Shown piece after piece: positions 1-64,000 of a stretch of DNA of 64,000 nt (position 1 is its first letter; every line of letters begins with the position of its first letter). The notes beneath the pieces are model-generated. The model was not told the origin of the DNA and ran no database searches. It saw only the letters and a list, made by a program, of their open reading frames with translations. Source of the DNA: Streptomyces sp. NBS 14/10 (GTDB lineage Bacteria > Actinomycetota > Actinomycetes > Streptomycetales > Streptomycetaceae); contig NZ_NCSM01000007.1 in NCBI RefSeq assembly GCF_002224125.1, positions 499,839-563,838 of the forward strand. Direction: 5' to 3'. Made by a program: the position numbers and the translations under genes.

Positions 1-429
1 GAGGTCCCGGGAATTCACTGTCAGCGTGAGGTACGCGTACTTCTGCGAGATCGCCTCCAGTCCCGCTTCGGGAACCGCGGGCCATGCGTCCAGATCCCAC
101 CGAACAGCCGCGGGATCCGGTCCCAGAGCAGCGATGAAGGGCTCAGCGCGGTCCAGCGGACGACACCAGTCGAACACTCGGATCGGCAGACAGTCCGCAG
201 GGTTGTCGCCGGCCTCCGACGAACCGTGCTCCTTGCCGGCCGACGCCCACCATTCGAGGTCGGGCAGTACGTGACGCACTTGCGCCAGCACGTCCGGCGA
301 CCTGATCACGGCTTCGAAGTCAACCTCTCCCTGGCCGGCGTCTGCCATGCCCAGCAAGGTACGCACCGCACGTATCGCTTCAGACAGGTCGGCAGTTGTA
401 AGGACAGCAGCCGCAGCAGAGTTACTCAT
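1..429 (-). CDS. Hypothetical protein, truncated by window edge
   Basis: An uninterrupted reading frame of 143 codons runs from an ATG at 429 to the left edge without a stop, so the C-terminus lies outside the window. The N-terminus is Ala-rich (MSNSAAAAVLTTADLSEAIR) and is followed by a mixed acidic region with several Trp residues (EWW, FDWCR, VRWDLDAW), as in a soluble globular protein. I do not recognise a family. There is no signal peptide or membrane segment. It lies 166 bp beyond the stop of the same-strand sigma factor gene, too far for clear coupling. Support is codon usage and frame openness only. Confidence 0.6.
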   Translation of the reverse strand, partial: MSNSAAAAVLTTADLSEAIRAVRTLLGMADAGQGEVDFEAVIRSPDVLAQVRHVLPDLEWWASAGKEHGSSEAGDNPADCLPIRVFDWCRPLDRAEPFIAALGPDPAAVRWDLDAWPAVPEAGLEAISQKYAYLTLTVNSRDL

Positions 430-595
430 CCCGGCACCATAGGACGGCACCCACAGACCGGTCCGAGCGGGTGCTTGCGCTTCCTGTAACGCTCTTCGTC
501 GAAACTGTGACGCGGGCGCGGGCGGGGGGTCGGTCCGGGCACCGGCCGCGTGCTGATGGGCTCGCACGATGGTGGAGTAGCGGGCGCGCTGTGCC

Positions 596-1534
596 TCAGC
601 CCGTCGTCCAGCGACGGAGTTTCTCGGGGTTGCGTACCACCCAGATGTGCTTGATCCGGTCGCCCTCGACCTCGAACGCGAACACCGACACGGTGACGCC
701 GTCCTGCTGGGCCACCAGGCCGGGCTGACCGTTGACCGTACGTTCCAGGAGCGTCATGTTGCCGGGCCTCCGGCGGGCGATTTCGACCCAGGCGTGCGCG
801 ATCTGCTCGCCGCCTTCGATGGGGTGCAGGAAGGTGATGGCGAGGCCGCCGCCGTCGGCGATGGCCGTGGCATCGGGGTCGAGCAGGCCGATGAGGGCGT
901 CGATGTCCTTGGCTTCCCACGCCTGCTTGAAGTCCCTGACGATGCCGGCGCGCTGGGCCGCCGGCGTCGCGGAAGGCTGCGCGGCCCGGATGCGGCGGCG
1001 GGCCGAGGAGGCCAGCTGGCGGCATGCCGCCGGGGTACGGCCGACGATCTCGGCCACTTCGGCAAAGGAGTAACGGAAGACATCGTGCAGGACGAACGCG
1101 ACACGTTCGGCCGGGGTCATCGATTCGAGCACGACCAGGAAGGCCAGGTTGACCGACTCGTCCAGGGTGACCCGGTCGGCCGGGTCGACGGTGGCGCCGC
1201 CCGGCCGCACGCTGATCCACTCCGTACGCTCGGGCAGCGGCTCGGGGATCCATTCGCCCACGTAGGTCTCTCGCCGGGCCCGCGCGGAGCGGAGCTGGTT
1301 GAGGCAGATGCGGCCGGCGACCGTCGTCAACCAGGCGCCGGGGGATTCGATGGCGTCCTGCTGCCGCGCGGACATGGCGTACCAGCGGGCGTACGTCTCC
1401 TGGACGGCATCCTCGGCCTCGGCCAGGGAGCCCAGGAGCCGGTACGCGAGATTGATCAGCTGACGCCGCTCGCTCATGATCGCGTCCAGGCTCGGATCGG
1501 GCCGGTCGTGTCCTGGCTCGGATTGGGTGGTCAT
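596..1534 (-). CDS. ECF sigma factor, SigJ/ECF41 type with C-terminal SnoaL-like domain
   Basis: This 312-residue extracytoplasmic-function sigma factor would direct RNA polymerase to a small set of promoters. Region 2 (about residues 20-90) contains LINLAYRLLGSLAEAEDAVQ and a WL motif (GAWLTTVAGR). Region 4 (about 130-190) contains the HTH around FAEVAEIVGRTPAACRQLAS. The last 110 residues form a SnoaL/NTF2-like domain ending in NPEKLRRW, close to the NPDKL signature of ECF41 factors, where the extension regulates activity without a separate anti-sigma. I chose the ATG giving MTTQSEPG. Longer reading frames run into the palindrome at 1566-1652 and look spurious. ECF41 genes usually sit beside carboxymuconolactone-decarboxylase or epimerase genes; here the divergent neighbour is a LUD protein. 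Confidence 0.88.
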   Translation of the reverse strand: MTTQSEPGHDRPDPSLDAIMSERRQLINLAYRLLGSLAEAEDAVQETYARWYAMSARQQDAIESPGAWLTTVAGRICLNQLRSARARRETYVGEWIPEPLPERTEWISVRPGGATVDPADRVTLDESVNLAFLVVLESMTPAERVAFVLHDVFRYSFAEVAEIVGRTPAACRQLASSARRRIRAAQPSATPAAQRAGIVRDFKQAWEAKDIDALIGLLDPDATAIADGGGLAITFLHPIEGGEQIAHAWVEIARRRPGNMTLLERTVNGQPGLVAQQDGVTVSVFAFEVEGDRIKHIWVVRNPEKLRRWTTG

Positions 1535-1565
1535 GGTGCCGACGGCTCCCTTGGTCGCATCTGCC

Positions 1566-1652
1566 CTCAGCAGTTCGACAAGACAGCGCACCGGAATGTG
1601 AGGCCGGTGCGCCGCCTGACATTCCGCGGAGCTGTGTTGTCGAACTGCTGAG
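1566..1652. repeat. 87-bp near-perfect palindrome between divergent genes
   Basis: Arms 1566-1607 and 1611-1652 are inverted copies around a 3-nt centre. The outer 16 bp (CTCAGCAGTTCGACAA on the left) match exactly and the inner part carries scattered mismatches, for example the shared CGGAATGT block. The element lies 32 nt upstream of the sigma factor start and 41 nt upstream of the LUD gene start. It is far longer than an ordinary operator. It could be a MITE-like element, a paired IS end, or a regulatory cruciform. No flanking target-site duplication is evident. Confidence 0.85.
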
Positions 1653-1692
1653 AGCAACACATCATCCAGCGAACAAGAAGGCCAGAGGCATC

Positions 1693-2322
1693 ATGACCAC
1701 CTCGACACCGGCAACACCGTTCACCGACCCTGCGACCGACGAGCGACTGGAGCGGGTGGCCGCAGCGCTGAAGGAAAAGAACTTCGACGTCGAGATCCTG
1801 GATGACGCCGCCGCCGCGCGGGCCCGCGTCAGGGACTTGATTCCCGAGGGCGCCGCGGTGTTCACCGGGGCCAGCGAGACCCTCCGGCTGTCCGGCATCG
1901 ACGAGGACATCAACAGCAGCGGGCGGTACGACTCCGTCAAGGCACGCGGGCTGACCATGGACCGCGCGACCCAGATGGCCGAGATCTGGCAGCTGCTCGC
2001 CTGCCCAGACGTCATCGTGGGCAGCGTCGCCGCGGTCACCGAGACGGGCTCCCTCGTGGCCGCCTCGGCCAGCGGAAGCCAGCTGCCCGGCTACGCGGGC
2101 TCCGCGCCCCGGGTGATCTGGGTCGTCGGAGCGCAGAAGGTGGTGCCCGACCTGGACACCGCGCTGCGCCGCATCGACGAGCACTGCGTCCCGCTGGAGG
2201 ACGAGCGCGCCATGAAGGCTTACGGGGTGCCCAGTGCCCTCAACCGCCTTCTCATCCTCAACGCGGAACCTCACCCCGGGCGCGGCACCGTCCTGCTGCT
2301 CCGCGAAGCCATCGGATTCTGA
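1693..2322 (+). CDS. LUD domain protein (LutC/YkgG-like)
   Basis: This 209-residue protein consists almost entirely of a LUD domain, the fold of LutC/YkgG proteins linked to L-lactate oxidation. Recognisable stretches are the GAAVFTGASETL nucleotide-like loop, the GSVAAVTETGSLV core and the C-terminal RVIWVVGAQKVVPDLDTAL, which matches the family's conserved VVGxxKIVPDLDxAL pattern. No lutA or lutB genes adjoin it, so a role in lactate use is unproven. Stand-alone LUD proteins of actinomycetes are mostly uncharacterised. An AGAGG ribosome-binding site precedes the ATG. It diverges from the ECF41 sigma gene across the long palindrome, so it is a natural candidate target of that sigma factor. 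Confidence 0.8.
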   Translation: MTTSTPATPFTDPATDERLERVAAALKEKNFDVEILDDAAAARARVRDLIPEGAAVFTGASETLRLSGIDEDINSSGRYDSVKARGLTMDRATQMAEIWQLLACPDVIVGSVAAVTETGSLVAASASGSQLPGYAGSAPRVIWVVGAQKVVPDLDTALRRIDEHCVPLEDERAMKAYGVPSALNRLLILNAEPHPGRGTVLLLREAIGF

Positions 2323-2362
2323 ACCATCAGGAGCCGTCCTGCCGAACGCGGGCCGGGACCGC

Positions 2363-2896
2363 TCAGCTGACATGAGCGGCGATGGCCCGCGCGCACTCCA
2401 GGGACTCGGTGTACGAGGTGTCCACCTCCAGGTCGTACTTCACGCCCTCGTGCACCACAGCCGCCTGCGACTCCGCCATCCCGACCGCCCGATCCCCGCG
2501 AGCGGCCTCACGGGCCGCGGCAACCTGGGGCTCACACCTGACCCCGACCCACAGCACACCAAGGCCACGCAGCGCCTTCACCCACCGCTGCTGGGACTCC
2601 GCCTGCCCCAGGAACACCTCGTCGACGATGATCCGAGCCCCGGCCCGGGCCATCGCGGCGATCCCCTCGATCCACGCGGCCTCCAGCGCCCTGAACCCCG
2701 CCCCGACGCTCACCCCGCCATCCGGCGCGACCTCGATCCCGGACGTCGCCCCCGTCATGGACGCGGGCATCGCCTCGATGAGTGTGTCGACGCTGAAGGT
2801 CAGCCATGGATCGGGCAGGACCGCTTGCAGCCCCCTGGCGAGGCTGGACTTCCCGGAGCTGGATCCGCCATTGAGCACGATCACCTGAGTAGTCAT
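2363..2896 (-). CDS. Chloramphenicol phosphotransferase-like (CPT) kinase
   Basis: The 177 residues contain a P-loop near the N-terminus (GGSSSGKS, residues 10-17), a following [10 protein letters not shown] segment and a later IIVDEVFL strand, as in the CPT family whose founding member O-phosphorylates chloramphenicol in S. venezuelae (178 residues). [18 protein letters not shown] resembles the lid region of small-molecule kinases. The substrate cannot be told from sequence; many CPT relatives do not act on chloramphenicol. It lies immediately downstream of the DUF397 gene, with 18 nt between them on the same strand, and might be read through from the HTH gene. Confidence 0.8.
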
Positions 2897-2914
2897 CGCG
2901 CCAGGCTAGACGGC

Positions 2915-3118
2915 CTAACGGTCGAGCTCGCCCCCCCGGACGGCAGCCACGAACGCCTGCCAGGCCGACGCCTCGAAGAGCAGGGCGCCGCGCGCACGGT
3001 CCTTGGTGTCGCGGACGGCTTGGCGGCCGGTGGGGAGGATGCCGCGTTCGACGCAGTTGTTGTCACTGCCGCTGTAGCTGCTCGTGTGCCACGTCGCGCT
3101 GTCGAGCTCGGATATCAA
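2915..3118 (-). CDS. DUF397 protein
   Basis: This 67-residue protein has the DUF397 pattern: WHTSSYSGSDNNCVE near the N-terminus, then VRDTKDRARGALLFEASAWQAFV. In Streptomyces such small proteins are encoded next to a WhiJ-like HTH regulator and an ATP-binding protein and are thought to modulate the regulator. Here it follows the HTH gene by 10 nt on the same strand, so the two are almost certainly co-transcribed. No catalytic motif is expected or seen. Confidence 0.9.
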   Translation of the reverse strand: MISELDSATWHTSSYSGSDNNCVERGILPTGRQAVRDTKDRARGALLFEASAWQAFVAAVRGGELDR

Positions 3119-3128
3119 GGTCTACGTC

Positions 3129-3965
3129 CTAGAGGAGATCTCGGATGTACTGCTGCGAAGCGGCGGGAGACAGCGCAGCGGCTGTCAGCTCGTCCCAGGC
3201 AGTGGAGTAGCGCAGCACGTCCTGCCGCTGTTCGAGCAAGCTACCACCAGTGATGTGCTCCAACCAGACGATGTCAGCCGGGGGTTCACCCCGCTGGCGG
3301 AAGATGGTGAACGGCGGCAACTGATCCTGCGGCAGGACCGCGTCGAGCGGCAGGATCTGCACCTTGACGTTGGGCCGTTCCGCCACCTGCTGAAGATGTT
3401 CGAGCTGCCCGCGCACCACGTCCGGTGCGCCGCCGATCCGGTGCAGGGCCGGGACGTCGATGACGGTTCGCAGGCAGAAGCCGCCCTGGTTGTCCAGTAG
3501 TTCCTTGCGCTTCATGCGCGTCTTCACCAGAAGTTCCACGCGCTCGGGCGGGTGCACGGAAAACGTCTGCCGCATATACGCCTCGGTCTGCAGCAGTCCG
3601 GGGATGACCATGGACTCGTACGTGCGCACCAACTCGGAGTCGGCTTCGAGCGTGAGGCAGTCCTTCAGGGTGTCGCGGAGCATCGGACCTTGGTTGCTCC
3701 ACCAATCGACCTTGTGGATCTCCTTCGCCAGCCGCCTGAGACTCGCGCACTGGCGCTCGTCCTCGACCCCGTACAGCTTGAACAGCACCGTCAGGTCCAG
3801 CGGGCGAATGCCTCGCTTGCCGTTCTCGATCTGGCTGATCTTCGGATGCCCGCACTCCAGCGCATCAGCGGCGTCCTGAACCCTCAGCCCTGCCTCAACG
3901 CGCAGTCGACGCAGCTCACTTCCGAGCCGACGACTGCGCATGGTGGGCATATCGCTCTGCGTCAT
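3129..3965 (-). CDS. XRE-family HTH regulator with DUF5753 (WhiJ-like)
   Basis: The 278-residue protein has an N-terminal HTH (about residues 10-65, LRRLRVEAGLRVQDAADALE then HPKISQIENGKRGI) followed by the DUF5753 domain, recognisable from ESMVIPGLLQTEAYMRQTF and HLQQVAERPNVKVQILPL. It is the DNA-binding member of a WhiJ-like trio with the downstream DUF397 gene and the divergent ATP-binding protein gene. Family members influence differentiation or antibiotic genes. The first in-frame ATG was used; MPTMRSRR five codons on is an alternative start. The divergent start at 4120 leaves about 150 bp for two promoters. Confidence 0.92.
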   Translation of the reverse strand: MTQSDMPTMRSRRLGSELRRLRVEAGLRVQDAADALECGHPKISQIENGKRGIRPLDLTVLFKLYGVEDERQCASLRRLAKEIHKVDWWSNQGPMLRDTLKDCLTLEADSELVRTYESMVIPGLLQTEAYMRQTFSVHPPERVELLVKTRMKRKELLDNQGGFCLRTVIDVPALHRIGGAPDVVRGQLEHLQQVAERPNVKVQILPLDAVLPQDQLPPFTIFRQRGEPPADIVWLEHITGGSLLEQRQDVLRYSTAWDELTAAALSPAASQQYIRDLL

Positions 3966-4119
3966 GGGCGCATGCTGTCGCCCGGCCGGGAGAAGTCACA
4001 AGCGCCGAACACAACATGTACCCGATGGAGTGAATCCAGTCCGCATCATTTGCCTGAGTGACAATGTTCGGTCCACGATCGGCCGCATCACCGACCGTCA
4101 CCGAAAGGCCGTGCCCGCC

Positions 4120-4602
4120 ATGGCAGTTGAAGAGGTCCCCCAGCGCTACGAACAACACCTGCACGCCGCCCCCGAAATACTGATCTGCATTCGCCGCATC
4201 ATCGGCGCCCATCTGCGGCTCTGGGGACGAGACGACCTCATCGACGCCGTGGCGCTCTGCGCCACCGAAGTGCTGGCGAACGTGCACAAGCACACCGACT
4301 CCGGGGAGTGCCACCTCCGCCTCCAGAACACCCCGGACGGCGTCCGCACCATGGTCAGCGACACAGAGCCCACGCTCCCCACCGTCCGCGAGCCGGACTG
4401 GTGCGCCGAGAGCGGCCGCGGCATGTTCATCCTCACCAGCACCGCCCACCGCTGGGGCGTCCTGCCCACGCCCACCGGCAAGGAGGTGTGGTTCGAGTGC
4501 CGGTCCGCACCGCTCGCGCCTTCGCCGACCTCGCGCCTGGGTCCGGTACACGGTGACCAAGCCGGCCAGTCGACCCCTACCCCCTCTCAGAAAGACGCTT
4601 GA
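4120..4602 (+). CDS. ATP-binding protein, RsbW/SpoIIAB-like HATPase
   Basis: A 160-residue GHKL ATPase of the anti-sigma/serine kinase type. The N box is CATEVLANVHKHT and the G-type box is ESGRGMFILTSTAHRWGV. The C-terminal tail is Pro/Ser-rich and probably disordered. ATG 4120 is preferred because GAAAGG lies 11 nt upstream; the reading frame is open further 5' but that part overlaps the divergent promoter region. Such ATPases sit beside HTH/DUF397 pairs across Streptomyces, and that arrangement is seen here. The target sigma factor or anti-anti-sigma partner is unknown. Confidence 0.85.
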   Translation: MAVEEVPQRYEQHLHAAPEILICIRRIIGAHLRLWGRDDLIDAVALCATEVLANVHKHTDSGECHLRLQNTPDGVRTMVSDTEPTLPTVREPDWCAESGRGMFILTSTAHRWGVLPTPTGKEVWFECRSAPLAPSPTSRLGPVHGDQAGQSTPTPSQKDA

Positions 4603-4640
4603 TGCAGTACTTGATGTAGAGCAAGCACTTTTTTTAGAGG
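4598..4640. repeat. 12-bp tandem repeat and T-run after the ATPase gene
   Basis: Two copies of a 12-bp unit (cttgatgcagta, cttgatgtagag) start at the stop codon of the ATP-binding protein gene and are followed by a run of seven T at about 4630-4637, rare in this GC-rich DNA. No convincing GC-rich stem precedes the T-run, so a classical terminator is not claimed. The rest of the gap to 4878 is pyrimidine-rich and holds no gene I can support. Confidence 0.5.
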
Positions 4641-4878
4641 GGGTGTGGGGGAGGCCGAACTTCTGCCAGCCGGTGACGGCCCGCTGCGCTGGACGGCGAC
4701 GACACCTCCGGCCCCCTCCCCCCTTCCCGCTGCTGGCCGCCTTGCGCCGAAGGCGCGAGACGATACCCGCACGCGGCGTCCGGGCCATGCCGCCCAACGG
4801 CGAGGCGACCCGACCCCGTCGCACCCCAACCCCTTCGCAGCCCAAGCCACTTCGCAGGGGCGGGCCGCCAGAGGCAGG

Positions 4879-5279
4879 TCAGGCCACCAGCTGTCGCTGC
4901 ACCGCCTGGGCGTCGATCAGATAGTTCATCTCGTAGAAACGCCCGTCACGGACCTTGTGAAAGGCGTACTCGGCATACTCGACCGTGGCGCCGGTGGGCG
5001 GCGCGCCGAACCACTCCTTCGCGGGTGTGCCCTTGTTGAACAGACGGGCCGCCACTCGATCACCGTCGATGGCGAGGTCCATGACCCGCCAGGTGAAGTC
5101 CGGGACCGCATCGGTGTGGTCCTGCTGGTCCGCGATGACCTCGTCCCGCGTGACCGGGTGGCCGGGTGGCCGTTCATGATGAGTTCGTCGTGGATGAATT
5201 CGGTCATGCGGTGGAACTCGTGAGCGTTGAGCGCGTCGATGTAGCGCTGGAAGAAGTCGCGCAGTTCGGCGTCAGACAT
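4879..5279 (-). pseudogene. SnoaL-like/ester cyclase family gene, frameshifted
   Basis: The first part starts MSDAELRDFFQRYIDALNAH and reads to INGHP-type residues, then leaves frame. The rest of the NTF2-like fold continues in another frame as VTRDEVIADQQDH, VPDFTWRVMDLAIDGDRVAARL and ends AQAVQRQLVA. The break coincides with an exact 8-bp tandem duplication (CCGGGTGG at 5154-5161 and 5162-5169). Removing one copy restores one continuous SnoaL-like protein of about 130 residues. It is therefore a recent pseudogene, a phase-variable tract, or a sequencing error. The intact product would be a small cone-fold protein of unknown substrate. Confidence 0.85.
5154..5169. repeat. 8-bp tandem duplication causing a frameshift
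   Basis: CCGGGTGG is present twice in direct succession inside the SnoaL-like gene. The +8 change shifts the frame exactly where the two halves of the protein separate. Confidence 0.9.
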
Positions 5280-5369
5280 GATTACCTCTCAGCGCCCCGG
5301 ATCGTGGCGCATTCGAATGGTGCCGGTTATCCGCTTATCCGCTTCGCCGTGTGCCACCCGGCGGTCCTG

Positions 5370-6110
5370 TCAGATCTGGTTCATTCCGCCGTCGACGTAG
5401 AGATTGGCGCCGTAGACGAAGCTGCTGTCGGACGAGGCGAGGAAGGTCACGGCGGCGGCGATCTCGTCGGGGTCGGCGACCCGCTTGGGGGGCAGGCCGG
5501 CCGCGACGGTCTCCATCATCTCCCCGGCGCGATCGCCGAAAGCCGCGTCCCACATCGGGGTGTTCACCGGGCCCGGCGAGATCGCGTTGACCCGGACACC
5601 CCGGCCGCCGAGCTCGTCGGCCCAGGCACGGGCGTATGCCCGCACGGCCGCCTTCGACGCTCCGTAGGCGCTCATACCGCCCGCGCCTCCCTCGGCGGCG
5701 GTGGAGGCGGTGAGGATCACCGAGGCGCCGTCGTTGAGCAGCGGAAGGGCCTTCTGCACAGTGAGGAAGGTGCCCTTGACGTTGATGTCGAAGATCGCGT
5801 CATGGATGTCCTCGGTGAGCTCGTCCAACGTCGCGATGTGGTTGATGGCCGCGTTGGCGAACAGCACGTCCAGGCCCTGCCCGTGCTCCCGCACGCGCTG
5901 GTACAGGCGGTCCACGTCGGCCGCGACGCTGACGTCACCGGGCACGGCGGTGGCGTTGCCGATGGCGGCGGCGGCCTTCTCCAGCTCGGTTTCGCGCCGG
6001 CCGGTGATGAACACGTGCGCGCCCTCGGCTGCGAGTCGCTTCGCAGTCGCCAGGCCGATCCCGGCGTTGCCGCCGGTGACGACTGCGGCCTTTCCCTCAA
6101 GCTGCCCCAT
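5370..6110 (-). CDS. SDR family oxidoreductase
   Basis: A classical short-chain dehydrogenase of 246 residues: NAD(P)-binding TGGNAGIGLA near residue 12, the NAAI segment (LFANAAINH), catalytic Ser in ILTASTAAEGG, YxxxK in SAYGASKAA, and ISPGPVNTPMW after the active site. The ATG giving MGQLEGKA has GGAGG 8 nt upstream, so it is preferred over ATGs further 5'. The substrate is unknown. The upstream region 6134-6195 carries two imperfect GTAC-type dyads that may be regulator sites, but no regulator gene lies next to it. Confidence 0.9.
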   Translation of the reverse strand: MGQLEGKAAVVTGGNAGIGLATAKRLAAEGAHVFITGRRETELEKAAAAIGNATAVPGDVSVAADVDRLYQRVREHGQGLDVLFANAAINHIATLDELTEDIHDAIFDINVKGTFLTVQKALPLLNDGASVILTASTAAEGGAGGMSAYGASKAAVRAYARAWADELGGRGVRVNAISPGPVNTPMWDAAFGDRAGEMMETVAAGLPPKRVADPDEIAAAVTFLASSDSSFVYGANLYVDGGMNQI

Positions 6111-6410
6111 GGCCATGACCTCCACAAACTTAAGTACCAATCGATACCGAACGAGACTGTAACACCTTCCGCACCGGCCAGTACAAAATAGGTACGACGG
6201 ATTGCATGGAGACGTGACGGAAGGGACCGATCGGCCGACCGAGAGGCGTGCTACACCGAGCGCCCCGCCTCATACGGAGCGCGCGCCTTGCAGGAGCCGA
6301 CCGCCCGGCAGGTGGCCACCGCGTTCCTCAACGGCTCCGTCAGGTGGCCGAGACGGCCCTGCGAAGTCGGCCACCAGTCACGGGCCCGGCTCAGCCGGAC
6401 CGCGCCGGAG
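6111..6410. other. Intergenic region upstream of the SDR gene
   Basis: The 300 bp between the SDR start and the next gene end contain imperfect dyads GTACCAATCGATAC (6134-6147) and GTAC-N7-GTAC (6181-6195), both AT-richer than their surroundings and suitably placed as operators for the SDR gene. From about 6200 to 6410 the sequence is GC-rich and has no reading frame with convincing codon use or a recognisable remnant. Confidence 0.4.
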
Positions 6411-6818
6411 TCAGATCCCGGGTCCGTAACCGGGGTTCGGCTGCCGGCGAGGGGTCCACCACTCGGTGAGCCCCCACACCCCGAGCGCGAGCGCGGCCAC
6501 GGCTGCGAGTGCCGCGACCCAGGGACGGCGCACCCATCGCGTGGTCAGCGTCCAGGCGAAGAGCGGAACCAGCGCGCCGCCGAGCACGATGAGCGGCAGA
6601 TCGATGTAGAGCACGCTCAGATCGCGGGCATGGCCCTCGAACCCGCCGTCGATACTGATCGCGGCCCGCGGTGCCCAGACAAGCGGCGCGGTCGTCGCAC
6701 CCAGGCCGGCGAGAAGGCATCCAGCGGCACCGCTGGCCTTCGGCCTCATACCCGCGGTCCGTCCCGCGGTCCGTCCGGTGGTCCGTCCGGTGGTCCGTCC
6801 GGTGGTCTTTCCGCTCAT
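6411..6818 (-). CDS. Small membrane protein with TGRT repeats, unknown function
   Basis: With the ATG at 6818 the product is 135 residues. It begins with four to five TGRT/AGRT repeats, then has three hydrophobic stretches (around ASGAAGCLLAGLGATTAPLVW, LPLIVLGGALVPLFAW and WVAALAAVAALALGVW), so it is probably an inner-membrane protein with a basic N-terminal tail. A GTG start at 6863 is possible; neither start has a strong ribosome-binding site. No family is recognised. The N-terminal repeat is encoded by a 12-bp tandem DNA repeat. Confidence 0.6.
   Translation of the reverse strand: MSGKTTGRTTGRTTGRTAGRTAGMRPKASGAAGCLLAGLGATTAPLVWAPRAAISIDGGFEGHARDLSVLYIDLPLIVLGGALVPLFAWTLTTRWVRRPWVAALAAVAALALGVWGLTEWWTPRRQPNPGYGPGI
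6756..6815. repeat. 12-bp tandem repeat (about five copies)
   Basis: The unit GGTCCGTCCGGT occurs three times exactly (6768-6803), flanked by one degenerate copy on each side. It encodes the Thr-Gly-Arg-Thr repeat at the N-terminus of the small membrane protein. Such in-frame 12-bp units can expand or contract without breaking the frame. Confidence 0.9.
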
Positions 6819-6969
6819 GCCCACGTCAGACGCGATGGCACGGTGCACGGTTCCGGGGCTCACACAAGGTCACCGGCAGGCCCGCTGAAGCTGCGAACTG
6901 AAGACAGCTGATGACGCGAGCTCACCAGCACCAAGGCGTCCGCCGCGCCGCCCCGCAATCGTCTGCCCG

Positions 6970-7986
6970 TCAGACCGATGGGTCCCAGACGCGTACGACG
7001 CCACCCCGGCCCGCCGTCAGCACCACACAGCGGCCGTCCATCGACGTGATCGCCACCGCCCAGACCTCGCCCTCGTCTCCGGCCAGTGGCGCCCCGATCC
7101 GCCGCCCCTCGGCGAGGTCCCAGACCCGGGCGGTCCCGTCGTCGCTGCCGGTCACCGCGAGCGTACGGGCTCCGACCACAGCCGCGGCCACGGTGGACAC
7201 GCGCTCCGTGTGACCCGTGGGGAAATGGCCGACCGGCTCGCCGCCGACCGCGTCCCAGATCCGCAGCCCGCTCTCGCCGGAATCGGTCGCCGCCAGCGCC
7301 ACGGGACGGCCATCGATCTCGGACAGGGCTACGGCGTGGACCAGCCCGTTGACGGACCACTTGTGGACCAGTTCGTCGGACTCCAGATCCGACAGCAGAA
7401 CTTCACCGCCACCGCCCGACACCACAACCGGACGCCCACGAACCTGCCCCACCGCGAGGTCGCTCATCTCGTCGGAGTGGCCGGGCAGCTCCCGCGGCTC
7501 CTGCTCCTCCGCGTCCTCGTCATCGGTCGGCCCCCATGACTCGGCCTCGGGATCCGCCGGATCCCACACCCACACCTCGGGGATGGGCCCACCGGCCACG
7601 AGGGTGATGCGCCCGTCCACCGACGTCATGCCCAGGGCGTGAACGCAGTTGCGGAACTCCGGCGGGGCATTGAGCAGTTCGCCGCTCATCACATCCCACA
7701 GACCCGGCCCTTGATGCTGCCCGCCCGCGGCGAACAGCACCCGCCCATCGACGACGGTCACGTCCATATGCTCGAAGTCCGGGTACACGGGAATTCCGTA
7801 CGACCCGTTGTCGAAATCGTCCAGTGGCCGTTCCAGCCACTCGTCCCCGATCAGGTCCCACGTCCACACGTCGTTACGACTGGCGCAAACCGCCCACGGC
7901 CGTCCATTCACATCGGCGACAGCGAAGTCGTCGATAATTCCTTCGGACGGAATCACGCTGCTCTTGATCAGCCGAGGGTCAGTCAT
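6970..7986 (-). CDS. WD40 repeat protein
   Basis: A 338-residue beta-propeller protein. Repeats end in WD-like motifs at DVWTWDL, GLWDVMSGE, EVWVWDPADPE, LRIWDAVGGE, ARVWDLAEGR and VRVWDPSV, each preceded by a GRPVALA/GRTLAVTGSDDG strand. No enzymatic domain is fused, so it is probably a scaffold or binding protein in the cytoplasm; no signal peptide is visible. The start giving MTDPRLIK lies only 24 nt from the divergent gene start at 8011, and a -10-like TAGGAT sits 7 nt upstream, suggesting a leaderless message. The partner could be the divergent acidic-tail protein. Confidence 0.88.
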   Translation of the reverse strand: MTDPRLIKSSVIPSEGIIDDFAVADVNGRPWAVCASRNDVWTWDLIGDEWLERPLDDFDNGSYGIPVYPDFEHMDVTVVDGRVLFAAGGQHQGPGLWDVMSGELLNAPPEFRNCVHALGMTSVDGRITLVAGGPIPEVWVWDPADPEAESWGPTDDEDAEEQEPRELPGHSDEMSDLAVGQVRGRPVVVSGGGGEVLLSDLESDELVHKWSVNGLVHAVALSEIDGRPVALAATDSGESGLRIWDAVGGEPVGHFPTGHTERVSTVAAAVVGARTLAVTGSDDGTARVWDLAEGRRIGAPLAGDEGEVWAVAITSMDGRCVVLTAGRGGVVRVWDPSV

Positions 7987-7993
7987 GTCGGCC

Positions 7994-8003
7994 ATCCTAA
8001 ACT
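7994..8003. promoter_or_regulatory. Overlapping divergent -10 elements, leaderless starts predicted
   Basis: On the minus strand TAGGAT (reverse complement of 7994-7999) stands 7 nt before the WD40 ATG. On the plus strand TAAACT (7998-8003) stands 7 nt before the ATG at 8011. Both fit TANNNT, and no ribosome-binding site fits in the 24-nt gap. No good -35 boxes are visible, so this is a prediction. Confidence 0.45.
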
Positions 8004-8010
8004 GACCGTC

Positions 8011-8610
8011 ATGTCGCCCAAGAGCTTCTACGAGTTGGTCTTCAGCGTGTCCCCCGGAGCTGCCCGTAAGGACGCCCATTACGTCGTCGGCACCCTTGAT
8101 GAGGTCAAGCGCGCCCTGGATTCCGAGCTCTCCGCCAGCGCCAATGTCTACTTGCTGTGCTGGCACAGCACGAAATTGGCGTTGAATGTGTACGGGCGGG
8201 GCGAATGCACCCACTCGATCAACCTCCACCCGTACATCACCGTCTCAGTCGACGGATATCCGGACATCACCTTTCTCGAATCGGGCAAGCCAGTCGGCTA
8301 TGAAGTCGGGGCGGATGACCCGTACAAGGTGGAAACGGCGCTTTCCGATGGAATGTTCTCCGGAGAACTCGACGACGCGATCGAGGTCACCGTCGATTGG
8401 GCGAGCGTCGAGGTCCCGCCGCTGGTCGGTGAGATCGCGGTGGACGGCGACTATGTGAAGCTCGCCGATCATCCCTCAGACGACGGCCATGACGAGGGCT
8501 ATGAGGATGACGAGGACTTCGACGAGGACGACTTCGATGAGGATGAACTGGAGGACGAGTTCATCGAGCGGGGCTATGTCCCGTACGGGTTCAGCGACTT
8601 CGAGGAGTGA
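8011..8610 (+). CDS. Hypothetical protein with strongly acidic C-terminal tail
   Basis: The 199-residue product begins MSPKSFYELVFSVSPGAARK and has a mixed alpha/beta body of about 155 residues. This is followed by a tail dominated by Asp and Glu (EGYEDDEDFDEDDFDEDELE, roughly residues 163-182) and an aromatic end (YVPYGFSDFEE). I recognise no family. The acidic tail suggests binding to a basic protein or metal. It is divergent from the WD40 gene with a 24-nt spacer, so the two probably share control and may act together. Confidence 0.75.
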   Translation: MSPKSFYELVFSVSPGAARKDAHYVVGTLDEVKRALDSELSASANVYLLCWHSTKLALNVYGRGECTHSINLHPYITVSVDGYPDITFLESGKPVGYEVGADDPYKVETALSDGMFSGELDDAIEVTVDWASVEVPPLVGEIAVDGDYVKLADHPSDDGHDEGYEDDEDFDEDDFDEDELEDEFIERGYVPYGFSDFEE

Positions 8611-9358
8611 GACCGCCACCCCCGGCGAAAACCCATGTGCGCGGCGCCCCGGCCCCGGCCTCGGCGTCTCGACCCCCGCGCCCGGCCGGAGCTTCGGCGA
8701 CTTCGCCGACGACATCCGCCAACTCGCCGCGCTCCGCGGGCTGGGGCGCCCGCCGGTGGTGGGGAACTCCCAGGGCGCGCCGTTCGCGCTCGCGTGTGCC
8801 GTGGGGGGCATCGCCTCCGCGCTGGCCGTCGTATCCGGCGCGGACGAGGTCGCCGCGCCGGAGTTCGCCACCGCCCTGCCACCGGATCTACGTGGTCTGG
8901 TCGACCGGACCGCGAGCGACCCGGCGGGGGCCGAGGCGTTCTTCGCCGGCCTCGGCGCGGACGCGATGTGGGACATGGTGATGGCCGGGAGCCCGGCGTG
9001 CGACCTCGCCGTATACCGGGACCCCGGTTTCGCGGCGGCCTACCGCCGCGCCCTGGCCGAGGGCTTCGCCCACCAGGCCACCGGCTATGCCCGGGACACG
9101 GTCCTGGCCATGGGGCGGTGGCCGTTCGACCTCGCCCGGATCGCCGTACCGGTCGACATCTGGTACGGCGAGCGGGACACCAGCCACTCGCCGGACAACG
9201 GGGCGCTCCTCGCCACCCGTATCCCCGGCGCAGACCGGCGCGTCGTACCGGACATCGGCGGCGCGGTGCTGTGGACCCACGCCGAGCCCGTCCTCACCTC
9301 CCTCCTGCGGAAGGCCGCGGCCAACCGGCAGGCGACCCGTAGGCGGCGCGGCAGGTAG
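8611..9358 (+). pseudogene. Alpha/beta hydrolase, 5'-truncated
   Basis: The frame picks up at GLGVSTPAPGRSFGDFADD, which aligns with the segment just before the nucleophile elbow of TAP-like/proline-iminopeptidase-type hydrolases. It then has GNSQGAPFA (nucleophile Ser), a cap region, the acid strand IWYGERD and the catalytic His in VLWTHAEPVL. The N-terminal 50-60 residues with the HGxPG oxyanion motif are missing. The reading frame upstream lies antisense-like within the acidic-tail gene without a plausible start. I infer a deletion that fused the stop of the preceding gene to this remnant. Confidence 0.7.
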
Positions 9359-9440
9359 GCGACCGTCCCGCAGGCCGGCCCACGCCGCCCACGCCGCCTA
9401 CGCCACACATGCCTCGCACCTTCGCGGCCTCGCGCCTAGG

Positions 9441-9489
9441 CTGTCGCCGGAGGCGATGGCTACCCGCCGGTAGCCCCAGACGGCGACAG
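9441..9489. repeat. Nested inverted repeats in leader of the SDR gene
   Basis: An outer pair CTGTCGCC (9441-9448)/GGCGACAG (9482-9489) encloses an inner hairpin GGCTAC (9458-9463)/GTAGCC (9470-9475). The structure ends 18 nt before the start codon at 9508. It could be an operator or an RNA structure in the 5' leader. Confidence 0.6.
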
Positions 9490-9507
9490 ACCGCGAAGGA
9501 GCGCGAG

Positions 9508-10437
9508 ATGAAGGGCTGGACCGCGAGCGACATCCCCGACCAGACCGGCCGCACCGCCGTGGTGACCGGCGCCAACAGCGGCATCGGCTACATCACCGCC
9601 CGCGAGCTCGCCCGCCACGGCGCCCAAGTGGTGCTGGCCTGCCGCAGCGAGGCCCGCGGGGCCGAGGCCGCGGAGCGGATCCGGGCGCAGGTCCCGGGCG
9701 CGGATGTGCGGGTCGCGCCGCTGGACCTGGCGGACCTGAAGTCCGTACGGGCCTTCGCGGCCGAGCACAAGGGCGACCGGCTCGATCTGCTGATCAACAA
9801 CGCGGGCGTGATGGCCCTCCCCTACCGCAGAACCGCCGACGGCTTCGAGATGCAGTTCGGCGTCAACCACCTGGGACACTTCGCGCTGACCGGCCTGTTG
9901 CTGCCGAAGCTGCTGGAGGCGGGCCCGGGGGCGCGGGTGGTCAGCGTCTCCAGCTTTATGCACATGCTGGGGACGGTCGACCCGCGCGACCTCAACATGG
10001 AGCGCAAATACGGGCGTTGGACCGCCTATGCCCGCTCCAAGACCGCCAACCTCCTCTTCGTCCACGAGCTGTCCCGCCGCCTGCGCGCCTCCGACACCCG
10101 ACTCACCGCCGCTGCGGCCCACCCCGGCTACGCCTCGACCAACATCGCCACCGCCGCCCCCAAGCTGGAGGGCCGCCGCGGCACCCAGCGCTTCATGGAA
10201 ATCGGCAACCGCTTCTTCGCCCAGTCCCCCGACAACGGCGCCCTCCCCACCCTCTACGCCGCCACCGCCCCCGACGTACACCAGGACGACTTCTTCGGCC
10301 CGCCCTTCGGCATGTGGCGCGGCACCCCCACCCGCTCGGCCCGCGCCAAGTGGACGCGGGACGACAAGGCGGGGCGGGGGCTGTGGGCGGCGTCCGAGCG
10401 GCTGACGGGCGTACGGTACGACGCGCTCGCGGGCTGA
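9508..10437 (+). CDS. SDR oxidoreductase, retinol-dehydrogenase-like
   Basis: 309 residues: TGANSGIGY cofactor loop (residues 17-25), NNAGVMA, Ser in VVSVSSFMHM, YARSK active-site motif (YxxxK) and a long C-terminal extension, typical of the atypical SDRs related to retinol or protochlorophyllide dehydrogenases. AAGGAG lies 6 nt upstream of the ATG. The physiological substrate is unknown. It points towards the aroQ operon (convergent, 18 nt between stops). Confidence 0.9.
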   Translation: MKGWTASDIPDQTGRTAVVTGANSGIGYITARELARHGAQVVLACRSEARGAEAAERIRAQVPGADVRVAPLDLADLKSVRAFAAEHKGDRLDLLINNAGVMALPYRRTADGFEMQFGVNHLGHFALTGLLLPKLLEAGPGARVVSVSSFMHMLGTVDPRDLNMERKYGRWTAYARSKTANLLFVHELSRRLRASDTRLTAAAAHPGYASTNIATAAPKLEGRRGTQRFMEIGNRFFAQSPDNGALPTLYAATAPDVHQDDFFGPPFGMWRGTPTRSARAKWTRDDKAGRGLWAASERLTGVRYDALAG

Positions 10438-10455
10438 CGACGCACGCTCACCGCT

Positions 10456-10929
10456 CTACTCCGCGGCGCGGCGCCGCTCCTCGATGCGGTTCAGCACGGC
10501 GCGCAGCGCCAGTTCGTAGCCGAAGACGCCGTGGCCGCACAGGTAACCCTGGCTCACCGCCGCCGTCACCGACGTGTGCCGGAACGGCTCGCGGGCGTGC
10601 ACATTGGAGATGTGGACCTCGATACACGGCACACCGAGGCCCGCCACGGCGTCCACCGCGTCACGCAGCGCATAGCTGTAGTGCGCGTACGCGCCGGGGT
10701 TGAAGATGATGCCGTCGTCGTGGCGGGCCTGGTGGACGAGGTCCACCAGCACGCCCTCGCTGTTGCTCTGCGCGCACCGCACCTCGGCGCCCAGTTCCTG
10801 CCCCAGCGCGGTCGTACGCTCCTCGATCTGCTCCAGCGTGGTGGCCCCGTACGTGGCGGGGTCGCGCTCGCCGAGCAGGTTGAGGTTGGGGCCGTGCAGC
10901 AGCAGGACGCGGGGGCGGGGGGCGGTCAT
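10456..10929 (-). CDS. aroQ: Type II 3-dehydroquinate dehydratase
   Basis: This 157-residue enzyme dehydrates 3-dehydroquinate to 3-dehydroshikimate. Family signatures are HGPNLNLLGERDPATYG (catalytic Tyr27 in the lid loop), NPGAYAHYSYALRDA and EVHISNVHAREPFRHTSV; the length is normal for the dodecameric type II enzyme. It starts 3 nt after the stop of the small upstream gene, so the two are coupled. That pair is preceded by the same 17-bp palindrome found at the zinc-dehydrogenase and IclR promoters. It may therefore be a catabolic copy serving quinate breakdown rather than the biosynthetic one; this is inference from the operator. Confidence 0.93.
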   Translation of the reverse strand: MTAPRPRVLLLHGPNLNLLGERDPATYGATTLEQIEERTTALGQELGAEVRCAQSNSEGVLVDLVHQARHDDGIIFNPGAYAHYSYALRDAVDAVAGLGVPCIEVHISNVHAREPFRHTSVTAAVSQGYLCGHGVFGYELALRAVLNRIEERRRAAE

Positions 10930-10931
10930 CG

Positions 10932-11252
10932 TCAGGGGTGTCCGATTCGTTCGTCGAGGGCGCGGCGGGCGTCTTCGAGGGCGGGGGCGGTGGTCCGGCG
11001 GGCCGTCTCGGCGTCGGGGAGGCCGAGGGCGGTGGCGATCTCGTCCCAGCTGCGGCCCGAGCCGAGCAGCGCCTGGACGGCGGCGCCGAGGGCGGCGTCG
11101 GTGGCGCGGCGGGCCTCGGCGATCTCGCTGAGGGTGGCGAGCAGATCGGGGGCGCCGCGGGCGGCGCCGGTGTGCCGGCCGACGAGGGTGAGCGACTGGT
11201 CCGCGGTCACCCACCAGTCGGCCGCGGTGGGGGGCTGTTGAGTCACGGTCAC
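10932..11252 (-). CDS. Small HTH-like hypothetical protein, co-transcribed with aroQ
   Basis: About 106 residues starting VTVTQQPP; a second GTG two codons later has GAGG at better spacing. The middle is Ala-rich and helical (LLATLSEIAEARRATDAALG). The C-terminal half resembles a bacterial HTH (SWDEIATALGLPDAETARRT), as in small regulators that gate sigma-like or AsnC-like binding. Its function is unknown. It is separated from aroQ by 3 nt and from its upstream operator (11293-11309) by about 40 nt. Confidence 0.65.
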   Translation of the reverse strand: MTVTQQPPTAADWWVTADQSLTLVGRHTGAARGAPDLLATLSEIAEARRATDAALGAAVQALLGSGRSWDEIATALGLPDAETARRTTAPALEDARRALDERIGHP

Positions 11253-11292
11253 CTCGCCATGGTAGCTCCGTGGACCGATGAACGGTTTGCTT

Positions 11293-11309
11293 GGTCCGCT
11301 GTACGGACC
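11293..11309. promoter_or_regulatory. 17-bp operator upstream of the aroQ operon
   Basis: GGTCCGCTGTACGGACC, an interrupted palindrome. It matches 15 of 17 positions with the copy at 14757-14773 and 13 of 17 with the copy at 14985-15001. It is a candidate site for the IclR regulator encoded at 15022. Confidence 0.7.
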
Positions 11310-11415
11310 ATGATCCGTGATCGTCGGCACAGCGGCGGCACACCGGCGGCGCACCGGCCAGCCTTGGCGAAGCGCGGCGGGCCCGTTCCGCCCGACGCGC
11401 TCCGCCTCACGTACC

Positions 11416-12777
11416 TCATGCCTCGACGCGCTCCACCTTGTCGATGAGCAGCGCGTACGCCAGCAGCCCCACGGCCACCACGATGCCGATGTAGCCGAGC
11501 GCCCAGGCGAAGGATCCGGTTCTGTCGACGATGATGCCGATCACCAGCGGGGTGAGCACCCCGCCCGCGTTGGCCATGAAGTTGAACACGCCGCCGCCGG
11601 TCCCGGTGAGCCGGCGCGGGACGGCGTCCGAGAACAGCGCCCAGCTGTTCTGCATCAGCCCCTGGGCGAAGAACGCGATCGACATGAAGGTGATCACGAG
11701 TGGAACGGAGTTGGTGAAGTTCGCACAAACGATGATCGAAGCCAGTACGAAGCCGATCATCACGGGCGCCTTGCGGGCGAACGTACGGGACTTCCCACTG
11801 TTGAGCATCCGGTCCGACCAGGCGCCGCCGACCAGCGTGCCGATCAACGCCGCGAGATACGGCGCGGAGGCCCAGAACCCGGCCTTGATGACGCCCATGT
11901 CCTTCTCCTCCACCAGATAGCTGGGGAACCAGGTGAGGAAGAAGAACAGCACGGAGGCGCTGGCGAACTGCCCGATGTACATGCCCCACAGCCGCCGGTT
12001 GGTGAGCAGCACCCGCAGATCGGCCCAGATGTCCGCGGGCTCGCTCGCCGCGGCCTTCTCGGCGGCGTCGGCCGTCTCCTGCTCGTCCGCCTGCCGGATG
12101 TAGGCGAGTTCCTCGGCGCTGACCCGCGGGCTCTGCTCCGGCCGGTCGAAGACCCGGCGGAACCAGACGACGGAGAAGAGCAGCCCGATGGCCCCGGTCA
12201 CCAGGAAGACCGAGTGCCATCCGAAGTGCACGGTGAGCAGCGAGAGCACCGGGGCGGCGATCGCCAGCCCGATGTACTCGCCCGCGGTGTAGGTGGCGGT
12301 GGCCCGCCCGCGCTCGCGGCCGGGGAACCAGTTGACGACGAGCCGGTTGTTGGACGGGAAGGCCGGGGCCTCGAAGGCGCCGAGCGCGACGCGCACGCCG
12401 ATCAGCGAGCCGAAGCCGCGGGTCAGCGCCATGGCCGCGGTGGCCAGCGACCAGCCGATCAGCGCGTATCCGAAGGCCAGCTTGGCGCCGACCCTGTCGA
12501 TGAGCCGCCCGGTGGGGATCTGGAGCAGCAGATACGCCCAGCCGAAGGAGGAGAGCAGCACGCCCTGTTCGGTGGCGCTGAGGTGGAAGTCGTCCTTGAT
12601 ATGCGGGAGGGCGACCGACAGGTTCGTACGGTCCAGGTAGTTGATCGCGGTGATGACGAACAGCGACGCGAGCAGGCCGTAGCGGGCGCGGCTGACGGCC
12701 GGGCGGGCGCTGTCGGGGAGGAGGGGCGGGGCGGCGGGGGTGTTGTCGGCGGGTGGGTTGGTTCTTGTGGTGCTCAT
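11416..12777 (-). CDS. MFS transporter, anion:cation symporter type
   Basis: 453 residues with 12 predicted membrane helices and family landmarks: NYLDRTNLSVALPHI after helix 1, GRLIDRVGAKLAFGY between helices 2 and 3, and the FPSNNRLVVNWFPGRERGRA stretch typical of the ACS family that imports organic anions such as galactonate, glucarate or phthalate. AAGGAG lies 5 nt before the ATG. It is the third gene of a presumed operon with the dehydrogenase and TIM-barrel genes. Given those neighbours, quinate or shikimate is a reasonable cargo, but this is inference. Confidence 0.9.
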   Translation of the reverse strand: MSTTRTNPPADNTPAAPPLLPDSARPAVSRARYGLLASLFVITAINYLDRTNLSVALPHIKDDFHLSATEQGVLLSSFGWAYLLLQIPTGRLIDRVGAKLAFGYALIGWSLATAAMALTRGFGSLIGVRVALGAFEAPAFPSNNRLVVNWFPGRERGRATATYTAGEYIGLAIAAPVLSLLTVHFGWHSVFLVTGAIGLLFSVVWFRRVFDRPEQSPRVSAEELAYIRQADEQETADAAEKAAASEPADIWADLRVLLTNRRLWGMYIGQFASASVLFFFLTWFPSYLVEEKDMGVIKAGFWASAPYLAALIGTLVGGAWSDRMLNSGKSRTFARKAPVMIGFVLASIIVCANFTNSVPLVITFMSIAFFAQGLMQNSWALFSDAVPRRLTGTGGGVFNFMANAGGVLTPLVIGIIVDRTGSFAWALGYIGIVVAVGLLAYALLIDKVERVEA

Positions 12778-12865
12778 GAAGACTCCTTGTCCCAGCCGGG
12801 GGACTCGGCCGAGGGGCAACAGGGGGACTCAGATGGGGATCTCAGCTGCGGGACTCAGCGGGAAC

Positions 12866-13726
12866 TCAGGCGGCGGGAGCGGCCACGGCAGCCGTGGCCA
12901 GGACACGACGCGTGGTCCGGTAAGCGCGCGCGGCGGTCTCCGCGGGTGCGCGGGCGTCGAGGTCGTCGGAAAGGACCTCGACCGACACGGGAGCCCGTAC
13001 GCCGGCTCGGCGCAGCAGACGCAGCAGACCGGTGAGGTCGGCCGCTCCCTCTCCCGGCAGCTGCCGCTGGTGGCGTGCTTCGTGCAGGGTGTCGGACAGC
13101 GCGGTGGGCAGCACGTCGTCGAGCTGGACGTTCACCACGGCGCCCGGCGGCAGGGCCGCGATCTCCTCGGGGCGGGTAAGGCCCCGGGTGAGATGCCAGG
13201 CGTCGAGGATCAGCCCCGGGGAGGCGGCCCCAGCCGGGCGCAGGGACCGTACGGCGGCCACGACGCGCGCCGCGAGGCCCAGGTCGCGGATGCCGGAGAA
13301 CGGCATGAACTCCAGCCCCAGCACCGCCCCCGCCCGCTCAGCGCGCTCGGCGGCCGTACGGAGCCCGTCGACCAGGTCCCGGTACGGGTGCTCATCGAAC
13401 ATCCCGGCGTTGACGCGCCGGGCGCCGAAGGTCTTGGCGATATGGAAGACGGTGTCGTCCTCGCTGCGCCGCCGCTCGTCGTAGCGCCGTGGCCGCGCCC
13501 AGTGGCGCAGCAGTTCCACCTCGGTGAGCCGCAGGCCGTACTCGGTCAGCAGGGCCGCCATCCGGGCGTCGGTCCAGCCCGCCGCACGGGCCTGGCGGTA
13601 CTGGTGCACGGCCAGCCCGATGCCGGTGAACCCGGCCTGCGCGGCGGCCCGGACGCGCTCGCCGAAGGTGGCGGTGCGCAGGGTCAGGGCGGACAGGGTG
13701 AGCGCGGGGGCGTCAGTCGTCGTCAT
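12866..13726 (-). CDS. TIM-barrel isomerase/dehydratase, candidate 3-dehydroshikimate dehydratase
   Basis: The 286-residue protein belongs to the AP-endonuclease-2/xylose-isomerase-like TIM-barrel superfamily. Four metal-ligand positions are present in order: Glu139 (GLEFMPF), Asp175 (ILDAWHL), Gln201 (VNVQLDD) and Glu250 (VSVEVLSDD), the same E-D-Q-E set used by AsbF/QuiC-type 3-dehydroshikimate dehydratases and by sugar isomerases. Its ATG lies inside the 3' end of the dehydrogenase gene (14-nt overlap), showing translational coupling. Next to a dehydroquinase and the pca operon, dehydration of 3-dehydroshikimate to protocatechuate is the most economical role. A sugar-acid isomerase remains possible. 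Confidence 0.75.
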   Translation of the reverse strand: MTTTDAPALTLSALTLRTATFGERVRAAAQAGFTGIGLAVHQYRQARAAGWTDARMAALLTEYGLRLTEVELLRHWARPRRYDERRRSEDDTVFHIAKTFGARRVNAGMFDEHPYRDLVDGLRTAAERAERAGAVLGLEFMPFSGIRDLGLAARVVAAVRSLRPAGAASPGLILDAWHLTRGLTRPEEIAALPPGAVVNVQLDDVLPTALSDTLHEARHQRQLPGEGAADLTGLLRLLRRAGVRAPVSVEVLSDDLDARAPAETAARAYRTTRRVLATAAVAAPAA

Positions 13727-14714
13727 CGAGGCAACCGCCGTCGCCCAGGGAGATCCAGGTCTTGCCGGCCCGCTCACGGGCCCCGGCGAACGCCTCCTGC
13801 GCACGCTCCAGCGGGAAGCGGGCACAGGTCGCCGCGCCGGGCCGCATCGCGCCGGAGGTGATGTCGGCCAGCGCGGCCGTGAAGTCACCGGGGTGGTCGT
13901 AGATGAGCGAGCCGCGCAGGGTGAGCTGGGAGCGGACCAGCTGGTTGACGCTGAGCGGCAGCCCCGCCGCGCCGAGCCCGACGAGGACGGCGGTGGCGCC
14001 GGGGACTGTGCGCTCCAGGGCCGCGCCCAGCGCGGCGGCCACCCCGGAGGACTCGAAGACGTAACGGAAGCCCCCCTCACCGTCGGCCGCCGCGCGGGCG
14101 CCCAGCGCCTCGGCGTGCGCCAGGCGGCTGGGGTGCGGTTCCACGACGGCCGGGCGGACGCCGATGGCCAGCAGCGCCTGGCACAGCAGCAGGCCCTGCG
14201 CGCCCGCGCCGACGACCAGGGTCTTGTCCCCGGCCCCGACTCCCCCGCGCCGCACGGCGGTACGGGCCACCGTGTACGGCTCGGCGCAGGCGAGGTCGGC
14301 GGGGTCGGCGGTGTCCGGGACGGGGTGGGCGAAGGGGGCGGGGACGGCGATCCGCTCGGCGAGGAGACCGGGCGCGTTCATGCCGACGATGGCGCGCTTG
14401 GTGCAGGCGGAGGTCAGGCCGCGGTCGCACTCGGGGCAGTCGAGACAGGCGTAGTTCGGTTCGACGACCACACGCTGGCCCACAGTGCGGTCCGCGACCC
14501 GCTCGCCGACGGCGACGATCCGGCCGAAGCCCTCGTGGCCAACGACCCACGGCAGCGCCGGGACGGCCCGGTCGCCGTCGAAGACGGCCAGGTCGGAGCC
14601 GCAGATGCCCATGCCTTCGACGCGGACCAGGACATCGTGGGGGCCACACTCGGGTTCCGGCCAGTCGTCGACTGTCTCAAGGCGGCGGGGAGCGGTGAGG
14701 ACGGCTGCTTTCAC
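13713..14714 (-). CDS. Zinc-dependent medium-chain dehydrogenase
   Basis: 333 residues with GTG start; AGGAG is 6 nt upstream. Catalytic zinc ligands Cys38 (ICGSD) and His60-Glu61 (GHEGFG) are present, as are four structural-zinc cysteines (90, 93, 96, 104 in CLDCPECDRGLTSAC) and the Rossmann motif VVGAGAQGLL. It is an NAD(P)-dependent polyol or alcohol dehydrogenase of the threonine/sorbitol dehydrogenase type. It is first in an operon with the TIM-barrel and MFS genes and carries an operator copy upstream. In a quinate/shikimate pathway it could oxidise the ring hydroxyl to 3-dehydroquinate or 3-dehydroshikimate; this is inferred. Confidence 0.88.
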   Translation of the reverse strand: MKAAVLTAPRRLETVDDWPEPECGPHDVLVRVEGMGICGSDLAVFDGDRAVPALPWVVGHEGFGRIVAVGERVADRTVGQRVVVEPNYACLDCPECDRGLTSACTKRAIVGMNAPGLLAERIAVPAPFAHPVPDTADPADLACAEPYTVARTAVRRGGVGAGDKTLVVGAGAQGLLLCQALLAIGVRPAVVEPHPSRLAHAEALGARAAADGEGGFRYVFESSGVAAALGAALERTVPGATAVLVGLGAAGLPLSVNQLVRSQLTLRGSLIYDHPGDFTAALADITSGAMRPGAATCARFPLERAQEAFAGARERAGKTWISLGDGGCLDDDD

Positions 14715-14756
14715 CGTGTCTCCTACGTGGGGAGGGGAGGGCGGACATCGGGAGGT

Positions 14757-14773
14757 GGTCCGCTGAATGGACC
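14757..14773. promoter_or_regulatory. 17-bp operator upstream of the dehydrogenase operon
   Basis: GGTCCGCTGAATGGACC lies about 43 nt upstream of the dehydrogenase GTG. A second half-site GGTCC follows at 14778-14782. It is the same motif as at the aroQ operon. Confidence 0.7.
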
Positions 14774-14984
14774 TTGGGGTCCGCGTGCCGGTGACGATAG
14801 AACGCATGCTGAGCATCTACAAGAGGTTGCGGGGGAGTAACCGCGGCGTAAAACGGATGGCCCGGCCGGAAATCCGGGCCTGACCGGCCAGAAAGCCCTT
14901 GCTGATCCTGCCCCGAACCCGCCCCGGCCCTGGTCCGCGCAGCGGACCTCAGTCCATACTGAGCGTCCGCACCGGGCCCGGACA

Positions 14985-15001
14985 GGTCCGCCGAGCGGAC
15001 T
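14985..15001. promoter_or_regulatory. 17-bp operator upstream of the IclR gene
   Basis: GGTCCGCCGAGCGGACT contains a perfect GTCCGC-CGA-GCGGAC palindrome and ends 20 nt before the IclR start, the expected place for autoregulation. A further related dyad (GCGGAC ... GTCCGC) spans about 14942-14970. The rest of the 307-bp gap 14715-15021 has a GC-rich inverted repeat near 14860 and no gene. Confidence 0.65.
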
Positions 15002-15021
15002 GAACGGCGAGGAGTGACGGC

Positions 15022-15852
15022 ATGAGCGGGGACAGCACGAGCAGCGGCGGCAGCACGGACGACAAGGAGGGCAAGGGCGACAAGGACGGCAAGGAAGGCG
15101 GCGAGGCCCGGGGCATGCGGACGGTCCAGCGGACCATAGACATCCTGGAGCTGTTCAACGAGCACCGCCCCGCGCTGTCTCTCCGCGAGATCGTCACCGC
15201 CAGCGGCCTGCCCAAGACCACCGTGCTGCGGATCCTGCAGACCCTGCGCCTCAACGGCCTGCTCTGGCTGGACGAACACGGCCGCTACACCGCGGGCCCC
15301 GCCTTCCTGCGCTGGGTCCGCATGGCGGACCAGGGCTGGCGGCTGCCCGCCCCCGCCCGCCGGGCACTGCGCGAGCTGGCCGCCGAGCACCGGGAGACGG
15401 TGCACCTGTACGTACGGCGCGATGTGCACCGCATCTGCATCGCCCAGGAGGAGGGGCCACAGGCGCTGCGCCATGTCGTCCAGGTCGGCGACGAACTGCC
15501 GCTGTGGGCGGGCGGCCCGTCCAAGGTGCTGCTCCTCGGGGCGGACGACACGCTGCTCGACCGGGTCGCCCGCCGCTCCCCGCACGGCCCGGACCACACC
15601 GCGACGCTGCGCCGCTGGATGGCCGAGACGCTGCGCAACGGGTACGCGGCCAGCCACGGCGAGCACGAGGAGGGGCTGTCGTCGGTGGCCGTCCCGGTAC
15701 GGGCGCGGGGCGGCGAGGTGGTCGCGGCGCTGTCCTTCGGCGGCCCGTCGGCCCGCTTCACGGCGGAGCGGCTGCCCCGCTTCGTCAACTCCCTGACGCT
15801 GGCGGCCCGCACGGTGGGAGGGAACGGGGGGTTCGGCGGCCTGCGCGGGTAG
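15022..15852 (+). CDS. IclR-family transcriptional regulator
   Basis: 276 residues. After a disordered Ser/Gly/Lys-rich tail of about 35 residues comes the winged HTH (MRTVQRTIDILELF, LSLREIVTASGLPKTTVLRI) and the IclR effector domain (HLYVRRDVHRICIAQEEGP, DELPLWAGGPSKVLLL, YAASHGEHEEGLSSVAVPV). The group controls aromatic and sugar-acid catabolism. It is divergent from the dehydrogenase operon and has palindromes at its own promoter, the dehydrogenase promoter and the aroQ promoter, so I infer it is the pathway-specific regulator. The ligand may be quinate, shikimate or protocatechuate. Confidence 0.92.
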   Translation: MSGDSTSSGGSTDDKEGKGDKDGKEGGEARGMRTVQRTIDILELFNEHRPALSLREIVTASGLPKTTVLRILQTLRLNGLLWLDEHGRYTAGPAFLRWVRMADQGWRLPAPARRALRELAAEHRETVHLYVRRDVHRICIAQEEGPQALRHVVQVGDELPLWAGGPSKVLLLGADDTLLDRVARRSPHGPDHTATLRRWMAETLRNGYAASHGEHEEGLSSVAVPVRARGGEVVAALSFGGPSARFTAERLPRFVNSLTLAARTVGGNGGFGGLRG

Positions 15853-15874
15853 GGGGCTGCGGACGCCCGGCGAG

Positions 15875-16312
15875 CTACGCCCGCAGCTCCTCCGCCGCGT
15901 CCGCGACCCGTGCGATCAGCCGCATCAGCGTCTCCCGCTCCCCCTCGTCCAGCGGCGCGAGGAAGACCCGGTTCATCCGCGCCGTACGCGTCACCAGCTT
16001 GCGGTGGACGCGGACTCCCTCGTCCGTCAGCTTGAGCACATTGCGGCGCCCGTCGCGCGGGTCGCGCACCCGCTCGACCAGCCCGCGCCGGGCCAGCCGG
16101 GCCACGACGTCGGCGACGGTGGAGCGGTCGAGGTGGACATGTTCACTGAGGGTGCGCTGGTCGATGTCCGGCTTTTCGACGAGCGCGTTGAGCACCGCGA
16201 ACTGCGGCGAGGTCGTCTCCTCCGAGACCATCGCGCCCCACAGCAGGGAGTGTGCCTGCTGCAGCCGACGGGCCAGGTGCCCGGGGTGAGTGCTCAAATC
16301 GACCGCGCCCAT
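15875..16312 (-). CDS. pcaV: MarR-family repressor of the pca operon
   Basis: 145 residues with a MarR winged HTH (IDQRTLSEHVHLDRSTVADVVARL, wing DPRDGRRNVLKLTDEG). It is divergent from pcaI, the same arrangement as S. coelicolor PcaV, a MarR protein that represses the pca genes and releases DNA on binding protocatechuate. The intergenic region contains three copies of a G(C/T)ACACTG element suited to repressor binding. Assignment rests on family plus position. Confidence 0.92.
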   Translation of the reverse strand: MGAVDLSTHPGHLARRLQQAHSLLWGAMVSEETTSPQFAVLNALVEKPDIDQRTLSEHVHLDRSTVADVVARLARRGLVERVRDPRDGRRNVLKLTDEGVRVHRKLVTRTARMNRVFLAPLDEGERETLMRLIARVADAAEELRA

Positions 16313-16345
16313 ACCCCGTCGTCCCTCTTCCCTCGCATTTCATTC

Positions 16346-16500
16346 GTACACTGAACAATTCTGCCTTGTGGAGGCACGCCTGTCGAGCATGACCTCTCTT
16401 TCCAACCCCCTCTTGACTGAGCCCCCTGGTCGATGACAGCGTGCGAGAACGACAGAAATAATCAGCACACTGAGCATCTGGCCTCAGATCCCCAGTGTGC
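16346..16500. promoter_or_regulatory. pcaV-pcaI intergenic operators
   Basis: GTACACTGA (16346-16354) and GCACACTGA (16465-16473) are direct copies, and CAGTGTGC (16493-16500) is an inverted copy of the second with 20 nt between. Inside that interval CTGAG (16470-16474) and CTCAG (16483-16487) form another dyad. One copy lies near the pcaV start and two near pcaI, consistent with PcaV repressing both directions. Confidence 0.65.
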
Positions 16501-16518
16501 GAGCACCGCGGAGTGACG

Positions 16519-17337
16519 ATGGCCGACATCCGAAGCCTGCACGACGCCGTGGCGGACCTTGTCCACGATGGGGACACCCTCGCGATGGAGGGCTTCACCC
16601 ACCTGATTCCGTACGCCGCCGCGCACGAGATCATCCGTCAGGGCATCACCGACCTCACCCTCGCCCGGATGACCCCCGACGTCATCTACGACCAGCTGAT
16701 CGGCGCCGGACTGGTACGCAAGCTGATCTTCTCCTGGGGCGGCAACCCCGGCGTCGGCTCGCTGCACCGCTTCCGCGACGCCGTGGAGAACGGCTGGCCG
16801 CGCCCCCTGGAGGTGGACGAGCACAGCCACGCGGGCATGGCCAACCGCTATGTGGCGGGCGCGTCCAAGCTGCCGTTCGCCGTATTGCGCGGCTACCGGG
16901 GAAGCGACATCCCGTCCCGTACGGAGACGGTCTCCACCGTCGTATGCCCCTTCACCGGCGAGGAGCTGGCCGCGGTCGCGGCTCTGAACCCGGACGTCAC
17001 CGTCATCCACGCCCAGCAGGCGGACCGGAACGGAAACGTCCAGCTGTGGGGGCTGACCGGCGTGCAGAAGGAGGCGGCGCTCGCCGCCGACCGGGTCCTG
17101 GTGACCGTGGAGGAGATCGTCGACACGCTGGAGCCGCGGCCGGGCGGGGTCGTCCTGCCGACCTGGGTCATCGACGCGGTGGCCGAGGTCCCCGGCGGCG
17201 CCCACCCCTCGTACGCCTCCGGCTACTCCGTCCGGGACAACGCCTTCTACCAGGCCTGGGACCCGATCGCCCGCGACCGCGAGGCGTTCACACAATGGAT
17301 CGAGGAGAACGTGCGGAACGAAAGGGCTGCCGTGTGA
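16519..17337 (+). CDS. pcaI: 3-oxoadipate CoA-transferase subunit A
   Basis: The 272-residue alpha subunit of a class I CoA-transferase moves CoA from succinyl-CoA to 3-oxoadipate. Signatures include FSWGGNPGVGSLHRFRD and VIHAQQADRNGNVQLWG. ATG 16519 is chosen because GGAG stands 5 nt upstream; upstream GTGs fall within the operator. The stop overlaps the pcaJ start (TGATG). It is the first gene of pcaIJFHGB-pcaL. Confidence 0.95.
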   Translation: MADIRSLHDAVADLVHDGDTLAMEGFTHLIPYAAAHEIIRQGITDLTLARMTPDVIYDQLIGAGLVRKLIFSWGGNPGVGSLHRFRDAVENGWPRPLEVDEHSHAGMANRYVAGASKLPFAVLRGYRGSDIPSRTETVSTVVCPFTGEELAAVAALNPDVTVIHAQQADRNGNVQLWGLTGVQKEAALAADRVLVTVEEIVDTLEPRPGGVVLPTWVIDAVAEVPGGAHPSYASGYSVRDNAFYQAWDPIARDREAFTQWIEENVRNERAAV

Positions 17338-18143
17338 TGGCCGACAACACCACGAGCGCCGAGCTCACCCGCGACGAGCTGATGGAGGTCAACGCCGCCC
17401 GCGCGCTCGCCGGCGCCAGGACCTGCTTCGTCGGCATCGGCCTGCCCAGCACCGCCGCCAACCTCGCCCGCGCCACGGTCAACCCGGACCTGGTCCTGAT
17501 CTACGAGTCGGGGACGATCGGCTCCAAGCCGACCCGGCTGCCGCTGTCCATCGGCGACGGTGAACTCGCCGAGACCGCGGACGCCGTGGTGCCGGTGCCG
17601 GAGATGTTCAACTACTGGCTGCAGGGCGGCCGGATCGACGTCGGCTTCCTGGGCGCGGCGCAGGTCGACCGCTTCGCCAACATCAACACCACGGTCGTGA
17701 ACCGCGGCCCGGACAAGCCGGAAGGGCGGCTGCCGGGTGCGGGCGGCGCCCCCGAGATCGCCTCGAACTGCGGCAAGGTGCTGATGGTGCTGCGTCACTC
17801 CACCCGCAACTTCGTCCCGAAGCTCGACTTCGTGACCACCCTCGGCCACGGCGCCGGCCCCGGCGACCGCAAGAAGCTCGGCATGCCCGGCGCGGGCCCG
17901 GTCGCCGTCATCACCGACCTCGGCGTGCTGCGCCCCGACCCGGCGACCGCGGAGCTGATGCTGACCGAGCTGCACCCGGGGGTATCTGTCGAACAGGTAC
18001 GGGCCGCCACGGGCTGGGAGCTGCGGGTGAGCGACGAACTCGGCGCGACCGAGCCGCCGACGCCGCAGGAGCTGGCCGCCCTGCGCGCGCTCAAGAACGC
18101 CGGAAAGAACGCCGGAGAGAACGCCCGAAAGGACGCCTCATAG
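17337..18143 (+). CDS. pcaJ: 3-oxoadipate CoA-transferase subunit B
   Basis: 268 residues; beta subunit with the catalytic Glu in YESGTIG and the GGRIDVGFLGAAQVDRFANIN stretch typical of class I CoA-transferase B chains. The C-terminus has a short Lys/Asn/Ala repeat (KNAGKNAGENARK) encoded by tandem DNA, probably a disordered tail. It overlaps pcaI by one base and abuts pcaF, so stoichiometric expression of the heteromer is expected. Confidence 0.95.
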   Translation: MADNTTSAELTRDELMEVNAARALAGARTCFVGIGLPSTAANLARATVNPDLVLIYESGTIGSKPTRLPLSIGDGELAETADAVVPVPEMFNYWLQGGRIDVGFLGAAQVDRFANINTTVVNRGPDKPEGRLPGAGGAPEIASNCGKVLMVLRHSTRNFVPKLDFVTTLGHGAGPGDRKKLGMPGAGPVAVITDLGVLRPDPATAELMLTELHPGVSVEQVRAATGWELRVSDELGATEPPTPQELAALRALKNAGKNAGENARKDAS

Positions 18144-19342
18144 TGATGAGCAACGGCACCACGCGCGAGGTCTACATCGTCGACGCCGTCCGCACCCCCG
18201 TCGGCAAGTACGGCGGCGCACTGGCCGGGGTGCGCCCCGACGACCTGGCCGCCCATGCCGTACGCGCTCTCCTCGCCCGCACCCCCGACCTCGACCCGGC
18301 CCGCATCGACGACGTCTACTTCGGCAACGCCAACGGCGCGGGCGAGGAGAACCGCGATGTGGCCCGGATGGCCGTCCTGCTGGCGGGCCTCCCCGTCACC
18401 GTGCCCGGCGCCACCGTCAACCGGCTGTGCGCCTCGGGCCTGGAGGCCGTGCTGCAGGCCGCCCGCGCCATCGCCGTCGGCGACGCGCACATCGCGCTGG
18501 CCGGGGGCGTGGAGTCGATGAGCCGCGCCCCTTGGGTGCTGCCCAAGCCGGAGCGGGCCTTCCCGGCCGGGCACCAGCAGCTGTACTCCACCACCCTCGG
18601 CTGGCGCATGACCAACCCCGACATGCCGCCCGAGTGGACCGTCGCCCTCGGCGAGGGCGCCGAACTGATCGCCGACAAACACGGCATCACGCGCGAGGCG
18701 CAGGACGCGTACGCGCTCGCCAGCCACCAGAAGGCGGTGCGGGCATGGAAGGAAGGGGCGTACGACGCGGAGGTCGTGCCGTACGAGGGCGTGGACCTGC
18801 CCCGGGACGAGACGGTCCGCCACAACACTTCTCTGGAGTCCCTGGCCAAGCTGAAGCCCGCATTCCGCAAAGCCGGCGGCACGGTCACGGCCGGCAACTC
18901 CTCCCCGCTGAACGACGGCGCGGCCGCGCTGCTGCTCGTCGACGAGGAAGGGCTCGCGGCCACCGGGCGTGAGCCGCTGGCCCGTATCGGCGCGTCCGCC
19001 GTCACCGGCATCGAGCCGCAGTACTTCGGCCTCGGCCCGGTCGAGGCCGTGAACCGCGCCCTCGCCAAGGCCGGCCGTACCTTCGCCGACCTCACCACCC
19101 TGGAGCTCAACGAGGCCTTCGCCGCGCAGGTGCTCGGCTGCCTCGCCGAGTGGCCGGACCTGGACCCCGCCCTCGTCAACCCGCGCGGCGGCGCCATCGC
19201 CATCGGCCACCCCCTCGGCGCCTCCGGCGCCCGGCTCGCCGGGGCCGTCGCCCACCAACTCGCGGCGGCGGGCTCCGGGGTGGGCCTGGCCACCCTGTGC
19301 ATCGGCGTCGGGCAGGGCCTCGCCCTCGTACTCGAAAGGTAA
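18143..19342 (+). CDS. pcaF: 3-oxoadipyl-CoA thiolase
   Basis: About 399 residues. It cleaves 3-oxoadipyl-CoA to succinyl-CoA and acetyl-CoA, the last step of the beta-ketoadipate pathway. Thiolase landmarks are the acyl-accepting Cys in VNRLCASGLEA, NEAFAAQV, GGAIAIGHPLGASGARL and the second Cys in TLCIGVGQG. GTG 18143 (overlapping the pcaJ stop) and ATG 18146 are both possible; AAAGGA lies 9 and 12 nt upstream respectively. Confidence 0.94.
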   Translation: MMSNGTTREVYIVDAVRTPVGKYGGALAGVRPDDLAAHAVRALLARTPDLDPARIDDVYFGNANGAGEENRDVARMAVLLAGLPVTVPGATVNRLCASGLEAVLQAARAIAVGDAHIALAGGVESMSRAPWVLPKPERAFPAGHQQLYSTTLGWRMTNPDMPPEWTVALGEGAELIADKHGITREAQDAYALASHQKAVRAWKEGAYDAEVVPYEGVDLPRDETVRHNTSLESLAKLKPAFRKAGGTVTAGNSSPLNDGAAALLLVDEEGLAATGREPLARIGASAVTGIEPQYFGLGPVEAVNRALAKAGRTFADLTTLELNEAFAAQVLGCLAEWPDLDPALVNPRGGAIAIGHPLGASGARLAGAVAHQLAAAGSGVGLATLCIGVGQGLALVLER

Positions 19343-19353
19343 CGCTGACTCAG

Positions 19354-20145
19354 ATGTCCCAGACGTCCCAGACACCCCCGCCCCTCGCCCAGTCCGACAT
19401 CGACGGCGAACTGGCCGCGATCCGCGAGGAGTACGACAAGGCCCGCGCCGACGGAGCGCCCGCCGTCCACCACCCACCGCGCGACTTCCCGCCGTACCGC
19501 AGCAGCCTGCTGCGCCACCCCGAGCAGCCGCTCGTCGCCGTCCAGGGCGACCCGGAGACCGTCGAGCTGCACACGCCCGTCTTCGGCCACACCGACATCA
19601 CCGCGATCGACAACGACCTCACCATCCAGCACCAGGGCGAACCCCTCGGCGAGCGCATCACCGTCTCCGGACGGCTCCTCGACAGCCGGGGCCGCCCGGT
19701 GCGCGGACAGCTCATCGAGCTGTGGCAGGCCAACGCCTCGGGCCGGTACGCCCATCTGCGCGACCAGCACCCCGCCCCGCTCGACCCCAACTTCACCGGC
19801 GTCGGGCGCACCCTCACCGGCGACGACGGCAGCTACAGCTTCACCACGATCAAGCCGGGTGCCTATCCATGGCGCAACCACGTCAACGCGTGGCGGCCCG
19901 CGCACATCCACTTCTCCCTCTTCGGGACGGCCTTCACCCAGCGCCTGGTCACCCAGATGTACTTCCCCGGCGACCCGCTCTTCGCCTACGACCCGATCCT
20001 GCAGTCGGTCACCGACGAGCAGGCGCGGCAGCGGCTGGTCGCGACGTACGACCACGCGCTCTCCCAGCCCGAATGGTCCCTCGGCTACCGCTGGGACATC
20101 GTCCTCGACGGGCCGTCCGCCACCTGGACAGAGGAAGGCCGCTGA
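19354..20145 (+). CDS. pcaH: Protocatechuate 3,4-dioxygenase beta subunit
   Basis: 263 residues; carries the non-haem Fe(III) site of the intradiol dioxygenase. Iron ligands of the family are visible: Tyr in SGRYAHL, Tyr in KPGAYPW and the two His of RPAHIHFS. The N-terminus has the beta-subunit PPYRSS segment. It opens protocatechuate to 3-carboxy-cis,cis-muconate. The stop overlaps the pcaG start (TGATG), giving paired synthesis of the alpha and beta chains. Confidence 0.95.
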   Translation: MSQTSQTPPPLAQSDIDGELAAIREEYDKARADGAPAVHHPPRDFPPYRSSLLRHPEQPLVAVQGDPETVELHTPVFGHTDITAIDNDLTIQHQGEPLGERITVSGRLLDSRGRPVRGQLIELWQANASGRYAHLRDQHPAPLDPNFTGVGRTLTGDDGSYSFTTIKPGAYPWRNHVNAWRPAHIHFSLFGTAFTQRLVTQMYFPGDPLFAYDPILQSVTDEQARQRLVATYDHALSQPEWSLGYRWDIVLDGPSATWTEEGR

Positions 20146-20750
20146 TGCCCACGCAGCCCGTGTCCCCCGCCCCCGACCTGTCCCCCACTCCCTCGCACAC
20201 CGTCGGCCCCTTCTACGGCTACGCGCTGCCCTTCCCCGGCGGCGGCGACATGGCCCCGGTGGGGCGCGCGGACGCGATCACCCTGCACGGATACGTCTAC
20301 GACGGCGCGGGCGCCCCCGTCCCCGACGCCCTGGTCGAACTCTGGCAGGCGGGCCCGGACGGCTCCCTGTCCGGCGCCCCCGGCTCGATGCGGCGCGACC
20401 CGGTCACCGGCGGCCACGCGGGCCGCAACGGCGTGGACTTCACCGGCTTCGGCCGGATCCCCACGGACGCCGACGGCCACTGGACCGCCCACACCCTCCC
20501 CCCTGGCGCCCCCTCCCCGGCCCCCTACATCAGCGTCTGCGTCCACGCCCGCGGCCTGCTGCACCACCTCTTCACCCGCGTCTACCTCCCCGAGAACGCC
20601 GCCGCCAACGCCGCCGACCCCCTCCTCGCCTCGCTGCCCCCGGCCCGCCGCGAGACCCTGGTGGCAACGGCCGGGCCGCAGCCCGGGACGTACCGCTTCG
20701 ACATCCGCCTGCAGGGCGAGGGGGAGACGGTCTTCCTTGAGTTCCGCTAG
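20145..20750 (+). CDS. pcaG: Protocatechuate 3,4-dioxygenase alpha subunit
   Basis: 201 residues; TPSHTVGPFYGYALPF at the N-terminus and HGYVYDGAGAPVPDALVELWQA are typical of PcaG, which lacks iron ligands and shapes the substrate pocket of PcaH. It is coupled to pcaH by a one-base overlap and overlaps pcaB by 14 nt. Confidence 0.94.
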   Translation: MPTQPVSPAPDLSPTPSHTVGPFYGYALPFPGGGDMAPVGRADAITLHGYVYDGAGAPVPDALVELWQAGPDGSLSGAPGSMRRDPVTGGHAGRNGVDFTGFGRIPTDADGHWTAHTLPPGAPSPAPYISVCVHARGLLHHLFTRVYLPENAAANAADPLLASLPPARRETLVATAGPQPGTYRFDIRLQGEGETVFLEFR

Positions 20751-22509
20751 CCCCGACGACACGCCCGCTTTCGCCGACGACAGCGGTCTGCTGTCGCCGG
20801 TGCGGGCCGGGGCGGGCGTCGAGGAGGCCACCGGGGACATCGCCTTCCTGCAGGCCATGCTGGACGCGGAGGCCGCGCTCACCCGGGCGCAGGCCGCGCT
20901 CGGACAGGCGCCCGGCGCGGCCGCCGGGGCGGTGGCGGGCGTGGCCCGGGCCGAGCTGTACGACGTGCGGGACCTCGCCGTGCGAGCCCGCGCCGGGGGC
21001 AACCCGGTCATCCCGCTGGTCGCCGAGATGACGGCGGCGGTGGCCCGTACGGACCCGGAGGCGGCCGCGTACGTCCATCGCGGCGCGACCAGCCAGGACA
21101 TCCTGGACACCGCCGCGATGCTGGTCGCCGCCCGCGCCCTGCCGCTGATCCTGGCCGACCTCGGCCGTACGGCCACAGCACTCGGCCGACTCGCGACCGC
21201 GCACCGCGACACCCCCATGCCCGCCCGCACCCTGACCCAGCATGCCGTGCCCACCACCTTCGGCCTGAAGGCAGCAGGCTGGCGCGCCCTGACCCTGGAC
21301 GCCCACGACCGCCTCGCCTCATTGCGCCCACCCGCCCAACTGGGCGGCGCGGGAGGCACGTTGGCGGCCTTCGCCGCGCTGGCGGAGGGCTTCGGTGTGC
21401 GGTCGGCCGCCGGGCAGCCGCCCCGGCCCGGCGACGGCACGGAGCAGGCCACCGCGCCCGCCCGGTCGCAGGCCCCCGGCGAGCGGTCGGTGACGGGTGC
21501 GGGCGCCGAGCGGGGCGGGGACACCGCCGCGGTGGCATCCGCCACGGCTGGGCCGACCCGTACGGACCCGGCCGCCGACGCCGGCGGCCGGACGCCCGGC
21601 GAGGTCAGCGGCCCGACGCCAGACGCCCTGGGCAGGGCAGGCGTGACGGCCGGGGCCACGGCAGACACTCCAGCCCGGGCGAGCGTGACGACCGCAGCAG
21701 GCTCCACCACCACGGCAGGCGCGACGGGGACGGACGATGACCTCGGCGTACGGCTCGTGGCGCGGTTCGCCGACGAGTTGGGGCTTGCCGAGCCCGCGCT
21801 GCCGTGGCACACGCTGCGTACCCCCGTGGCCGACCTCGGGGCCGCGCTCGCCTTCGCCGTCGGTGCGCTGGGCAAGGTCGCGGCGGATGTCCTGGTGCTC
21901 TCCCGGACGGAGATCGGGGAGGTCGCCGAGGGCAGCGGGGGCGGCTCGTCCGCGATGCCGCACAAGAGCAACCCCGTCCGCGCCACACTCGTCGCCGCCG
22001 CCGCGCGGCAGGCGCCCGGGCTCGCCGCCACGCTCCTCGGCTCGCTCGCCGCCGAGGACGAGCGGCCCGCCGGGGCCTGGCACGCCGAGTGGCAGCCGCT
22101 GCGCGAGCTGCTGCGGCTGGCGGGCGGGGCCGCGCGGGAGGCCGCCGAGCTGGCGGAGGGCCTGCGGGTGTTCCCGCGCCGGATGGACGAACACCTCGCG
22201 CTCACCGACGGCCTCATCGTCAGCGAGCGGATCGCCGCCGCGCTCGCGCCCCTCGTCGGCCGCTCGCGCGCGAAGGAGCTGCTGACGGTGGCGTCCCGGC
22301 GGGCGAGGGAGGAGGGCGTCGCACTGGCCGAGGCGCTGGCGGGGGCGCTGGCGGAGGAACCGGAACTCGCGGGCGTACTCTCCGAGGCGCGGCTGCGGGA
22401 GCTGACGGATCCGGCCCGCTACACCGGCTCCGCCGCCGCGCTCGTCGACCGCGCTCTGCGCCGCGCGGAGCCTGACATCCCCGGCTCCCCGCAGACCGGC
22501 CATGCGTGA
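20737..22509 (+). CDS. pcaB: 3-carboxy-cis,cis-muconate cycloisomerase with internal insertion
   Basis: Member of the fumarase/aspartase superfamily, converting 3-carboxymuconate to 4-carboxymuconolactone. It shows GATSQDILDTA, TLTQHAVPTTFG and the superfamily signature GSSAMPHKSNP. At 590 residues it is about 130 longer than usual. Residues 223-335 (nt 21403-21741) form a Gly/Ala/Thr/Pro-rich low-complexity insert between the GGTLAAFAALAEGFG helix and the conserved region around LAEPALPWHTLRTP. The frame stays open through it, so the gene is probably functional with a disordered surface loop. TTG start inside pcaG; GGGAG lies upstream. Confidence 0.92.
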   Translation: MSSASPDDTPAFADDSGLLSPVRAGAGVEEATGDIAFLQAMLDAEAALTRAQAALGQAPGAAAGAVAGVARAELYDVRDLAVRARAGGNPVIPLVAEMTAAVARTDPEAAAYVHRGATSQDILDTAAMLVAARALPLILADLGRTATALGRLATAHRDTPMPARTLTQHAVPTTFGLKAAGWRALTLDAHDRLASLRPPAQLGGAGGTLAAFAALAEGFGVRSAAGQPPRPGDGTEQATAPARSQAPGERSVTGAGAERGGDTAAVASATAGPTRTDPAADAGGRTPGEVSGPTPDALGRAGVTAGATADTPARASVTTAAGSTTTAGATGTDDDLGVRLVARFADELGLAEPALPWHTLRTPVADLGAALAFAVGALGKVAADVLVLSRTEIGEVAEGSGGGSSAMPHKSNPVRATLVAAAARQAPGLAATLLGSLAAEDERPAGAWHAEWQPLRELLRLAGGAAREAAELAEGLRVFPRRMDEHLALTDGLIVSERIAAALAPLVGRSRAKELLTVASRRAREEGVALAEALAGALAEEPELAGVLSEARLRELTDPARYTGSAAALVDRALRRAEPDIPGSPQTGHA

Positions 22510-22668
22510 TCCCCGGCCCACCCCGAGCCGCCCAGGCGGGCGTCGCCGGGGGAAGGCGTCAGCCAGGCCCGGCGGCAGCCGTCCCGAGGTCCGCCCAAGC
22601 CCACCCCGAGCCTGCCCCGTCCCAGTACACCCTCACTCCCATACCCACCGCCGCCCGGAGCGCCAACC

Positions 22669-23919
22669 GTGACCGACCTCCCACACCACCTCCTCGACGG
22701 CCCCGCCACCGCCCCGCCCCTCATCCTCGGCCCGTCCGTCGGCACTTCCCTCGCCGTCTGGGAGCCCCAACTGCCCGCCCTCGCCCGCACGCACCGCGTG
22801 CTGCGCTGGGATCTGCCCGGCCACGGGCGCTCCCCCGCCGGGCTGCTGCCCTCCGACGGCAGCGCCACCGTCGGCGACCTCGCCGCCCTCGTGCTGCGGC
22901 TCGCCGACGCGCAGGGGTGGGAGCGGTTCGCGTACGCGGGGATCTCGATCGGCGGGGCGGCCGGTCTGCACCTGGCCGCACACCACCCGGAGCGGGTGGA
23001 GTCGCTCGCCGTGATCTGTTCCTCGGCCCGCTTCGGCGACCCGTCGGCCTGGCGTGAGCGGGCCGCGCGCGTACGGGCCGAGGGTACGGAGGCGATGGTC
23101 GCGAGCCGCCCGGGTACGTGGTTCTCACACCGCTTCGCCGCCTCGTCGCGCGCCGTCGCGCTGCTGGAGGACCTGCGGGCCTGTGACCGTGCGGGGTACG
23201 CGGCCTGCTGCGACGCCCTCGCCTCGTACGACCTGCGCGCCGCGCTGCCGTCCGTCACGGGCGTGCCCACGCTCGTCGTCGCGGGCCGGGACGACCCCGC
23301 CACCCCGCCCGCGCACGCCCGCGAGATCGCGGACGCGGTGCCGGGGGCGAGCCTGCTGGAGGTGGCGGGGGCGGCGCATCTGGCCGGGGTGGAGCGGCCG
23401 GAGCCGGTCACGGCCGCGCTGCTCGCGCACTTCGCCGCAGGGGCAGGTACGGACGCAGAGGCAGACATCAACGCCGACACCAGCACCAGCACCAGCACCG
23501 CCACCAGCACCGACGCCTCCCGCCGCGCCGCCGGATTCGCCGTCCGCCGCGCCGTCCTCGGCGACGCCCACGTCGACCGCGCGATCGCCCGTACGACGCC
23601 CTTCACCGCCCGGTTCCAGGACTTCATCACCCGCTACGCCTGGGGCGAGATCTGGACCGGCGACGCCCTGGACCGCCGCACCCGCAGCTGCATCACCCTC
23701 ACCGCGCTCATCGCCCACGGCCACGACGCGGAGCTGGCCATGCACATACGGGCCGCCCTCACCAATGGCCTGACCCGCGAGGAGATCGGCGAGGTGCTGC
23801 TGCAGAGCGCAATCTACTGCGGCGTCCCGGCGGCCAATTCCGCGTTCGCCACGGCCCAGCGGGTCTTCGACGAGATGGACGGCACCGACGGCCCGTCAAA
23901 CGTCGGCCAGGGAAGCTGA
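22669..23919 (+). CDS. pcaL: PcaL: 3-oxoadipate enol-lactonase fused to 4-carboxymuconolactone decarboxylase
   Basis: A 416-residue fusion doing two consecutive steps. Residues 1-255 are an alpha/beta hydrolase (enol-lactonase, PcaD) with nucleophile Ser in AGISIGGAAG, Asp in VVAGRDDP and His in GAAHLAGV. Residues 290-405 are the PcaC decarboxylase (CMD) domain with TRYAWGEIWTGDALDRRTRS and HIRAALTNGLTREEIGEVLL. They are joined by an Ala/Asp/Ser/Thr-rich linker. Such PcaL fusions are usual in actinomycetes. GTG start with CCGGAG 8 nt upstream. It follows pcaB after 159 bp holding only a degenerate repeat (cccaccccgagcc twice), so it probably shares the transcript. Confidence 0.95.
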   Translation: MTDLPHHLLDGPATAPPLILGPSVGTSLAVWEPQLPALARTHRVLRWDLPGHGRSPAGLLPSDGSATVGDLAALVLRLADAQGWERFAYAGISIGGAAGLHLAAHHPERVESLAVICSSARFGDPSAWRERAARVRAEGTEAMVASRPGTWFSHRFAASSRAVALLEDLRACDRAGYAACCDALASYDLRAALPSVTGVPTLVVAGRDDPATPPAHAREIADAVPGASLLEVAGAAHLAGVERPEPVTAALLAHFAAGAGTDAEADINADTSTSTSTATSTDASRRAAGFAVRRAVLGDAHVDRAIARTTPFTARFQDFITRYAWGEIWTGDALDRRTRSCITLTALIAHGHDAELAMHIRAALTNGLTREEIGEVLLQSAIYCGVPAANSAFATAQRVFDEMDGTDGPSNVGQGS

Positions 23920-24032
23920 CATACGGCCGCAACAGCGCTGTCGCAATACACCCCCAAGGTTGATCACCGGGTCGGTACCGTGGTTGGTTGCATGATCCGG
24001 TCACAGGGAGCGACGGCGCGAGGGGGCGCAGC

Positions 24033-25307
24033 ATGTCCATCAACCGCAGACGACTGCTCAGCACTGGCGGGAGCCTGGCTCTGACAGGGGTTCTGGCCGC
24101 CGCGTGCGGCTCCAACACCGGTCGGGAGTCGGACGATTCGGGCGGCAAGCCGGTCATCGAGCAGTGGTACCACCAGTACGGGGAGGACGGCACCGAGCGG
24201 GCGGTGAAGCGGTACGCCGCCGCGTACGGCAAGACCGGCAAGGCCAAGGTCGAGGTGCAGTGGCGGCCGGGGAACTACGACCAGCAGACGGCCGCCGCGC
24301 TGCTCACCGCGTCCGGCCCGGACGTCTTCGAGGCCAATGGCCCGACGCTGGATCAGATCCAGGGCGGCCAGGTGGTGGATCTGACCGACCTCCTCGACGG
24401 CGTCAAGGACGATTTCAACCAGGCGGTCCTGGCCCCCAAGACGTACGACGGCAAGATCTGGGGCATTCCGCAGGTCGTCGACATGCAGCTGCTCTACTAC
24501 CGCAAGAGCCTGCTGAAGGACGCCGGCGTGGAGCCGCCGCAGACGCTCGACGCGCTGGTCGACGCGGCGAAGGAGCTCACGGACAAGAAGACCAAGGGGC
24601 TGTTCCTGGGCAATGACGGGGGCGCCGGGGTGCTCGGCGGCACCCCGCTGCAGGCCGCCGGGCTGCGGTTGGTCACCGACGACGGCAAGGTCGGCTTCGA
24701 CGACCCGGCCGCCGCCCGCGCGCTGGAGAAGATCCACCGGCTGTACGCGGACAAGTCGCTGCTGCTCGGCGCGCCCTCGGACTGGTCGGATCCTTCGGCG
24801 TTCATCCAGGGGCTCACGGCCATGCAGTGGTCGGGCCTGTGGGCGTTGCCTGCGGTCAAAAAGGCGCTGGGCGATGACTTCGGGGTGCTGCCGTTCCCGA
24901 AGGACGGGTCGGCGGGGAAGCCGTCGGTGCCGGTCGGGGCGTATGGCGCGGCGGTCAGCGCGAAGGCGAAGCACAAGGAGGAGGCGAAGGCCTTCGTGAA
25001 GTGGCTGTGGGTGGACAGGACGGAGTACCAGGAGGACTTCGCGCTGTCGTACGGCTTCCACATCCCGGCCCGGATCTCGCTCGCCAGGAAGGCCGACAAG
25101 CTGCGCGACGGCGCGGCCGGGGACGCGGTGCGCTACGCCACCGACCACGGCTTCGCCGAGCCGCTGCTGTGGACCCCGGCGAGCCGGACCGCGTACCAGG
25201 ACGCGCTCAGCCGGATCATCAAGGACGGCGCGAGCGCGGATCAGGAGCTGCGGGACGTGGTGCGCAAGGTGGGCGCGGAGCTGCGGCGCGTGCAGAAGAA
25301 GAGCTGA
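24033..25307 (+). CDS. ABC sugar-binding lipoprotein
   Basis: 424-residue family-1 extracellular solute-binding protein. The N-terminus has NRRRLLS, a possible Tat motif, a hydrophobic stretch and lipobox LAAAC, so Cys at about residue 26 should be lipidated. Conserved features are GPDVFEANGPTLDQI, GIPQVVDMQLLYYRKSLLKDAG and the C-terminal PASRTAYQDALSRI. It is the binding component of a CUT1-type importer with the two permeases downstream. The sugar is not predictable. GAGGGGG lies 6 nt before the ATG. Confidence 0.92.
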   Translation: MSINRRRLLSTGGSLALTGVLAAACGSNTGRESDDSGGKPVIEQWYHQYGEDGTERAVKRYAAAYGKTGKAKVEVQWRPGNYDQQTAAALLTASGPDVFEANGPTLDQIQGGQVVDLTDLLDGVKDDFNQAVLAPKTYDGKIWGIPQVVDMQLLYYRKSLLKDAGVEPPQTLDALVDAAKELTDKKTKGLFLGNDGGAGVLGGTPLQAAGLRLVTDDGKVGFDDPAAARALEKIHRLYADKSLLLGAPSDWSDPSAFIQGLTAMQWSGLWALPAVKKALGDDFGVLPFPKDGSAGKPSVPVGAYGAAVSAKAKHKEEAKAFVKWLWVDRTEYQEDFALSYGFHIPARISLARKADKLRDGAAGDAVRYATDHGFAEPLLWTPASRTAYQDALSRIIKDGASADQELRDVVRKVGAELRRVQKKS

Positions 25308-25315
25308 CGCCCGCG

Positions 25316-26293
25316 ATGGCGCAGGACACGCTTTCGCGCGCGCTTCAGGAGCGGCCCGTGCCCGATACACCGCGCACCCTGCGGCGCAGGCTGCTGGGCA
25401 AGCAGAACCGGACGCTGTGGTTCTGGATCTTCGTCGGGCCGTTCGCGATCGGGCTCAGCCTGTTCACCTACGTACCGCTGGGCTGGAGCGTCTACCTCAG
25501 CTTCTTCGACGCGCACAACACGGTCTCGCCGACCGACTTCGTCGGCCTGGACAACTACACGGCGATGCTGCGGGACGACGCCTTCACCGACAGCCTCGTC
25601 ACCTTCCTGGTCTTCACGGCCTTCATCGTCCCGGCCACCTACCTCCTCTCGCTCTCCCTCGCGCTGATGGTCAACCGGCTGCGCTGGGCGCAGGCGTTCT
25701 TCCGGTCGGTGTTCTTCCTCCCGGTGGCGTGCTCGTATGTCGTGGCGGCGCTGATCTGGAAGATGTCGATCTTCAACGGGGTGCGGTTCGGGCTGGCCAA
25801 CACCGTGCTCGGCTGGTTCGGCGCGGATCAGATCGCCTGGCTGTCGACGACCGACCCGCCCTGGTACTGGCTGGTCATCGTGACCGTACGGCTATGGCTG
25901 CAGGCGGGCTTCTACATGGTGCTGTTCCTGGCCGGGCTGCAGCGCATCCCGCGCGGCCTGTACGAGGCGGCGGCGGTGGACGGGGCGCGGCCGGGGTGGC
26001 AGGTCTTCCGGTACATCACCTTTCCGCAGCTGCGGGCGACGTCGATCGCGGTGACGCTGCTGCTGGTCATCAACGCGTTTCAGGCGTTCGACGAGTTCTA
26101 CAACCTGCTCTCGGACTCGCGCGGCTATCCGCCGTATGCCCGTCCGCCGCTGGTGTACCTGTACTACACGGCGCTGGGGCAGGGGCAGAACCTGGGGATG
26201 GGCAGCGCGGGCGCGGTGATCCTGGCTCTGATCATCGCGGTGGTGACGGTGGCGCAGGCCCGCTGGTTCAGGCTCGGCCGGAAGGAGGACTGA
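25316..26293 (+). CDS. ABC sugar permease, MalF type
   Basis: 325 residues, six membrane helices, with the EAA loop for ATPase docking as YEAAAVDGARPGWQVFRYIT. It starts 8 nt after the binding-protein stop. The operon has no ATPase gene; in Streptomyces such CUT1 systems usually share the MsiK ATPase encoded elsewhere. Confidence 0.93.
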   Translation: MAQDTLSRALQERPVPDTPRTLRRRLLGKQNRTLWFWIFVGPFAIGLSLFTYVPLGWSVYLSFFDAHNTVSPTDFVGLDNYTAMLRDDAFTDSLVTFLVFTAFIVPATYLLSLSLALMVNRLRWAQAFFRSVFFLPVACSYVVAALIWKMSIFNGVRFGLANTVLGWFGADQIAWLSTTDPPWYWLVIVTVRLWLQAGFYMVLFLAGLQRIPRGLYEAAAVDGARPGWQVFRYITFPQLRATSIAVTLLLVINAFQAFDEFYNLLSDSRGYPPYARPPLVYLYYTALGQGQNLGMGSAGAVILALIIAVVTVAQARWFRLGRKED

Positions 26294-26298
26294 CCGGA

Positions 26299-27186
26299 AT
26301 GAGAGAACCCCTCACCCCCAAACGCACCACCCCCGCACGCGACCCTCTCGTACGCGAACCGCTCGTACGCGTCGGCCGCGCGCTGCGGCTCGTCCTGCTG
26401 ATCGCGCTGGCGCTGCTCTTCCTGATCCCCTTCTATCTGCTGGTGCGCAACGGGCTGTCGCGCGAGGAGGACATCACCTCCGCCGAGTGGACGTTCTTCC
26501 CGAGCGAGCTGCGCTGGTCCAATATCGGCGAGCTGTTCGACGACCCGAATGTGCCGATGGCGCACGCGCTGCTCAACTCCTCGCTCATCGCGGTGGCGAC
26601 GACACTGGGCACGCTGCTGCTGGCCTCCCTCGCGGGGTACGGGCTGGCCCGGATCCCGTACCGCTACGCGAACGTGGTCTTCTACTGGATCCTGGGCACG
26701 CTCATGGTCCCGGCGGCCGTCACCTTCGTGCCGACCTTCGTCCTGGTGTCCTCGCTGGGCTGGGTGTCCACGCTGCGCGGGCTGGTGGTGCCGACGCTGT
26801 TCAGCGCGTTCGCGGCGTTCATCTTCCGCCAGTACTTCCTGGGGTTTCCCCGGGAGTTGGAGGACGCGGCGCGGGTGGACGGGCTCGGCTACTGGCGTAC
26901 GTACTGGCGGGTCGTGGTGCCCAACTCCCGGCCGGTGTTCGCGGCCGTCGGCACGATCGTCTTCATCGGAGCCTGGAACGCGTTCCTGTGGCCGCTGGTC
27001 ATCGGCCAGGACCGGGACGCGTGGACCGTGCAGGTCGCCCTGTCGACGTTCACCACCGCCCAGACGGTCAACATCCACGAGCTGTTCGTCGCGGCTGCCG
27101 TCTCGATCCTGCCGCTGCTGGTGGTCTTCCTCTTCCTGCAGCGCTACATCGTGGCCGGCGTGGAGCGCTCGGGCATCGACGACTGA
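26299..27186 (+). CDS. ABC sugar permease, MalG type
   Basis: 295 residues, six membrane helices, EAA loop EDAARVDGLGYWRTYWRVVV. It begins 5 nt after the MalF-type gene. Its 3' end overlaps the convergent regulator gene by 43 nt, an unusual tail-to-tail overlap that could let antisense transcription limit either gene. Confidence 0.93.
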   Translation: MREPLTPKRTTPARDPLVREPLVRVGRALRLVLLIALALLFLIPFYLLVRNGLSREEDITSAEWTFFPSELRWSNIGELFDDPNVPMAHALLNSSLIAVATTLGTLLLASLAGYGLARIPYRYANVVFYWILGTLMVPAAVTFVPTFVLVSSLGWVSTLRGLVVPTLFSAFAAFIFRQYFLGFPRELEDAARVDGLGYWRTYWRVVVPNSRPVFAAVGTIVFIGAWNAFLWPLVIGQDRDAWTVQVALSTFTTAQTVNIHELFVAAAVSILPLLVVFLFLQRYIVAGVERSGIDD

Positions 27187-28238
27187 GCAGGGGACTGAGC
27201 GGGGGCGCCGCCGCGCAACAGGGCGGCGCCCAGCGGGGTCAGGGTGTGCAGTACGGCGCTGCCCCGGCGGAGGGTGAGCACCAGGCCGGCGTCGCGCAGC
27301 ACGGTGGCGTGCTGGCTGGCGGAGGCGAGCGACACGCCCACGCGGCGGGCGAGTTCGCTGGTGGTGCAGCCGCCGCCGACGCCCTGGAGCACGGCGGAGC
27401 GGGTCTGTCCGACGAGCTTGCTCAGCGACTGGGCGGCGCCGCTGCCCGGGACATGGGCAGGGGCAGGGGCAGGCGCCGGCCGGGGGCGAGGGGCCGTGGC
27501 GGGGCGGGCCGGGGGGTGCGGCGGGGCGGGGCGCGGGGCGTGTTCGACCGGGTAGACCAGCACCGGTCTCAGATCGGGGTCGAAGAGGGTGACCGGGGTT
27601 CTTCGGCAGAAGAACGACGGCTGGAGCAGCAGCCCGCGCCCGCCGAGCTCCAGGTCGCGGTCGGCCGGGTAGTCGACCTCCAGGACCGGTGGCCGCCAGC
27701 GCATCGTGGGCGGCAGGGACGCCAGCAGCCCGTCGGCTCCGCCGTCCAGCAGGGCGCGGCCCCGTACGGCGCGGTCGGCTTCGATACGGGCCTGCAGCCG
27801 CGGCCAGTACGGGGCGATGGCGGCGTGGTGGTAGGAGGCCAGCGCGGCGGTCAGGCGGTCAAGCGAGCGCCGCTCGCCCTGGCCGAGGTCGCGTATCCAG
27901 CCGGGGAGGCGGGCCGCGGCCGGGAGGCGGGAAATCTCGGTGTGCAGCCGGGTCTGTGAGGTGGCGCGCAGCGCTTCCATGCCGCTGTCGCAGCCCATTC
28001 CGCCCTCGGCCGGGGTGAGGAAGTCGGGGAAATAGCCGCGTGAGGGAATGAGCGGCGCGAGCAGCCGCGCTTCGCCGTTCAGCCTATTTCGCGCCAGTGA
28101 ACGCCATTCTCCGTATACGGTGACGGCCCGGTGCTCCCGCAGCCGGTGGAAACTCAAAACGGTTTCCCACAGCGCGTCCGGGCGGATCGCCATCCGCAGC
28201 CGGGCCAGATCGAGCTCGCCGAAATGCACACGCAGCAC
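27144..28238 (-). CDS. ArsR/DUF5937-type winged-helix regulator
   Basis: 364 residues. The N-terminal 230 residues (RVHFGELDLARLRMAIRP onward) match the DUF5937-like sensor domain of actinomycete ArsR-type regulators. A Pro/Ala-rich linker follows, then a winged HTH (TTSELARRVGVSLASASQHATVLRDAGLV). GTG 28238 is chosen because a GGGGG purine tract precedes it. No metal-binding cysteines of classical ArsR are seen. The convergent overlap with the sugar importer suggests, but does not show, that it controls the importer. Confidence 0.82.
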   Translation of the reverse strand: MLRVHFGELDLARLRMAIRPDALWETVLSFHRLREHRAVTVYGEWRSLARNRLNGEARLLAPLIPSRGYFPDFLTPAEGGMGCDSGMEALRATSQTRLHTEISRLPAAARLPGWIRDLGQGERRSLDRLTAALASYHHAAIAPYWPRLQARIEADRAVRGRALLDGGADGLLASLPPTMRWRPPVLEVDYPADRDLELGGRGLLLQPSFFCRRTPVTLFDPDLRPVLVYPVEHAPRPAPPHPPARPATAPRPRPAPAPAPAHVPGSGAAQSLSKLVGQTRSAVLQGVGGGCTTSELARRVGVSLASASQHATVLRDAGLVLTLRRGSAVLHTLTPLGAALLRGGAPAQSPAQSSMPERSTPATM

Positions 28239-28484
28239 CGGACCCCCACCAAGTGACACCCGTGATCGACCCCCGACCACGGAAGAGTATGCACGGTGCC
28301 ACCGTCAGTGACCACGTCCTTTTGGCCAGAGTTGAAACGGGGCGCGGCAAGCCGTGCGGGGCCGGAATGCTGTTCACCGTTGAAAAGCGCGGCCTCCGGG
28401 AAAGGCCCCCGGGGGGACGTCCGCAATTCAACAGGCGGTGCTCACGACCGGATTTGCTCGTTCCCGTGGGGGGTGACGAGTGTG

Positions 28485-29537
28485 TTACGGCCGTCTGGGC
28501 ACTTCTGTTGCCGCTTGAGCCGATGCGAGCGGCAACGGCTCCCGTGGGGGGAGTGAGAGGGGGCGGCTCCCGGCCAGGTGCCGCCCCCTCGCCCGCGGCG
28601 TGGCCCGTCCCGCCGTGGCCCGTCCCGCCGCGGTCTCCGCCCGGTACCGCCCGGGGCTGGTCCCGAACTCCCGGCTGAAGGCGTGGGAGAGGGCGTACGG
28701 GGTGCCGTAGCCGACCCGGCGGGCGATGGTGGCCAGGGGATCCGGTGTGTCGCGGAGCTGGGCGGCGGCGAGGGTCAGCCGCCACCAGGTGAGGTACGCC
28801 ATCGGGGGCCGGCCGACCAGGGCCGTGAACCGGCGGGCCAGGGTGGGGCGCGAGACGCCCGCCTCGGCGGCCAGGCGGTCGTTGGTCCACGGGGCGGAGG
28901 GGTCGGAGTGCAGCGCCCGTAGCGCGGCGGCCGCCACCGGATCGCCCAGAACGCCCGGCCAGACTCCGGACGCGCCCTCGGCCATCCAGGAGCGGAGCAC
29001 GTAAATGAGGAAGAGGTCGAGCAGGCTGGGGATCGCCATGCAGGAGCCGGGCTGCTGTCCTCCCAGCTCGCGGCCCAGCAGGTCGATGACGGACCGGAGT
29101 TCGGGGTGGCTGCCGACGCGATTCGGCAGATGGACGACCTGGGGCAGTTCCGCCATGAGCGGATGTACGCGACTGCGGTCGAGCCGGTACTTGCCACAAA
29201 CGATCTCGACTTCACCCGAAACGGCCTCCGGCCGGCGCGGAACCGTCCCGTCCAGCCATCGCTCGAACGGCACCGCCCGCTCCACGGCCACCGCGTCCAC
29301 GGGAGAGTCGGCGATCACATGCCCCGTGCCGTGTGGCAGCAGCACCGCGTCACCCGTACCGAGCGAGACCGGAGCGCCGCCGTCGGGCAGCAGCCAGCAG
29401 CCGCCCTCCAGTACGACGTGGAACCCCGCGCCGTCATACGGGGCGAGCCGGGTGCACCAACTCCCGCTCACCCGCGCCCGGCTGGAGGAGGGCCGCCCGA
29501 GGCGCACGGCCGAGATCGCGTCGCTCACCACATCCAT
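28485..29537 (-). CDS. AraC-family regulator with cupin-like sensor domain
   Basis: 350 residues: N-terminal AraC-binding-like domain (GAGFHVVLEGGCWLLPDG, GDAVLLPHGTGHVIAD) followed by two AraC HTHs near the C-terminus (WTNDRLAAEAGVSRPTLARR; DPLATIARRVGYGTPYALSH, then FSREFGTSPGRYR) and a 45-residue Arg/Pro-rich tail. It is divergent from the metallo-hydrolase gene. The shared 100-bp region carries a perfect 16-bp palindrome. The hydrolase is the obvious target. Confidence 0.9.
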   Translation of the reverse strand: MDVVSDAISAVRLGRPSSSRARVSGSWCTRLAPYDGAGFHVVLEGGCWLLPDGGAPVSLGTGDAVLLPHGTGHVIADSPVDAVAVERAVPFERWLDGTVPRRPEAVSGEVEIVCGKYRLDRSRVHPLMAELPQVVHLPNRVGSHPELRSVIDLLGRELGGQQPGSCMAIPSLLDLFLIYVLRSWMAEGASGVWPGVLGDPVAAAALRALHSDPSAPWTNDRLAAEAGVSRPTLARRFTALVGRPPMAYLTWWRLTLAAAQLRDTPDPLATIARRVGYGTPYALSHAFSREFGTSPGRYRAETAAGRATAGRATPRARGRHLAGSRPLSLPPREPLPLASAQAATEVPRRP

Positions 29538-29590
29538 CGAGCCAGGGTATCGATGGACTCAAGGCTGAGACGGATGCGTATTCGGTTGAG

Positions 29591-29606
29591 CTCAATGAGC
29601 ATTGAG
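29591..29606. promoter_or_regulatory. 16-bp palindrome in AraC/hydrolase intergenic region
   Basis: CTCAATGAGCATTGAG (7-2-7 inverted repeat), overlapped on its left by TTGAGCTCAA (29585-29594). It lies about 30 nt upstream of the hydrolase ATG and is a good operator candidate. Confidence 0.55.
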
Positions 29607-29637
29607 GAGATCAACCGCTGTTCCTAGGTTCGAGGAC

Positions 29638-30549
29638 ATGAAGAGCGAGAGCGTGCAGAGCATCGTGCTGGGCGATGTCGAGGTCATCCGGGTCACCGAA
29701 TGGCAGGGGCCGTTCGCACCCACCCGCGGCCTCGTCCCGGAGGCGGCCGCCGAGGTGTGGAAGGACAACGAGGAATGGCTCGCGCCGGACCACTGGGATC
29801 CGGACAGCGACAGGGCGGTGGTCGCCCTGCAGAGCTGGGTGCTGCGCAGCGGCGGGCGGACCGTCCTGATCGACACCGGGGTGGGCAACGGGCGGGAGCG
29901 GCCCAATTCGCCGCAGTTCCACCAGTGGCGCGGTGACTTTCTCGACCGCCTGGCGCGCGCCGGGATTCGCCCGCAGGACGTCGACGTCGTCGTCAACACC
30001 CATGTCCACGGCGATCATGTCGGCTGGAACACCAGGGACGCCGAGGGGGCATGGGTGCCGACCTTTCCCCATGCCCAGTACCTCATCCCCGCGGCCGACG
30101 ACCACCACTTCGGCCCGGAGAACGCGTACGCGAACGGCCTGCGCGAAGACGACCGGCTGATCTACGAGGACAGCATCGCGCCCATCCACCGCGCCGGTCA
30201 GGCCGTTCTGTGGAACGGCTCCCACCGCATCGACCAGCACCTCACCCTGGAGTCCGCGCCGGGCCACACGCCCGGCTCATCGGTGCTCCGGCTCACCTCC
30301 GGCGGCGACCGGGCGGTGTTCGTCGGCGATCTGCTGCACAGCCCGGTGCAGATTCTCCACCCCTCCCTCAGCACCTGCTTCTGCCTCGACCCGGCGCAGG
30401 CGGTGCGCAGCCGCCGCCGGATCCTCGAACGAGCCGCCGACGAACGGGAGCTGGTCATCCCGGCGCACTTCGGCGGGGCGGGGGCCGTGGATGTCCGGCG
30501 GGAGGGTGACGGGTTCGCTCTCGATCGGTGGGCGGCCTACCCGAAGTGA
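29638..30549 (+). CDS. MBL-fold metallo-hydrolase
   Basis: 303 residues with a complete zinc site: HVHGDHVGW, His in GHTPGSSVL, Asp in VFVGDLLHS and His in PAHFGGAG. It is related to quorum-quenching lactonases and other MBL hydrolases with a short N-terminal strand region. The substrate is unknown. Control is probably by the divergent AraC protein. Confidence 0.9.
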   Translation: MKSESVQSIVLGDVEVIRVTEWQGPFAPTRGLVPEAAAEVWKDNEEWLAPDHWDPDSDRAVVALQSWVLRSGGRTVLIDTGVGNGRERPNSPQFHQWRGDFLDRLARAGIRPQDVDVVVNTHVHGDHVGWNTRDAEGAWVPTFPHAQYLIPAADDHHFGPENAYANGLREDDRLIYEDSIAPIHRAGQAVLWNGSHRIDQHLTLESAPGHTPGSSVLRLTSGGDRAVFVGDLLHSPVQILHPSLSTCFCLDPAQAVRSRRRILERAADERELVIPAHFGGAGAVDVRREGDGFALDRWAAYPK

Positions 30550-30555
30550 GCCCGA

Positions 30556-30587
30556 CGGTGGTCGCGGCCACCGGGCCGCGACCACCG
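30556..30587. terminator. Bidirectional hairpin, 13-bp perfect stem
   Basis: Stem arms 30556-30568 and 30575-30587 with a 6-nt loop, located between the convergent hydrolase stop and the MFS remnant. There is no T-run, as is usual in Streptomyces terminators. Confidence 0.75.
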
Positions 30588-30598
30588 CCATCACCCGG

Positions 30599-31296
30599 TC
30601 ACTCCTGCGCGGTCTCGCCCGTCGGCTTCCGCCCCGGGCCGAACAGGAAGCAGAACAAGGCGGCGGCCATCAACACCACGGCGCACGCCACAAACGTGGT
30701 GCGCATGGCGCCCACGAAGCCGGTGGCGAAGGTGTCGCTGGTGACGTGTTCGTACAGCCTGGTCGCGGCCGGGGTCAGACCGTCCGGCACCGTGGGCGGG
30801 CGGAAGTGCTGCCCGGCGGCGGCGCTGTCGTCGATGAATCGCGTACGCAGCCGCTCCGGCAGCCGACCGGCGCGCTTCTCGGCCTCGCTGTGCAACGTCG
30901 AGGAGAGGCGGGCCGACAGCAGGGCGCCCAGTACGGCGGTGCCGAGGACACCGCCGATCTGCCGCGTGGTGCTGGAGACGCCGGAGGCCGCCCCGGCCAG
31001 CCGTGGGTCGACGCCGTCCATGGTGGCCTGCTGCAGGGGCGCGAACGTGGCGCCGCTGGCGATCCCGATGATGGTCAGACCGGGCAGCAGACTCCACGCA
31101 CTGCCGGTGGGGCCGACCATCGCCACCAGTACGAGCAGGCCGACGGCCAGCAGCGTCACCCCGGCCATATGGATCCGTCGAGCAACGACATGAAGAAGCC
31201 GATGCACATGATCGCGAGAACCAGCCACGGACGCTGTGTGGTTGGTTGCTCCGCGGATGTGGCTGTGGATGTGCCTGTGGATTTGACTTCCGACAC
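30599..31296 (-). pseudogene. DHA2 MFS transporter with large internal deletion
   Basis: The 5' end encodes a normal start (VSEVKSTGTSTATS) and first helix (RPWLVLAIMCIGFFMSLLDGSI), then stops within four codons. Directly after, in another frame, the final helices of a 14-helix transporter appear: GVTLLAVGLLVLVAMVGP, GIASGATFAPLQQATMDGV, AGAASGVSSTTRQIGGVLG. The middle of the protein, roughly 250-300 residues, is missing and the junction near 31165-31175 is out of frame. GGAGG lies upstream of the GTG. It cannot make a functional pump. Confidence 0.85.
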
Positions 31297-31533
31297 TCCG
31301 GAGACCTCCCTGAGGGAAGGGAGAACCGGAAGAGCCGACGGACGCACGTCGCCACCATCACAGAACACCCTTCCCAGGATGTGGTGAGGTGACTTCCACC
31401 CTCCCCGTGTCATCCGGACCCGGGGGAAGCTGGTTGGCGAGGCGCGAGGCCCAACGGTGAGAAGCCGACTCGGACACTGACACGTGGGGCTCGCGCGTCG
31501 GGTCGATCACGGACGGGGAGCAGAAGTCCCGGA
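31297..31533. other. Intergenic region, no gene seen
   Basis: No reading frame with good codon usage and no clear hairpin was found in this stretch between the broken transporter and the small membrane protein. It may contain more debris from the deletion. Confidence 0.4.
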
Positions 31534-31965
31534 TCAGGCCGCGGAGTTCGGCGTGCGAGTGTCCGGAGTCGGCCGCAAGGGGGCGGCAGCCACCAGCAGT
31601 GCGGCGAGCGTGATGGGTGCCGCCGCCTGGTATCCGACCCACACCTCGCCCCCGGCACCACTGCCCCGCCATGCCATCAGCAGGCCGACAAGCGTCGCCA
31701 GCACCCAGCCGCTGTCGTAGGCGACCATGAGCCGCGTGTACGTGGACACCGGGCGGCTGCGCACGTTCCTGATCTCGATCCCGCCGCCGATCAGCAGGGC
31801 AACGCCGGAGACGACCATCAGCCAGGCGGACACACCGAGCAGATCGCCGAGCCGGGCAGCGCCAACGATGAAGGCGACACCGAGTAACACCTTGACGACA
31901 CCGTCGGCGATGATCCCCACCAACCGGCGCGTCGCCGACGATGCCGCACCCTGAGCCTGCGTCAT
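31534..31965 (-). CDS. Four-helix membrane protein, unknown function
   Basis: 143 residues with four hydrophobic helices (VVKVLLGVAFIVGAARLG, WLMVVSGVALLIGGGIEI, LMVAYDSGWVLATLVGLLMA, ITLAALLVAAAPL), resembling small SPW/DUF-type membrane proteins. GGGAGG lies 8 nt upstream of the ATG. It is divergent from the TetR gene with 61 bp between, so it is the likely target of that repressor. Confidence 0.75.
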   Translation of the reverse strand: MTQAQGAASSATRRLVGIIADGVVKVLLGVAFIVGAARLGDLLGVSAWLMVVSGVALLIGGGIEIRNVRSRPVSTYTRLMVAYDSGWVLATLVGLLMAWRGSGAGGEVWVGYQAAAPITLAALLVAAAPLRPTPDTRTPNSAA

Positions 31966-31999
31966 GAGCGTTCCTCCCTGATGCCTGTCCCATGTTCCA

Positions 32000-32020
32000 T
32001 AACTTCGTTACTAGTATAAT
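32000..32020. promoter_or_regulatory. Promoter/operator between membrane protein and TetR genes
   Basis: TATAAT (32015-32020) is a consensus -10 six bases before the TetR ATG, implying a leaderless message. Palindromes TAACTTCGTTA (32000-32010) and TACTAGTA (32009-32016) overlap it and suit TetR autoregulation. The segment is markedly AT-rich. Confidence 0.6.
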
Positions 32021-32026
32021 TGAATT

Positions 32027-32656
32027 ATGAGAATGACAAGAGCGGAGACCAAGGAACGCAACCGCCGCGCCTTGCTGGACGCCGCCTTCCAGGTCGTCTC
32101 CCGAGACGGGTACCGGGCCAAACTGGAGGAGATCGCCGAGCGGGCCGAACTGACCACCGGCGCCATCTACTCGCTGTTCGGCAGCAAGAGCGGCCTGGTG
32201 GTAGCCCTGGTCACCGACTACCTGCGGCCGCACTACGAAGAGGTCGAACAGGCGATTCCCGCCGAAATGGATCTCCTTGAAGCGGTCGACGCCTTTGCCC
32301 GGCACTACCGACGCAGCTGTGACGCTCCTGACGCGCTGTCTGCGCTGTCGCTGCAGATCACCCTGCTGGACATGACCCTGCACGACCCCGAACTGGGTTC
32401 CCGGCTCGCCGCGTCCGTCCGGACACAGGAGAGCCACCTGATCGCGTTGTTCACCGGCAGATCACACAACGGGAGGGTGGTGACGTCGCATCAGGCGCAA
32501 CGTCTGGTCACCGCGCTCAGGGCACTGTTCGTCGGCCTCACCCAGGGCGTCCTCCTCGGCCTCGCCCACGGTGCCGACGAGCAGTACTTCGCCGACGCCG
32601 CCCGCGCCCTGGCATCTGACACGGCCCTCGTCGACCGCGATGCGGACGGCTCCTGA
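32027..32656 (+). CDS. TetR-family regulator
   Basis: 209 residues: the N-terminal HTH spans residues 10-56 (RRALLDAAFQVVSRDGYRAK, EIAERAELTTGAIYSLFGSK), followed by a TetR ligand domain. The last 43 codons recur almost unchanged 2.7 kb downstream. It probably represses itself and the divergent membrane protein gene. Confidence 0.9.
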   Translation: MRMTRAETKERNRRALLDAAFQVVSRDGYRAKLEEIAERAELTTGAIYSLFGSKSGLVVALVTDYLRPHYEEVEQAIPAEMDLLEAVDAFARHYRRSCDAPDALSALSLQITLLDMTLHDPELGSRLAASVRTQESHLIALFTGRSHNGRVVTSHQAQRLVTALRALFVGLTQGVLLGLAHGADEQYFADAARALASDTALVDRDADGS

Positions 32657-32728
32657 GAGCTTCGTGGTCCGGAGTGATGACGGCGGCGCGGGCGCGCCAG
32701 ACCTTTCGTCATCTCTCCAGTAACGCGA

Positions 32729-32755
32729 CGGCCCCCGACGATTGGTCGGGGGCCG
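32729..32755 (+). terminator. Hairpin terminator after the TetR gene
   Basis: Perfect 11-bp stem (CGGCCCCCGAC / GTCGGGGGCCG) with a 5-nt loop, 73 bp after the stop. No T-run. Confidence 0.75.
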
Positions 32756-32826
32756 ATCAGCCGCACCCGCGGAGTCGACCGCGGGTACCGTTCCGAGTGT
32801 CGCCGCGCCCGAGAGCGGGGCCAGGC

Positions 32827-32976
32827 ATGAGCTCCCTGCCCGAACCATCAGGACCGGGATGGATCCGGTACGCGTGCGAGGTGTGCGCGGCCCTGCTGTC
32901 GGACCCGGAGCTCATCCCGGCTGGCATCGCTCAGGTGCGGGCGCTGCGGGCGGCTCGTGTGGGGAGGGCATCGTGA
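32827..32976 (+). CDS. Small Cys-containing protein, tentative
   Basis: A 49-codon frame beginning MSSLPEPSGPGWIRYACEVC and ending AQVRALRAARVGRAS. The CEVCAALLSDPEL segment resembles short Streptomyces proteins that I cannot name with certainty. No strong ribosome-binding site. An overlapping frame (32957-33070) ends in VRCDCDCHTA, the same C-terminus as the remnant at 35434-35645. Confidence 0.35.
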   Translation: MSSLPEPSGPGWIRYACEVCAALLSDPELIPAGIAQVRALRAARVGRAS

Positions 32977-33070
32977 CCGTCCCGGTCGGCGGTCGGTGCA
33001 TGTCCCCGTACCGCGCGCCGTACACGGCCTCTTCACCGTCCGCTGTGACTGCGACTGCCACACCGCCTGA
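32957..33070 (+). pseudogene. Cys-rich C-terminal remnant, copy 1
   Basis: The frame ends VRCDCDCHTA and a 22-bp stretch at about 33040-33061 is identical to the DNA coding VRCDCDCHKA near 35580. The preceding residues are dissimilar and Arg/Val-rich, so only the tail seems to survive. From 33071 to 33215 no gene is supported. Confidence 0.35.
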
Positions 33071-33215
33071 TCCTGCGCGGCCCGCGGCTGCAGCCCGGCC
33101 ACGCGCACGACAAGATCGTGAGCACGGGGCAGGCTACTGGAACGAGATCTCGGACGGGTGGCATCCACGACCGATGGGCCTGACTCGGATCAGAACCTGA
33201 CCCGTCTCTTGGATA

Positions 33216-34280
33216 TCATCGGCGGGCTTCGATCTTCAGGTCACCTGCGGTCACCTTGCGGATGTGGTCACTGGCGAGCATGTCGTGCGGGAAGCCGGGT
33301 CCAATCCTGCTGACCTCGTCGAGGCGAGCCAGTTGGGAGGCGGTGAAGTCGACCTCCAGGGCGCCCAGATTGTCCTCCAGCTGCGTGGGGGTGCGGGCGC
33401 CGATGATCGGTGCCGTCACGCTCGGATTCTGCAGGGTCCAGGCCAGCCCGGCCTGGGCGGGTGTGCGGCCCAGCTCCGTGGCGACCTCCTTCACGACATC
33501 AGCAATGGCAAGGTTACGTTCGGTGAGCGTACCCAAAGCGAGGTTGAAGCTTTTGCGGGTGCCGTCGTCGGATGCGATGTTCGCCGCGATCAGGTCGTCG
33601 CGGCTGTACTTGCCGGTGAGCACCCCGCCGGCCAGGGGTGAATACGGGATCACCCCCAGCCCCATCTCGCGTGCCATGGGGATCAGGTCACGTTCCCCGG
33701 TACGCTCGATCAGGTTGTATTCGATCTGCAGCGCGACCAGCGGCGACCAGCCGCGCAGGTCGGCGATCGCCTGCATGCGCGACACCTGCCAGGCCGGGGC
33801 GTTGCAGATCGCCACATACAAGATCTTGCCCTGCCGGACCAGATCGTCCATGCCGCGCAGGATCTCCTCGACCGGTGTCGTGAAATCCCACACGTGCAGG
33901 TAGAGCAGATCGATGTAGTCCGTATTGAGCTGTCGCAGACTCGCTTCCACCGAAGCGAACAGGCTCTTGCGGTGACTCCCTCCGGAATTCGGGTCGCCGG
34001 GCCGGCGCAGCGTCGTGTATTTCGTCGCCAGCACCAGGCTTTCGCGCTTGTCGCGGGTGAATTCGCCCAGCAGACGCTCGGAGCTGCCATTGGTGTAGGT
34101 GTTGGCGGTGTCGATGAAGTTGCCGCCTCGTTCGACGTAGAGGTCGAACAGCTTGCGTGCCTCGTCCTGCTCGGCTCCCCAGCCCCAATCGGTGCCGAAG
34201 GTCGCCGCGCCCAGCGCCAGCGGTGCGACCCGCAGCCCGGAGCGGCCCAGCAGCCGGTAGGTGTCGAGGGTGAGCGACAT
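33216..34280 (-). CDS. Aldo/keto reductase
   Basis: 354 residues with the AKR (alpha/beta)8 catalytic tetrad: Asp and Tyr in NFIDTANTYTNG, Lys in LVLATKYTT, His in LLYLHVWD. NADPH-binding features appear in GVIPYSPLAGGVLTGKY and IIGARTPTQLEDNLGAL. GGAGG lies 5 nt upstream of the ATG. It is divergent from the HTH regulator, a common regulator-target arrangement. The substrate is an unspecified aldehyde or ketone. Confidence 0.93.
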   Translation of the reverse strand: MSLTLDTYRLLGRSGLRVAPLALGAATFGTDWGWGAEQDEARKLFDLYVERGGNFIDTANTYTNGSSERLLGEFTRDKRESLVLATKYTTLRRPGDPNSGGSHRKSLFASVEASLRQLNTDYIDLLYLHVWDFTTPVEEILRGMDDLVRQGKILYVAICNAPAWQVSRMQAIADLRGWSPLVALQIEYNLIERTGERDLIPMAREMGLGVIPYSPLAGGVLTGKYSRDDLIAANIASDDGTRKSFNLALGTLTERNLAIADVVKEVATELGRTPAQAGLAWTLQNPSVTAPIIGARTPTQLEDNLGALEVDFTASQLARLDEVSRIGPGFPHDMLASDHIRKVTAGDLKIEARR

Positions 34281-34397
34281 CGTGTCCTCCTGTGCTCGTG
34301 ATCCGTTGCCGAGAACAAGGCTGTGACCGCCGCGAGCCGGGGGTAAGGGAAAGAGGTTCCTGGGAAGGCCGGTCCTACCCTGGCTGTTGGAACAAAC

Positions 34398-35231
34398 ATG
34401 ATGAGCCACACCGTGGACACGACACAGGAGTTGGCCGCATTCCTGCGAACCCGGCGCGAACGGCTGGACCCGCGCGATCTCGGTCTGCCGTCGCGTCGGC
34501 AGGCCCGGCGGACCCCGGGACTGCGCCGCGAAGAGGTCGCTGAACTGGCTGGAGTCAGCGTCGACTACATCGTGCGGCTGGAACAGGGTCGCGGGCTGCG
34601 GCCCTCAGCCGACGTGGTGGAGGCGCTGGCCCGGGCTCTGCGCCTGGCCCCCGTCGAACGCGCCTACCTCTTCAACCTGGCCCAGCAGCGCCCCCGCAAC
34701 ACCGACAAGCCTGCCACCACCGCGGCGCCGTCGCTCGCCCGGCTGGTCGCCGACCTGTCGCCGCTGCCGACCATGCTGATGAACCACCGCTACGACATCC
34801 TGGCCTGGAACCACGAAATGACGAGGCTGCTACTGGATTTCGACACCCTGCCGCCGGCGCAGCGCAATTCGATGTGGCTGTGCCTGATGCATCCGGAGAT
34901 ACGCGAGTTCTACGTCGACCGGGAACGCGTCGTGCGGGAGGGGATCGCCCACTTGCGCGCTGCGTGGGCCGCGCATCCGGAGGATCGGGCGTTGACCGAC
35001 CTCATTGCCGAATTCATGACTCATGACGAGGAATTCGCGCGATTGTGGGCCGAGCGGGACATCAAGGTCAACGGCCGCGGACACAAGGTGATGCGGCATC
35101 CTGGCGTCGGTGTGATCGCAGTGCATTTCGAAGTTCTCACGCCGCTTCAAGATCCGGACCAGCGGTTGGTGATCTTCCGCGCCGCGGACGATGAGAGCCA
35201 GTCGGCATTGGACCGGTTGTGCGCACGGTGA
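34398..35231 (+). CDS. HTH regulator with MmyB-like ligand-binding domain
   Basis: 277 residues. The N-terminal XRE HTH contains RRTPGLRREEVAELAGVSVDYIVRLEQGRG. The MmyB-like PAS-type domain follows with MLMNHRYDILAWNHEMTRLL and WAERDIKVNGRGHKVMRHPGVG. In Streptomyces these proteins control divergent oxidoreductases and bind small hydrophobic ligands. Here the target would be the aldo/keto reductase; 117 bp separate the starts. Confidence 0.92.
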   Translation: MMSHTVDTTQELAAFLRTRRERLDPRDLGLPSRRQARRTPGLRREEVAELAGVSVDYIVRLEQGRGLRPSADVVEALARALRLAPVERAYLFNLAQQRPRNTDKPATTAAPSLARLVADLSPLPTMLMNHRYDILAWNHEMTRLLLDFDTLPPAQRNSMWLCLMHPEIREFYVDRERVVREGIAHLRAAWAAHPEDRALTDLIAEFMTHDEEFARLWAERDIKVNGRGHKVMRHPGVGVIAVHFEVLTPLQDPDQRLVIFRAADDESQSALDRLCAR

Positions 35232-35244
35232 TGTCGAACCGTCC

Positions 35245-35374
35245 TTCGTCGGCCTCACCCAGGGCGTCCTCCTCGGCCTCGCCCACGGTGCCGACGTGCA
35301 GTACTTCGCCGACGCCGCCCGCGCCCTGGCATCTGACGCGGCCCTCGTCCACCACGATGCGGAGCACTCCTGAG
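35245..35374 (+). pseudogene. Duplicated 3' fragment of the TetR gene
   Basis: 130 bp differing at about 7 positions, with no gaps, from 32528-32657. It encodes FVGLTQGVLLGLAHGAD...ALASDAALVHHDAEHS, the end of the TetR protein, but has no start or HTH. It lies 13 bp after the stop of the HTH regulator. It is debris of a duplication. Confidence 0.9.
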
Positions 35375-35433
35375 TTTCGCGGTTTTGAATGTCGAGCTGT
35401 CCAGCCTGAGGCGCTGAGGCTGCTCGCCCGGTC

Positions 35434-35645
35434 TCCGCCCGGCGCCTGTCCGCGTACTGCGCGCTGTACACGGCCGAGCCCGACACCACGCCCGCTGAGA
35501 TCCATGAGCTGTGCCGCGGTCCGCACGAGGTCCGGCTGGAGCCGGTACCGCCCGCGACCGTCGGCGTGCTCATCATGGCCGTCCGCTGTGACTGCGACTG
35601 TCACAAGGCGCCGCCCGCCGAGGCGCTGAAGGCAGATGCCACATA
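35434..35645 (+). pseudogene. Cys-rich hypothetical remnant, copy 2
   Basis: An open frame without clear start reads RLSAYCALYTAEPDTTPAEI, then a Val/Pro-rich section and MAVRCDCDCHKAPPAEALKADAT before TAA at 35643-35645. The CDCDCH tail is shared with the remnant ending at 33070. Possibly the C-terminal part of a small metal-binding protein. From 35646 to 35841 nothing is supported. Confidence 0.4.
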
Positions 35646-35841
35646 AATCGGTGGGCCGTCAGCGGTCCGGTCCCCCCATGCCGGGCGCGGTGACGCTGCC
35701 GGCCCGCTTCCCCGCCCGTCTCCGCCCCCCGGAGGCGAGCGGTCTTTCTTCAGCTCCGCCTCGGCGGCGCCGCCAGAGGCGCGGACAACCGGTCGCGGGA
35801 ACGCCGTTGGCCACCGCCGTCTTGATCCGCCGGAGGTGGAC

Positions 35842-35988
35842 ATGAAGGTCAGGACTCACCGGGCCATCCGGGACGGCGATGAGGTGTACCCGGACGACGA
35901 GGGTGGAGGGGGCGGCACCTCCGCACAGGTGCCGCCCCCTTCGCGGTCCGGAGTCAGCGCTGGGGTGAGGGTAGGCGCCCCGGCATGA
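35842..35988 (+). CDS. Small ORF with strong ribosome-binding site, tentative
   Basis: 48 codons starting MKVRTHRAIRDGDEVYPDDE, with CGGAGGTGG 1-3 nt before the ATG. The second half (GGGGGTSAQVPPPSRSGV) is encoded by the terminator hairpin, so the natural C-terminus may have been lost and the frame now runs through a structure. No homologue is recognised. Confidence 0.35.
   Translation: MKVRTHRAIRDGDEVYPDDEGGGGGTSAQVPPPSRSGVSAGVRVGAPA
35907..35940. terminator. Strong bidirectional hairpin downstream of ppdK
   Basis: Perfect 14-bp stem (AGGGGGCGGCACCT / AGGTGCCGCCCCCT) with a 6-nt loop, about 100 nt beyond the ppdK stop on the minus strand. Confidence 0.85.
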
Positions 35989-36037
35989 CTCCGGTGGTCG
36001 GCGACCGGTGACCGGTGGCCGGTGACCGGTCGTCGGG

Positions 36038-38764
<2,727 letters not shown>

Positions 38765-39083
38765 GGGACTCGATCTCCTCGGCTCGGCTGCCCTGACGGC
38801 GGGGAGCGTACCCAGATCAAAGGCTTCTGAGCATGTGCACTCCCCCGTCATTCGGCCGTAACCACCCGCCTGCCACGAGTTCGAAAGTCACTCGTACGAA
38901 ACAGCCCGCTTCTCGGCTTCTTCAAGAATCGAACACACGCCCACGCTGCGCCAACCCGGGAAGCGATCCATGTCGCTGTGCGTAATCATTGGTTCGAGGT
39001 GTCGAACATCAATAGATGGCACGGAGTGCCATGACTTGGAGAGGTGAGCACGACCCCTGACCGCCGGGTCACCCCGAGGTGAC

Positions 39084-39097
39084 CGCTCATGTGAGCG
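39084..39097. promoter_or_regulatory. CGCTCATGTGAGCG operator, copy 1
   Basis: Palindrome with 6-bp arms and a 2-nt centre; its reverse complement occurs exactly at 39190-39203, 106 bp away, upstream of the glycoside hydrolase gene. The layout suits a looping repressor. Confidence 0.55.
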
Positions 39098-39189
39098 AGG
39101 GTGCTATCAGAGTGGCGAGAATCACGCGCCCTGACGGGCCCTCATCTCGCCTTTTGGATACAACGAGTGGGGGCCCGCTCAAACGAGCA

Positions 39190-39203
39190 CGCTCACATGA
39201 GCG
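39190..39203. promoter_or_regulatory. CGCTCACATGAGCG operator, copy 2
   Basis: Exact reverse complement of copy 1; about 75 bp before the glycoside hydrolase start. Confidence 0.55.
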
Positions 39204-39278
39204 GGGCCGCCGGGACGGGCTCGGATATCTTCGCCGTAACGGCAAAGCGAGGCCACGAACCCCCCCACGGAGCCCTTG

Positions 39279-40649
39279 GTGGAAAGCGGCGAGCCCTCCC
39301 AACCCGCGCCGATGCGGCTGCTGCACGGCGCCCGGCGGGTGCTCCTGGAGAACTGGACCGGCACCTCCACGGTCCCCTCGCGCGGTCTGTACCCGCACCA
39401 GTGGAGCTGGGACTCGGCGTTCATCGCCATCGGGCTGCGCCATCTGTCGCCGCACCGCGCCCAGCGCGAACTGGAAACCCTGCTGGCCGCCCAGTGGGGC
39501 GACGGCCGGATCCCGCACATCGTCTTCAACCCGGCGGTGCCACTGGACGCGTACTTCCCCAGCCCCGACTTCTGGCGCTCCTCCAGCGCGGGCGCGGCGC
39601 TCGGCGCGCCTACGGCCGTCGAGACCTCCGGCATCGTCCAGCCCCCGGTCCACGCCCTCGCCTGTCTGCTGGTGCATCGGGCCGACCCTCGGGCCTCGGC
39701 CCGCCGCGGCTTCCTGGCCCGCGTCTACCCACGGCTCGCGGCCTGGCACCGCTACCTCGCCGAACACCGGGACCTGGGCGGGGGCGGGCTGGTGTCCGTG
39801 GTCCACCCCTGGGAGCCCGGCATGGACAACAGCCCCTGCTGGGACGCCCCGCTGGCACGGATCGCCCCTGCTTCGCCCGACACCTTCCACCGCGCCGACC
39901 TCGACCACGGCGCGGCCACCGACCGGCCCACCGATCTGGACTACGGCCGCTATGTGCGGCTCGCCGCCGACTACCGGGACCGCGGCTACGGCGATGACGG
40001 CGGGGCCAGTTCGGCGTTCTGTGTCGAGGACCCGGGCGTCAACGCGCTGCTGATCGCTTCCGAGCACGCCCTGGCCGAGATCGCCACCGCCGTCGGCGCC
40101 GACCCGACGCCCCACCAGTCGCGGGCACGGCGGCTCACCGCCGCCCTGGTCGAGCGGCTGTGGGACCCGGCCGCCGAGCTGTTCCTGTGCCGTGATCTGC
40201 GCGGCGGCGGGCTGATCCCCGAGCTCAGCGCCGCGGGTCTGCTGCCACTGATCGTGCCCGACCTCCGGCGCGAGGTCGCGGCCGCCCTGATCCGCACCGC
40301 GTCGGGTCCTCACTTCGGCCTGGGCGGCCCGGTGCGGCTCGTACCCAGCTACGACCTGCTGGGGCACGCCTTCGACCCGTACCGCTACTGGCGCGGCCCC
40401 GCCTGGTTCAACGTCAACTGGCTGCTGGAGCGCGGTCTGCGGCTCCACGGCGCGGCGGACCGGGCCGACGCGCTGCGCTCCGCCGCCCTCGACGCCGCCG
40501 TCTCCTCCGGCTTCGCCGAGTACGTCGACCCGTACACCGCCGAGGCGCGCGGCACCCGCGACTTCAGCTGGACGGCGGCGCTGGCGCTGGATCTGCTGGT
40601 AGCGGCGGAACGGGAGGCTTCATCCGTGGAAGCCTCCCGTGCGGACTGA
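39279..40649 (+). CDS. GH63/mannosylglycerate-hydrolase-like glycoside hydrolase
   Basis: 456 residues forming an (alpha/alpha)6 barrel. Motifs match the MGH1/glucosylglycerate hydrolase and GH63-related group: PHQWSWDSAFIAIGL, AAQWGDGRIPHIVFNP, HPWEPGMDNSPCWD with the likely catalytic Asp, YRYWRGPAWFNVNWLL and FAEYVDPYTAEARGTRDFSW. No signal peptide, so a cytoplasmic compatible solute such as glucosylglycerate is a likely substrate (inference). GTG 39279 has ACGGAG 6 nt upstream; a TTG one codon earlier is possible. Convergent with the conflict-system operon, only 7 bp between stops. Confidence 0.85.
   Translation: MESGEPSQPAPMRLLHGARRVLLENWTGTSTVPSRGLYPHQWSWDSAFIAIGLRHLSPHRAQRELETLLAAQWGDGRIPHIVFNPAVPLDAYFPSPDFWRSSSAGAALGAPTAVETSGIVQPPVHALACLLVHRADPRASARRGFLARVYPRLAAWHRYLAEHRDLGGGGLVSVVHPWEPGMDNSPCWDAPLARIAPASPDTFHRADLDHGAATDRPTDLDYGRYVRLAADYRDRGYGDDGGASSAFCVEDPGVNALLIASEHALAEIATAVGADPTPHQSRARRLTAALVERLWDPAAELFLCRDLRGGGLIPELSAAGLLPLIVPDLRREVAAALIRTASGPHFGLGGPVRLVPSYDLLGHAFDPYRYWRGPAWFNVNWLLERGLRLHGAADRADALRSAALDAAVSSGFAEYVDPYTAEARGTRDFSWTAALALDLLVAAEREASSVEASRAD
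40610..40640. terminator. Bidirectional hairpin inside the end of the glycoside hydrolase gene
   Basis: Perfect 12-bp stem ACGGGAGGCTTC / GAAGCCTCCCGT with a 7-nt loop. It lies 9 bp before the hydrolase stop and 17 bp beyond the stop of the convergent TPR gene, so it can end both transcripts. Confidence 0.75.
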
Positions 40650-40656
40650 ACTCACG

Positions 40657-43600
40657 TCACGCTTCCTGATCGTCGTCCATCGCCCGCAACCGGGCCATGG
40701 CCTGGCGGATTCTGACGATGGAGTCATGCTCCTCGCCCAGCACGCGCTCGCCGATCTCGAAGACCGCGCGCAACTCGGCCTCGGCCTCGTCGAGCCGGCC
40801 GAGGCCCATGAGGGCGGCGCAGAGGTTATTGCGGGTCGAGAGGGTCGCTGAATCCTCCGGCCCCAGGACGAGCTGACGCCCCCGCAAGGTCTCCCTGATC
40901 TCCGTCTCGGCCTCCGCGAACCGGCCCAGCTCGTTGAGGACATGGCCGAGGCTGTGCCGGGCGGTCAGCGTCGCTTCGGCCTCGGCGCCGAGGGACCGCG
41001 TACGCCCCTCGACCACCTGGCGGAAAAGGGGCTCGGACTCCTCGTAACGCTTCTGGTCGCTCAGCAGGGTGGCCAGTTGGAAATGTGTCAGCAGCGCGCT
41101 CGGGGCGTCCCGCCCCAGCACCCGGGCCTCCACCTCCATGGTCACGCGGTACTCGGCCTCGGCCTCTTCCAGGAGTTCGAGTTTCACCAAAGTCCCGGCA
41201 CGGTCGTATCGCGTCACCAGCGTCGCCTCAGCATCCGGTCCGAACGTGCGAATCCGGTCGCGGAGCACCCGGGTGAACTCCTCCAGCGCCTCTTCGTACC
41301 GCCCGGCCGCCTCTATGCTGCTCGCCAGATACTGCCGGGTGGTGAGGGTGCTGTGATGCTCGGCTCCCAGCACGGCGCTCTGCCGCTCCAGAACGTCGCG
41401 GTAGGCAGCTTCCGCTTCGCCGTACCGCTCCTGTTCGTCCAGGAGTTCCGCCCGCAGGCGCAGTGCGACCAGCGATTCCTCGTGCCGCTCCCCGAGTGCG
41501 CTGAACGACTCCTCCACCAGCATGTCCATCTCGGCTTCCGCCTCGCCGTACCGGCCAAGGCTGACCAGCCGGTTGATGTGGTTACGACGCGCCTGGCGCA
41601 GCTGCCAGTGGCCGGGCCCCCGGATTGCCAATGCCCTCTCGGCCACCTCGCGCCACACCGACTCCGCCTCTTCGTGGTGCCCCCTCGCCGTCAGGATCTC
41701 GCCCAGTGCGGAGAGTGCCCTCAGCAAGGCGGCGTCGGCGTCCGACTCGGCCGATCGGCATTCCTCGACCGCCGACCGCATCTCGGCCTCGGCCTCGTCA
41801 TAACGCCCCAGCTCCTGCAACGTGGTGGCCAGCCAGACGCGTCCGTCGACGGTGTCGTAGTGCCAAGGGCCCCGCAGTTCGCGTTGGCCGCGCACCACGG
41901 TGCGAAACTCCGCTTCGGCCTCTTCCCTACGGAGCAGCTGCAGCAGTAGAGTCCCCCGCTCCCAGTGCAGATGCAGGAGCATCGCTCGGTCCTCGTCATC
42001 CAACAGCCGTTCCCACGCCTCGATCAGCGTGCGGCACTCGTCCTCAGCTGCTGCCGTCCGCCCGGCGTCGTCCAGAAGACTGACGAGCCTGGCGCGAACG
42101 AAGAGCGTGCGGCCGTCCTCCTCGCCATGGATCCTCTCCGAGATCTCCGCCACCGCACGCATCTCGCGCTCCGCTTGGGTGTGCTCTCCCAGCTCGTTCA
42201 GGGTGACCGCCAATTCCGCACGGAGCTCCTGGGACTCGAGGTCCTCGAAAGACGCCAGTACCTCGAGTTGCTCCAGCACCACCTCACACAGCTCATCGGC
42301 GTACGTCCGCCACCCACACCCGACGAGCTGATTGGCCAGATCGGGCAGGGTCCGCACCCCGAACCAGCCGGTGTCATCCCACTCTTCAACCGCGTCCAAC
42401 ACCTCCTCGACGCTCTCGCGCACCAACCTCGGCAGCCCCTCGTCCGCCGAGATCCGCCGCACCACCGCGATCAGGGGCGGCTGGACGCGCTCGGAGGTGT
42501 AGGAGCGATCAGACGGCTGAGCAGGCGATTCGGCTGGCCGCGCCGGCTCCCCCGGCCCCGGCCCCGCCCCCGGCGGCGGCCCGTCGTACGGGTCCTCCTC
42601 CAGCAGTCCCAGCCGTTGCCGCAGCTCCGGGGAGGCCGCGGCGAAGGGGCGGGCCTCCTCGGCGACGCGGGAGTCGCCGTGGTCCCCGGACAGCCGGGCG
42701 CGGAACTCGGGGCCGGTGCCCTGGCGGTGCAGCAGGAACTCGGTGACCTGCGCCGCCGTCTCCAGCGCGTCCGAGGTGCGGACGCCGTCCAGCAGCAGAT
42801 CCGCGAGGCCGGGGTGGAACTCGTACTCGTCCCCGTCCGCGCCTGCCTCCCGCCTCCGCAGCAGCCCGCCCAGGAACACCTCGGCCAGCTGCGCCGGGTG
42901 GAAGCGCTCCCCTCGGCGCTCCCCTCGGCGCTCCCCGCGGCCGGCGCCCGCCTGGTGGATCAGCCGCATCACCGGCAGCGTCAGCGGATGGACGGTGGCC
43001 AGCGCCCCGGCCAGGCGCTGGCTCTCGGGGGAGGCCGCGGCCCGGAAGCGGCGCAGCCGCTCCTCGGCCGTCGGCGCGGGGACCTGGGCCGTGGCCTGTG
43101 CGGCCACCGGTTTCTCGGCCCCGTCCAGCAGCATCACCGGCAGCAGCGCGCTGCCGTCGCCCGTGCCGGTGAGCGTGGCCCACGCGCCCAGCTCGTCCTC
43201 GGCCAGTTCCAGCACCGGCACCGGGGTGCCCTCGTACGAGACGAGGCCGCGCGGCAGCACCGGATGGCGCACGGACAACACGCGGCCCGGTGCGCCCTCC
43301 CGGCCCCCGGCCTCGACCAGCAGCCGCTGGGTGGGCATACCGCGCTCCGGCCACATCCGGGCGGGCAGCGGCTGGATGACGGCCACGGGCGAGTGGCGGG
43401 CCCAGCGGTGGAGGAGCCGGGGGATGGCGCCGCTGCGCCAGCCGGGGCCCACCCCGTCCGAGAGGACCAGCATCACCGTACGGCCCGAGATGTCGGTGAG
43501 CTGCCGTGCGGTACGGCGCGGGGCGTCGGGGGCGTACGGGCGGGCCGTGAGCACCGGCTCGGGCCCCGATGCGCTGTCCAGGCCGTAGGTCCGTACGGAG

Positions 43601-44205
43601 CGGAAGGCTCCCTGCCGCTCCAGCAGGCCGCGCACCTCGGCGGCCAGTTGGCGCCAGAGCACCATCGAGGGGCCGTCGTCCACGACGAGCGCGGCGCTCA
43701 GCCGCCGCTCCGGGCGCGGGCGCAGCAGCACGTCCGGCAGACCGGTTTCGGCGATCCAAGCGGCGGTGGCGGCCTCGTCCATGTGGAAGTGGGTGCGGGA
43801 GGGCACGCTCCGCCGCAGGGGCCGCAGCGCGCGGGACAGCCCGCGCGCCGCGGGGAGCGCCCGTACGCCCCTGACCCCGACCGCGCGCGCCGGGCGGGCC
43901 CCGGCGGGCCGGGCGGTGCCGGGGGCGAAGAGCCCGGCGGGGGCGAGGGCTTCGGGCTCGGGTTCGCCGGCGGTGCGCTGCGCGGCGAGGTGACGCTGGG
44001 CGCCCTTCCTCTCCTCGCCGCTGTCGGAGGCCCCGTCGGACGCGGGACCGTCGGCACCCGCGGTCGACGCCTGCTCCGCGCCGTCGCCGTCGCCATCGGT
44101 CGCGGACGGCGCGGTGGTGGCGGCGAACCACAGGACGTCGCGCAGCTCCACCTCGGAGAGCTCAACCCCCGCGTCCTCCAGCAGGGCGCACAACCGCTGG
44201 ATCAT
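40657..44205 (-). CDS. vWA-like/SAV_2336-N protein with C-terminal TPR array
   Basis: 1182 residues. The first 35 (MIQRLCALLEDAGVELSEVE) match the N-terminal module of SAV_2336-type Streptomyces proteins, followed by an acidic linker. At about 165-345 is a vWA-like domain with a MIDAS-like DDGPS (ALVVDDGPSMVLWRQL) and a later VMLVLSDGVG strand. Next is a helical region (about 380-560) with an RGERRGERRGERF repeat. From about 600 to the end there are roughly a dozen 42-residue TPRs with YxEAExxxR periodicity. It is the vWA partner of the MoxR ATPase; the TPRs probably recognise a trigger. ATG overlaps the MoxR stop (TAATG). Last gene of the operon. Confidence 0.88.
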   Translation of the reverse strand: MIQRLCALLEDAGVELSEVELRDVLWFAATTAPSATDGDGDGAEQASTAGADGPASDGASDSGEERKGAQRHLAAQRTAGEPEPEALAPAGLFAPGTARPAGARPARAVGVRGVRALPAARGLSRALRPLRRSVPSRTHFHMDEAATAAWIAETGLPDVLLRPRPERRLSAALVVDDGPSMVLWRQLAAEVRGLLERQGAFRSVRTYGLDSASGPEPVLTARPYAPDAPRRTARQLTDISGRTVMLVLSDGVGPGWRSGAIPRLLHRWARHSPVAVIQPLPARMWPERGMPTQRLLVEAGGREGAPGRVLSVRHPVLPRGLVSYEGTPVPVLELAEDELGAWATLTGTGDGSALLPVMLLDGAEKPVAAQATAQVPAPTAEERLRRFRAAASPESQRLAGALATVHPLTLPVMRLIHQAGAGRGERRGERRGERFHPAQLAEVFLGGLLRRREAGADGDEYEFHPGLADLLLDGVRTSDALETAAQVTEFLLHRQGTGPEFRARLSGDHGDSRVAEEARPFAAASPELRQRLGLLEEDPYDGPPPGAGPGPGEPARPAESPAQPSDRSYTSERVQPPLIAVVRRISADEGLPRLVRESVEEVLDAVEEWDDTGWFGVRTLPDLANQLVGCGWRTYADELCEVVLEQLEVLASFEDLESQELRAELAVTLNELGEHTQAEREMRAVAEISERIHGEEDGRTLFVRARLVSLLDDAGRTAAAEDECRTLIEAWERLLDDEDRAMLLHLHWERGTLLLQLLRREEAEAEFRTVVRGQRELRGPWHYDTVDGRVWLATTLQELGRYDEAEAEMRSAVEECRSAESDADAALLRALSALGEILTARGHHEEAESVWREVAERALAIRGPGHWQLRQARRNHINRLVSLGRYGEAEAEMDMLVEESFSALGERHEESLVALRLRAELLDEQERYGEAEAAYRDVLERQSAVLGAEHHSTLTTRQYLASSIEAAGRYEEALEEFTRVLRDRIRTFGPDAEATLVTRYDRAGTLVKLELLEEAEAEYRVTMEVEARVLGRDAPSALLTHFQLATLLSDQKRYEESEPLFRQVVEGRTRSLGAEAEATLTARHSLGHVLNELGRFAEAETEIRETLRGRQLVLGPEDSATLSTRNNLCAALMGLGRLDEAEAELRAVFEIGERVLGEEHDSIVRIRQAMARLRAMDDDQEA

Positions 44206-45167
44206 TACGCGTCGACTTCGTTCAGCGAGCGGAGCAGCTTGTTCAGGATGTCCCCGTCCACCCGCACCCCGGAGGACCGCAGCCGGACCGCGTTGAGCAG
44301 CTGGTCGGTGGCCAGCTCCCGCTCGTTGCGCAGACTCATGAAGTGGGCGATCAGGTCCCGTGCGTCCGCGCTGACCTCCTCGCCCAGATGCATGGTGACG
44401 ATCTGCTGCAGCTGCTGCTCATCGGGTTGCCTGAGGTCGAGCCGTACGCAGCGGCGCAGAAACGCCGGGGGGAACTCGCGCTCGCCGTTGCTGGTGATGA
44501 CGACGACCGGGAAGACCCGGCAGCCCACCCAGCCGCCGGTGACCGCCACCCTTTCCCGGGAACCGGCCACCTGCACCCGGACCGAGGTGCCCTCCCCCAG
44601 GCGGAACAGTTCGGGGATCTCGAACTCGCCGTCCTCGAAGACGGTGAGGAGGTCGTTGGGCAGGTCCACATCGCCCTTGTCGAGCTCGTCGATGAGCAGC
44701 ACGCGCGGCCTGTCGGCCGGCAGCAGCGCGGTGCCGAGCGGGCCGAGCCGCAGATAGTCGCCGATGTCCGGCTCGGGTCCGGTGGTCTCTTCGGTGGCGG
44801 CGCGCTGCCTCAGGGAGGTCTCGCGCAGCCGGCCCACCGCGTCGTACGAGTAAAGACCCTCGGTGAGCGTGGAGCGGCTGTTGATCGGCCAGTGCAGTAC
44901 CTCGCCGAGGGTGAGCTCACGTGCGACGGCGCGGGCCAGGGTCGACTTGCCGGTGCCGGGCGGGCCGGTGACCAGCAGCGGGCGGTGCAGGTGCAGCGCC
45001 ATGTTGACGACGTCGCGGTCCTCTTCGGAGATCAGATACGGCAGCCGCCCCTGGGATCTGCGCGGCGAGTCGTCGCCGAAGCGCCGCCACGGCGGTGCGG
45101 CGGGCCAGGTCTCCACGTCGTGGGGCTCGGTGTCGCCGCCCTGGAAGAGCCTCCAGTCCTGTGCCAT
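44205..45167 (-). CDS. MoxR-family AAA+ ATPase
   Basis: 320 residues. Walker A GPPGTGKS is near residues 66-73, Walker B LLIDELDKGD near 153-162, sensor-1 Asn in VVVITSNGERE, and the Arg-finger region FPPAFLRRCVRLDL. MoxR ATPases remodel vWA-containing partners, and here the vWA-like gene follows with a one-base overlap. Upstream, the caspase-VMAP gene stops 14 nt before this ATG. It is the NTP-dependent switch of the predicted conflict system. Confidence 0.93.
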   Translation of the reverse strand: MAQDWRLFQGGDTEPHDVETWPAAPPWRRFGDDSPRRSQGRLPYLISEEDRDVVNMALHLHRPLLVTGPPGTGKSTLARAVARELTLGEVLHWPINSRSTLTEGLYSYDAVGRLRETSLRQRAATEETTGPEPDIGDYLRLGPLGTALLPADRPRVLLIDELDKGDVDLPNDLLTVFEDGEFEIPELFRLGEGTSVRVQVAGSRERVAVTGGWVGCRVFPVVVITSNGEREFPPAFLRRCVRLDLRQPDEQQLQQIVTMHLGEEVSADARDLIAHFMSLRNERELATDQLLNAVRLRSSGVRVDGDILNKLLRSLNEVDA

Positions 45168-45181
45168 TGTCTTCTGTCTCC

Positions 45182-47464
45182 TCAGGGTGCCGACAGGTCG
45201 AGTTTTTCCGGGAGCGGTCGGTGGGGATCGTCCCACAGCAGGGCCACATGTCTGCCCGGATGGCTCTCGTCGGCGTCGCTCGCCGACCGGAGCTTGCGCA
45301 GATGCTGGGGCAGGGTCTTGAGCCGTTCGGCGCCGCGCAGGGCGTCCTTCAACTCGGCTCGCGCGGTGTCCGGTTCCGCCTCGACGTGCCATAGGAGGAC
45401 GGGCACTCCGCCGAACAGACAGGCGTTGAAGACCTCGGAACGAGCCCGCGCCGGGGCGGTCACCACCGCGCCCGGGGCGTCCTCCTTGCCCTGGAGGTCA
45501 CCGTGGACCTGCTTGAAGGTGTTCATATGCGCGGGCAGCCAGTGCAGATCCTCGGCGCCCGCCGTGCCGGCCTTGTGCCACCGCCGCTCCCAGACGTGCC
45601 GCTGATTGGCGCGCAGCTCGGTGCAGCGCACCACGACCGGATAGTCGGTGCCCAGTGAGCGCTCCAACGGGCCCTGGGCGTCGAGCTGCCAGCGGTGGAC
45701 CGCCAGTTCGAGGTCGGTGGGGGCCACGAAGAACTCCACCAATGTGTCGAGGGTACGGGCGTGCCTGGTCAGGAGGTTGTCCAGGCCGCGCTGTATCTCC
45801 TCCAGCGAGGCGGGGGTGTCGGCCTTCGCCAGGGAGCGTACGGTCTCGCCGACCCGCGACCAGACCTCGTAGGCGCGCCGCTGCCCACTGCCGCCCGGTG
45901 GGTGCAGTCGTATCTGGATACTCCCGCCGCTACCGCTGGGAGATGCGCCCTGGTCCGCGGCGGTGTCGGGGCGGGCGTGGCGGCGCCGGGCGTGTTCCTC
46001 CGCTTCGGCGCGCCGCTCGTGCAGCTGACCGTCGAGCCCAAGCCGCTGGGCGCACCCCAGCGACCAGGTGCGCAGCTCGCCCGCGATCTCGCCGCCGAGC
46101 GCCGCGAAGTGCTCCACGACGCGCAGCAGCTGCGGGAGTTGCCTCGGCGGGGGGAGCAGCAGGGCTTCGAGGTCGTCGACGAGCGCGGTCGGTTCGAGGG
46201 ACGGGAGGTCGACGGGGTACTGGTCCCGGGCGACCTCGGCGATGTCGTACCGGCCCGGCTCGTCCAGCCGGCCCAGCAGCGCGACGAGCCGCGCGTACTC
46301 GGCGCGGGTGAGCCACTGGTTCTGGAGGGCGTGGCACGCCTTGTGGAACTCCGCGCGGGCCGGGGGCCGTTCGCCGGTGAGCTCGGCCAGGAGCGTGGCC
46401 GTGCCGTGCGGGTTGGCCAGCGCCCAGTCGACCAGTTCCTCGGCCGAGGGGGGCACCGTACGGGGCGATGGGGTGGTGAACTCGTCGCAGAGCCTGGCGG
46501 CGACGGCCACCGCGCGCCCGGGCTCGGCCACCAGCAGACCGGCCACCTCGTAGATCAGCTTCTGCCGGGACCGCTGCTGCTCTGGGTCCAGGGGGCGGCG
46601 CCAGCTGAACTCACGCTCCTTCTCCGCCTGCCAGTTGCTGACGAAAACCGTGGGGAGCTGCCGCGTCCCCTCGTCCTCGCGCAGCCGGTCGAACTCGTCC
46701 GAGACGCCCTGCCACACCCGGTCCAGGTCCGGCGCCGCCCCGTCCGCTGAGGCCGCTTTGAGCTGCCGTAACAGTACGGAGGTGAACAGGCCGGCACCCT
46801 GCTGGTTCTTGGCGACGGCCCCGGGCTGGCAGGCCCGCATCCAGAAGATCTGGCGGTCATGGTCGGTCTGCGGATCGATGGGGAGCGTGTCCGGGCTGTC
46901 GGCCAGTTCATGGACGCCGACCTGGAGGGCCTGTCGGCAGGTGTCGATGACCACGGTGACCCTGCCCATGCTCGACCACTTCAGATGGTCCGTCCGCAAC
47001 AGGTTGACCAGGCTGTCGGCGTCCGCCCCCTGGATGTCCCTCTCATGGGTCTCGGGATACAGCAGGCTCCACCGGCCGTCCCGCGCCTGCACCCCGTGCC
47101 CGGCCCAGTAGACCCACAGCCAGTCGCCGTCGATCTCGCGCAGCCCCTCCCGGAAGAGCTTGCGCACATGGGCGCGGTCCGCCGGTCGGTACGCGGGGTG
47201 CACCGCCTCCAGGGCCGCCCTGTTGTGCCGCATGGGGGAGGCCAGCAGCTGGATGTTCTCCGCGGGGACGCCCTGCCCGGTCAGCCACTTCCGCATCTCG
47301 ATGGCGTCGTGCACCGGGCCGTCGAGGTTCAGATCGTCGCCGCCGTTGTACTGCTCGACCGCCACGATCACGGCATGGGTGCGGCGCCAGTCGTATGACG
47401 CCTGTGCCACCTGAGTCGCCTGTGCCGCTTGTGCCACCTGTGTCGCGTGCGCCGCCTGCCTCAC
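45182..47464 (-). CDS. Caspase-like protease fused to VMAP-C-type region
   Basis: 760 residues. A low-complexity N-terminus (repeats of TQVAQA, encoded by degenerate 18-bp DNA repeats) precedes a caspase/metacaspase fold with the catalytic dyad His123 (YWAGHGVQ) and Cys176 (VVIDTCRQ). Residues about 285-470 are helical (EAD/VMAP-middle-like). Residues about 500-760 match the VMAP-C pattern: SIQIRLHPPGG, EFFVAPTDLELAVHRWQL, DYPVVVRCTELRA, WERRWHK and ALLWDDPHRPLP. VMAP proteins link a vWA-MoxR pair to an effector; here the effector protease is in the same chain. GTG start overlaps the hydrolase stop by 4 nt (GTGA). Confidence 0.88.
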   Translation of the reverse strand: MRQAAHATQVAQAAQATQVAQASYDWRRTHAVIVAVEQYNGGDDLNLDGPVHDAIEMRKWLTGQGVPAENIQLLASPMRHNRAALEAVHPAYRPADRAHVRKLFREGLREIDGDWLWVYWAGHGVQARDGRWSLLYPETHERDIQGADADSLVNLLRTDHLKWSSMGRVTVVIDTCRQALQVGVHELADSPDTLPIDPQTDHDRQIFWMRACQPGAVAKNQQGAGLFTSVLLRQLKAASADGAAPDLDRVWQGVSDEFDRLREDEGTRQLPTVFVSNWQAEKEREFSWRRPLDPEQQRSRQKLIYEVAGLLVAEPGRAVAVAARLCDEFTTPSPRTVPPSAEELVDWALANPHGTATLLAELTGERPPARAEFHKACHALQNQWLTRAEYARLVALLGRLDEPGRYDIAEVARDQYPVDLPSLEPTALVDDLEALLLPPPRQLPQLLRVVEHFAALGGEIAGELRTWSLGCAQRLGLDGQLHERRAEAEEHARRRHARPDTAADQGASPSGSGGSIQIRLHPPGGSGQRRAYEVWSRVGETVRSLAKADTPASLEEIQRGLDNLLTRHARTLDTLVEFFVAPTDLELAVHRWQLDAQGPLERSLGTDYPVVVRCTELRANQRHVWERRWHKAGTAGAEDLHWLPAHMNTFKQVHGDLQGKEDAPGAVVTAPARARSEVFNACLFGGVPVLLWHVEAEPDTARAELKDALRGAERLKTLPQHLRKLRSASDADESHPGRHVALLWDDPHRPLPEKLDLSAP

Positions 47465-48726
47465 CGGGGCAGCTCCGGGGCCAGCAGTTCGTACAGCCGC
47501 TGGTGGGCGAAGTACGAGGTGTGGGCGCGCGGAAAAGGCTGGCGGGTGTTGACGCGCAGGTCGGTGACCCGGTCGGGGAAGACCTTCTCGCCGACGAAGC
47601 CGAGCAGATCGTGCTCGTCGTGGACGTTGAGCCAGCGGGGGAAGGCGTCGGGCAGCGGCTCGTCGCGGCGCAGGGAGGTGAGCGCGTCCAGCTCGTAGAG
47701 GAACGGCGCCTGCGAGCCGACCGTCACCAGCAGCGCCACCTCCGGCGGCGGCTCGGTGGCATCCGCGAGGAGATCGACACAGGCGATGCCGCCGAGGCTG
47801 TGGGCGAGCAGCACGACCGGCCCGTCGCCGCTCTCGGCCGCCTCGCGCACCGCCGCGCGGATCGCGGCCCGCACACCGGCACCGCGCGCCTGGTAGCGGA
47901 GGATGTCGCCACTGGCCGGGACGGAACCATTGGTGATCCGGCCGCGATATCTGTGGGCCAGCGAAGAGATCGGTGACAGGTAGGAGTTGAGCGCCCGCAC
48001 GGCGATGCCCTTCGCGGCGCCGGCGGCGACTCCGCCCCGGCCGGTACCGCCCAGCTGTTCGGTGAGCGCGCCGACGACGGTGTCCCGGTCGGCACCGTCC
48101 GCCTCGACCGGTTCGCCGACGCCCCGCGGACCCTCGGCCAAGCCCTCGGCCAAGCCGACGGCCAGGGCGTATACGGCGCGGGCCGCGATCTGCTCGATGC
48201 CGTCGACGGGCGGCGTGCCGCCCAGGGTGCGGGAGATCTCATGGGCGACGCGGGCCCCGGCCGTGCCGAGATGCGGCGCGAGATCAGTGGCCAGCTCGCC
48301 CAGACTGCCCCCACCGTCCGCCACGGCCTTGAGGCTCAGCCCGCGCACCTTGTCGGCGGTGTCCTGCCAGGGGTCCCGGCGCCCGGGGGCGAAGCCGACC
48401 CGCGCTGCTCCCCCGCCGCGCCGTGCCTTCGCCGCCTCCGCGAATTCCCGCAGCTCGGCGAGCGGATCGGCCTCCAGCAACGCCCAGACGGCCAGCGGAT
48501 CGTCCTCGTCCAGCAGGGCGTCGCCGCCGACCCCCCGGTTCTGCGTCCGCACCGGGATCGACGCGCCGCCGAGGCCCAGCGAGGCACCGTGCTCCTCGCC
48601 CCAGAAACAGCGGACGACCCGGGCCTCGGCTCTCGCCCGGCCCAGGCCGCTCACCACCCGCGCGAAGCTCTTCTCGTACGACGCGGCCCGGACCCCCGTG
48701 CCATGGACGAAGACGACGCTTGTCAC
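47461..48726 (-). CDS. Alpha/beta hydrolase, first gene of the vWA-MoxR-VMAP operon
   Basis: 421 residues with lipase-like landmarks: VVFVHGTGVR at the N-terminus (oxyanion loop), nucleophile Ser in LLAHSLGGIACVD, Asp in WLNVHDEHDLLGFVG and His in RAHTSYFAHQRLY. A long helical insertion of about 150 residues lies between the first strands and the nucleophile. No signal peptide. It overlaps the caspase-VMAP gene by 4 nt, so it is translationally coupled to it. It could be a second effector acting on lipids or esters, or a regulator of the system. GTG start; GGGGGG purine tract just upstream. Confidence 0.85.
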   Translation of the reverse strand: MTSVVFVHGTGVRAASYEKSFARVVSGLGRARAEARVVRCFWGEEHGASLGLGGASIPVRTQNRGVGGDALLDEDDPLAVWALLEADPLAELREFAEAAKARRGGGAARVGFAPGRRDPWQDTADKVRGLSLKAVADGGGSLGELATDLAPHLGTAGARVAHEISRTLGGTPPVDGIEQIAARAVYALAVGLAEGLAEGPRGVGEPVEADGADRDTVVGALTEQLGGTGRGGVAAGAAKGIAVRALNSYLSPISSLAHRYRGRITNGSVPASGDILRYQARGAGVRAAIRAAVREAAESGDGPVVLLAHSLGGIACVDLLADATEPPPEVALLVTVGSQAPFLYELDALTSLRRDEPLPDAFPRWLNVHDEHDLLGFVGEKVFPDRVTDLRVNTRQPFPRAHTSYFAHQRLYELLAPELPR

Positions 48727-48773
48727 CGATCCCCCCAGACCGTCCGGCTCCCCGCCGGGACCACGAGCCCATC

Positions 48774-48779
48774 ACTTTA
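48774..48779 (-). promoter_or_regulatory. Candidate -10 of the conflict-system operon
   Basis: TAAAGT on the minus strand, about 50 nt before the hydrolase GTG, is the only TANNNT-like element in the 108-bp gap to dusB. No convincing -35 box; low-confidence prediction. Confidence 0.3.
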
Positions 48780-48834
48780 ACGCGTCATGCCTCTGTCCGG
48801 ACGTGTCATGCCCCCGCGCGCCCCAGGTCAGGGC

Positions 48835-49968
48835 TCAGCCGCCGGAGGTGTCCAGCTCCGCGTCCGCGCTGACGCCCGCGCAGTCGTACGGGTCGTCCAG
48901 CCAGCCGTCCGGCAGCACCACGCGGTTGCGGCCGGAGGTGCGCCCGCGCGGGCCGTCCGCGCCCGCCGGCCATTCCTGGTCCAGGTCCAGCTCGCCGAGC
49001 AGCGCGTCCAGCTCGGCCAGGGACGAGGTGATCGCCAGCCGCTTGCGCATCTCGGAGCCGACCGAGAAGCCCTTGGTGTACCAGGCGACGTGCTTGCGGA
49101 AGTCGATGACGCCGCGCTCCTCGTCCTCCAGCCACTGGGCCAGCAGTTCGGCATGGCGCCGCATGACCGCCGCGACCTCCTTGAGGGTCGGCCGGGCCGG
49201 TGCGCCGCCGCCCTCGAAGGCCGCCACCAGGTCGCCGAACAGCCACGGCCGCCCCAGGCAGCCGCGCCCCACGACCACGCCGTCGCAGCCCGTCTCGCGC
49301 ATCATCCGCACCGCGTCGTCCGCCGACCAGATGTCGCCATTGCCCAGCACCGGGACCTCGGGGACGGCCTCCTTCAGCCGGGCGATGGCGTCCCAGTCGG
49401 CGGTGCCGCCGTAGTGCTGCGCCGCCGTACGGCCGTGCAGCGCGATGGCGGTCACGCCCTCCTCGACCGCGATCCGGCCCGCGTCGAGGTAGGTGATGTG
49501 GTCGTCGTCGATGCCCTTGCGCATCTTCATCGTCACCGGCAGCGGGCCCGCGCCGGTCACGGCCTCGCGCAGGATCGAGCGCAGCAGGTGGCGCTTGTAC
49601 GGGAGCGCCGAGCCGCCGCCCTTGCGGGTGACCTTGGGCACCGGGCAGCCGAAGTTGAGGTCGATGTGGTCGGCCAGGTCCTCTTCGACGATCATCCGTA
49701 CGGCCTTGCCGACGGTCACCGGGTCCACCCCGTACAGCTGGATGGAGCGGGGCTTCTCGGTCCCGTCGAAGTGGATCAGCCGCATGGTCTTGGCGTCGCG
49801 CTCGACCAGCGCCCGGGTCGTGATCATCTCGCTCACGAACAGCCCCTTGCCGCCGCTGAACTCGCGGCAGAGGGTGCGGAACGGCGCGTTGGTGATCCCG
49901 GCCATGGGTGCGAGCACCACCGGCGGGGTCACCGTGTGCGGTCCGATCTGCAGTTGCGTGGCGGTCAT
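48835..49968 (-). CDS. dusB: tRNA-dihydrouridine synthase B
   Basis: 377 residues; reduces uridine in tRNA using FMN and NADPH. Family signatures: VVLAPMAGITNAPFR, the active-site Cys in DLNFGCPVPKVTRKGGGSAL, TMKMRKG, ALHGRTAAQHYGG and VLGNGDIWSADDA, then the C-terminal helical domain. ATG giving MTATQLQIG is preferred; the frame extends 14 codons 5' without a better ribosome-binding site. The short C-terminal tail is acidic. Core housekeeping gene. Confidence 0.95.
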   Translation of the reverse strand: MTATQLQIGPHTVTPPVVLAPMAGITNAPFRTLCREFSGGKGLFVSEMITTRALVERDAKTMRLIHFDGTEKPRSIQLYGVDPVTVGKAVRMIVEEDLADHIDLNFGCPVPKVTRKGGGSALPYKRHLLRSILREAVTGAGPLPVTMKMRKGIDDDHITYLDAGRIAVEEGVTAIALHGRTAAQHYGGTADWDAIARLKEAVPEVPVLGNGDIWSADDAVRMMRETGCDGVVVGRGCLGRPWLFGDLVAAFEGGGAPARPTLKEVAAVMRRHAELLAQWLEDEERGVIDFRKHVAWYTKGFSVGSEMRKRLAITSSLAELDALLGELDLDQEWPAGADGPRGRTSGRNRVVLPDGWLDDPYDCAGVSADAELDTSGG

Positions 49969-50083
49969 GGAAAAGGTGTCCTCGGGTATGGGGCTCGGGT
50001 ATGGGGCCAAAAGAGAGGCGAACTCTCATTGTCCCGCATGGTGCCGTACAGCCTGACCCGACTTATCGATGTAGCGTTCAACC

Positions 50084-51562
50084 ATGCCTGAGCTGAGCCA
50101 ACGGCGGCGCCTGCTCGTGCTGGCGATCTGTTGCATGAGCCTGTTGCTCGTCAGCCTCGACAACACCGTCCTCAATGTGGCGCTGCCCTCGATGCGGCGT
50201 GAGCTGAACGCTTCCGTCTCCGGGATGCAGTGGACGATTGACGCGTACACGCTGGTGCTTGCCGCGCTGCTGATGCTCGCGGGCTCGACGGCCGACCGGG
50301 TGGGGCGTAAGCGCACCTTCCAGACCGGTCTGGTGGTCTTCTCCCTCGGCTCGGCGCTGTGCAGCCTCGCGCCGAACCTGGAGGCGCTGGTGGCCTTCCG
50401 TATGGTGCAGGCGGTCGGCGGTTCGATGCTCAACCCCGTCGCCATGTCGATCATCACCAACACCTTCACCGAGCCCAGGGAGCGGGCCCGCGCGATCGGG
50501 GTGTGGGGCGGGGTCGTCGGCATCAGCATGGCGGCCGGGCCGCTGGTGGGCGGGGTGCTGGTGGAGTCGGTCGGCTGGCGCTCGATCTTCTGGCTCAATG
50601 TGCCGGTGGGGCTCGCGGCCCTGGTGCTGACCGCCCGGTACGTGCCCGAGTCGCGCGCCCCGAAGCCGCGCCGGCCCGATCCGGTGGGCCAGGTACTGGT
50701 CGCCGCGCTGCTCGGCACGCTCACGTACGCGATCATCGAGGCGCCCGACCGGGGCTGGGGCTCCCCGCTGATCGCCGTGTGCACCACGGTCTCCGCCCTC
50801 GCGCTGATCGCGCTCGTGGTGTACGAGCGGCGCCGCGCCGAGCCGCTGATCGAACTGCGCTTCTTCCACAGCGCGCCCTTCAGCGGGGCCACGGTGATAG
50901 CGGTGAGCGCCTTCGCGGCGCTGGGCGGGTTCCTGTTCCTGAACACGCTGTATCTGCAGGACGTACGCGGGCTCGGCGCGCTGCACGCCGGGCTGTGGAT
51001 GCTGCCGATGGCGGCCATGTGCTTCGTCTTCGCGCCGCTGTCCGGGCGGCTGGTCGGCAGCCGCGGCCCGCGGCTCTCGCTGCTGCTGGCCGGGACGGCG
51101 ATGGCGGCGAGCGGGGTGCTGTTCGCGGCCTTCGACGCCCAGGCGACCGATGCCCTGCTGCTGATCGGCTATGTGCTGTTCGGCATCGGCTTCGGCCTGG
51201 TCAACGCGCCCATCACCAACACCGCGGTGTCCGGGATGCCCCGCACCCAGGCCGGGGTCGCGGCGGCCGTGGCCTCCACCAGCCGCCAGGTGGGCCAGTC
51301 GCTCGGCGTCGCGGTCATCGGCGCGGTGCTGGCCTCGGGCGCGGCGAGCGCGGCGGGCGGGGCGCACAGCGCCGCCTCGGCCACGGCCTTCGTGGGCGCG
51401 GCCCGCCCCGCCTGGTGGATCATCACCGGATGCGGGGGCTCGGTGCTGCTGCTCGGGGTCCTCACCACCGGCCGCTGGGCGGCCGGCACCGCCAAGCGCG
51501 CGGCCGCGCTCTTCGGCGACGAGCGCGTGCCCGCTCAGGCCTCGGCCACCAGCAAGGCGTAA
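50084..51562 (+). CDS. MFS efflux transporter, DHA2 (14-helix) family
   Basis: 492 residues with 14 predicted helices. Motif A appears as AGSTADRVGRKRTFQTG, motif C as MAAGPLVGGVLVESVGWR, and the first helix contains LDNTVLNVALPSM (motif D1). It is an EmrB/QacA-type proton-driven drug exporter. It is divergent from dusB with 115 bp between and has no adjacent regulator. The substrate is unknown. Confidence 0.92.
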   Translation: MPELSQRRRLLVLAICCMSLLLVSLDNTVLNVALPSMRRELNASVSGMQWTIDAYTLVLAALLMLAGSTADRVGRKRTFQTGLVVFSLGSALCSLAPNLEALVAFRMVQAVGGSMLNPVAMSIITNTFTEPRERARAIGVWGGVVGISMAAGPLVGGVLVESVGWRSIFWLNVPVGLAALVLTARYVPESRAPKPRRPDPVGQVLVAALLGTLTYAIIEAPDRGWGSPLIAVCTTVSALALIALVVYERRRAEPLIELRFFHSAPFSGATVIAVSAFAALGGFLFLNTLYLQDVRGLGALHAGLWMLPMAAMCFVFAPLSGRLVGSRGPRLSLLLAGTAMAASGVLFAAFDAQATDALLLIGYVLFGIGFGLVNAPITNTAVSGMPRTQAGVAAAVASTSRQVGQSLGVAVIGAVLASGAASAAGGAHSAASATAFVGAARPAWWIITGCGGSVLLLGVLTTGRWAAGTAKRAAALFGDERVPAQASATSKA

Positions 51563-51606
51563 TCCGGACCCGTTGTGTCGCATACCGGCCGAACCAGTTG
51601 CCCCTC

Positions 51607-51659
51607 ATACCCCACCCCGGTATTTTCCCCGTAGCCTTCTGGACACCCCCAGGGGGTAT
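51607..51659. promoter_or_regulatory. Two CsoR-like palindromes upstream of serine hydrolase
   Basis: ATACC-N7-GGTAT (51607-51623) and, on the minus strand, ATACCCCCTGGGGGTGT (51643-51659). Both are 17 bp with C-run/G-run arms like the operators of copper-sensing CsoR repressors. The second lies 28 bp before the hydrolase ATG. No csoR or copper gene is in the window, so the regulator assignment is tentative. Confidence 0.4.
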
Positions 51660-51686
51660 GAGGATCGGGCGGAGGAAGCGCGGACG

Positions 51687-52781
51687 ATGAACGTCGAAGG
51701 GTTCGCCGCGGACGGCTACGACGAGGTGCGTCGGGTCTTCGAGCGGCTGGTGGACAGCGGCTCGGAAACAGGGGCCGGGCTGTCGGTCTGGCGGGAGGGC
51801 CGCGAGGTCGTCCGGTTGAACGGGGGGTGGTCCGACGCCGGACGGAGCCGTCCCTGGCACGGCGACACGCTGGTCCAGCCCTACTCGCTGTCGAAGTCGT
51901 TCGTCACGCTCGCCGCCCTGGTGGCGGTCCGCGGCGGCGCGCTGGCGCTGGACGAGCCGATCGCCGGGTACTGGGGCGAGTACGGGGTCCGGGGCAAGGA
52001 GCGGACCACGCTCCGCCAGGTGCTCACCCACCGGGCCGGCCAGCCGCGCTTCCCGGCCGAAGCCGCGGGTCTCGACCTGCTGGACGAGGACGGGCTACGG
52101 AAGAGCCTGGCGCAGGCGGCGCCGGAGTACGAGCCCGGGACAGCGCTCGGGGAGCATGCGCTGACCTACGGCCACCTGGTCGACGGCATTCTGCGCGCGG
52201 GCGCCGGCACGACGCTGGGGGAGATGTTCAACGAGGTGGTGCGGCCCGCGCTGGGGCTCGACGCCTGGTTCGGGGTACCGGACCAGGCACTGGACCGCGT
52301 CGCCGAACTCGAGTACGCGGACCCTGGATGGCCGCGGCAGCTCCACGCGGCACCGTGGCTCCAGATCCCCGCCGGGGCCCTGGACACGGCGCGGACGAAC
52401 TCCCGGGCCTGGCGGCAGTCGGTCTTCGGGGCGGCCAATCTGCACACGACCGCGACCGCCATGGCGGCGTTCTTCTCCCGGCTCACCAGCGAGGACGGCC
52501 CGGTACGCGAACTGCTGGGGGCACAGCTGCACACCGAGCTCCTCACCTCCCAAGTCACCGGCTTCGACGAGGTCTTCGGCACCGACATCACCTGGACGCT
52601 GGGGTTCGTACGCGACAAGGGCAAGATCGCCAAGGGCGGGATCGGCGGCTCGGCCGCCTGGTGGTCGCTCCGGCACCACCATGCCTGTGCCTATCTGACA
52701 CGCCGGCTGGACGATCACTCCCGGGCCGCGCAGATCGCCGCGGCGCTGGGGGACGACCTGACGGTGGTGGGTGAGGACTGA
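51687..52781 (+). CDS. Serine hydrolase, beta-lactamase/EstB family
   Basis: 364 residues of the class C beta-lactamase/penicillin-recognising fold. SxxK is SLSK in PYSLSKSFVTLA, the second motif is YGH in LTYGHLVDG (Tyr), and the third is a KGGIGGSAAW segment replacing HTG. No signal peptide, so probably a cytoplasmic esterase or peptidase rather than a lactamase. GGAGG lies upstream of the ATG. Confidence 0.88.
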   Translation: MNVEGFAADGYDEVRRVFERLVDSGSETGAGLSVWREGREVVRLNGGWSDAGRSRPWHGDTLVQPYSLSKSFVTLAALVAVRGGALALDEPIAGYWGEYGVRGKERTTLRQVLTHRAGQPRFPAEAAGLDLLDEDGLRKSLAQAAPEYEPGTALGEHALTYGHLVDGILRAGAGTTLGEMFNEVVRPALGLDAWFGVPDQALDRVAELEYADPGWPRQLHAAPWLQIPAGALDTARTNSRAWRQSVFGAANLHTTATAMAAFFSRLTSEDGPVRELLGAQLHTELLTSQVTGFDEVFGTDITWTLGFVRDKGKIAKGGIGGSAAWWSLRHHHACAYLTRRLDDHSRAAQIAAALGDDLTVVGED

Positions 52782-52810
52782 GCGAGGGCGGGCGCTACGA
52801 CCCTCTGCGG

Positions 52811-52884
52811 AAGCGCGGGGCCGCCGCCGGAAAGCGCGGGGCCGCCGCCGGAAAGCGCGGGGCCCCACCGGAAAACGCGGGGCC
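52811..52884. repeat. 21-bp tandem repeat between convergent genes
   Basis: Two exact 21-bp copies (52811-52831, 52832-52852) followed by two degraded, shorter copies. The unit is aagcgcggggccgccgccgga, self-complementary in part, so the array may fold and end transcription between the convergent serine hydrolase and HTH genes. Confidence 0.8.
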
Positions 52885-52886
52885 GC

Positions 52887-53813
52887 TCATGCCTCGGCGA
52901 GCACCAGCGCGTGAAGCCGCTCCAGGCGCTCGTGGGTCTCGGCGTCCGCCGGGGTGTAGACGTGCAGCTTGGGCCCCGAGCGCGGCCCGGTCCACAGGTT
53001 GGTGCCGGTGACCCGGACCGTGCCCACCTGCGCCTGCCGGAAGACCTTGACCTTGTCGCCGGGCCGCAGCACCTCATGCCGGGCCCAGACCTCGCGGAAC
53101 TCCGGCGAGGCGTCCTGGCACCGCTTCAGCAGCGCCTTCCACGTCGGCTCGGCCAGATGCTCGGCCATCGCGGCCCGCAGCTTGGCGGCCATCCCCCGGA
53201 TCGCCTCCTCCCGCTCGACCATGCTGGCGCGCCAGTCGGCGTGGGTGAGGGACAGCCACAGGCAGTTGCGGTCCTCCGGCGGCACCGCCTCCAGGTCGCA
53301 CAGCAGCCGCCCGTAGGTGCGGTTGTACGCGAGGATGTCGAACCGCGAGTTCTGCAGGCAGGCCGGGAACGGCTCCAGCTGCTCCAGCATCAGCCGCAGC
53401 GCCGGGGTCACCCCCGTGCACTGGCTGCCGGGGTTCGGGTCGACAGCCCCTGAGAGCGCGAACAGGTGCTGCCGCTCGCTGCGGTCGAGGAGCAGCGCGC
53501 GGGCGATGGCGTCGAGGACCTGGGTGGAGACATGGATGTCCCTGGCCTGTTCGAGCCAGGTGTACCAGGTGACCCCGACCGCGGCGAGCTGGGCGACCTC
53601 CTCCCGGCGCAGCCCCGGCGTACGCCGGCGCCGCCCACGCGGCAGACCTACCTGCTCGGGGGTGATCCGCTCGCGCCGGCTGCGCAGGAACGCGGCGAGC
53701 TCGTCGCGGCGTATGCCGTCGGTGGCGGCGGTGGCTGCGATGGCGGTCGTCGCGCTCTCCTGGGCGGTCTCCTGGGCGCTCTCCTGGGCGCTCTCCTGGG
53801 CCATGGTGCTCAT
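52887..53813 (-). CDS. HTH regulator with MmyB-like domain, divergent from efflux pump
   Basis: 308 residues: a repetitive N-terminus (QESAQESAQETAQESA) of about 30 residues, an XRE HTH (RRTPGLRREEVAQLAAVGVTWYTWLEQ) and an MmyB-like ligand-binding domain (FDILAYNRTYGRLLCDLEA, WARHEVLRPGDKVKVFRQ). It is divergent from the MFS gene across a 101-bp region with nested inverted repeats. Probably represses or activates the pump in response to its substrate. Confidence 0.9.
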   Translation of the reverse strand: MSTMAQESAQESAQETAQESATTAIAATAATDGIRRDELAAFLRSRRERITPEQVGLPRGRRRRTPGLRREEVAQLAAVGVTWYTWLEQARDIHVSTQVLDAIARALLLDRSERQHLFALSGAVDPNPGSQCTGVTPALRLMLEQLEPFPACLQNSRFDILAYNRTYGRLLCDLEAVPPEDRNCLWLSLTHADWRASMVEREEAIRGMAAKLRAAMAEHLAEPTWKALLKRCQDASPEFREVWARHEVLRPGDKVKVFRQAQVGTVRVTGTNLWTGPRSGPKLHVYTPADAETHERLERLHALVLAEA

Positions 53814-53831
53814 GGGACCAGGGTGCCTGAG

Positions 53832-53895
53832 GGCTCAGCCGGTTTCCAGGTAGTTCTTGTACCAGGATAAGAAGACTCTGGTACCCGGCTGAGCC
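53832..53895. promoter_or_regulatory. Nested inverted repeats between HTH regulator and MFS genes
   Basis: Outer arms GGCTCAGCCGG (53832-53842) and CCGGCTGAGCC (53885-53895) enclose inner arms GTACCAG (53859-53865) and CTGGTAC (53878-53884). The whole is centred in the divergent promoter region, as expected for a dimeric or tetrameric regulator. Confidence 0.65.
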
Positions 53896-53914
53896 GGGCG
53901 CGAGGGTCGTATGC

Positions 53915-55381
53915 GTGAGTCAGACAACCATCCGTACCCAGACACCGGCCGCCAGGGCGGCCGGGGCTTCCGGTCCCGCCGGGGCCGCGCCCGACGCCGA
54001 CGGGACCCTGAACGCCCTCGGCCTGTTCACCGTGCTGCTCGGCGCGGCCCTCCCCCTCATCGACTTCTTCATCGTCAACGTCGCCCTGCCCGCCATGGAC
54101 CGCGATCTGAACGCGGGCCCCGCCCTGCTGGAGCTGGTCGTCGCGGGGTACGGCGTCGCGTACGCCGTACTGCTCGTCCTCGGCGGCCGGCTGGGCGACA
54201 CCTTCGGGCGGCGCAGGCTCTTCCTCGCCGGTATGGCCACCTTCGCGCTGACGTCCCTGGCCTGCGGTCTCGCGCCGAACGCCTGGAGCCTGGTGGCGGG
54301 CCGCGTGGCGCAGGGCGCCTCGGCGGCCCTGCTGCTCCCCCAGGTGCTCGCCACCATCCACGCCACCACCTCCGGGCCGCGCCGCGCCCGCGCGGTGAGC
54401 CTGTACGGCGCCACGGCCGGTCTTGCCATGGTGGCGGGGCAGATCCTCGGCGGCGTACTGGTGGCCGCGGACCTCGCGGGCACCGGCTGGCGCGCGGTCT
54501 TCCTGGTCAACGTCCCGGTCGCGCTGGCCGGCCTGGCCCTCGCGGCCCGCGCCATCCCGGAGACCCGCTCCGACCGCCCCGCCCCCGTCGACGTCCCCGG
54601 CACCGCGTTGCTGGCCCTCGCCCTGATCGCGCTGCTGCTCCCGCTGACCGAGGGCCGCGCGGCCGGCTGGCCGCTGTGGACCTGGCTGCTGCTGGCCGCC
54701 TTCCCCGTCGCCGCCGTCGCCTTCTACGCCATCGAACGCCGCCTGGAGACCTCCGGCCGCACCCCGCTGCTCCCACCGAGCCTGTTCGCCCTGCCCGGAC
54801 TGCGCCGGGGCCTGCTGATGCTCCTCCCGTTCAGCGCGGGCTTCGGCGGCTTCATGTTCGTCATCGCGGTCGCCCTCCAGCAGGGCCTCCGCTACGGCCC
54901 GGTCGAGGCCGGCCTGGCCCTGACGCCCATGGCCACGACCTTCTTCATCGCCTCCCTGATGGGCCCACGCCTGGTCAGCCGCTACGGCAACCGCGTCGTG
55001 ACCACGGGCTCGGTGATCCAGGCCATCGGCATCGCCCTGCTGATCCTTACCGTCCACCAAAGCTGGACCGACCTCACCCTCGCCGACCTGCTCCCCGGCA
55101 TCGCCATCGCCGGCTTCGGCCAGGGCCTCCAACTGCCCATCCTGATCCGCGGCATCCTCGCCGAGGTCCCCGCGGAACGGGCGGGGGTCGGCAGCGGCGT
55201 CATGGTAACCACCCAACAATCCGCCCTGGCCCTGGGCGTGGCCACCCTCGGCACCCTCTTCCTGACCCTGACCCCCTCCATGGGCATGGGCGAAGCGATG
55301 GTCCGAACCCTGGCCCTCCAACTCGCGGGCGTCGTGGTGACCGGGCTGCTGAGCCTGCGGTTGCCGCGGATGCTGGGGTGA
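53915..55381 (+). CDS. MFS efflux transporter, DHA2 family
   Basis: 488 residues, GTG start, 14 predicted helices after an Ala/Gly-rich N-terminal tail. Motifs: DFFIVNVALPAM in helix 1, GGRLGDTFGRRRLFLAG (motif A), AMVAGQILGGVLV (motif C). It is probably a drug or metabolite exporter under control of the divergent HTH protein. The 85 bp to the next stop contain a GGGGC-GGA-GCCCC hairpin near 55398. Confidence 0.92.
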   Translation: MSQTTIRTQTPAARAAGASGPAGAAPDADGTLNALGLFTVLLGAALPLIDFFIVNVALPAMDRDLNAGPALLELVVAGYGVAYAVLLVLGGRLGDTFGRRRLFLAGMATFALTSLACGLAPNAWSLVAGRVAQGASAALLLPQVLATIHATTSGPRRARAVSLYGATAGLAMVAGQILGGVLVAADLAGTGWRAVFLVNVPVALAGLALAARAIPETRSDRPAPVDVPGTALLALALIALLLPLTEGRAAGWPLWTWLLLAAFPVAAVAFYAIERRLETSGRTPLLPPSLFALPGLRRGLLMLLPFSAGFGGFMFVIAVALQQGLRYGPVEAGLALTPMATTFFIASLMGPRLVSRYGNRVVTTGSVIQAIGIALLILTVHQSWTDLTLADLLPGIAIAGFGQGLQLPILIRGILAEVPAERAGVGSGVMVTTQQSALALGVATLGTLFLTLTPSMGMGEAMVRTLALQLAGVVVTGLLSLRLPRMLG

Positions 55382-55466
55382 GTGGCCTTCAACGGCGCGG
55401 GGCGGAGCCCCCACGCGGCGGAGCCGCACATGGGCAGGGGCTGGGAAGCCGTGGGGTAGGGGGAAG

Positions 55467-56111
55467 TCAGCCCACGCCGAGGAAGCGCAGGACCGCCAGG
55501 ACCCGTCGGTGGTCGCCGTCCGCGACCGGGAGGTCCAGCTTCGCGAAGATGCTGTTGATGTGCTTGGCCACCGCCGACTCGCTGATCACCAACCCCTCCG
55601 CGATCCCCGCATTCGACCGCCCCTGGGCCATCAGCTCCAGCACCTCCCGCTCGCGCGCCGTGAGTCGGTCGAGGGGGTCGCGGTGGCGGCGGACGAGGAG
55701 TTGGGCGACGACCTGGGGGTCGAGGGCGGTGCCGCCGGACGCGACGCGGTGGAGGGCGGCGATGAAGTCCTCGACGTCCGCGACGCGTTGTTTGAGGAGG
55801 TAGCCGATCCCGCTGGTGTGCGTGGTCAGCAGGTCCGCGGCGTAGCGCTCCTCCACGTACTGGGACAGCAGCAGCACCGACGTGTCCGGCCACTGGCGGC
55901 GGATCAGCAGCGCGGCCCGTACGCCCTCGTCAGTGAAGCCCGGGGGCATCCGGACGTCGACCACGGCGATGTCCGGGCGGTGTTCCTCGACCGCCGCGAG
56001 CAGGCCGTCCGCGTCGTCCGCCTCCGCCGTGACCTCGAAGCCCGCGGTCTGGAGTACCTTCACCAGGCCGATCCGCAGCAGGACCGAGTCCTCGGCGATC
56101 ACAGCACGCAC
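55467..56111 (-). CDS. NarL/FixJ-family response regulator
   Basis: 214 residues. The receiver domain has the acidic pocket (AEDS near the N-terminus), the phospho-acceptor Asp in DIAVVDVRMPPG and Lys in YLLKQRV. The LuxR HTH is LTAREREVLELMAQGRSNAGIAEGLVISESAVAKHINSIF-like (about residues 145-205). GTG start lies 13 nt inside the sensor kinase gene, so the pair is translationally coupled. Target genes unknown. Confidence 0.93.
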   Translation of the reverse strand: MRAVIAEDSVLLRIGLVKVLQTAGFEVTAEADDADGLLAAVEEHRPDIAVVDVRMPPGFTDEGVRAALLIRRQWPDTSVLLLSQYVEERYAADLLTTHTSGIGYLLKQRVADVEDFIAALHRVASGGTALDPQVVAQLLVRRHRDPLDRLTAREREVLELMAQGRSNAGIAEGLVISESAVAKHINSIFAKLDLPVADGDHRRVLAVLRFLGVG

Positions 56112-57295
56112 GGCAGCTCCACGGTGATGACGGTCGGGCCCCCGCGGGGGCTGCTGAGGTCGAAGGTCCCGTCCACGGAGCCCACGCGCCCCACGAGCCC
56201 CGTGAGGCCGCTGCCCTGGGCGGGGTCGGCGCCGCCGACCCCGTCGTCGGCGATCACCACCCGCAGTATGTCGCCCGTCCTGGCGACCGTGACGTCGGCC
56301 CCCGTGGCCTGTGCGTGTTTGGTGACGTTGGCCAGGGATTCGGAGACGACGAAGTAGGCGACGGCCTCGACGGTGGGCGCGGGGCGTTCGGTGATGTCGA
56401 CGTGCAGCCGTACGGGGAGCGCGGCGCGGGCGGCGACGCCGGAGAGGGCGGCGTCCAGGCCGCGGTCGTCGAGGACGGCCGGGTGCAGCCCGCGTACCAG
56501 GTTGTTCAGCTCCTCGATGGCCTCCTTGGCCTCCCGGTGCGCCTCGTCGATGACCTTGCGGGCCTCCTCGGGCAGATCGCCGAGCGTGGCCTTGGCCAGG
56601 CCGAGGTTGACCGCCATGGAGACGAGCCGCTGCTGGGCGCCGTCGTGCAAGTCGCGTTCGATGCGGCGGCGTTCGGCGTCGGCCGCGTCGACGGTGCCCG
56701 CGCGGCGCTCGGTCAGGTCCTCGACCCGGCGCTCCAGTTCCTTGGCCGGGTCAGGGCCCAGCAGCGCGGTGGCGGCGCGGATGTCGAGCCGTACGAGGGC
56801 GCCGGTGAGCCAGTACGCGAGGGCCAGCAGGGCGAGGCCGAGCGCGGTGACATACGTGGCCGCCATGGCGGTGGGGAGGAACTTCAGCCGCCCGCCCAGC
56901 GAGCTCCAGGTGAACACGGTCGAAGCCGCCAGCCCCACCACCAGGGCGAAGAACCAGACGAATGCTCCGCCGCATGCGATGGCCGGGCCGACCAGCAGGT
57001 TGTAGCGCAGCTCCGGGCCCCGGCGCGCCGGGCCGGGGATGTCGATGCCGAGCAGGGCCTTGAAACGGCGCCGCTGCATCCGGGTGAACGCCGGGCTGAC
57101 GGCGGCCAGGGCGGCGAGCGGGAGGGCGACGGCGGCCAGGACGCCCAGGAGCGGCATCGCGGTGTCGCTGTAGACCAGCCACGGCACGCTCAACACCAAC
57201 AGGGCCAGGAACTGCACGGATACGCCCGCGAGCAGGAATACCGCGTCGCGCCGCAGCCGGGTGAGCGCTGCTCGCGGCGCGGTGGGGAGTCTCAT
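56099..57295 (-). CDS. Sensor histidine kinase, HisKA_3 (DesK-like)
   Basis: 398 residues. The N-terminal half has two pairs of membrane helices (VFLLAGVSVQFLALLVLSVP, LLGVLAAVALPLAALAAV; IACGGAFVWFFALVVGLAAS, YVTALGLALLALAYWLTGAL) and a short cytoplasmic helix. The phospho-acceptor His is in RRIERDLHDGAQQRLV, and the HATPase has SESLANVTKHAQ and IADDGVGGAD. It phosphorylates the downstream regulator. Signal unknown; probably membrane or envelope state. Confidence 0.93.
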   Translation of the reverse strand: MRLPTAPRAALTRLRRDAVFLLAGVSVQFLALLVLSVPWLVYSDTAMPLLGVLAAVALPLAALAAVSPAFTRMQRRRFKALLGIDIPGPARRGPELRYNLLVGPAIACGGAFVWFFALVVGLAASTVFTWSSLGGRLKFLPTAMAATYVTALGLALLALAYWLTGALVRLDIRAATALLGPDPAKELERRVEDLTERRAGTVDAADAERRRIERDLHDGAQQRLVSMAVNLGLAKATLGDLPEEARKVIDEAHREAKEAIEELNNLVRGLHPAVLDDRGLDAALSGVAARAALPVRLHVDITERPAPTVEAVAYFVVSESLANVTKHAQATGADVTVARTGDILRVVIADDGVGGADPAQGSGLTGLVGRVGSVDGTFDLSSPRGGPTVITVELPCVL

Positions 57296-57478
57296 GCGCC
57301 GACCTTAAACCGCAGCCTCGGGGCGGGTCGCTGACGCCCGTACCCGGATCGGGGGTGCAACTAGTGCCACCCCCGTTCGGCAACTCGCGTTACCGACAGG
57401 CGCGATCGTGCCGGGGAGGCTGGTGAACGTGCCCGAGGAGCAGCCGAGTCGAGTCGGGCCGGAAGGAGATCAGCCCTG

Positions 57479-58051
57479 ATGAGCGCCCTGTACGCCCCCA
57501 CGGCCCGCCCTGCACGGACTGCACGGACTGCCCGCCCTGCCCGCTCTGTACGGGCCGTCTGGACCACCTGGGCCGCCCGCGCGACCCGGGCCGGGCTCGG
57601 CGGCCCGGCCCGCCGCAGCCGCCGGGGCCACCGGGCCGTGGAGTGCGTGCTGCTCGGCAGCGGCGTCGCGCTCGTCCCCTGGCTCGTCGTCCTGGCGACG
57701 ACGCTGCCGCCCACCGCCCAGGTCGGTCACTGGAACGTGGCGTGGGTGGGCCTGGACGCGCTGGAGGCCGTTGGGCTCGTCGCCACCGGGCTGCTGCGGC
57801 GGCGGGGCGACGACCGCCACCGGCTCACCGCCGCGGCGACCTCCGCGCTGCTGGTGGTGGACGCCTGGTTCGACACCGTGACCGCGGCACCGGGCACCGA
57901 GCTCGCCGCGGCCCTCGCCATGGCCGTGGGCGCGGAGCTACCGCTGGCGGCGCTGTGTGCCGCGCTGGCCCTGAAGCGGGCCCCCGGGGCGCCCCGCACC
58001 GGCCCCGAAGCCGCCGGCCTCACGTCCGGGACGTGGCCCACCACAGGATGA
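57479..58051 (+). CDS. Small membrane protein, unknown function
   Basis: 190 residues. The N-terminus has Ala/Arg/Thr repeats (RPARTARTARPARSVRAV) and is followed by about four hydrophobic helices (CVLLGSGVALVPWLVVLA, ALEAVGLVATGLL, SALLVVDAWFDTVTA, AVGAELPLAALCAALAL). GGAAGGAG lies about 11 nt upstream of the ATG. The 3' end overlaps the convergent small gene by 32 nt. No family is recognised. Confidence 0.7.
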   Translation: MSALYAPTARPARTARTARPARSVRAVWTTWAARATRAGLGGPARRSRRGHRAVECVLLGSGVALVPWLVVLATTLPPTAQVGHWNVAWVGLDALEAVGLVATGLLRRRGDDRHRLTAAATSALLVVDAWFDTVTAAPGTELAAALAMAVGAELPLAALCAALALKRAPGAPRTGPEAAGLTSGTWPTTG

Positions 58052-58325
58052 CCGCGGCGATCAGAAAACAGACCGTCATCGCCCACAGCACCTGCCGCCG
58101 CGCCCGCGCGTCGGCCGTCATGGTCGGGCTGCCGACCGCGCCGTGTGCCTGCGCGAGGTGATCGAGGCCCTTGTGCCGGGCGCCGCCGTAGGTGATCTGT
58201 TCTTCCCAGTCGCAGTGGAGGCAGGCGAGCAGCCGCCGCTGCCGGGCGCCGTATCCGTAGCTCACCTCGAAGACGGTCCCGTCCTCGCGGGTGGCCGTGA
58301 TGTGGTGCGTCACACCTCGCAGCAC
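58020..58325 (-). CDS. Small protein with C2H2-like zinc site and C-terminal membrane helix
   Basis: About 101 residues from a GTG (VLRGVTHHITATREDG). The middle holds CLHCDWEE followed by HKGLDHLAQAH, spacing compatible with a single zinc finger, and the C-terminus is one helix (VLWAMTVCFLIAAVILWW). It is probably a tail-anchored cytoplasmic-domain protein. Overlaps the convergent gene by 32 nt. Function unknown. Confidence 0.65.
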   Translation of the reverse strand: MLRGVTHHITATREDGTVFEVSYGYGARQRRLLACLHCDWEEQITYGGARHKGLDHLAQAHGAVGSPTMTADARARRQVLWAMTVCFLIAAVILWWATSRT

Positions 58326-58367
58326 GATTCCAGAACCCCCCGGTTTTCCGCAGAGCCACAACACCGC

Positions 58368-58405
58368 GCCCTGGCGCCGCGGCAGTCTACCCGCGGCGCC
58401 AGGGC
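58368..58405. terminator. Hairpin terminator downstream of glyS
   Basis: Perfect 15-bp stem (GCCCTGGCGCCGCGG / CCGCGGCGCCAGGGC) with an 8-nt loop, 69 bp beyond the glyS stop on the minus strand. Confidence 0.85.
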
Positions 58406-58439
58406 CCGTCTTGGCCTGATCGCCTTATGAAACGTCCTG

Positions 58440-58491
58440 GTCAGCAGTCGATCGGCAGCCGGTCAGCAGCCGGTCAGCAGCCGATCAGCCG
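58440..58491. repeat. 11-bp degenerate tandem repeat at the glyS 3' end
   Basis: Units related to CGGTCAGCAGC, two exact and two or three degenerate, spanning the last codons and stop of glyS. Confidence 0.7.
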
Positions 58492-59856
58492 ACCGCCCAG
58501 GTACGACTGGATCTGGTCGAGGGAGACCCGCTCCTGCTTCATCGTGTCGCGCTCACGCACGGTCACCGCGTTGTCCTCGAGGGTGTCGAAGTCGACGGTG
58601 ACGCAGAAGGGCGTGCCGATCTCGTCCTGGCGGCGGTAGCGGCGGCCGATCGCGCCCGCGTCGTCGAACTCGATGTTCCAGTGCTTGCGCAGGTCCGTCG
58701 CGAGCCCCTTGGCCTTTGGCGAGAGCTGCGGGTTACGGGACAGCGGCAGCACGGCGACCTTGACCGGCGCGAGGCGCGGGTCGAGCCGCAGCACGGTGCG
58801 CTTCTCCATCTTGCCCTTGGCGTTGGGCGCCTCGTCCTCGATGTACGCGTCGAGGAGGAAGGCCAGCATGGCGCGGCCCACGCCCGCCGCCGGCTCGATG
58901 ACGTACGGCGTCCAGCGCTCGCCGGCCTCCTGGTCGAAGTACGACAGGTCCTGGCCGGAGGCCTGGGAGTGGGCCTTCAGGTCGTAGTCGGTGCGGTTGG
59001 CCACGCCCTCGAGCTCGCCCCACTCCGAGCCGCCGAAGTTGAAGCGGTACTCGATGTCGGCGGTGCGCTTGGAGTAGTGGGAGAGCTTCTCCTTGGCGTG
59101 CTCGTACCAGCGGATGTTGGCCTCCTGGATACCGAGGTCGCGGTACCAGTTCCAGCGCTGCTCCATCCAGTACTCCTGCCACTCCTCGTCCTCGCCCGGC
59201 TTGACGAAGAACTCCATCTCCATCTGCTCGAATTCGCGGGTGCGGAAGATGAAGTTGCCCGGCGTGATCTCGTTACGGAAGGACTTGCCGATCTGGGCGA
59301 TGCCGAACGGCGGCTTCCGGCGCGAGGTCTGCTGGACGGCGAGGAAGTTGGTGAAGATGCCCTGGGCGGTCTCGGGGCGCAGATAGGCGACCGAGGCGGA
59401 GTCCTGGGTGGGGCCGAGGTGGGTGGAGAGCAGGCCGGAGAACTGCTTGGGCTCGGTGAAGCTGCCCTTGGTGCCGCAGTGCGGACAGTTGATGTCCGCC
59501 AGCCCGTTCTCGGGCTGCCGGCCGTGCTTGGCCTCGTACGCCTCCTCCAGGTGGTCCGCGCGGAACCGCTTGTGGCAGGAGGTGCACTCGGTGAGCGGGT
59601 CGGTGAAGGTGGCGACGTGGCCGGACGCCTCCCAGACCTCGCGGGCGAGGATCACCGATGAGTCGAGTCCGACCACGTCGTCGCGCGAGGTGACCATCGA
59701 GCGCCACCACTGGCGCTTGATGTTCTCCTTCAGCTCAACGCCGAGCGGTCCGTAGTCCCAGGCAGCTCGCTGCCCGCCGTAGATCTCGCTGGACGGGTAG
59801 ACGAAGCCACGGCGCTTGCTCAGGCTGACGATGGTGTCGATCTTGTCGGCGGCCAC
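58474..59856 (-). CDS. glyS: Glycyl-tRNA synthetase
   Basis: The 460-residue dimeric class II synthetase (bacterial/eukaryotic-type GlyRS). Motif 1 region [21 protein letters not shown], a zinc-binding CTSCHKRF ... CPHCGTKG pair, motif 2 [25 protein letters not shown] and motif 3 [15 protein letters not shown] are all present, with an anticodon-binding C-terminal domain. GTG start. Essential housekeeping gene, divergent from the zinc importer. Confidence 0.97.
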
Positions 59857-60038
59857 GGTGCTCTCTTCATTGATGACGGCTGATGACGACGGTGTGAGAC
59901 GACTGTGTGTCGCTGATGGCGGCTTTGCGGACGGCGTGCGGACGACAAAGCGAATGCTTCAGGTTACCGGCGGCTCCACCCCTCGGATCAAATCGGTATG
60001 CGAAACGATCGACAAAACGATCAAGAAGGGGCCCGTTG

Positions 60039-60068
60039 TTGACAATCGTTTCCATCTTTGTTGAAAAT
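60039..60068 (+). promoter_or_regulatory. znuA promoter, leaderless start predicted
   Basis: TTGACA (60039-60044) and GAAAAT (60063-60068) are 18 bp apart, which would place +1 at or next to the ATG at 60076. No ribosome-binding site with normal spacing precedes that ATG, in agreement with a leaderless message. Confidence 0.6.
60040..60054. promoter_or_regulatory. Zur-box-like site 1
   Basis: TGACAATCGTTTCCA resembles the actinobacterial Zur box (TGAnAATnATTnTCA-type) and overlaps the -35 element of znuA. Confidence 0.6.
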
Positions 60069-60076
60069 GAGAGTCA
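60062..60076. promoter_or_regulatory. Zur-box-like site 2
   Basis: TGAAAATGAGAGTCA covers the -10 and transcription start of znuA. Two adjacent sites would let zinc-loaded Zur block the promoter completely. Confidence 0.6.
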
Positions 60077-61041
60077 TGAACATACGCCGCTCCATCATCC
60101 CGGCCGCCCTCGCCGGAGTCGCTGTTCTCGGTCTGGCCACGACGCTCACAGCCTGCTCCGCCGATGCGACAGACGGCCGTACGGACGGCAAACTCGATGT
60201 GGTGGCGTCGTTCTACCCCATGCAGTTTCTCGCCGAGCGCATAGGCGGCGGTCACGTCCATGTGTCCAGTTTGACCAAGCCCGGCGCGGAACCGCACGAC
60301 CTCGACATCAGCGCCCGGCAGACCGCCGACCTCAGCGAAGCCGGACTGGTCGTCTACCTCAAGGGTCTGCAGCCCGCCGTCGATGCCGCCATCGGCCAGG
60401 CCGAGCCGAAGCACGTCGCCGACGCGGCCTCGTTCACCACCCTGGAAGACCACGGTACCGAGGTGGACGGCGGCCACGAGCACGGGGACGACGAGCACGA
60501 GCACTCCGGCGAGGACGCGGGCTCCGACCCCCACATCTGGCTGGATCCGGTGCGTTACGCCCAGGTCGCCGACGGTGTCGGCAAGGCGCTCCAGAAAGCC
60601 GACCCCGACAACGCGGCCGCCTACAAGAAGAACACCGCCGCGCTGGTCAAGCAGCTCGGCACGCTGAACGACGACTTCAAGGCAGGCCTGAAGAGCCGCA
60701 CCTCGGACACCTTCATCACCACCCACGCCGCCTTCGGCTATCTCGCCGAGCGCTACGGTCTGCGCCAGGAGGCCATCTCCGGCATCGACCCGGAGTCCGA
60801 GCCCAGCCCGGCCCGGATGAAGGCGCTGCACTCGGTCGCGGAGAAGGAGAAGGTCGGCACCGTCTTCTTCGAGACGCTGGTGAGCGACAAGACCGCCAAG
60901 ACCCTGGCGGGCGATCTGCATCTGCGCACCGATGTGCTCGACCCGATCGAGGGCATCAGCGACCAGTCCAAGGGCGACGACTACTTCGAGGTCATGCACG
61001 CCAACCTCAAGGCGCTCCAGACGGCCCTGGGCGCCAAGTGA
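60076..61041 (+). CDS. znuA: Zinc ABC transporter substrate-binding lipoprotein
   Basis: 321 residues, cluster A-I (ZnuA) metal-binding protein. Signal sequence with lipobox LTAC (Cys about residue 27). Metal ligands are His in GAEPHDLDIS, the His-rich loop GHEHGDDEHEHSGED (zinc-type rather than manganese), DPHIWLDPV and His in FITTHAAFGY. ATG 60076 (MNIRRSII) starts a good signal peptide; TTG 60058 and ATG 60067 would add charged residues before it. First gene of znuACB-zur. Confidence 0.95.
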   Translation: MNIRRSIIPAALAGVAVLGLATTLTACSADATDGRTDGKLDVVASFYPMQFLAERIGGGHVHVSSLTKPGAEPHDLDISARQTADLSEAGLVVYLKGLQPAVDAAIGQAEPKHVADAASFTTLEDHGTEVDGGHEHGDDEHEHSGEDAGSDPHIWLDPVRYAQVADGVGKALQKADPDNAAAYKKNTAALVKQLGTLNDDFKAGLKSRTSDTFITTHAAFGYLAERYGLRQEAISGIDPESEPSPARMKALHSVAEKEKVGTVFFETLVSDKTAKTLAGDLHLRTDVLDPIEGISDQSKGDDYFEVMHANLKALQTALGAK

Positions 61042-61070
61042 GGCGCGAAACGACAAGCGGAGGAAGCCGC

Positions 61071-61991
61071 ATGAAGCCGGAACCACCCGCCACAGCCCCC
61101 ACCACAGTCCCCGGCACCGCACCGACCGCCGCCCCCGACGAGACCTCAGCCCAGACCCCCGCCGCGACCCCCGCCGAGACCTCTGCGGAAACCCGCGACG
61201 AGGCCTCCGCCGAGACCTCCACCGAAACCCCCGCCGTCATATCGCTGCGCGGCGCCACCGCCTCCCTCGGCGGCCGCCCCGTCCTGCGCGGCGTCGATCT
61301 GACCGTACGGCGCGGCGAGGTCGTCGCGCTGCTCGGCGCCAACGGCTCCGGCAAGTCCACGGCGGTGCGCTCCGTCGTCGGCCAGGTGGCGCTGTCCGGC
61401 GGTGAGCTGAGGCTGTTCGACACCCCCAGCCGCCGCTTCCGCGACTGGGCCCGTATCGGCTACGTACCGCAGCGCACCACCGCCGCCAGCGGCGTGCCCG
61501 CCACCGTCCGCGAGGTGGTCTCCTCCGGGCGGCTGGCCCGCAGGCGGCTGGGGCCGCCGCGGGCGGCGGACCGGGCGGCGGTGCGCCGGGCGCTGGAGCT
61601 GGTCGGGATGGCCGACCGGGCCAAGGACTCGGTGAGCGCGCTGTCCGGCGGCCAGCACCAGCGGGTGCTGATCGCCCGTGCGCTGGCCGGTGAACCCGAA
61701 CTGCTGATCATGGACGAGCCGATGGCCGGGGTCGACCTGGCCAGCCAGGAGATCCTTGCCGCGACGCTGCGCGAGCAGGTCGCCGAGGGCGCCACCGTAC
61801 TGCTGGTGCTCCATGAGCTCGGCCCGCTGGAGCCGCTGATCGACCGCGCCGTGGTGCTGCGCGACGGCTGTGTGGTCCACGACGGCCCGCCGCCCAAGGC
61901 CGTGGGCCAGCACGCCCTGCCCGGCCACGACCACGTACACCCGCATGCGGCGCACGACGCCGAACCGATCCGGACGGGATTGCTGACCTGA
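61071..61991 (+). CDS. znuC: Zinc ABC transporter ATPase
   Basis: 306 residues. Walker A GANGSGKST, signature LSGGQHQRVLIARAL, Walker B LLIMDEP and H-loop His in VLLVLHELG. It has a 55-residue N-terminal extension rich in Ala, Thr, Pro and Glu (imperfect GAGACCTC-type DNA repeats), not part of the ATPase fold and probably disordered. The C-terminus carries His residues (GHDHVHPHAAHD) as in other ZnuC. GGAGG lies 5 nt upstream. Confidence 0.95.
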   Translation: MKPEPPATAPTTVPGTAPTAAPDETSAQTPAATPAETSAETRDEASAETSTETPAVISLRGATASLGGRPVLRGVDLTVRRGEVVALLGANGSGKSTAVRSVVGQVALSGGELRLFDTPSRRFRDWARIGYVPQRTTAASGVPATVREVVSSGRLARRRLGPPRAADRAAVRRALELVGMADRAKDSVSALSGGQHQRVLIARALAGEPELLIMDEPMAGVDLASQEILAATLREQVAEGATVLLVLHELGPLEPLIDRAVVLRDGCVVHDGPPPKAVGQHALPGHDHVHPHAAHDAEPIRTGLLT

Positions 61992-61993
61992 CA

Positions 61994-62925
61994 TGTTGGA
62001 AATCCTCGACTACGCGTTTATGCAGCGGGCCCTGATCGCCGCCGTCCTGGTCGGCATCACCGCCCCCGCCGTCGGCATCTACCTCGTCCAGCGCCGCCAG
62101 GCGATCATGGGCGACGGCATCGGCCATGTCGCGCTCACCGGCGTCGCGCTCGGCTTTCTGACCGGCACCAACCCGGTGTGGACGGCCGTCGCGGTCTCCG
62201 CGCTCGGCGCGATCCTCATGGAGCTGATCCGCTGGTACGGCAAGACGCGCGGCGACCTGGCCCTCGCGATGCTCTTCTACGGCGGTATGGCCGGCGGCGT
62301 ACTGCTGATCAACCTCTCGCCGACCGGCTCCAACGCCAACCTGACCACGTATCTCTTCGGCTCGATCACCACCGTCTCGCGCGAGGACGTGACCGTGATC
62401 AGCTGTCTGGCGGCCTTCGTCGTGCTGATCACCCTCGGGCTGCGCCGCCAGCTGTTCGCGGTGTGCCAGGACGAGGAGTTCGCGCGGGTGACCGGGCTGC
62501 CGGTGCGCACCCTCAATCTGCTGCTGGCCATCACCGCCGCCGTCACCGTCACCGTCGCCATGCGCGTCGTGGGCCTGTTGCTGGTCAGCGCCCTGATGGT
62601 GGTGCCGGTCGCGGCGGCCCAACAGGCCACCCGCGGCTTCGCGATGACGCTCGCGCTCGCCGTCGCCATCGGCGTCGTGGTGACGCTCTCCGGTACGGTC
62701 TTCTCCTTCTACGAGGACGTTCCGCCCGGTGCGAGCATCGTCGTGCTGGCCATCGGAGTCTTCGCCGTGATCACCGCGCTCGCCGCCCCGTTGGCCAGAC
62801 GCCGCGCCCGCAGAGCAGCCGCCGTGGCCGAGGAGCGCTGCACCCTCCCGCTGCCCGGCGCCCGCGCCGCCGCTCCGGGGGCGGGCTCCGCCGGAACGGG
62901 CGAAGCGGACGATGTCCTCGTCTGA
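61994..62925 (+). CDS. znuB: Zinc ABC transporter permease
   Basis: 310 residues, eight or nine helices, ABC-3 family. Landmarks are YLVQRRQAIMGDGIGHVALTG, YLFGSITTVS and MRVVGLLLVSALMVVPVAAA. It starts 2 nt after the znuC stop. The C-terminal tail is Ala/Gly-rich. Confidence 0.95.
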
Positions 62926-62972
62926 CCGGGTGTCTCACCGGGCGTCTCATCGGCCGTCTCTTCGGGCGTCCA
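62925..62972. repeat. 12-bp tandem repeat between znuB and zur
   Basis: Four units related to ACCGGGCGTCTC beginning at the znuB stop. It lies in the 145-bp gap before zur; no clear promoter could be assigned in the rest. Confidence 0.8.
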
Positions 62973-63070
62973 GCTCTCCAGCCCGTTCGCTCAGCTTTCC
63001 CTGGCACAATGGCCACGCGGATGCGCGACGTACGAGCAGGCGACGAGCAGGCGATGTTGAGGAGGCAACT

Positions 63071-63490
63071 GTGGTGACCGCGGGTCCCCCAGTACACGGC
63101 CGGTCCACCAGGCAGCGGGCGGCGGTGGCTGCGGCACTGGACGAGGTTGACGAGTTCCGCAGTGCGCAGGAGCTCCATGACATGCTCAAGCACCGCGGCG
63201 ACTCCGTCGGCCTGACCACGGTCTACCGCACCCTCCAGTCCCTCGCCGACGCGGGCGAGGTCGACGTCCTGCGCACCACCGACGGCGAGGCCGTCTACCG
63301 CCGCTGCAGCAGCGGCGAGCACCACCACCACCTGGTCTGCCGCACCTGCGGCAAGGCGGTCGAGGTCGAGGGCCCGGCCGTGGAGAAGTGGGCCGACGCC
63401 ATCGCGGCGGAGCACGGCTTCGTGGACGTCGCCCATACGATCGAGATCTTCGGCACCTGCGGCGACTGCGCGACGGCGCCCCAGGCGTAA
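63071..63490 (+). CDS. zur: Zinc uptake regulator (Fur family)
   Basis: 139 residues, the same length as S. coelicolor Zur. N-terminal winged HTH (STRQRAAVAAALDEVDEFRSA, DSVGLTTVYRTLQSLADAGE) and C-terminal dimer/metal domain. Zinc ligands occupy Cys79, His84-87 region, Cys90-x2-Cys93 and Cys130-x2-Cys133. GGAGG is 5 nt before GTG 63071; GTG 63074 is the alternative. It represses znuACB when zinc is sufficient, through the boxes at 60040-60076. Confidence 0.95.
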   Translation: MVTAGPPVHGRSTRQRAAVAAALDEVDEFRSAQELHDMLKHRGDSVGLTTVYRTLQSLADAGEVDVLRTTDGEAVYRRCSSGEHHHHLVCRTCGKAVEVEGPAVEKWADAIAAEHGFVDVAHTIEIFGTCGDCATAPQA

Positions 63491-63510
63491 CCCCCGACCT
63501 GACGGCCGCC

Positions 63511-64000
63511 TCAGCGCTTGAGATAGGCCAGTACGGCCAGGACGCGGCGGTTGTCGTCGGCGGACGGTTCGATCCGCAGCTTGTCGAAGATGCTCGCGGT
63601 GTGTTTGGCGACCGCGCTCTCGCTGAAGTGCAGGGTGTGCGCGATGGCGGCGTTCGACCGGCCCTCGGCCATCAGCTTGAGGACGTCGTGTTCGCGCGGG
63701 GTGAGGCTGCCGGTGCGCCCCCTGGCGTCGCTGCGGGCCAGCAGCTTGGAGATGACCTGCGGGTCCATGACCGTACCGCCGGCCGCGACCGTACGCACCG
63801 CGTCGATGAACTGCCCGGTGTGGGTGACCCGGTCCTTGAGGAGATAGCCGATGCCGCCCTCGCCCCCGGCCAGCAGCTCATGGGCGTAGAGCTGATCCAC
63901 GTACTGGGACAGGATCAGCACCGGCAGCGCGGGGCGGGTGCGGCGGGCTTCCAGAGCGGCCTGCAGCCCCTCGTCGGTGTGGGTCGGCGGCAGCCGGATG
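63511..64000 (-). CDS. NarL/FixJ-family response regulator, truncated by window edge
   Basis: The C-terminal 163 residues are in the window: second half of the receiver domain (RLPPTHTDEGLQAALEARR, VLILSQYVDQLYAHELLAGG, Lys in YLLKDRV) and the LuxR HTH (LTPREHDVLKLMAEGRSNAA, SESAVAKHTASIFDKL). The phospho-acceptor Asp lies beyond the edge. It is 44 percent-like by eye to the regulator at 55467 in layout but is a separate system; the sensor kinase is presumably outside. Convergent with zur, 20 bp between stops. Confidence 0.92.
   Translation of the reverse strand, partial: IRLPPTHTDEGLQAALEARRTRPALPVLILSQYVDQLYAHELLAGGEGGIGYLLKDRVTHTGQFIDAVRTVAAGGTVMDPQVISKLLARSDARGRTGSLTPREHDVLKLMAEGRSNAAIAHTLHFSESAVAKHTASIFDKLRIEPSADDNRRVLAVLAYLKR

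Follow-up and report, generated by a model that had tools for sequence, protein, structure and literature searches.

A caspase/hydrolase-type vWA-MoxR-VMAP operon in Streptomyces sp. NBS 14/10 as a predicted self-defence system

The window analyzed here, a 64,000-nucleotide stretch of the Streptomyces sp. NBS 14/10 genome (contig NZ_NCSM01000007.1), contains an operon of four adjoining minus-strand genes (40657..48726), which encode, in the order of reading, an alpha/beta hydrolase (47461..48726, 421 aa, GTG start, with lipase and esterase matches to its fold model), a caspase-VMAP fusion protein (45182..47464, 760 aa, GTG start), a MoxR AAA+ ATPase (44205..45167, 320 aa) and a SAV_2336-type vWA protein with a C-terminal TPR array (40657..44205, 1182 aa). 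The MoxR reading frame is open from 45392, the likelier start being the ATG at 45167 behind GAGGAGA, which gives the 320-residue protein. With this start, the junctions are a 4-nt overlap, a 14-nt gap and a 1-nt overlap, and the ORF coordinates agree with the gene layout and junctions described in the initial annotation. Almost all other caspase-VMAP proteins in our alignment (23 of 24, the exception being P0035) begin some 18–19 residues after the GTG at 47464, and the hydrolase/caspase junction may thus be a short gap rather than a 4-nt overlap. A scan of the locus for sigma-70 promoters and for terminators found none, and PADLOC returned only a caspase match and AAA-type matches. The operon is flanked by a minus-strand tRNA-dihydrouridine synthase-like gene (dus, 48835..50010, outside the system) and, on the other side, by a convergent plus-strand gene for an MGH1-like glycoside hydrolase (39276..40649; PF22422, 4.1e-119) followed by a minus-strand pyruvate phosphate dikinase gene (PPDK, 36038..38851), dus and PPDK being named by inspection. 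The four-gene arrangement and its domain matches are well beyond chance.

HMM matches bore out the component identities and the vWA-MoxR-VMAP assignment proposed earlier. The caspase domain (46625..47392, minus strand, residues 25–280) matches Peptidase_C14 at 7.6e-16, and the C-terminal VMAP-C domain (45191..45922, minus strand, residues 515–758) matches PF20028 at 6.9e-41 over residues 534–747 (Pfam/NCBIfam). Between them lies a middle region (45974..46582, minus strand, residues 295–497), helical in the model, with a VMAP-M0 match (PF19916, 5.5e-7, residues 386–486). The proposed catalytic dyad was numbered correctly: His123 (codon 47096–47098, minus strand) and Cys176 (46937–46939) are invariant in all 25 aligned caspase-VMAP proteins (taken from 49 sequences to hand), and the corresponding His and Cys are kept in 21/21 cases when the window is combined with 20 further loci. 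Structure comparison places the caspase model closest to the MALT1 paracaspase and metacaspase folds, at a sequence identity of only ~12–21% in the structural matches; when the whole caspase-VMAP model is compared, the matches are taken up by caspases and cover residues 17–280. Against PDB sequences, the caspase-VMAP profile had no match at E 0.01, and the caspase domain had a single, chance-like one. To our knowledge, neither MALT1 paracaspase nor the metacaspases are fused to VMAP. The enzyme may be Arg/Lys-directed, like paracaspases and metacaspases. Two putative S1-pocket acids, D53 and D174, are both present in 25/25 sequences of the close set, but in the wider set, where they occur in 18/21 and 19/21, respectively, they are not universal, which counts against the working proposed below.

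The MoxR ATPase matches AAA_5 (2.8e-10) and carries N-terminal WRLFQG and PPWRRF segments fitting the VMAP-type motifs WxhapG and PsWRxa, the latter of which is present in 10/10 distant MoxR proteins checked. In all 20 loci compared, the ATPase keeps the Walker A lysine, the Walker B glutamate and the arginine finger; the MIDAS aspartates of the vWA protein are kept in 19/20 (D176) and 20/20 (D250). These aspartates lie in the SAV_2336 N-terminal region (42721..44151, minus strand, residues 19–495), which matches SAV_2336_NTERM (NF041121) at 3.2e-119, a model that we read as spanning the helical extensions flanking the vWA domain. The TPR region (40660..42480, minus strand, residues 576–1182; TPR_12, 1.3e-45) consists of 42-residue repeats and is the only domain recognized past the vWA part, which leaves the caspase and the hydrolase as the sole recognized effector-type enzymes of the window system. 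Helix-face variability of the TPRs was considered as proof of a binding groove and set aside, being only suggestive with 15 sequences. Many MoxR-vWA pairs are assembly chaperones, and the locus might accordingly be an ordinary metabolic or chaperone pair beside unrelated neighbours; this explanation, already disfavoured, is scarcely credible given the VMAP-C and SAV_2336 domains, the VMAP-type MoxR motifs and the co-occurrence of the components at unrelated sites.

The Pfam matches of the hydrolase are all sub-threshold (Abhydrolase_1, 0.011), and its profile matches PDB sequences at best at 0.0053 (a putative lipase). Its fold model (pLDDT 77) resembles lipases and esterases, and by fold and Ser-Asp-His triad it was weighed as a phospholipase A/DDHD or LCAT-like lipase, the Foldseek search giving no match at E<=0.001 (best, 1.9e-3). 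Ser310 (codon 47797–47799, minus strand), D370, D373 and H402 are present in all 120 aligned relatives with a residue there (121 aligned); the Ser and His are kept in 21/21 cases (window and 20 loci), and D370 is replaced by Asn in L094. For the CARD-NLR systems, phospholipases are named as alternative death effectors in PMC13236601. Alternatively, the hydrolase might be a regulator instead of an executioner, i.e., an esterase or thioesterase that removes acyl groups from, or produces, a small signalling molecule, or that holds the caspase in check, a role that we regard as unlikely.

Relatives were sought at two depths. A genome scan with two peptide patterns, both derived from proteins of Streptomyces, returned 17 loci, all in Streptomyces (a statement that, given the origin of the patterns, holds for close relatives only) and all adjoining dus, with PPDK beyond the system in each of the 13 that had enough sequence. 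The four genes occur in the window order in 16 of these 17 loci (the vWA gene being cut by a contig end in two), and the 17th stops within the caspase gene at the end of its contig. One related genome has an empty site, i.e., lacks the system, with no evident target-site duplication in two local alignments. The fixed chromosomal position is unlike that of a mobile defence island and counts against the working proposed below. Three ideas about the site were rejected: a mobile element (the larger ORFs in the dus-PPDK space of the window are the four genes and the glycoside hydrolase, none a mobility gene); a link of the close relatives to plasmids (neither query is covered to >=80% by any plasmid record); and a VMAP hotspot elsewhere, since only 2 of 19 dus-PPDK sites, hand-picked by gap size or VMAP match rather than at random, carry the system (L069 and L071), the four system proteins having no match at E 1e-5 in the other 17.

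Using the hydrolase as query, we obtained 10 distant loci, in 9 of which a caspase-like gene directly adjoins the hydrolase and, likewise in 9, hydrolase, caspase, MoxR and vWA are all present; together with the close relatives, these counts bear out the expectation of the initial annotation that the genes are conserved together. In L094, no MoxR or vWA gene was recognized in the stretch examined. In L101, the caspase lies 9.4 kb away and carries EAD2, as does the VMAP protein there; overall, two loci combine an unfused EAD2-caspase with the same hydrolase family. The Pfam caspase cut-off was reached by three of the eight distant caspase genes scanned (L093, L100 and L101) and missed by L068, L092, L094, L098 and L099, L095–L097 being outside the scan; distant caspases below the cut-off were called by a custom HMM and the aligned His/Cys. 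In two phylum-wide profile searches, in which only two and four candidates per genome were scored, matches came from at least 1 and at least 2 of 236 genera, respectively. The tails of the distant vWA proteins differ (TIR, HTH with DUF5753, NB-ARC with TPR, and a sub-threshold DO-GTPase), the hydrolase and caspase being constant, and this pair is best read as a constant executioner.

These distributions also bear on an alternative in which the system serves regulated cell death or stress responses in the life cycle of a multicellular organism and is not dedicated to anti-phage defence. Such a role would suit the constant site by dus and the published link of VMAP systems with multicellular bacteria (694 of the 716 organisms with VMAP systems are scored as multicellular in the survey section of PMC7159879). 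It is nevertheless unlikely in view of the patchy presence of the system (at least 3 of the 150 Streptomyces sampled, G000, G321 and G339, have a VMAP-C match in the dus-PPDK interval), the relatives borne on large plasmids, among them one distant locus on a Burkholderia plasmid, and the high divergence compared with the flanking genes. Indeed, mean dN/dS is ~0.75 for VMAP-M0, 0.72 for the TPR region and 0.60 for the caspase, as compared with 0.17 for dus and 0.14 for PPDK. The contrast with the flanks favours the working proposed below; that the mean is below 1 in every region counts against it.

In the relevant passages of Kaur et al. 2020 (PMC7159879), the gene order is given as VMAP>MoxR>vWA, a VMAP protein with a caspase is stated "always" to have a neighbouring alpha/beta-hydrolase gene, and the ternary complex and its NTP-dependent switching are presented as predictions. 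The window shares with the systems described there this order, the N-terminal caspase on VMAP, M0, VMAP-C, the hydrolase, the TPRs of the vWA protein and both MoxR motifs, and we see no defining difference from the caspase/hydrolase subtype as set out in those passages. The layout is thus a further example of a described type, and the newness implied by the initial annotation is not supported; its statement that the layout is experimentally untested agrees with our full-text search of openly licensed papers, which found no functional test of VMAP systems. Beyond what those passages contain, the present analysis adds the dus-PPDK site, the two unfused EAD2-caspase loci, the structural class of the caspase and hydrolase, and the relative rates. 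The DGR-diversified VMAP systems, as described in part in PMC10907252, share the MoxR-vWA-VMAP core and a peptidase on VMAP and feature a diversity-generating retroelement; their peptidase is of the trypsin type and they have variable C-type lectin domains, whereas the window has a caspase and TPRs. LypABC, a CARD-NLR-like protease-led lysis system (PMC13236601), likewise combines ATPase and peptidase parts leading to lysis, but with an NLR-like switch and a trypsin-like peptidase; the term VMAP does not occur in its main text.

Two kinds of model have been published: sensing by the VMAP middle region, with the peptidase freeing vWA-borne effectors (PMC7159879), and sensing by the vWA protein, with the VMAP peptidase acting (PMC10907252), to which the earlier division of roles (TPR/vWA sensor, MoxR switch, caspase killer) belongs. 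VMAP-M0 and the TPRs are the fastest-evolving regions, and the rates fit both as sensors, giving no choice between the models. Applied to this locus, the former would have MoxR re-model the complex and the caspase cut the vWA protein, freeing the TPRs, which would serve as a scaffold, a decoy or a binder with a dominant-negative effect, with the hydrolase only assisting. We consider this published proposal possible, if on the unlikely side: M0 changes fastest of all regions measured, and the linkers flanking the vWA part are fast (0.67 and 0.61), as cleavable linkers might be, but the freed piece would be TPRs with no recognized enzyme, and no component follows MoxR and vWA more closely than the hydrolase does, which would be surprising if it merely helped. 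Over 11 loci, the pairwise distances of the four proteins (hydrolase, caspase, MoxR and vWA) are correlated with r 0.94–0.95 (Mantel 0/5000), values that include shared ancestry and lack an outside control gene. For ten distant loci, the two unfused ones among them, r is 0.84–0.85 for hydrolase vs. MoxR and vWA and, more weakly, 0.65–0.66 for caspase vs. MoxR, vWA and VMAP-C.

Components, order, co-occurrence, conserved catalytic residues, predicted folds and relative rates are what the analysis shows directly, and the locus is a clear example of a known bacterial self-defence, probably cell-suicide, machine, as predicted from sequence. We give about an even chance to the reading that the locus is a vWA-MoxR-VMAP ternary conflict system of the caspase/hydrolase subtype and works as follows. 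At rest, the proteins would be held in an inactive complex; invader material would be felt by the fast-evolving surfaces of VMAP-M0, the TPRs or both; the MoxR ring, using ATP, would remodel the VMAP-vWA complex via the vWA MIDAS site and free the caspase, which is MALT1/metacaspase-like and probably Arg/Lys-directed; together with the lipase-like hydrolase and its lid, this caspase would then damage proteins and probably membrane lipids; and the cell would die or halt growth ahead of the spread of the invader. Complex formation, the thing sensed, the switch, the protease specificity, the lipid substrate and hydrolase activation by the caspase are all steps that we infer. An improbable elaboration is a caspase-driven lytic death with the lipase substituting for a pore-former, in which the MoxR-freed caspase would cut the poorly predicted hydrolase segment 229–270, opening the lid, and the couple would be reused with interchangeable sensors and tails. 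Arg261 in this segment is kept in 119 of 121 relatives; it was rejected as a cleavage site, an active-site role explaining its conservation equally and many other hydrolase residues being invariant.

Overall, the locus is a favourable test case for these systems: the operon is compact, TPRs alone are recognized past the vWA part, the catalytic residues of both enzymes can be identified, and the empty site in a related genome provides a natural comparison. If the caspase does act with a lipase, protease-led membrane death would reach beyond gasdermins.

The reading frames bear out the four minus-strand genes and junctions of the initial annotation (40657..48726), and HMM searches matched all five component types named there (caspase, VMAP-C, MoxR, SAV_2336-N and TPR). 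The second gene product matched VMAP-C (6.9e-41), Peptidase_C14 (7.6e-16) and the helical middle region VMAP-M0 (5.5e-7), the third AAA domains, the fourth SAV_2336_NTERM (3.2e-119) plus TPRs, and the first alpha/beta-hydrolase models at sub-threshold level only; PADLOC returned generic caspase and AAA matches and nothing further. Beyond the vWA part only TPRs are recognised in the window, so that the caspase and the hydrolase are its sole recognised effector-type enzymes. The MoxR frame opens upstream at 45392, and we place its likely start at ATG 45167, which has a good ribosome-binding site, leaves the 14-nt gap and is shortly followed by the motifs WRLFQG and PPWRRF, matching the N-terminal motifs defined for VMAP-type MoxR proteins by Kaur et al. 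2020 (PMC7159879). The caspase-VMAP start is uncertain by ~18–19 codons, as 23 of 24 other aligned proteins begin later.

The operon is genuine, well annotated and a member of a described class. Sections of Kaur et al. 2020 (PMC7159879) define the vWA-MoxR-VMAP ternary system, with fixed gene order, and state that an alpha/beta-hydrolase gene always adjoins the caspase-type VMAP; the layout was thus already described, the novelty implied for it is not supported, and the window locus is a further member. In agreement with the initial annotation, no functional tests of the system were found in the literature searched (mainly openly licensed papers outside preprint servers), including passages of PMC13236601; the terms MoxR, vWA and VMAP are absent from PMC13092281. 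An excerpt of PMC10910872 reports vWA-MoxR-VMAP genes with CARF domains close to CRISPR loci.

Among 48 matches to the caspase-VMAP protein every named one is from Streptomyces, many of the violaceusniger/hygroscopicus group; hydrolase relatives extend to Embleya, Amycolatopsis, Dactylosporangium and one Chloroflexota bin. Besides the window's own VMAP-C gene, the host genome (12.1 Mb, 127 contigs) contains three more (four in all), two of which carry EAD2 and one a trypsin domain; apart from the window's hydrolase, no full-length member of that family was found there. A scan of species genomes yielded 17 related caspase-VMAP loci, all in Streptomyces, and the operon follows dus (48835..50010) in 17/17. 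The order hydrolase, caspase-VMAP, MoxR, vWA, whose conservation in other actinomycetes had been in question, is kept in 16 of these (vWA cut by a contig end in two), the 17th having a contig end inside the caspase gene. PPDK (36038..38851) lies on the other side in 13/17, the remaining four stretches ending short of its position; for one of them, S. anulatus, it is seen in a longer stretch apparently of the same genome (L071). One further Streptomyces genome (G321, locus L069) has the same arrangement. In a relative (G299, locus L072) dus directly adjoins the glycoside hydrolase gene (39276..40649 in the window) with no operon between, homology breaking off immediately after the stop codon of dus and resuming at the 3' end of the glycoside hydrolase gene. 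At least 3 of 150 sampled Streptomyces genomes, the window's included, have a VMAP-C match between dus and PPDK.

Several further observations concern this neighbourhood. In relative G291 (PPDK 94%, dus 90%), ~10.6 kb from PPDK to dus (L070, 3336–13907) match none of the four proteins and are a putative different occupant of the site. Seventeen Streptomyces genomes (G357, G139, G347, G255, G262, G335, G328, G247, G092, G264, G253, G014, G016, G251, G329, G342 and G333) have a VMAP-C gene on the PPDK contig at a distance of roughly 30–120 kb; this is perhaps the favoured chromosomal site noted by Kaur et al. PPDK matches in seven Streptomyces genomes (G316, G360, G364, G200, G140, G010 and G255) contain one in-frame stop codon each, perhaps upstream of the real start codon, where the N-terminal sequence is poorly conserved. 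In S. violaceusniger NBRC 13459 (L051) the best tblastn segments are partial (caspase-VMAP 289–760, vWA-TPR 232–634), which suggests frameshifts, from decay or draft sequence errors.

Farther afield, one full-length relative (L068, genome G180; ~30% identity) occupies an unrelated site, and the hydrolase query retrieved 10 further loci, three from genomes and seven from plasmid records, five of the latter also matched by the caspase query. With genes assigned by HMMs built from our own alignments, a caspase-like gene directly adjoins the hydrolase gene in 9/10 (all but L101), and all four components are present in 9/10, L094 having hydrolase and caspase with no recognised MoxR or vWA gene. Of eight distant caspase genes scanned with the Pfam caspase model, only three (those of L093, L100 and L101) exceeded its cut-off; other assignments rest on our HMM plus aligned His and Cys, and the L099 record itself annotates its gene as caspase. 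VMAP-C is recognised, by our HMM or Pfam, in eight loci (L092, L095–L101), with a VMAP-M18 match in its place in L093; in L098 (9489–11409) VMAP-C is not in frame with the caspase part, which points to either separate genes or a frameshift. The vWA tails differ: TIR (L068, L096, L100; sub-threshold in L097), HTH+DUF5753 (L095), NB-ARC+TPR (L092, where the hydrolase-caspase pair stands behind the vWA gene), a sub-threshold DO-GTPase match (L093), an annotated serine protease (L099) and no recognised domain (L098). Since hydrolase and caspase persist across these tails, they are the constant pair, and the occurrence of L100 in Burkholderia stagnalis indicates that the subtype is not confined to Actinomycetota.

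L101 (NZ_CP109170.1, 11434–22940) encodes, in order, hydrolase, EAD2-VMAP, MoxR and fxsT (vWA-TPR); next come a HEXXH-motif gene and an unfused EAD2-caspase, the latter 9.4 kb away. HEXXH genes being part of peptide-processing systems, this locus may depart from the mutual exclusivity reported in the literature; a qacH resistance call covering the HEXXH gene itself looks spurious. EAD2 on the L092 and L101 caspases, and on the L101 VMAP, fits the EAD tethering logic proposed in a section of Kaur et al. 2020 (PMC7159879).

Across the window and 20 loci (L068, L069, L092–L101 and eight of the 17 close relatives), the caspase His and Cys and hydrolase Ser310, Asp373 and His402 are intact in 21/21 and Asp370 in 20/21; with no MoxR or vWA row for L094, the Walker A and B motifs and the arginine finger of MoxR are kept in 20/20, vWA D250 in 20/20 and D176 in 19/20. 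An alignment of 121 hydrolase homologues shows no substitution of S310, D370, D373 or H402 in any of the 120 sequences that cover these positions; 119 of the 121 retain R261.

Mean dN/dS (Nei-Gojobori, pairs with dS 0.1–1.2, 15 syntenic loci, 14 for PPDK) was 0.75 for M0, 0.72 for TPR, 0.60 for caspase, 0.55 for the hydrolase lid, 0.49 for VMAP-C, 0.37 for both vWA and MoxR and 0.29–0.38 for the hydrolase core, vs. 0.17 for dus and 0.14 for PPDK; high G+C biases the absolute values, and it is the contrast with the flanks that counts. Both candidate sensor regions, M0 and TPR, are fast, and the rates therefore do not choose between the VMAP middle region as sensor (Kaur et al. 2020) and the vWA protein, as proposed in a passage of PMC10907252. 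Pairwise distances of the four proteins, computed without a neutral control gene, correlate at r 0.94–0.95 over 11 loci (rearranged L092 and L101 left out); over ten distant loci, these two included, the hydrolase gave 0.85 with MoxR and 0.84 with vWA, and the caspase more weakly 0.66 and 0.65.

Overall, our best bet for the mechanism is a putative caspase-hydrolase executioner that would act behind a MoxR-vWA-VMAP switch.
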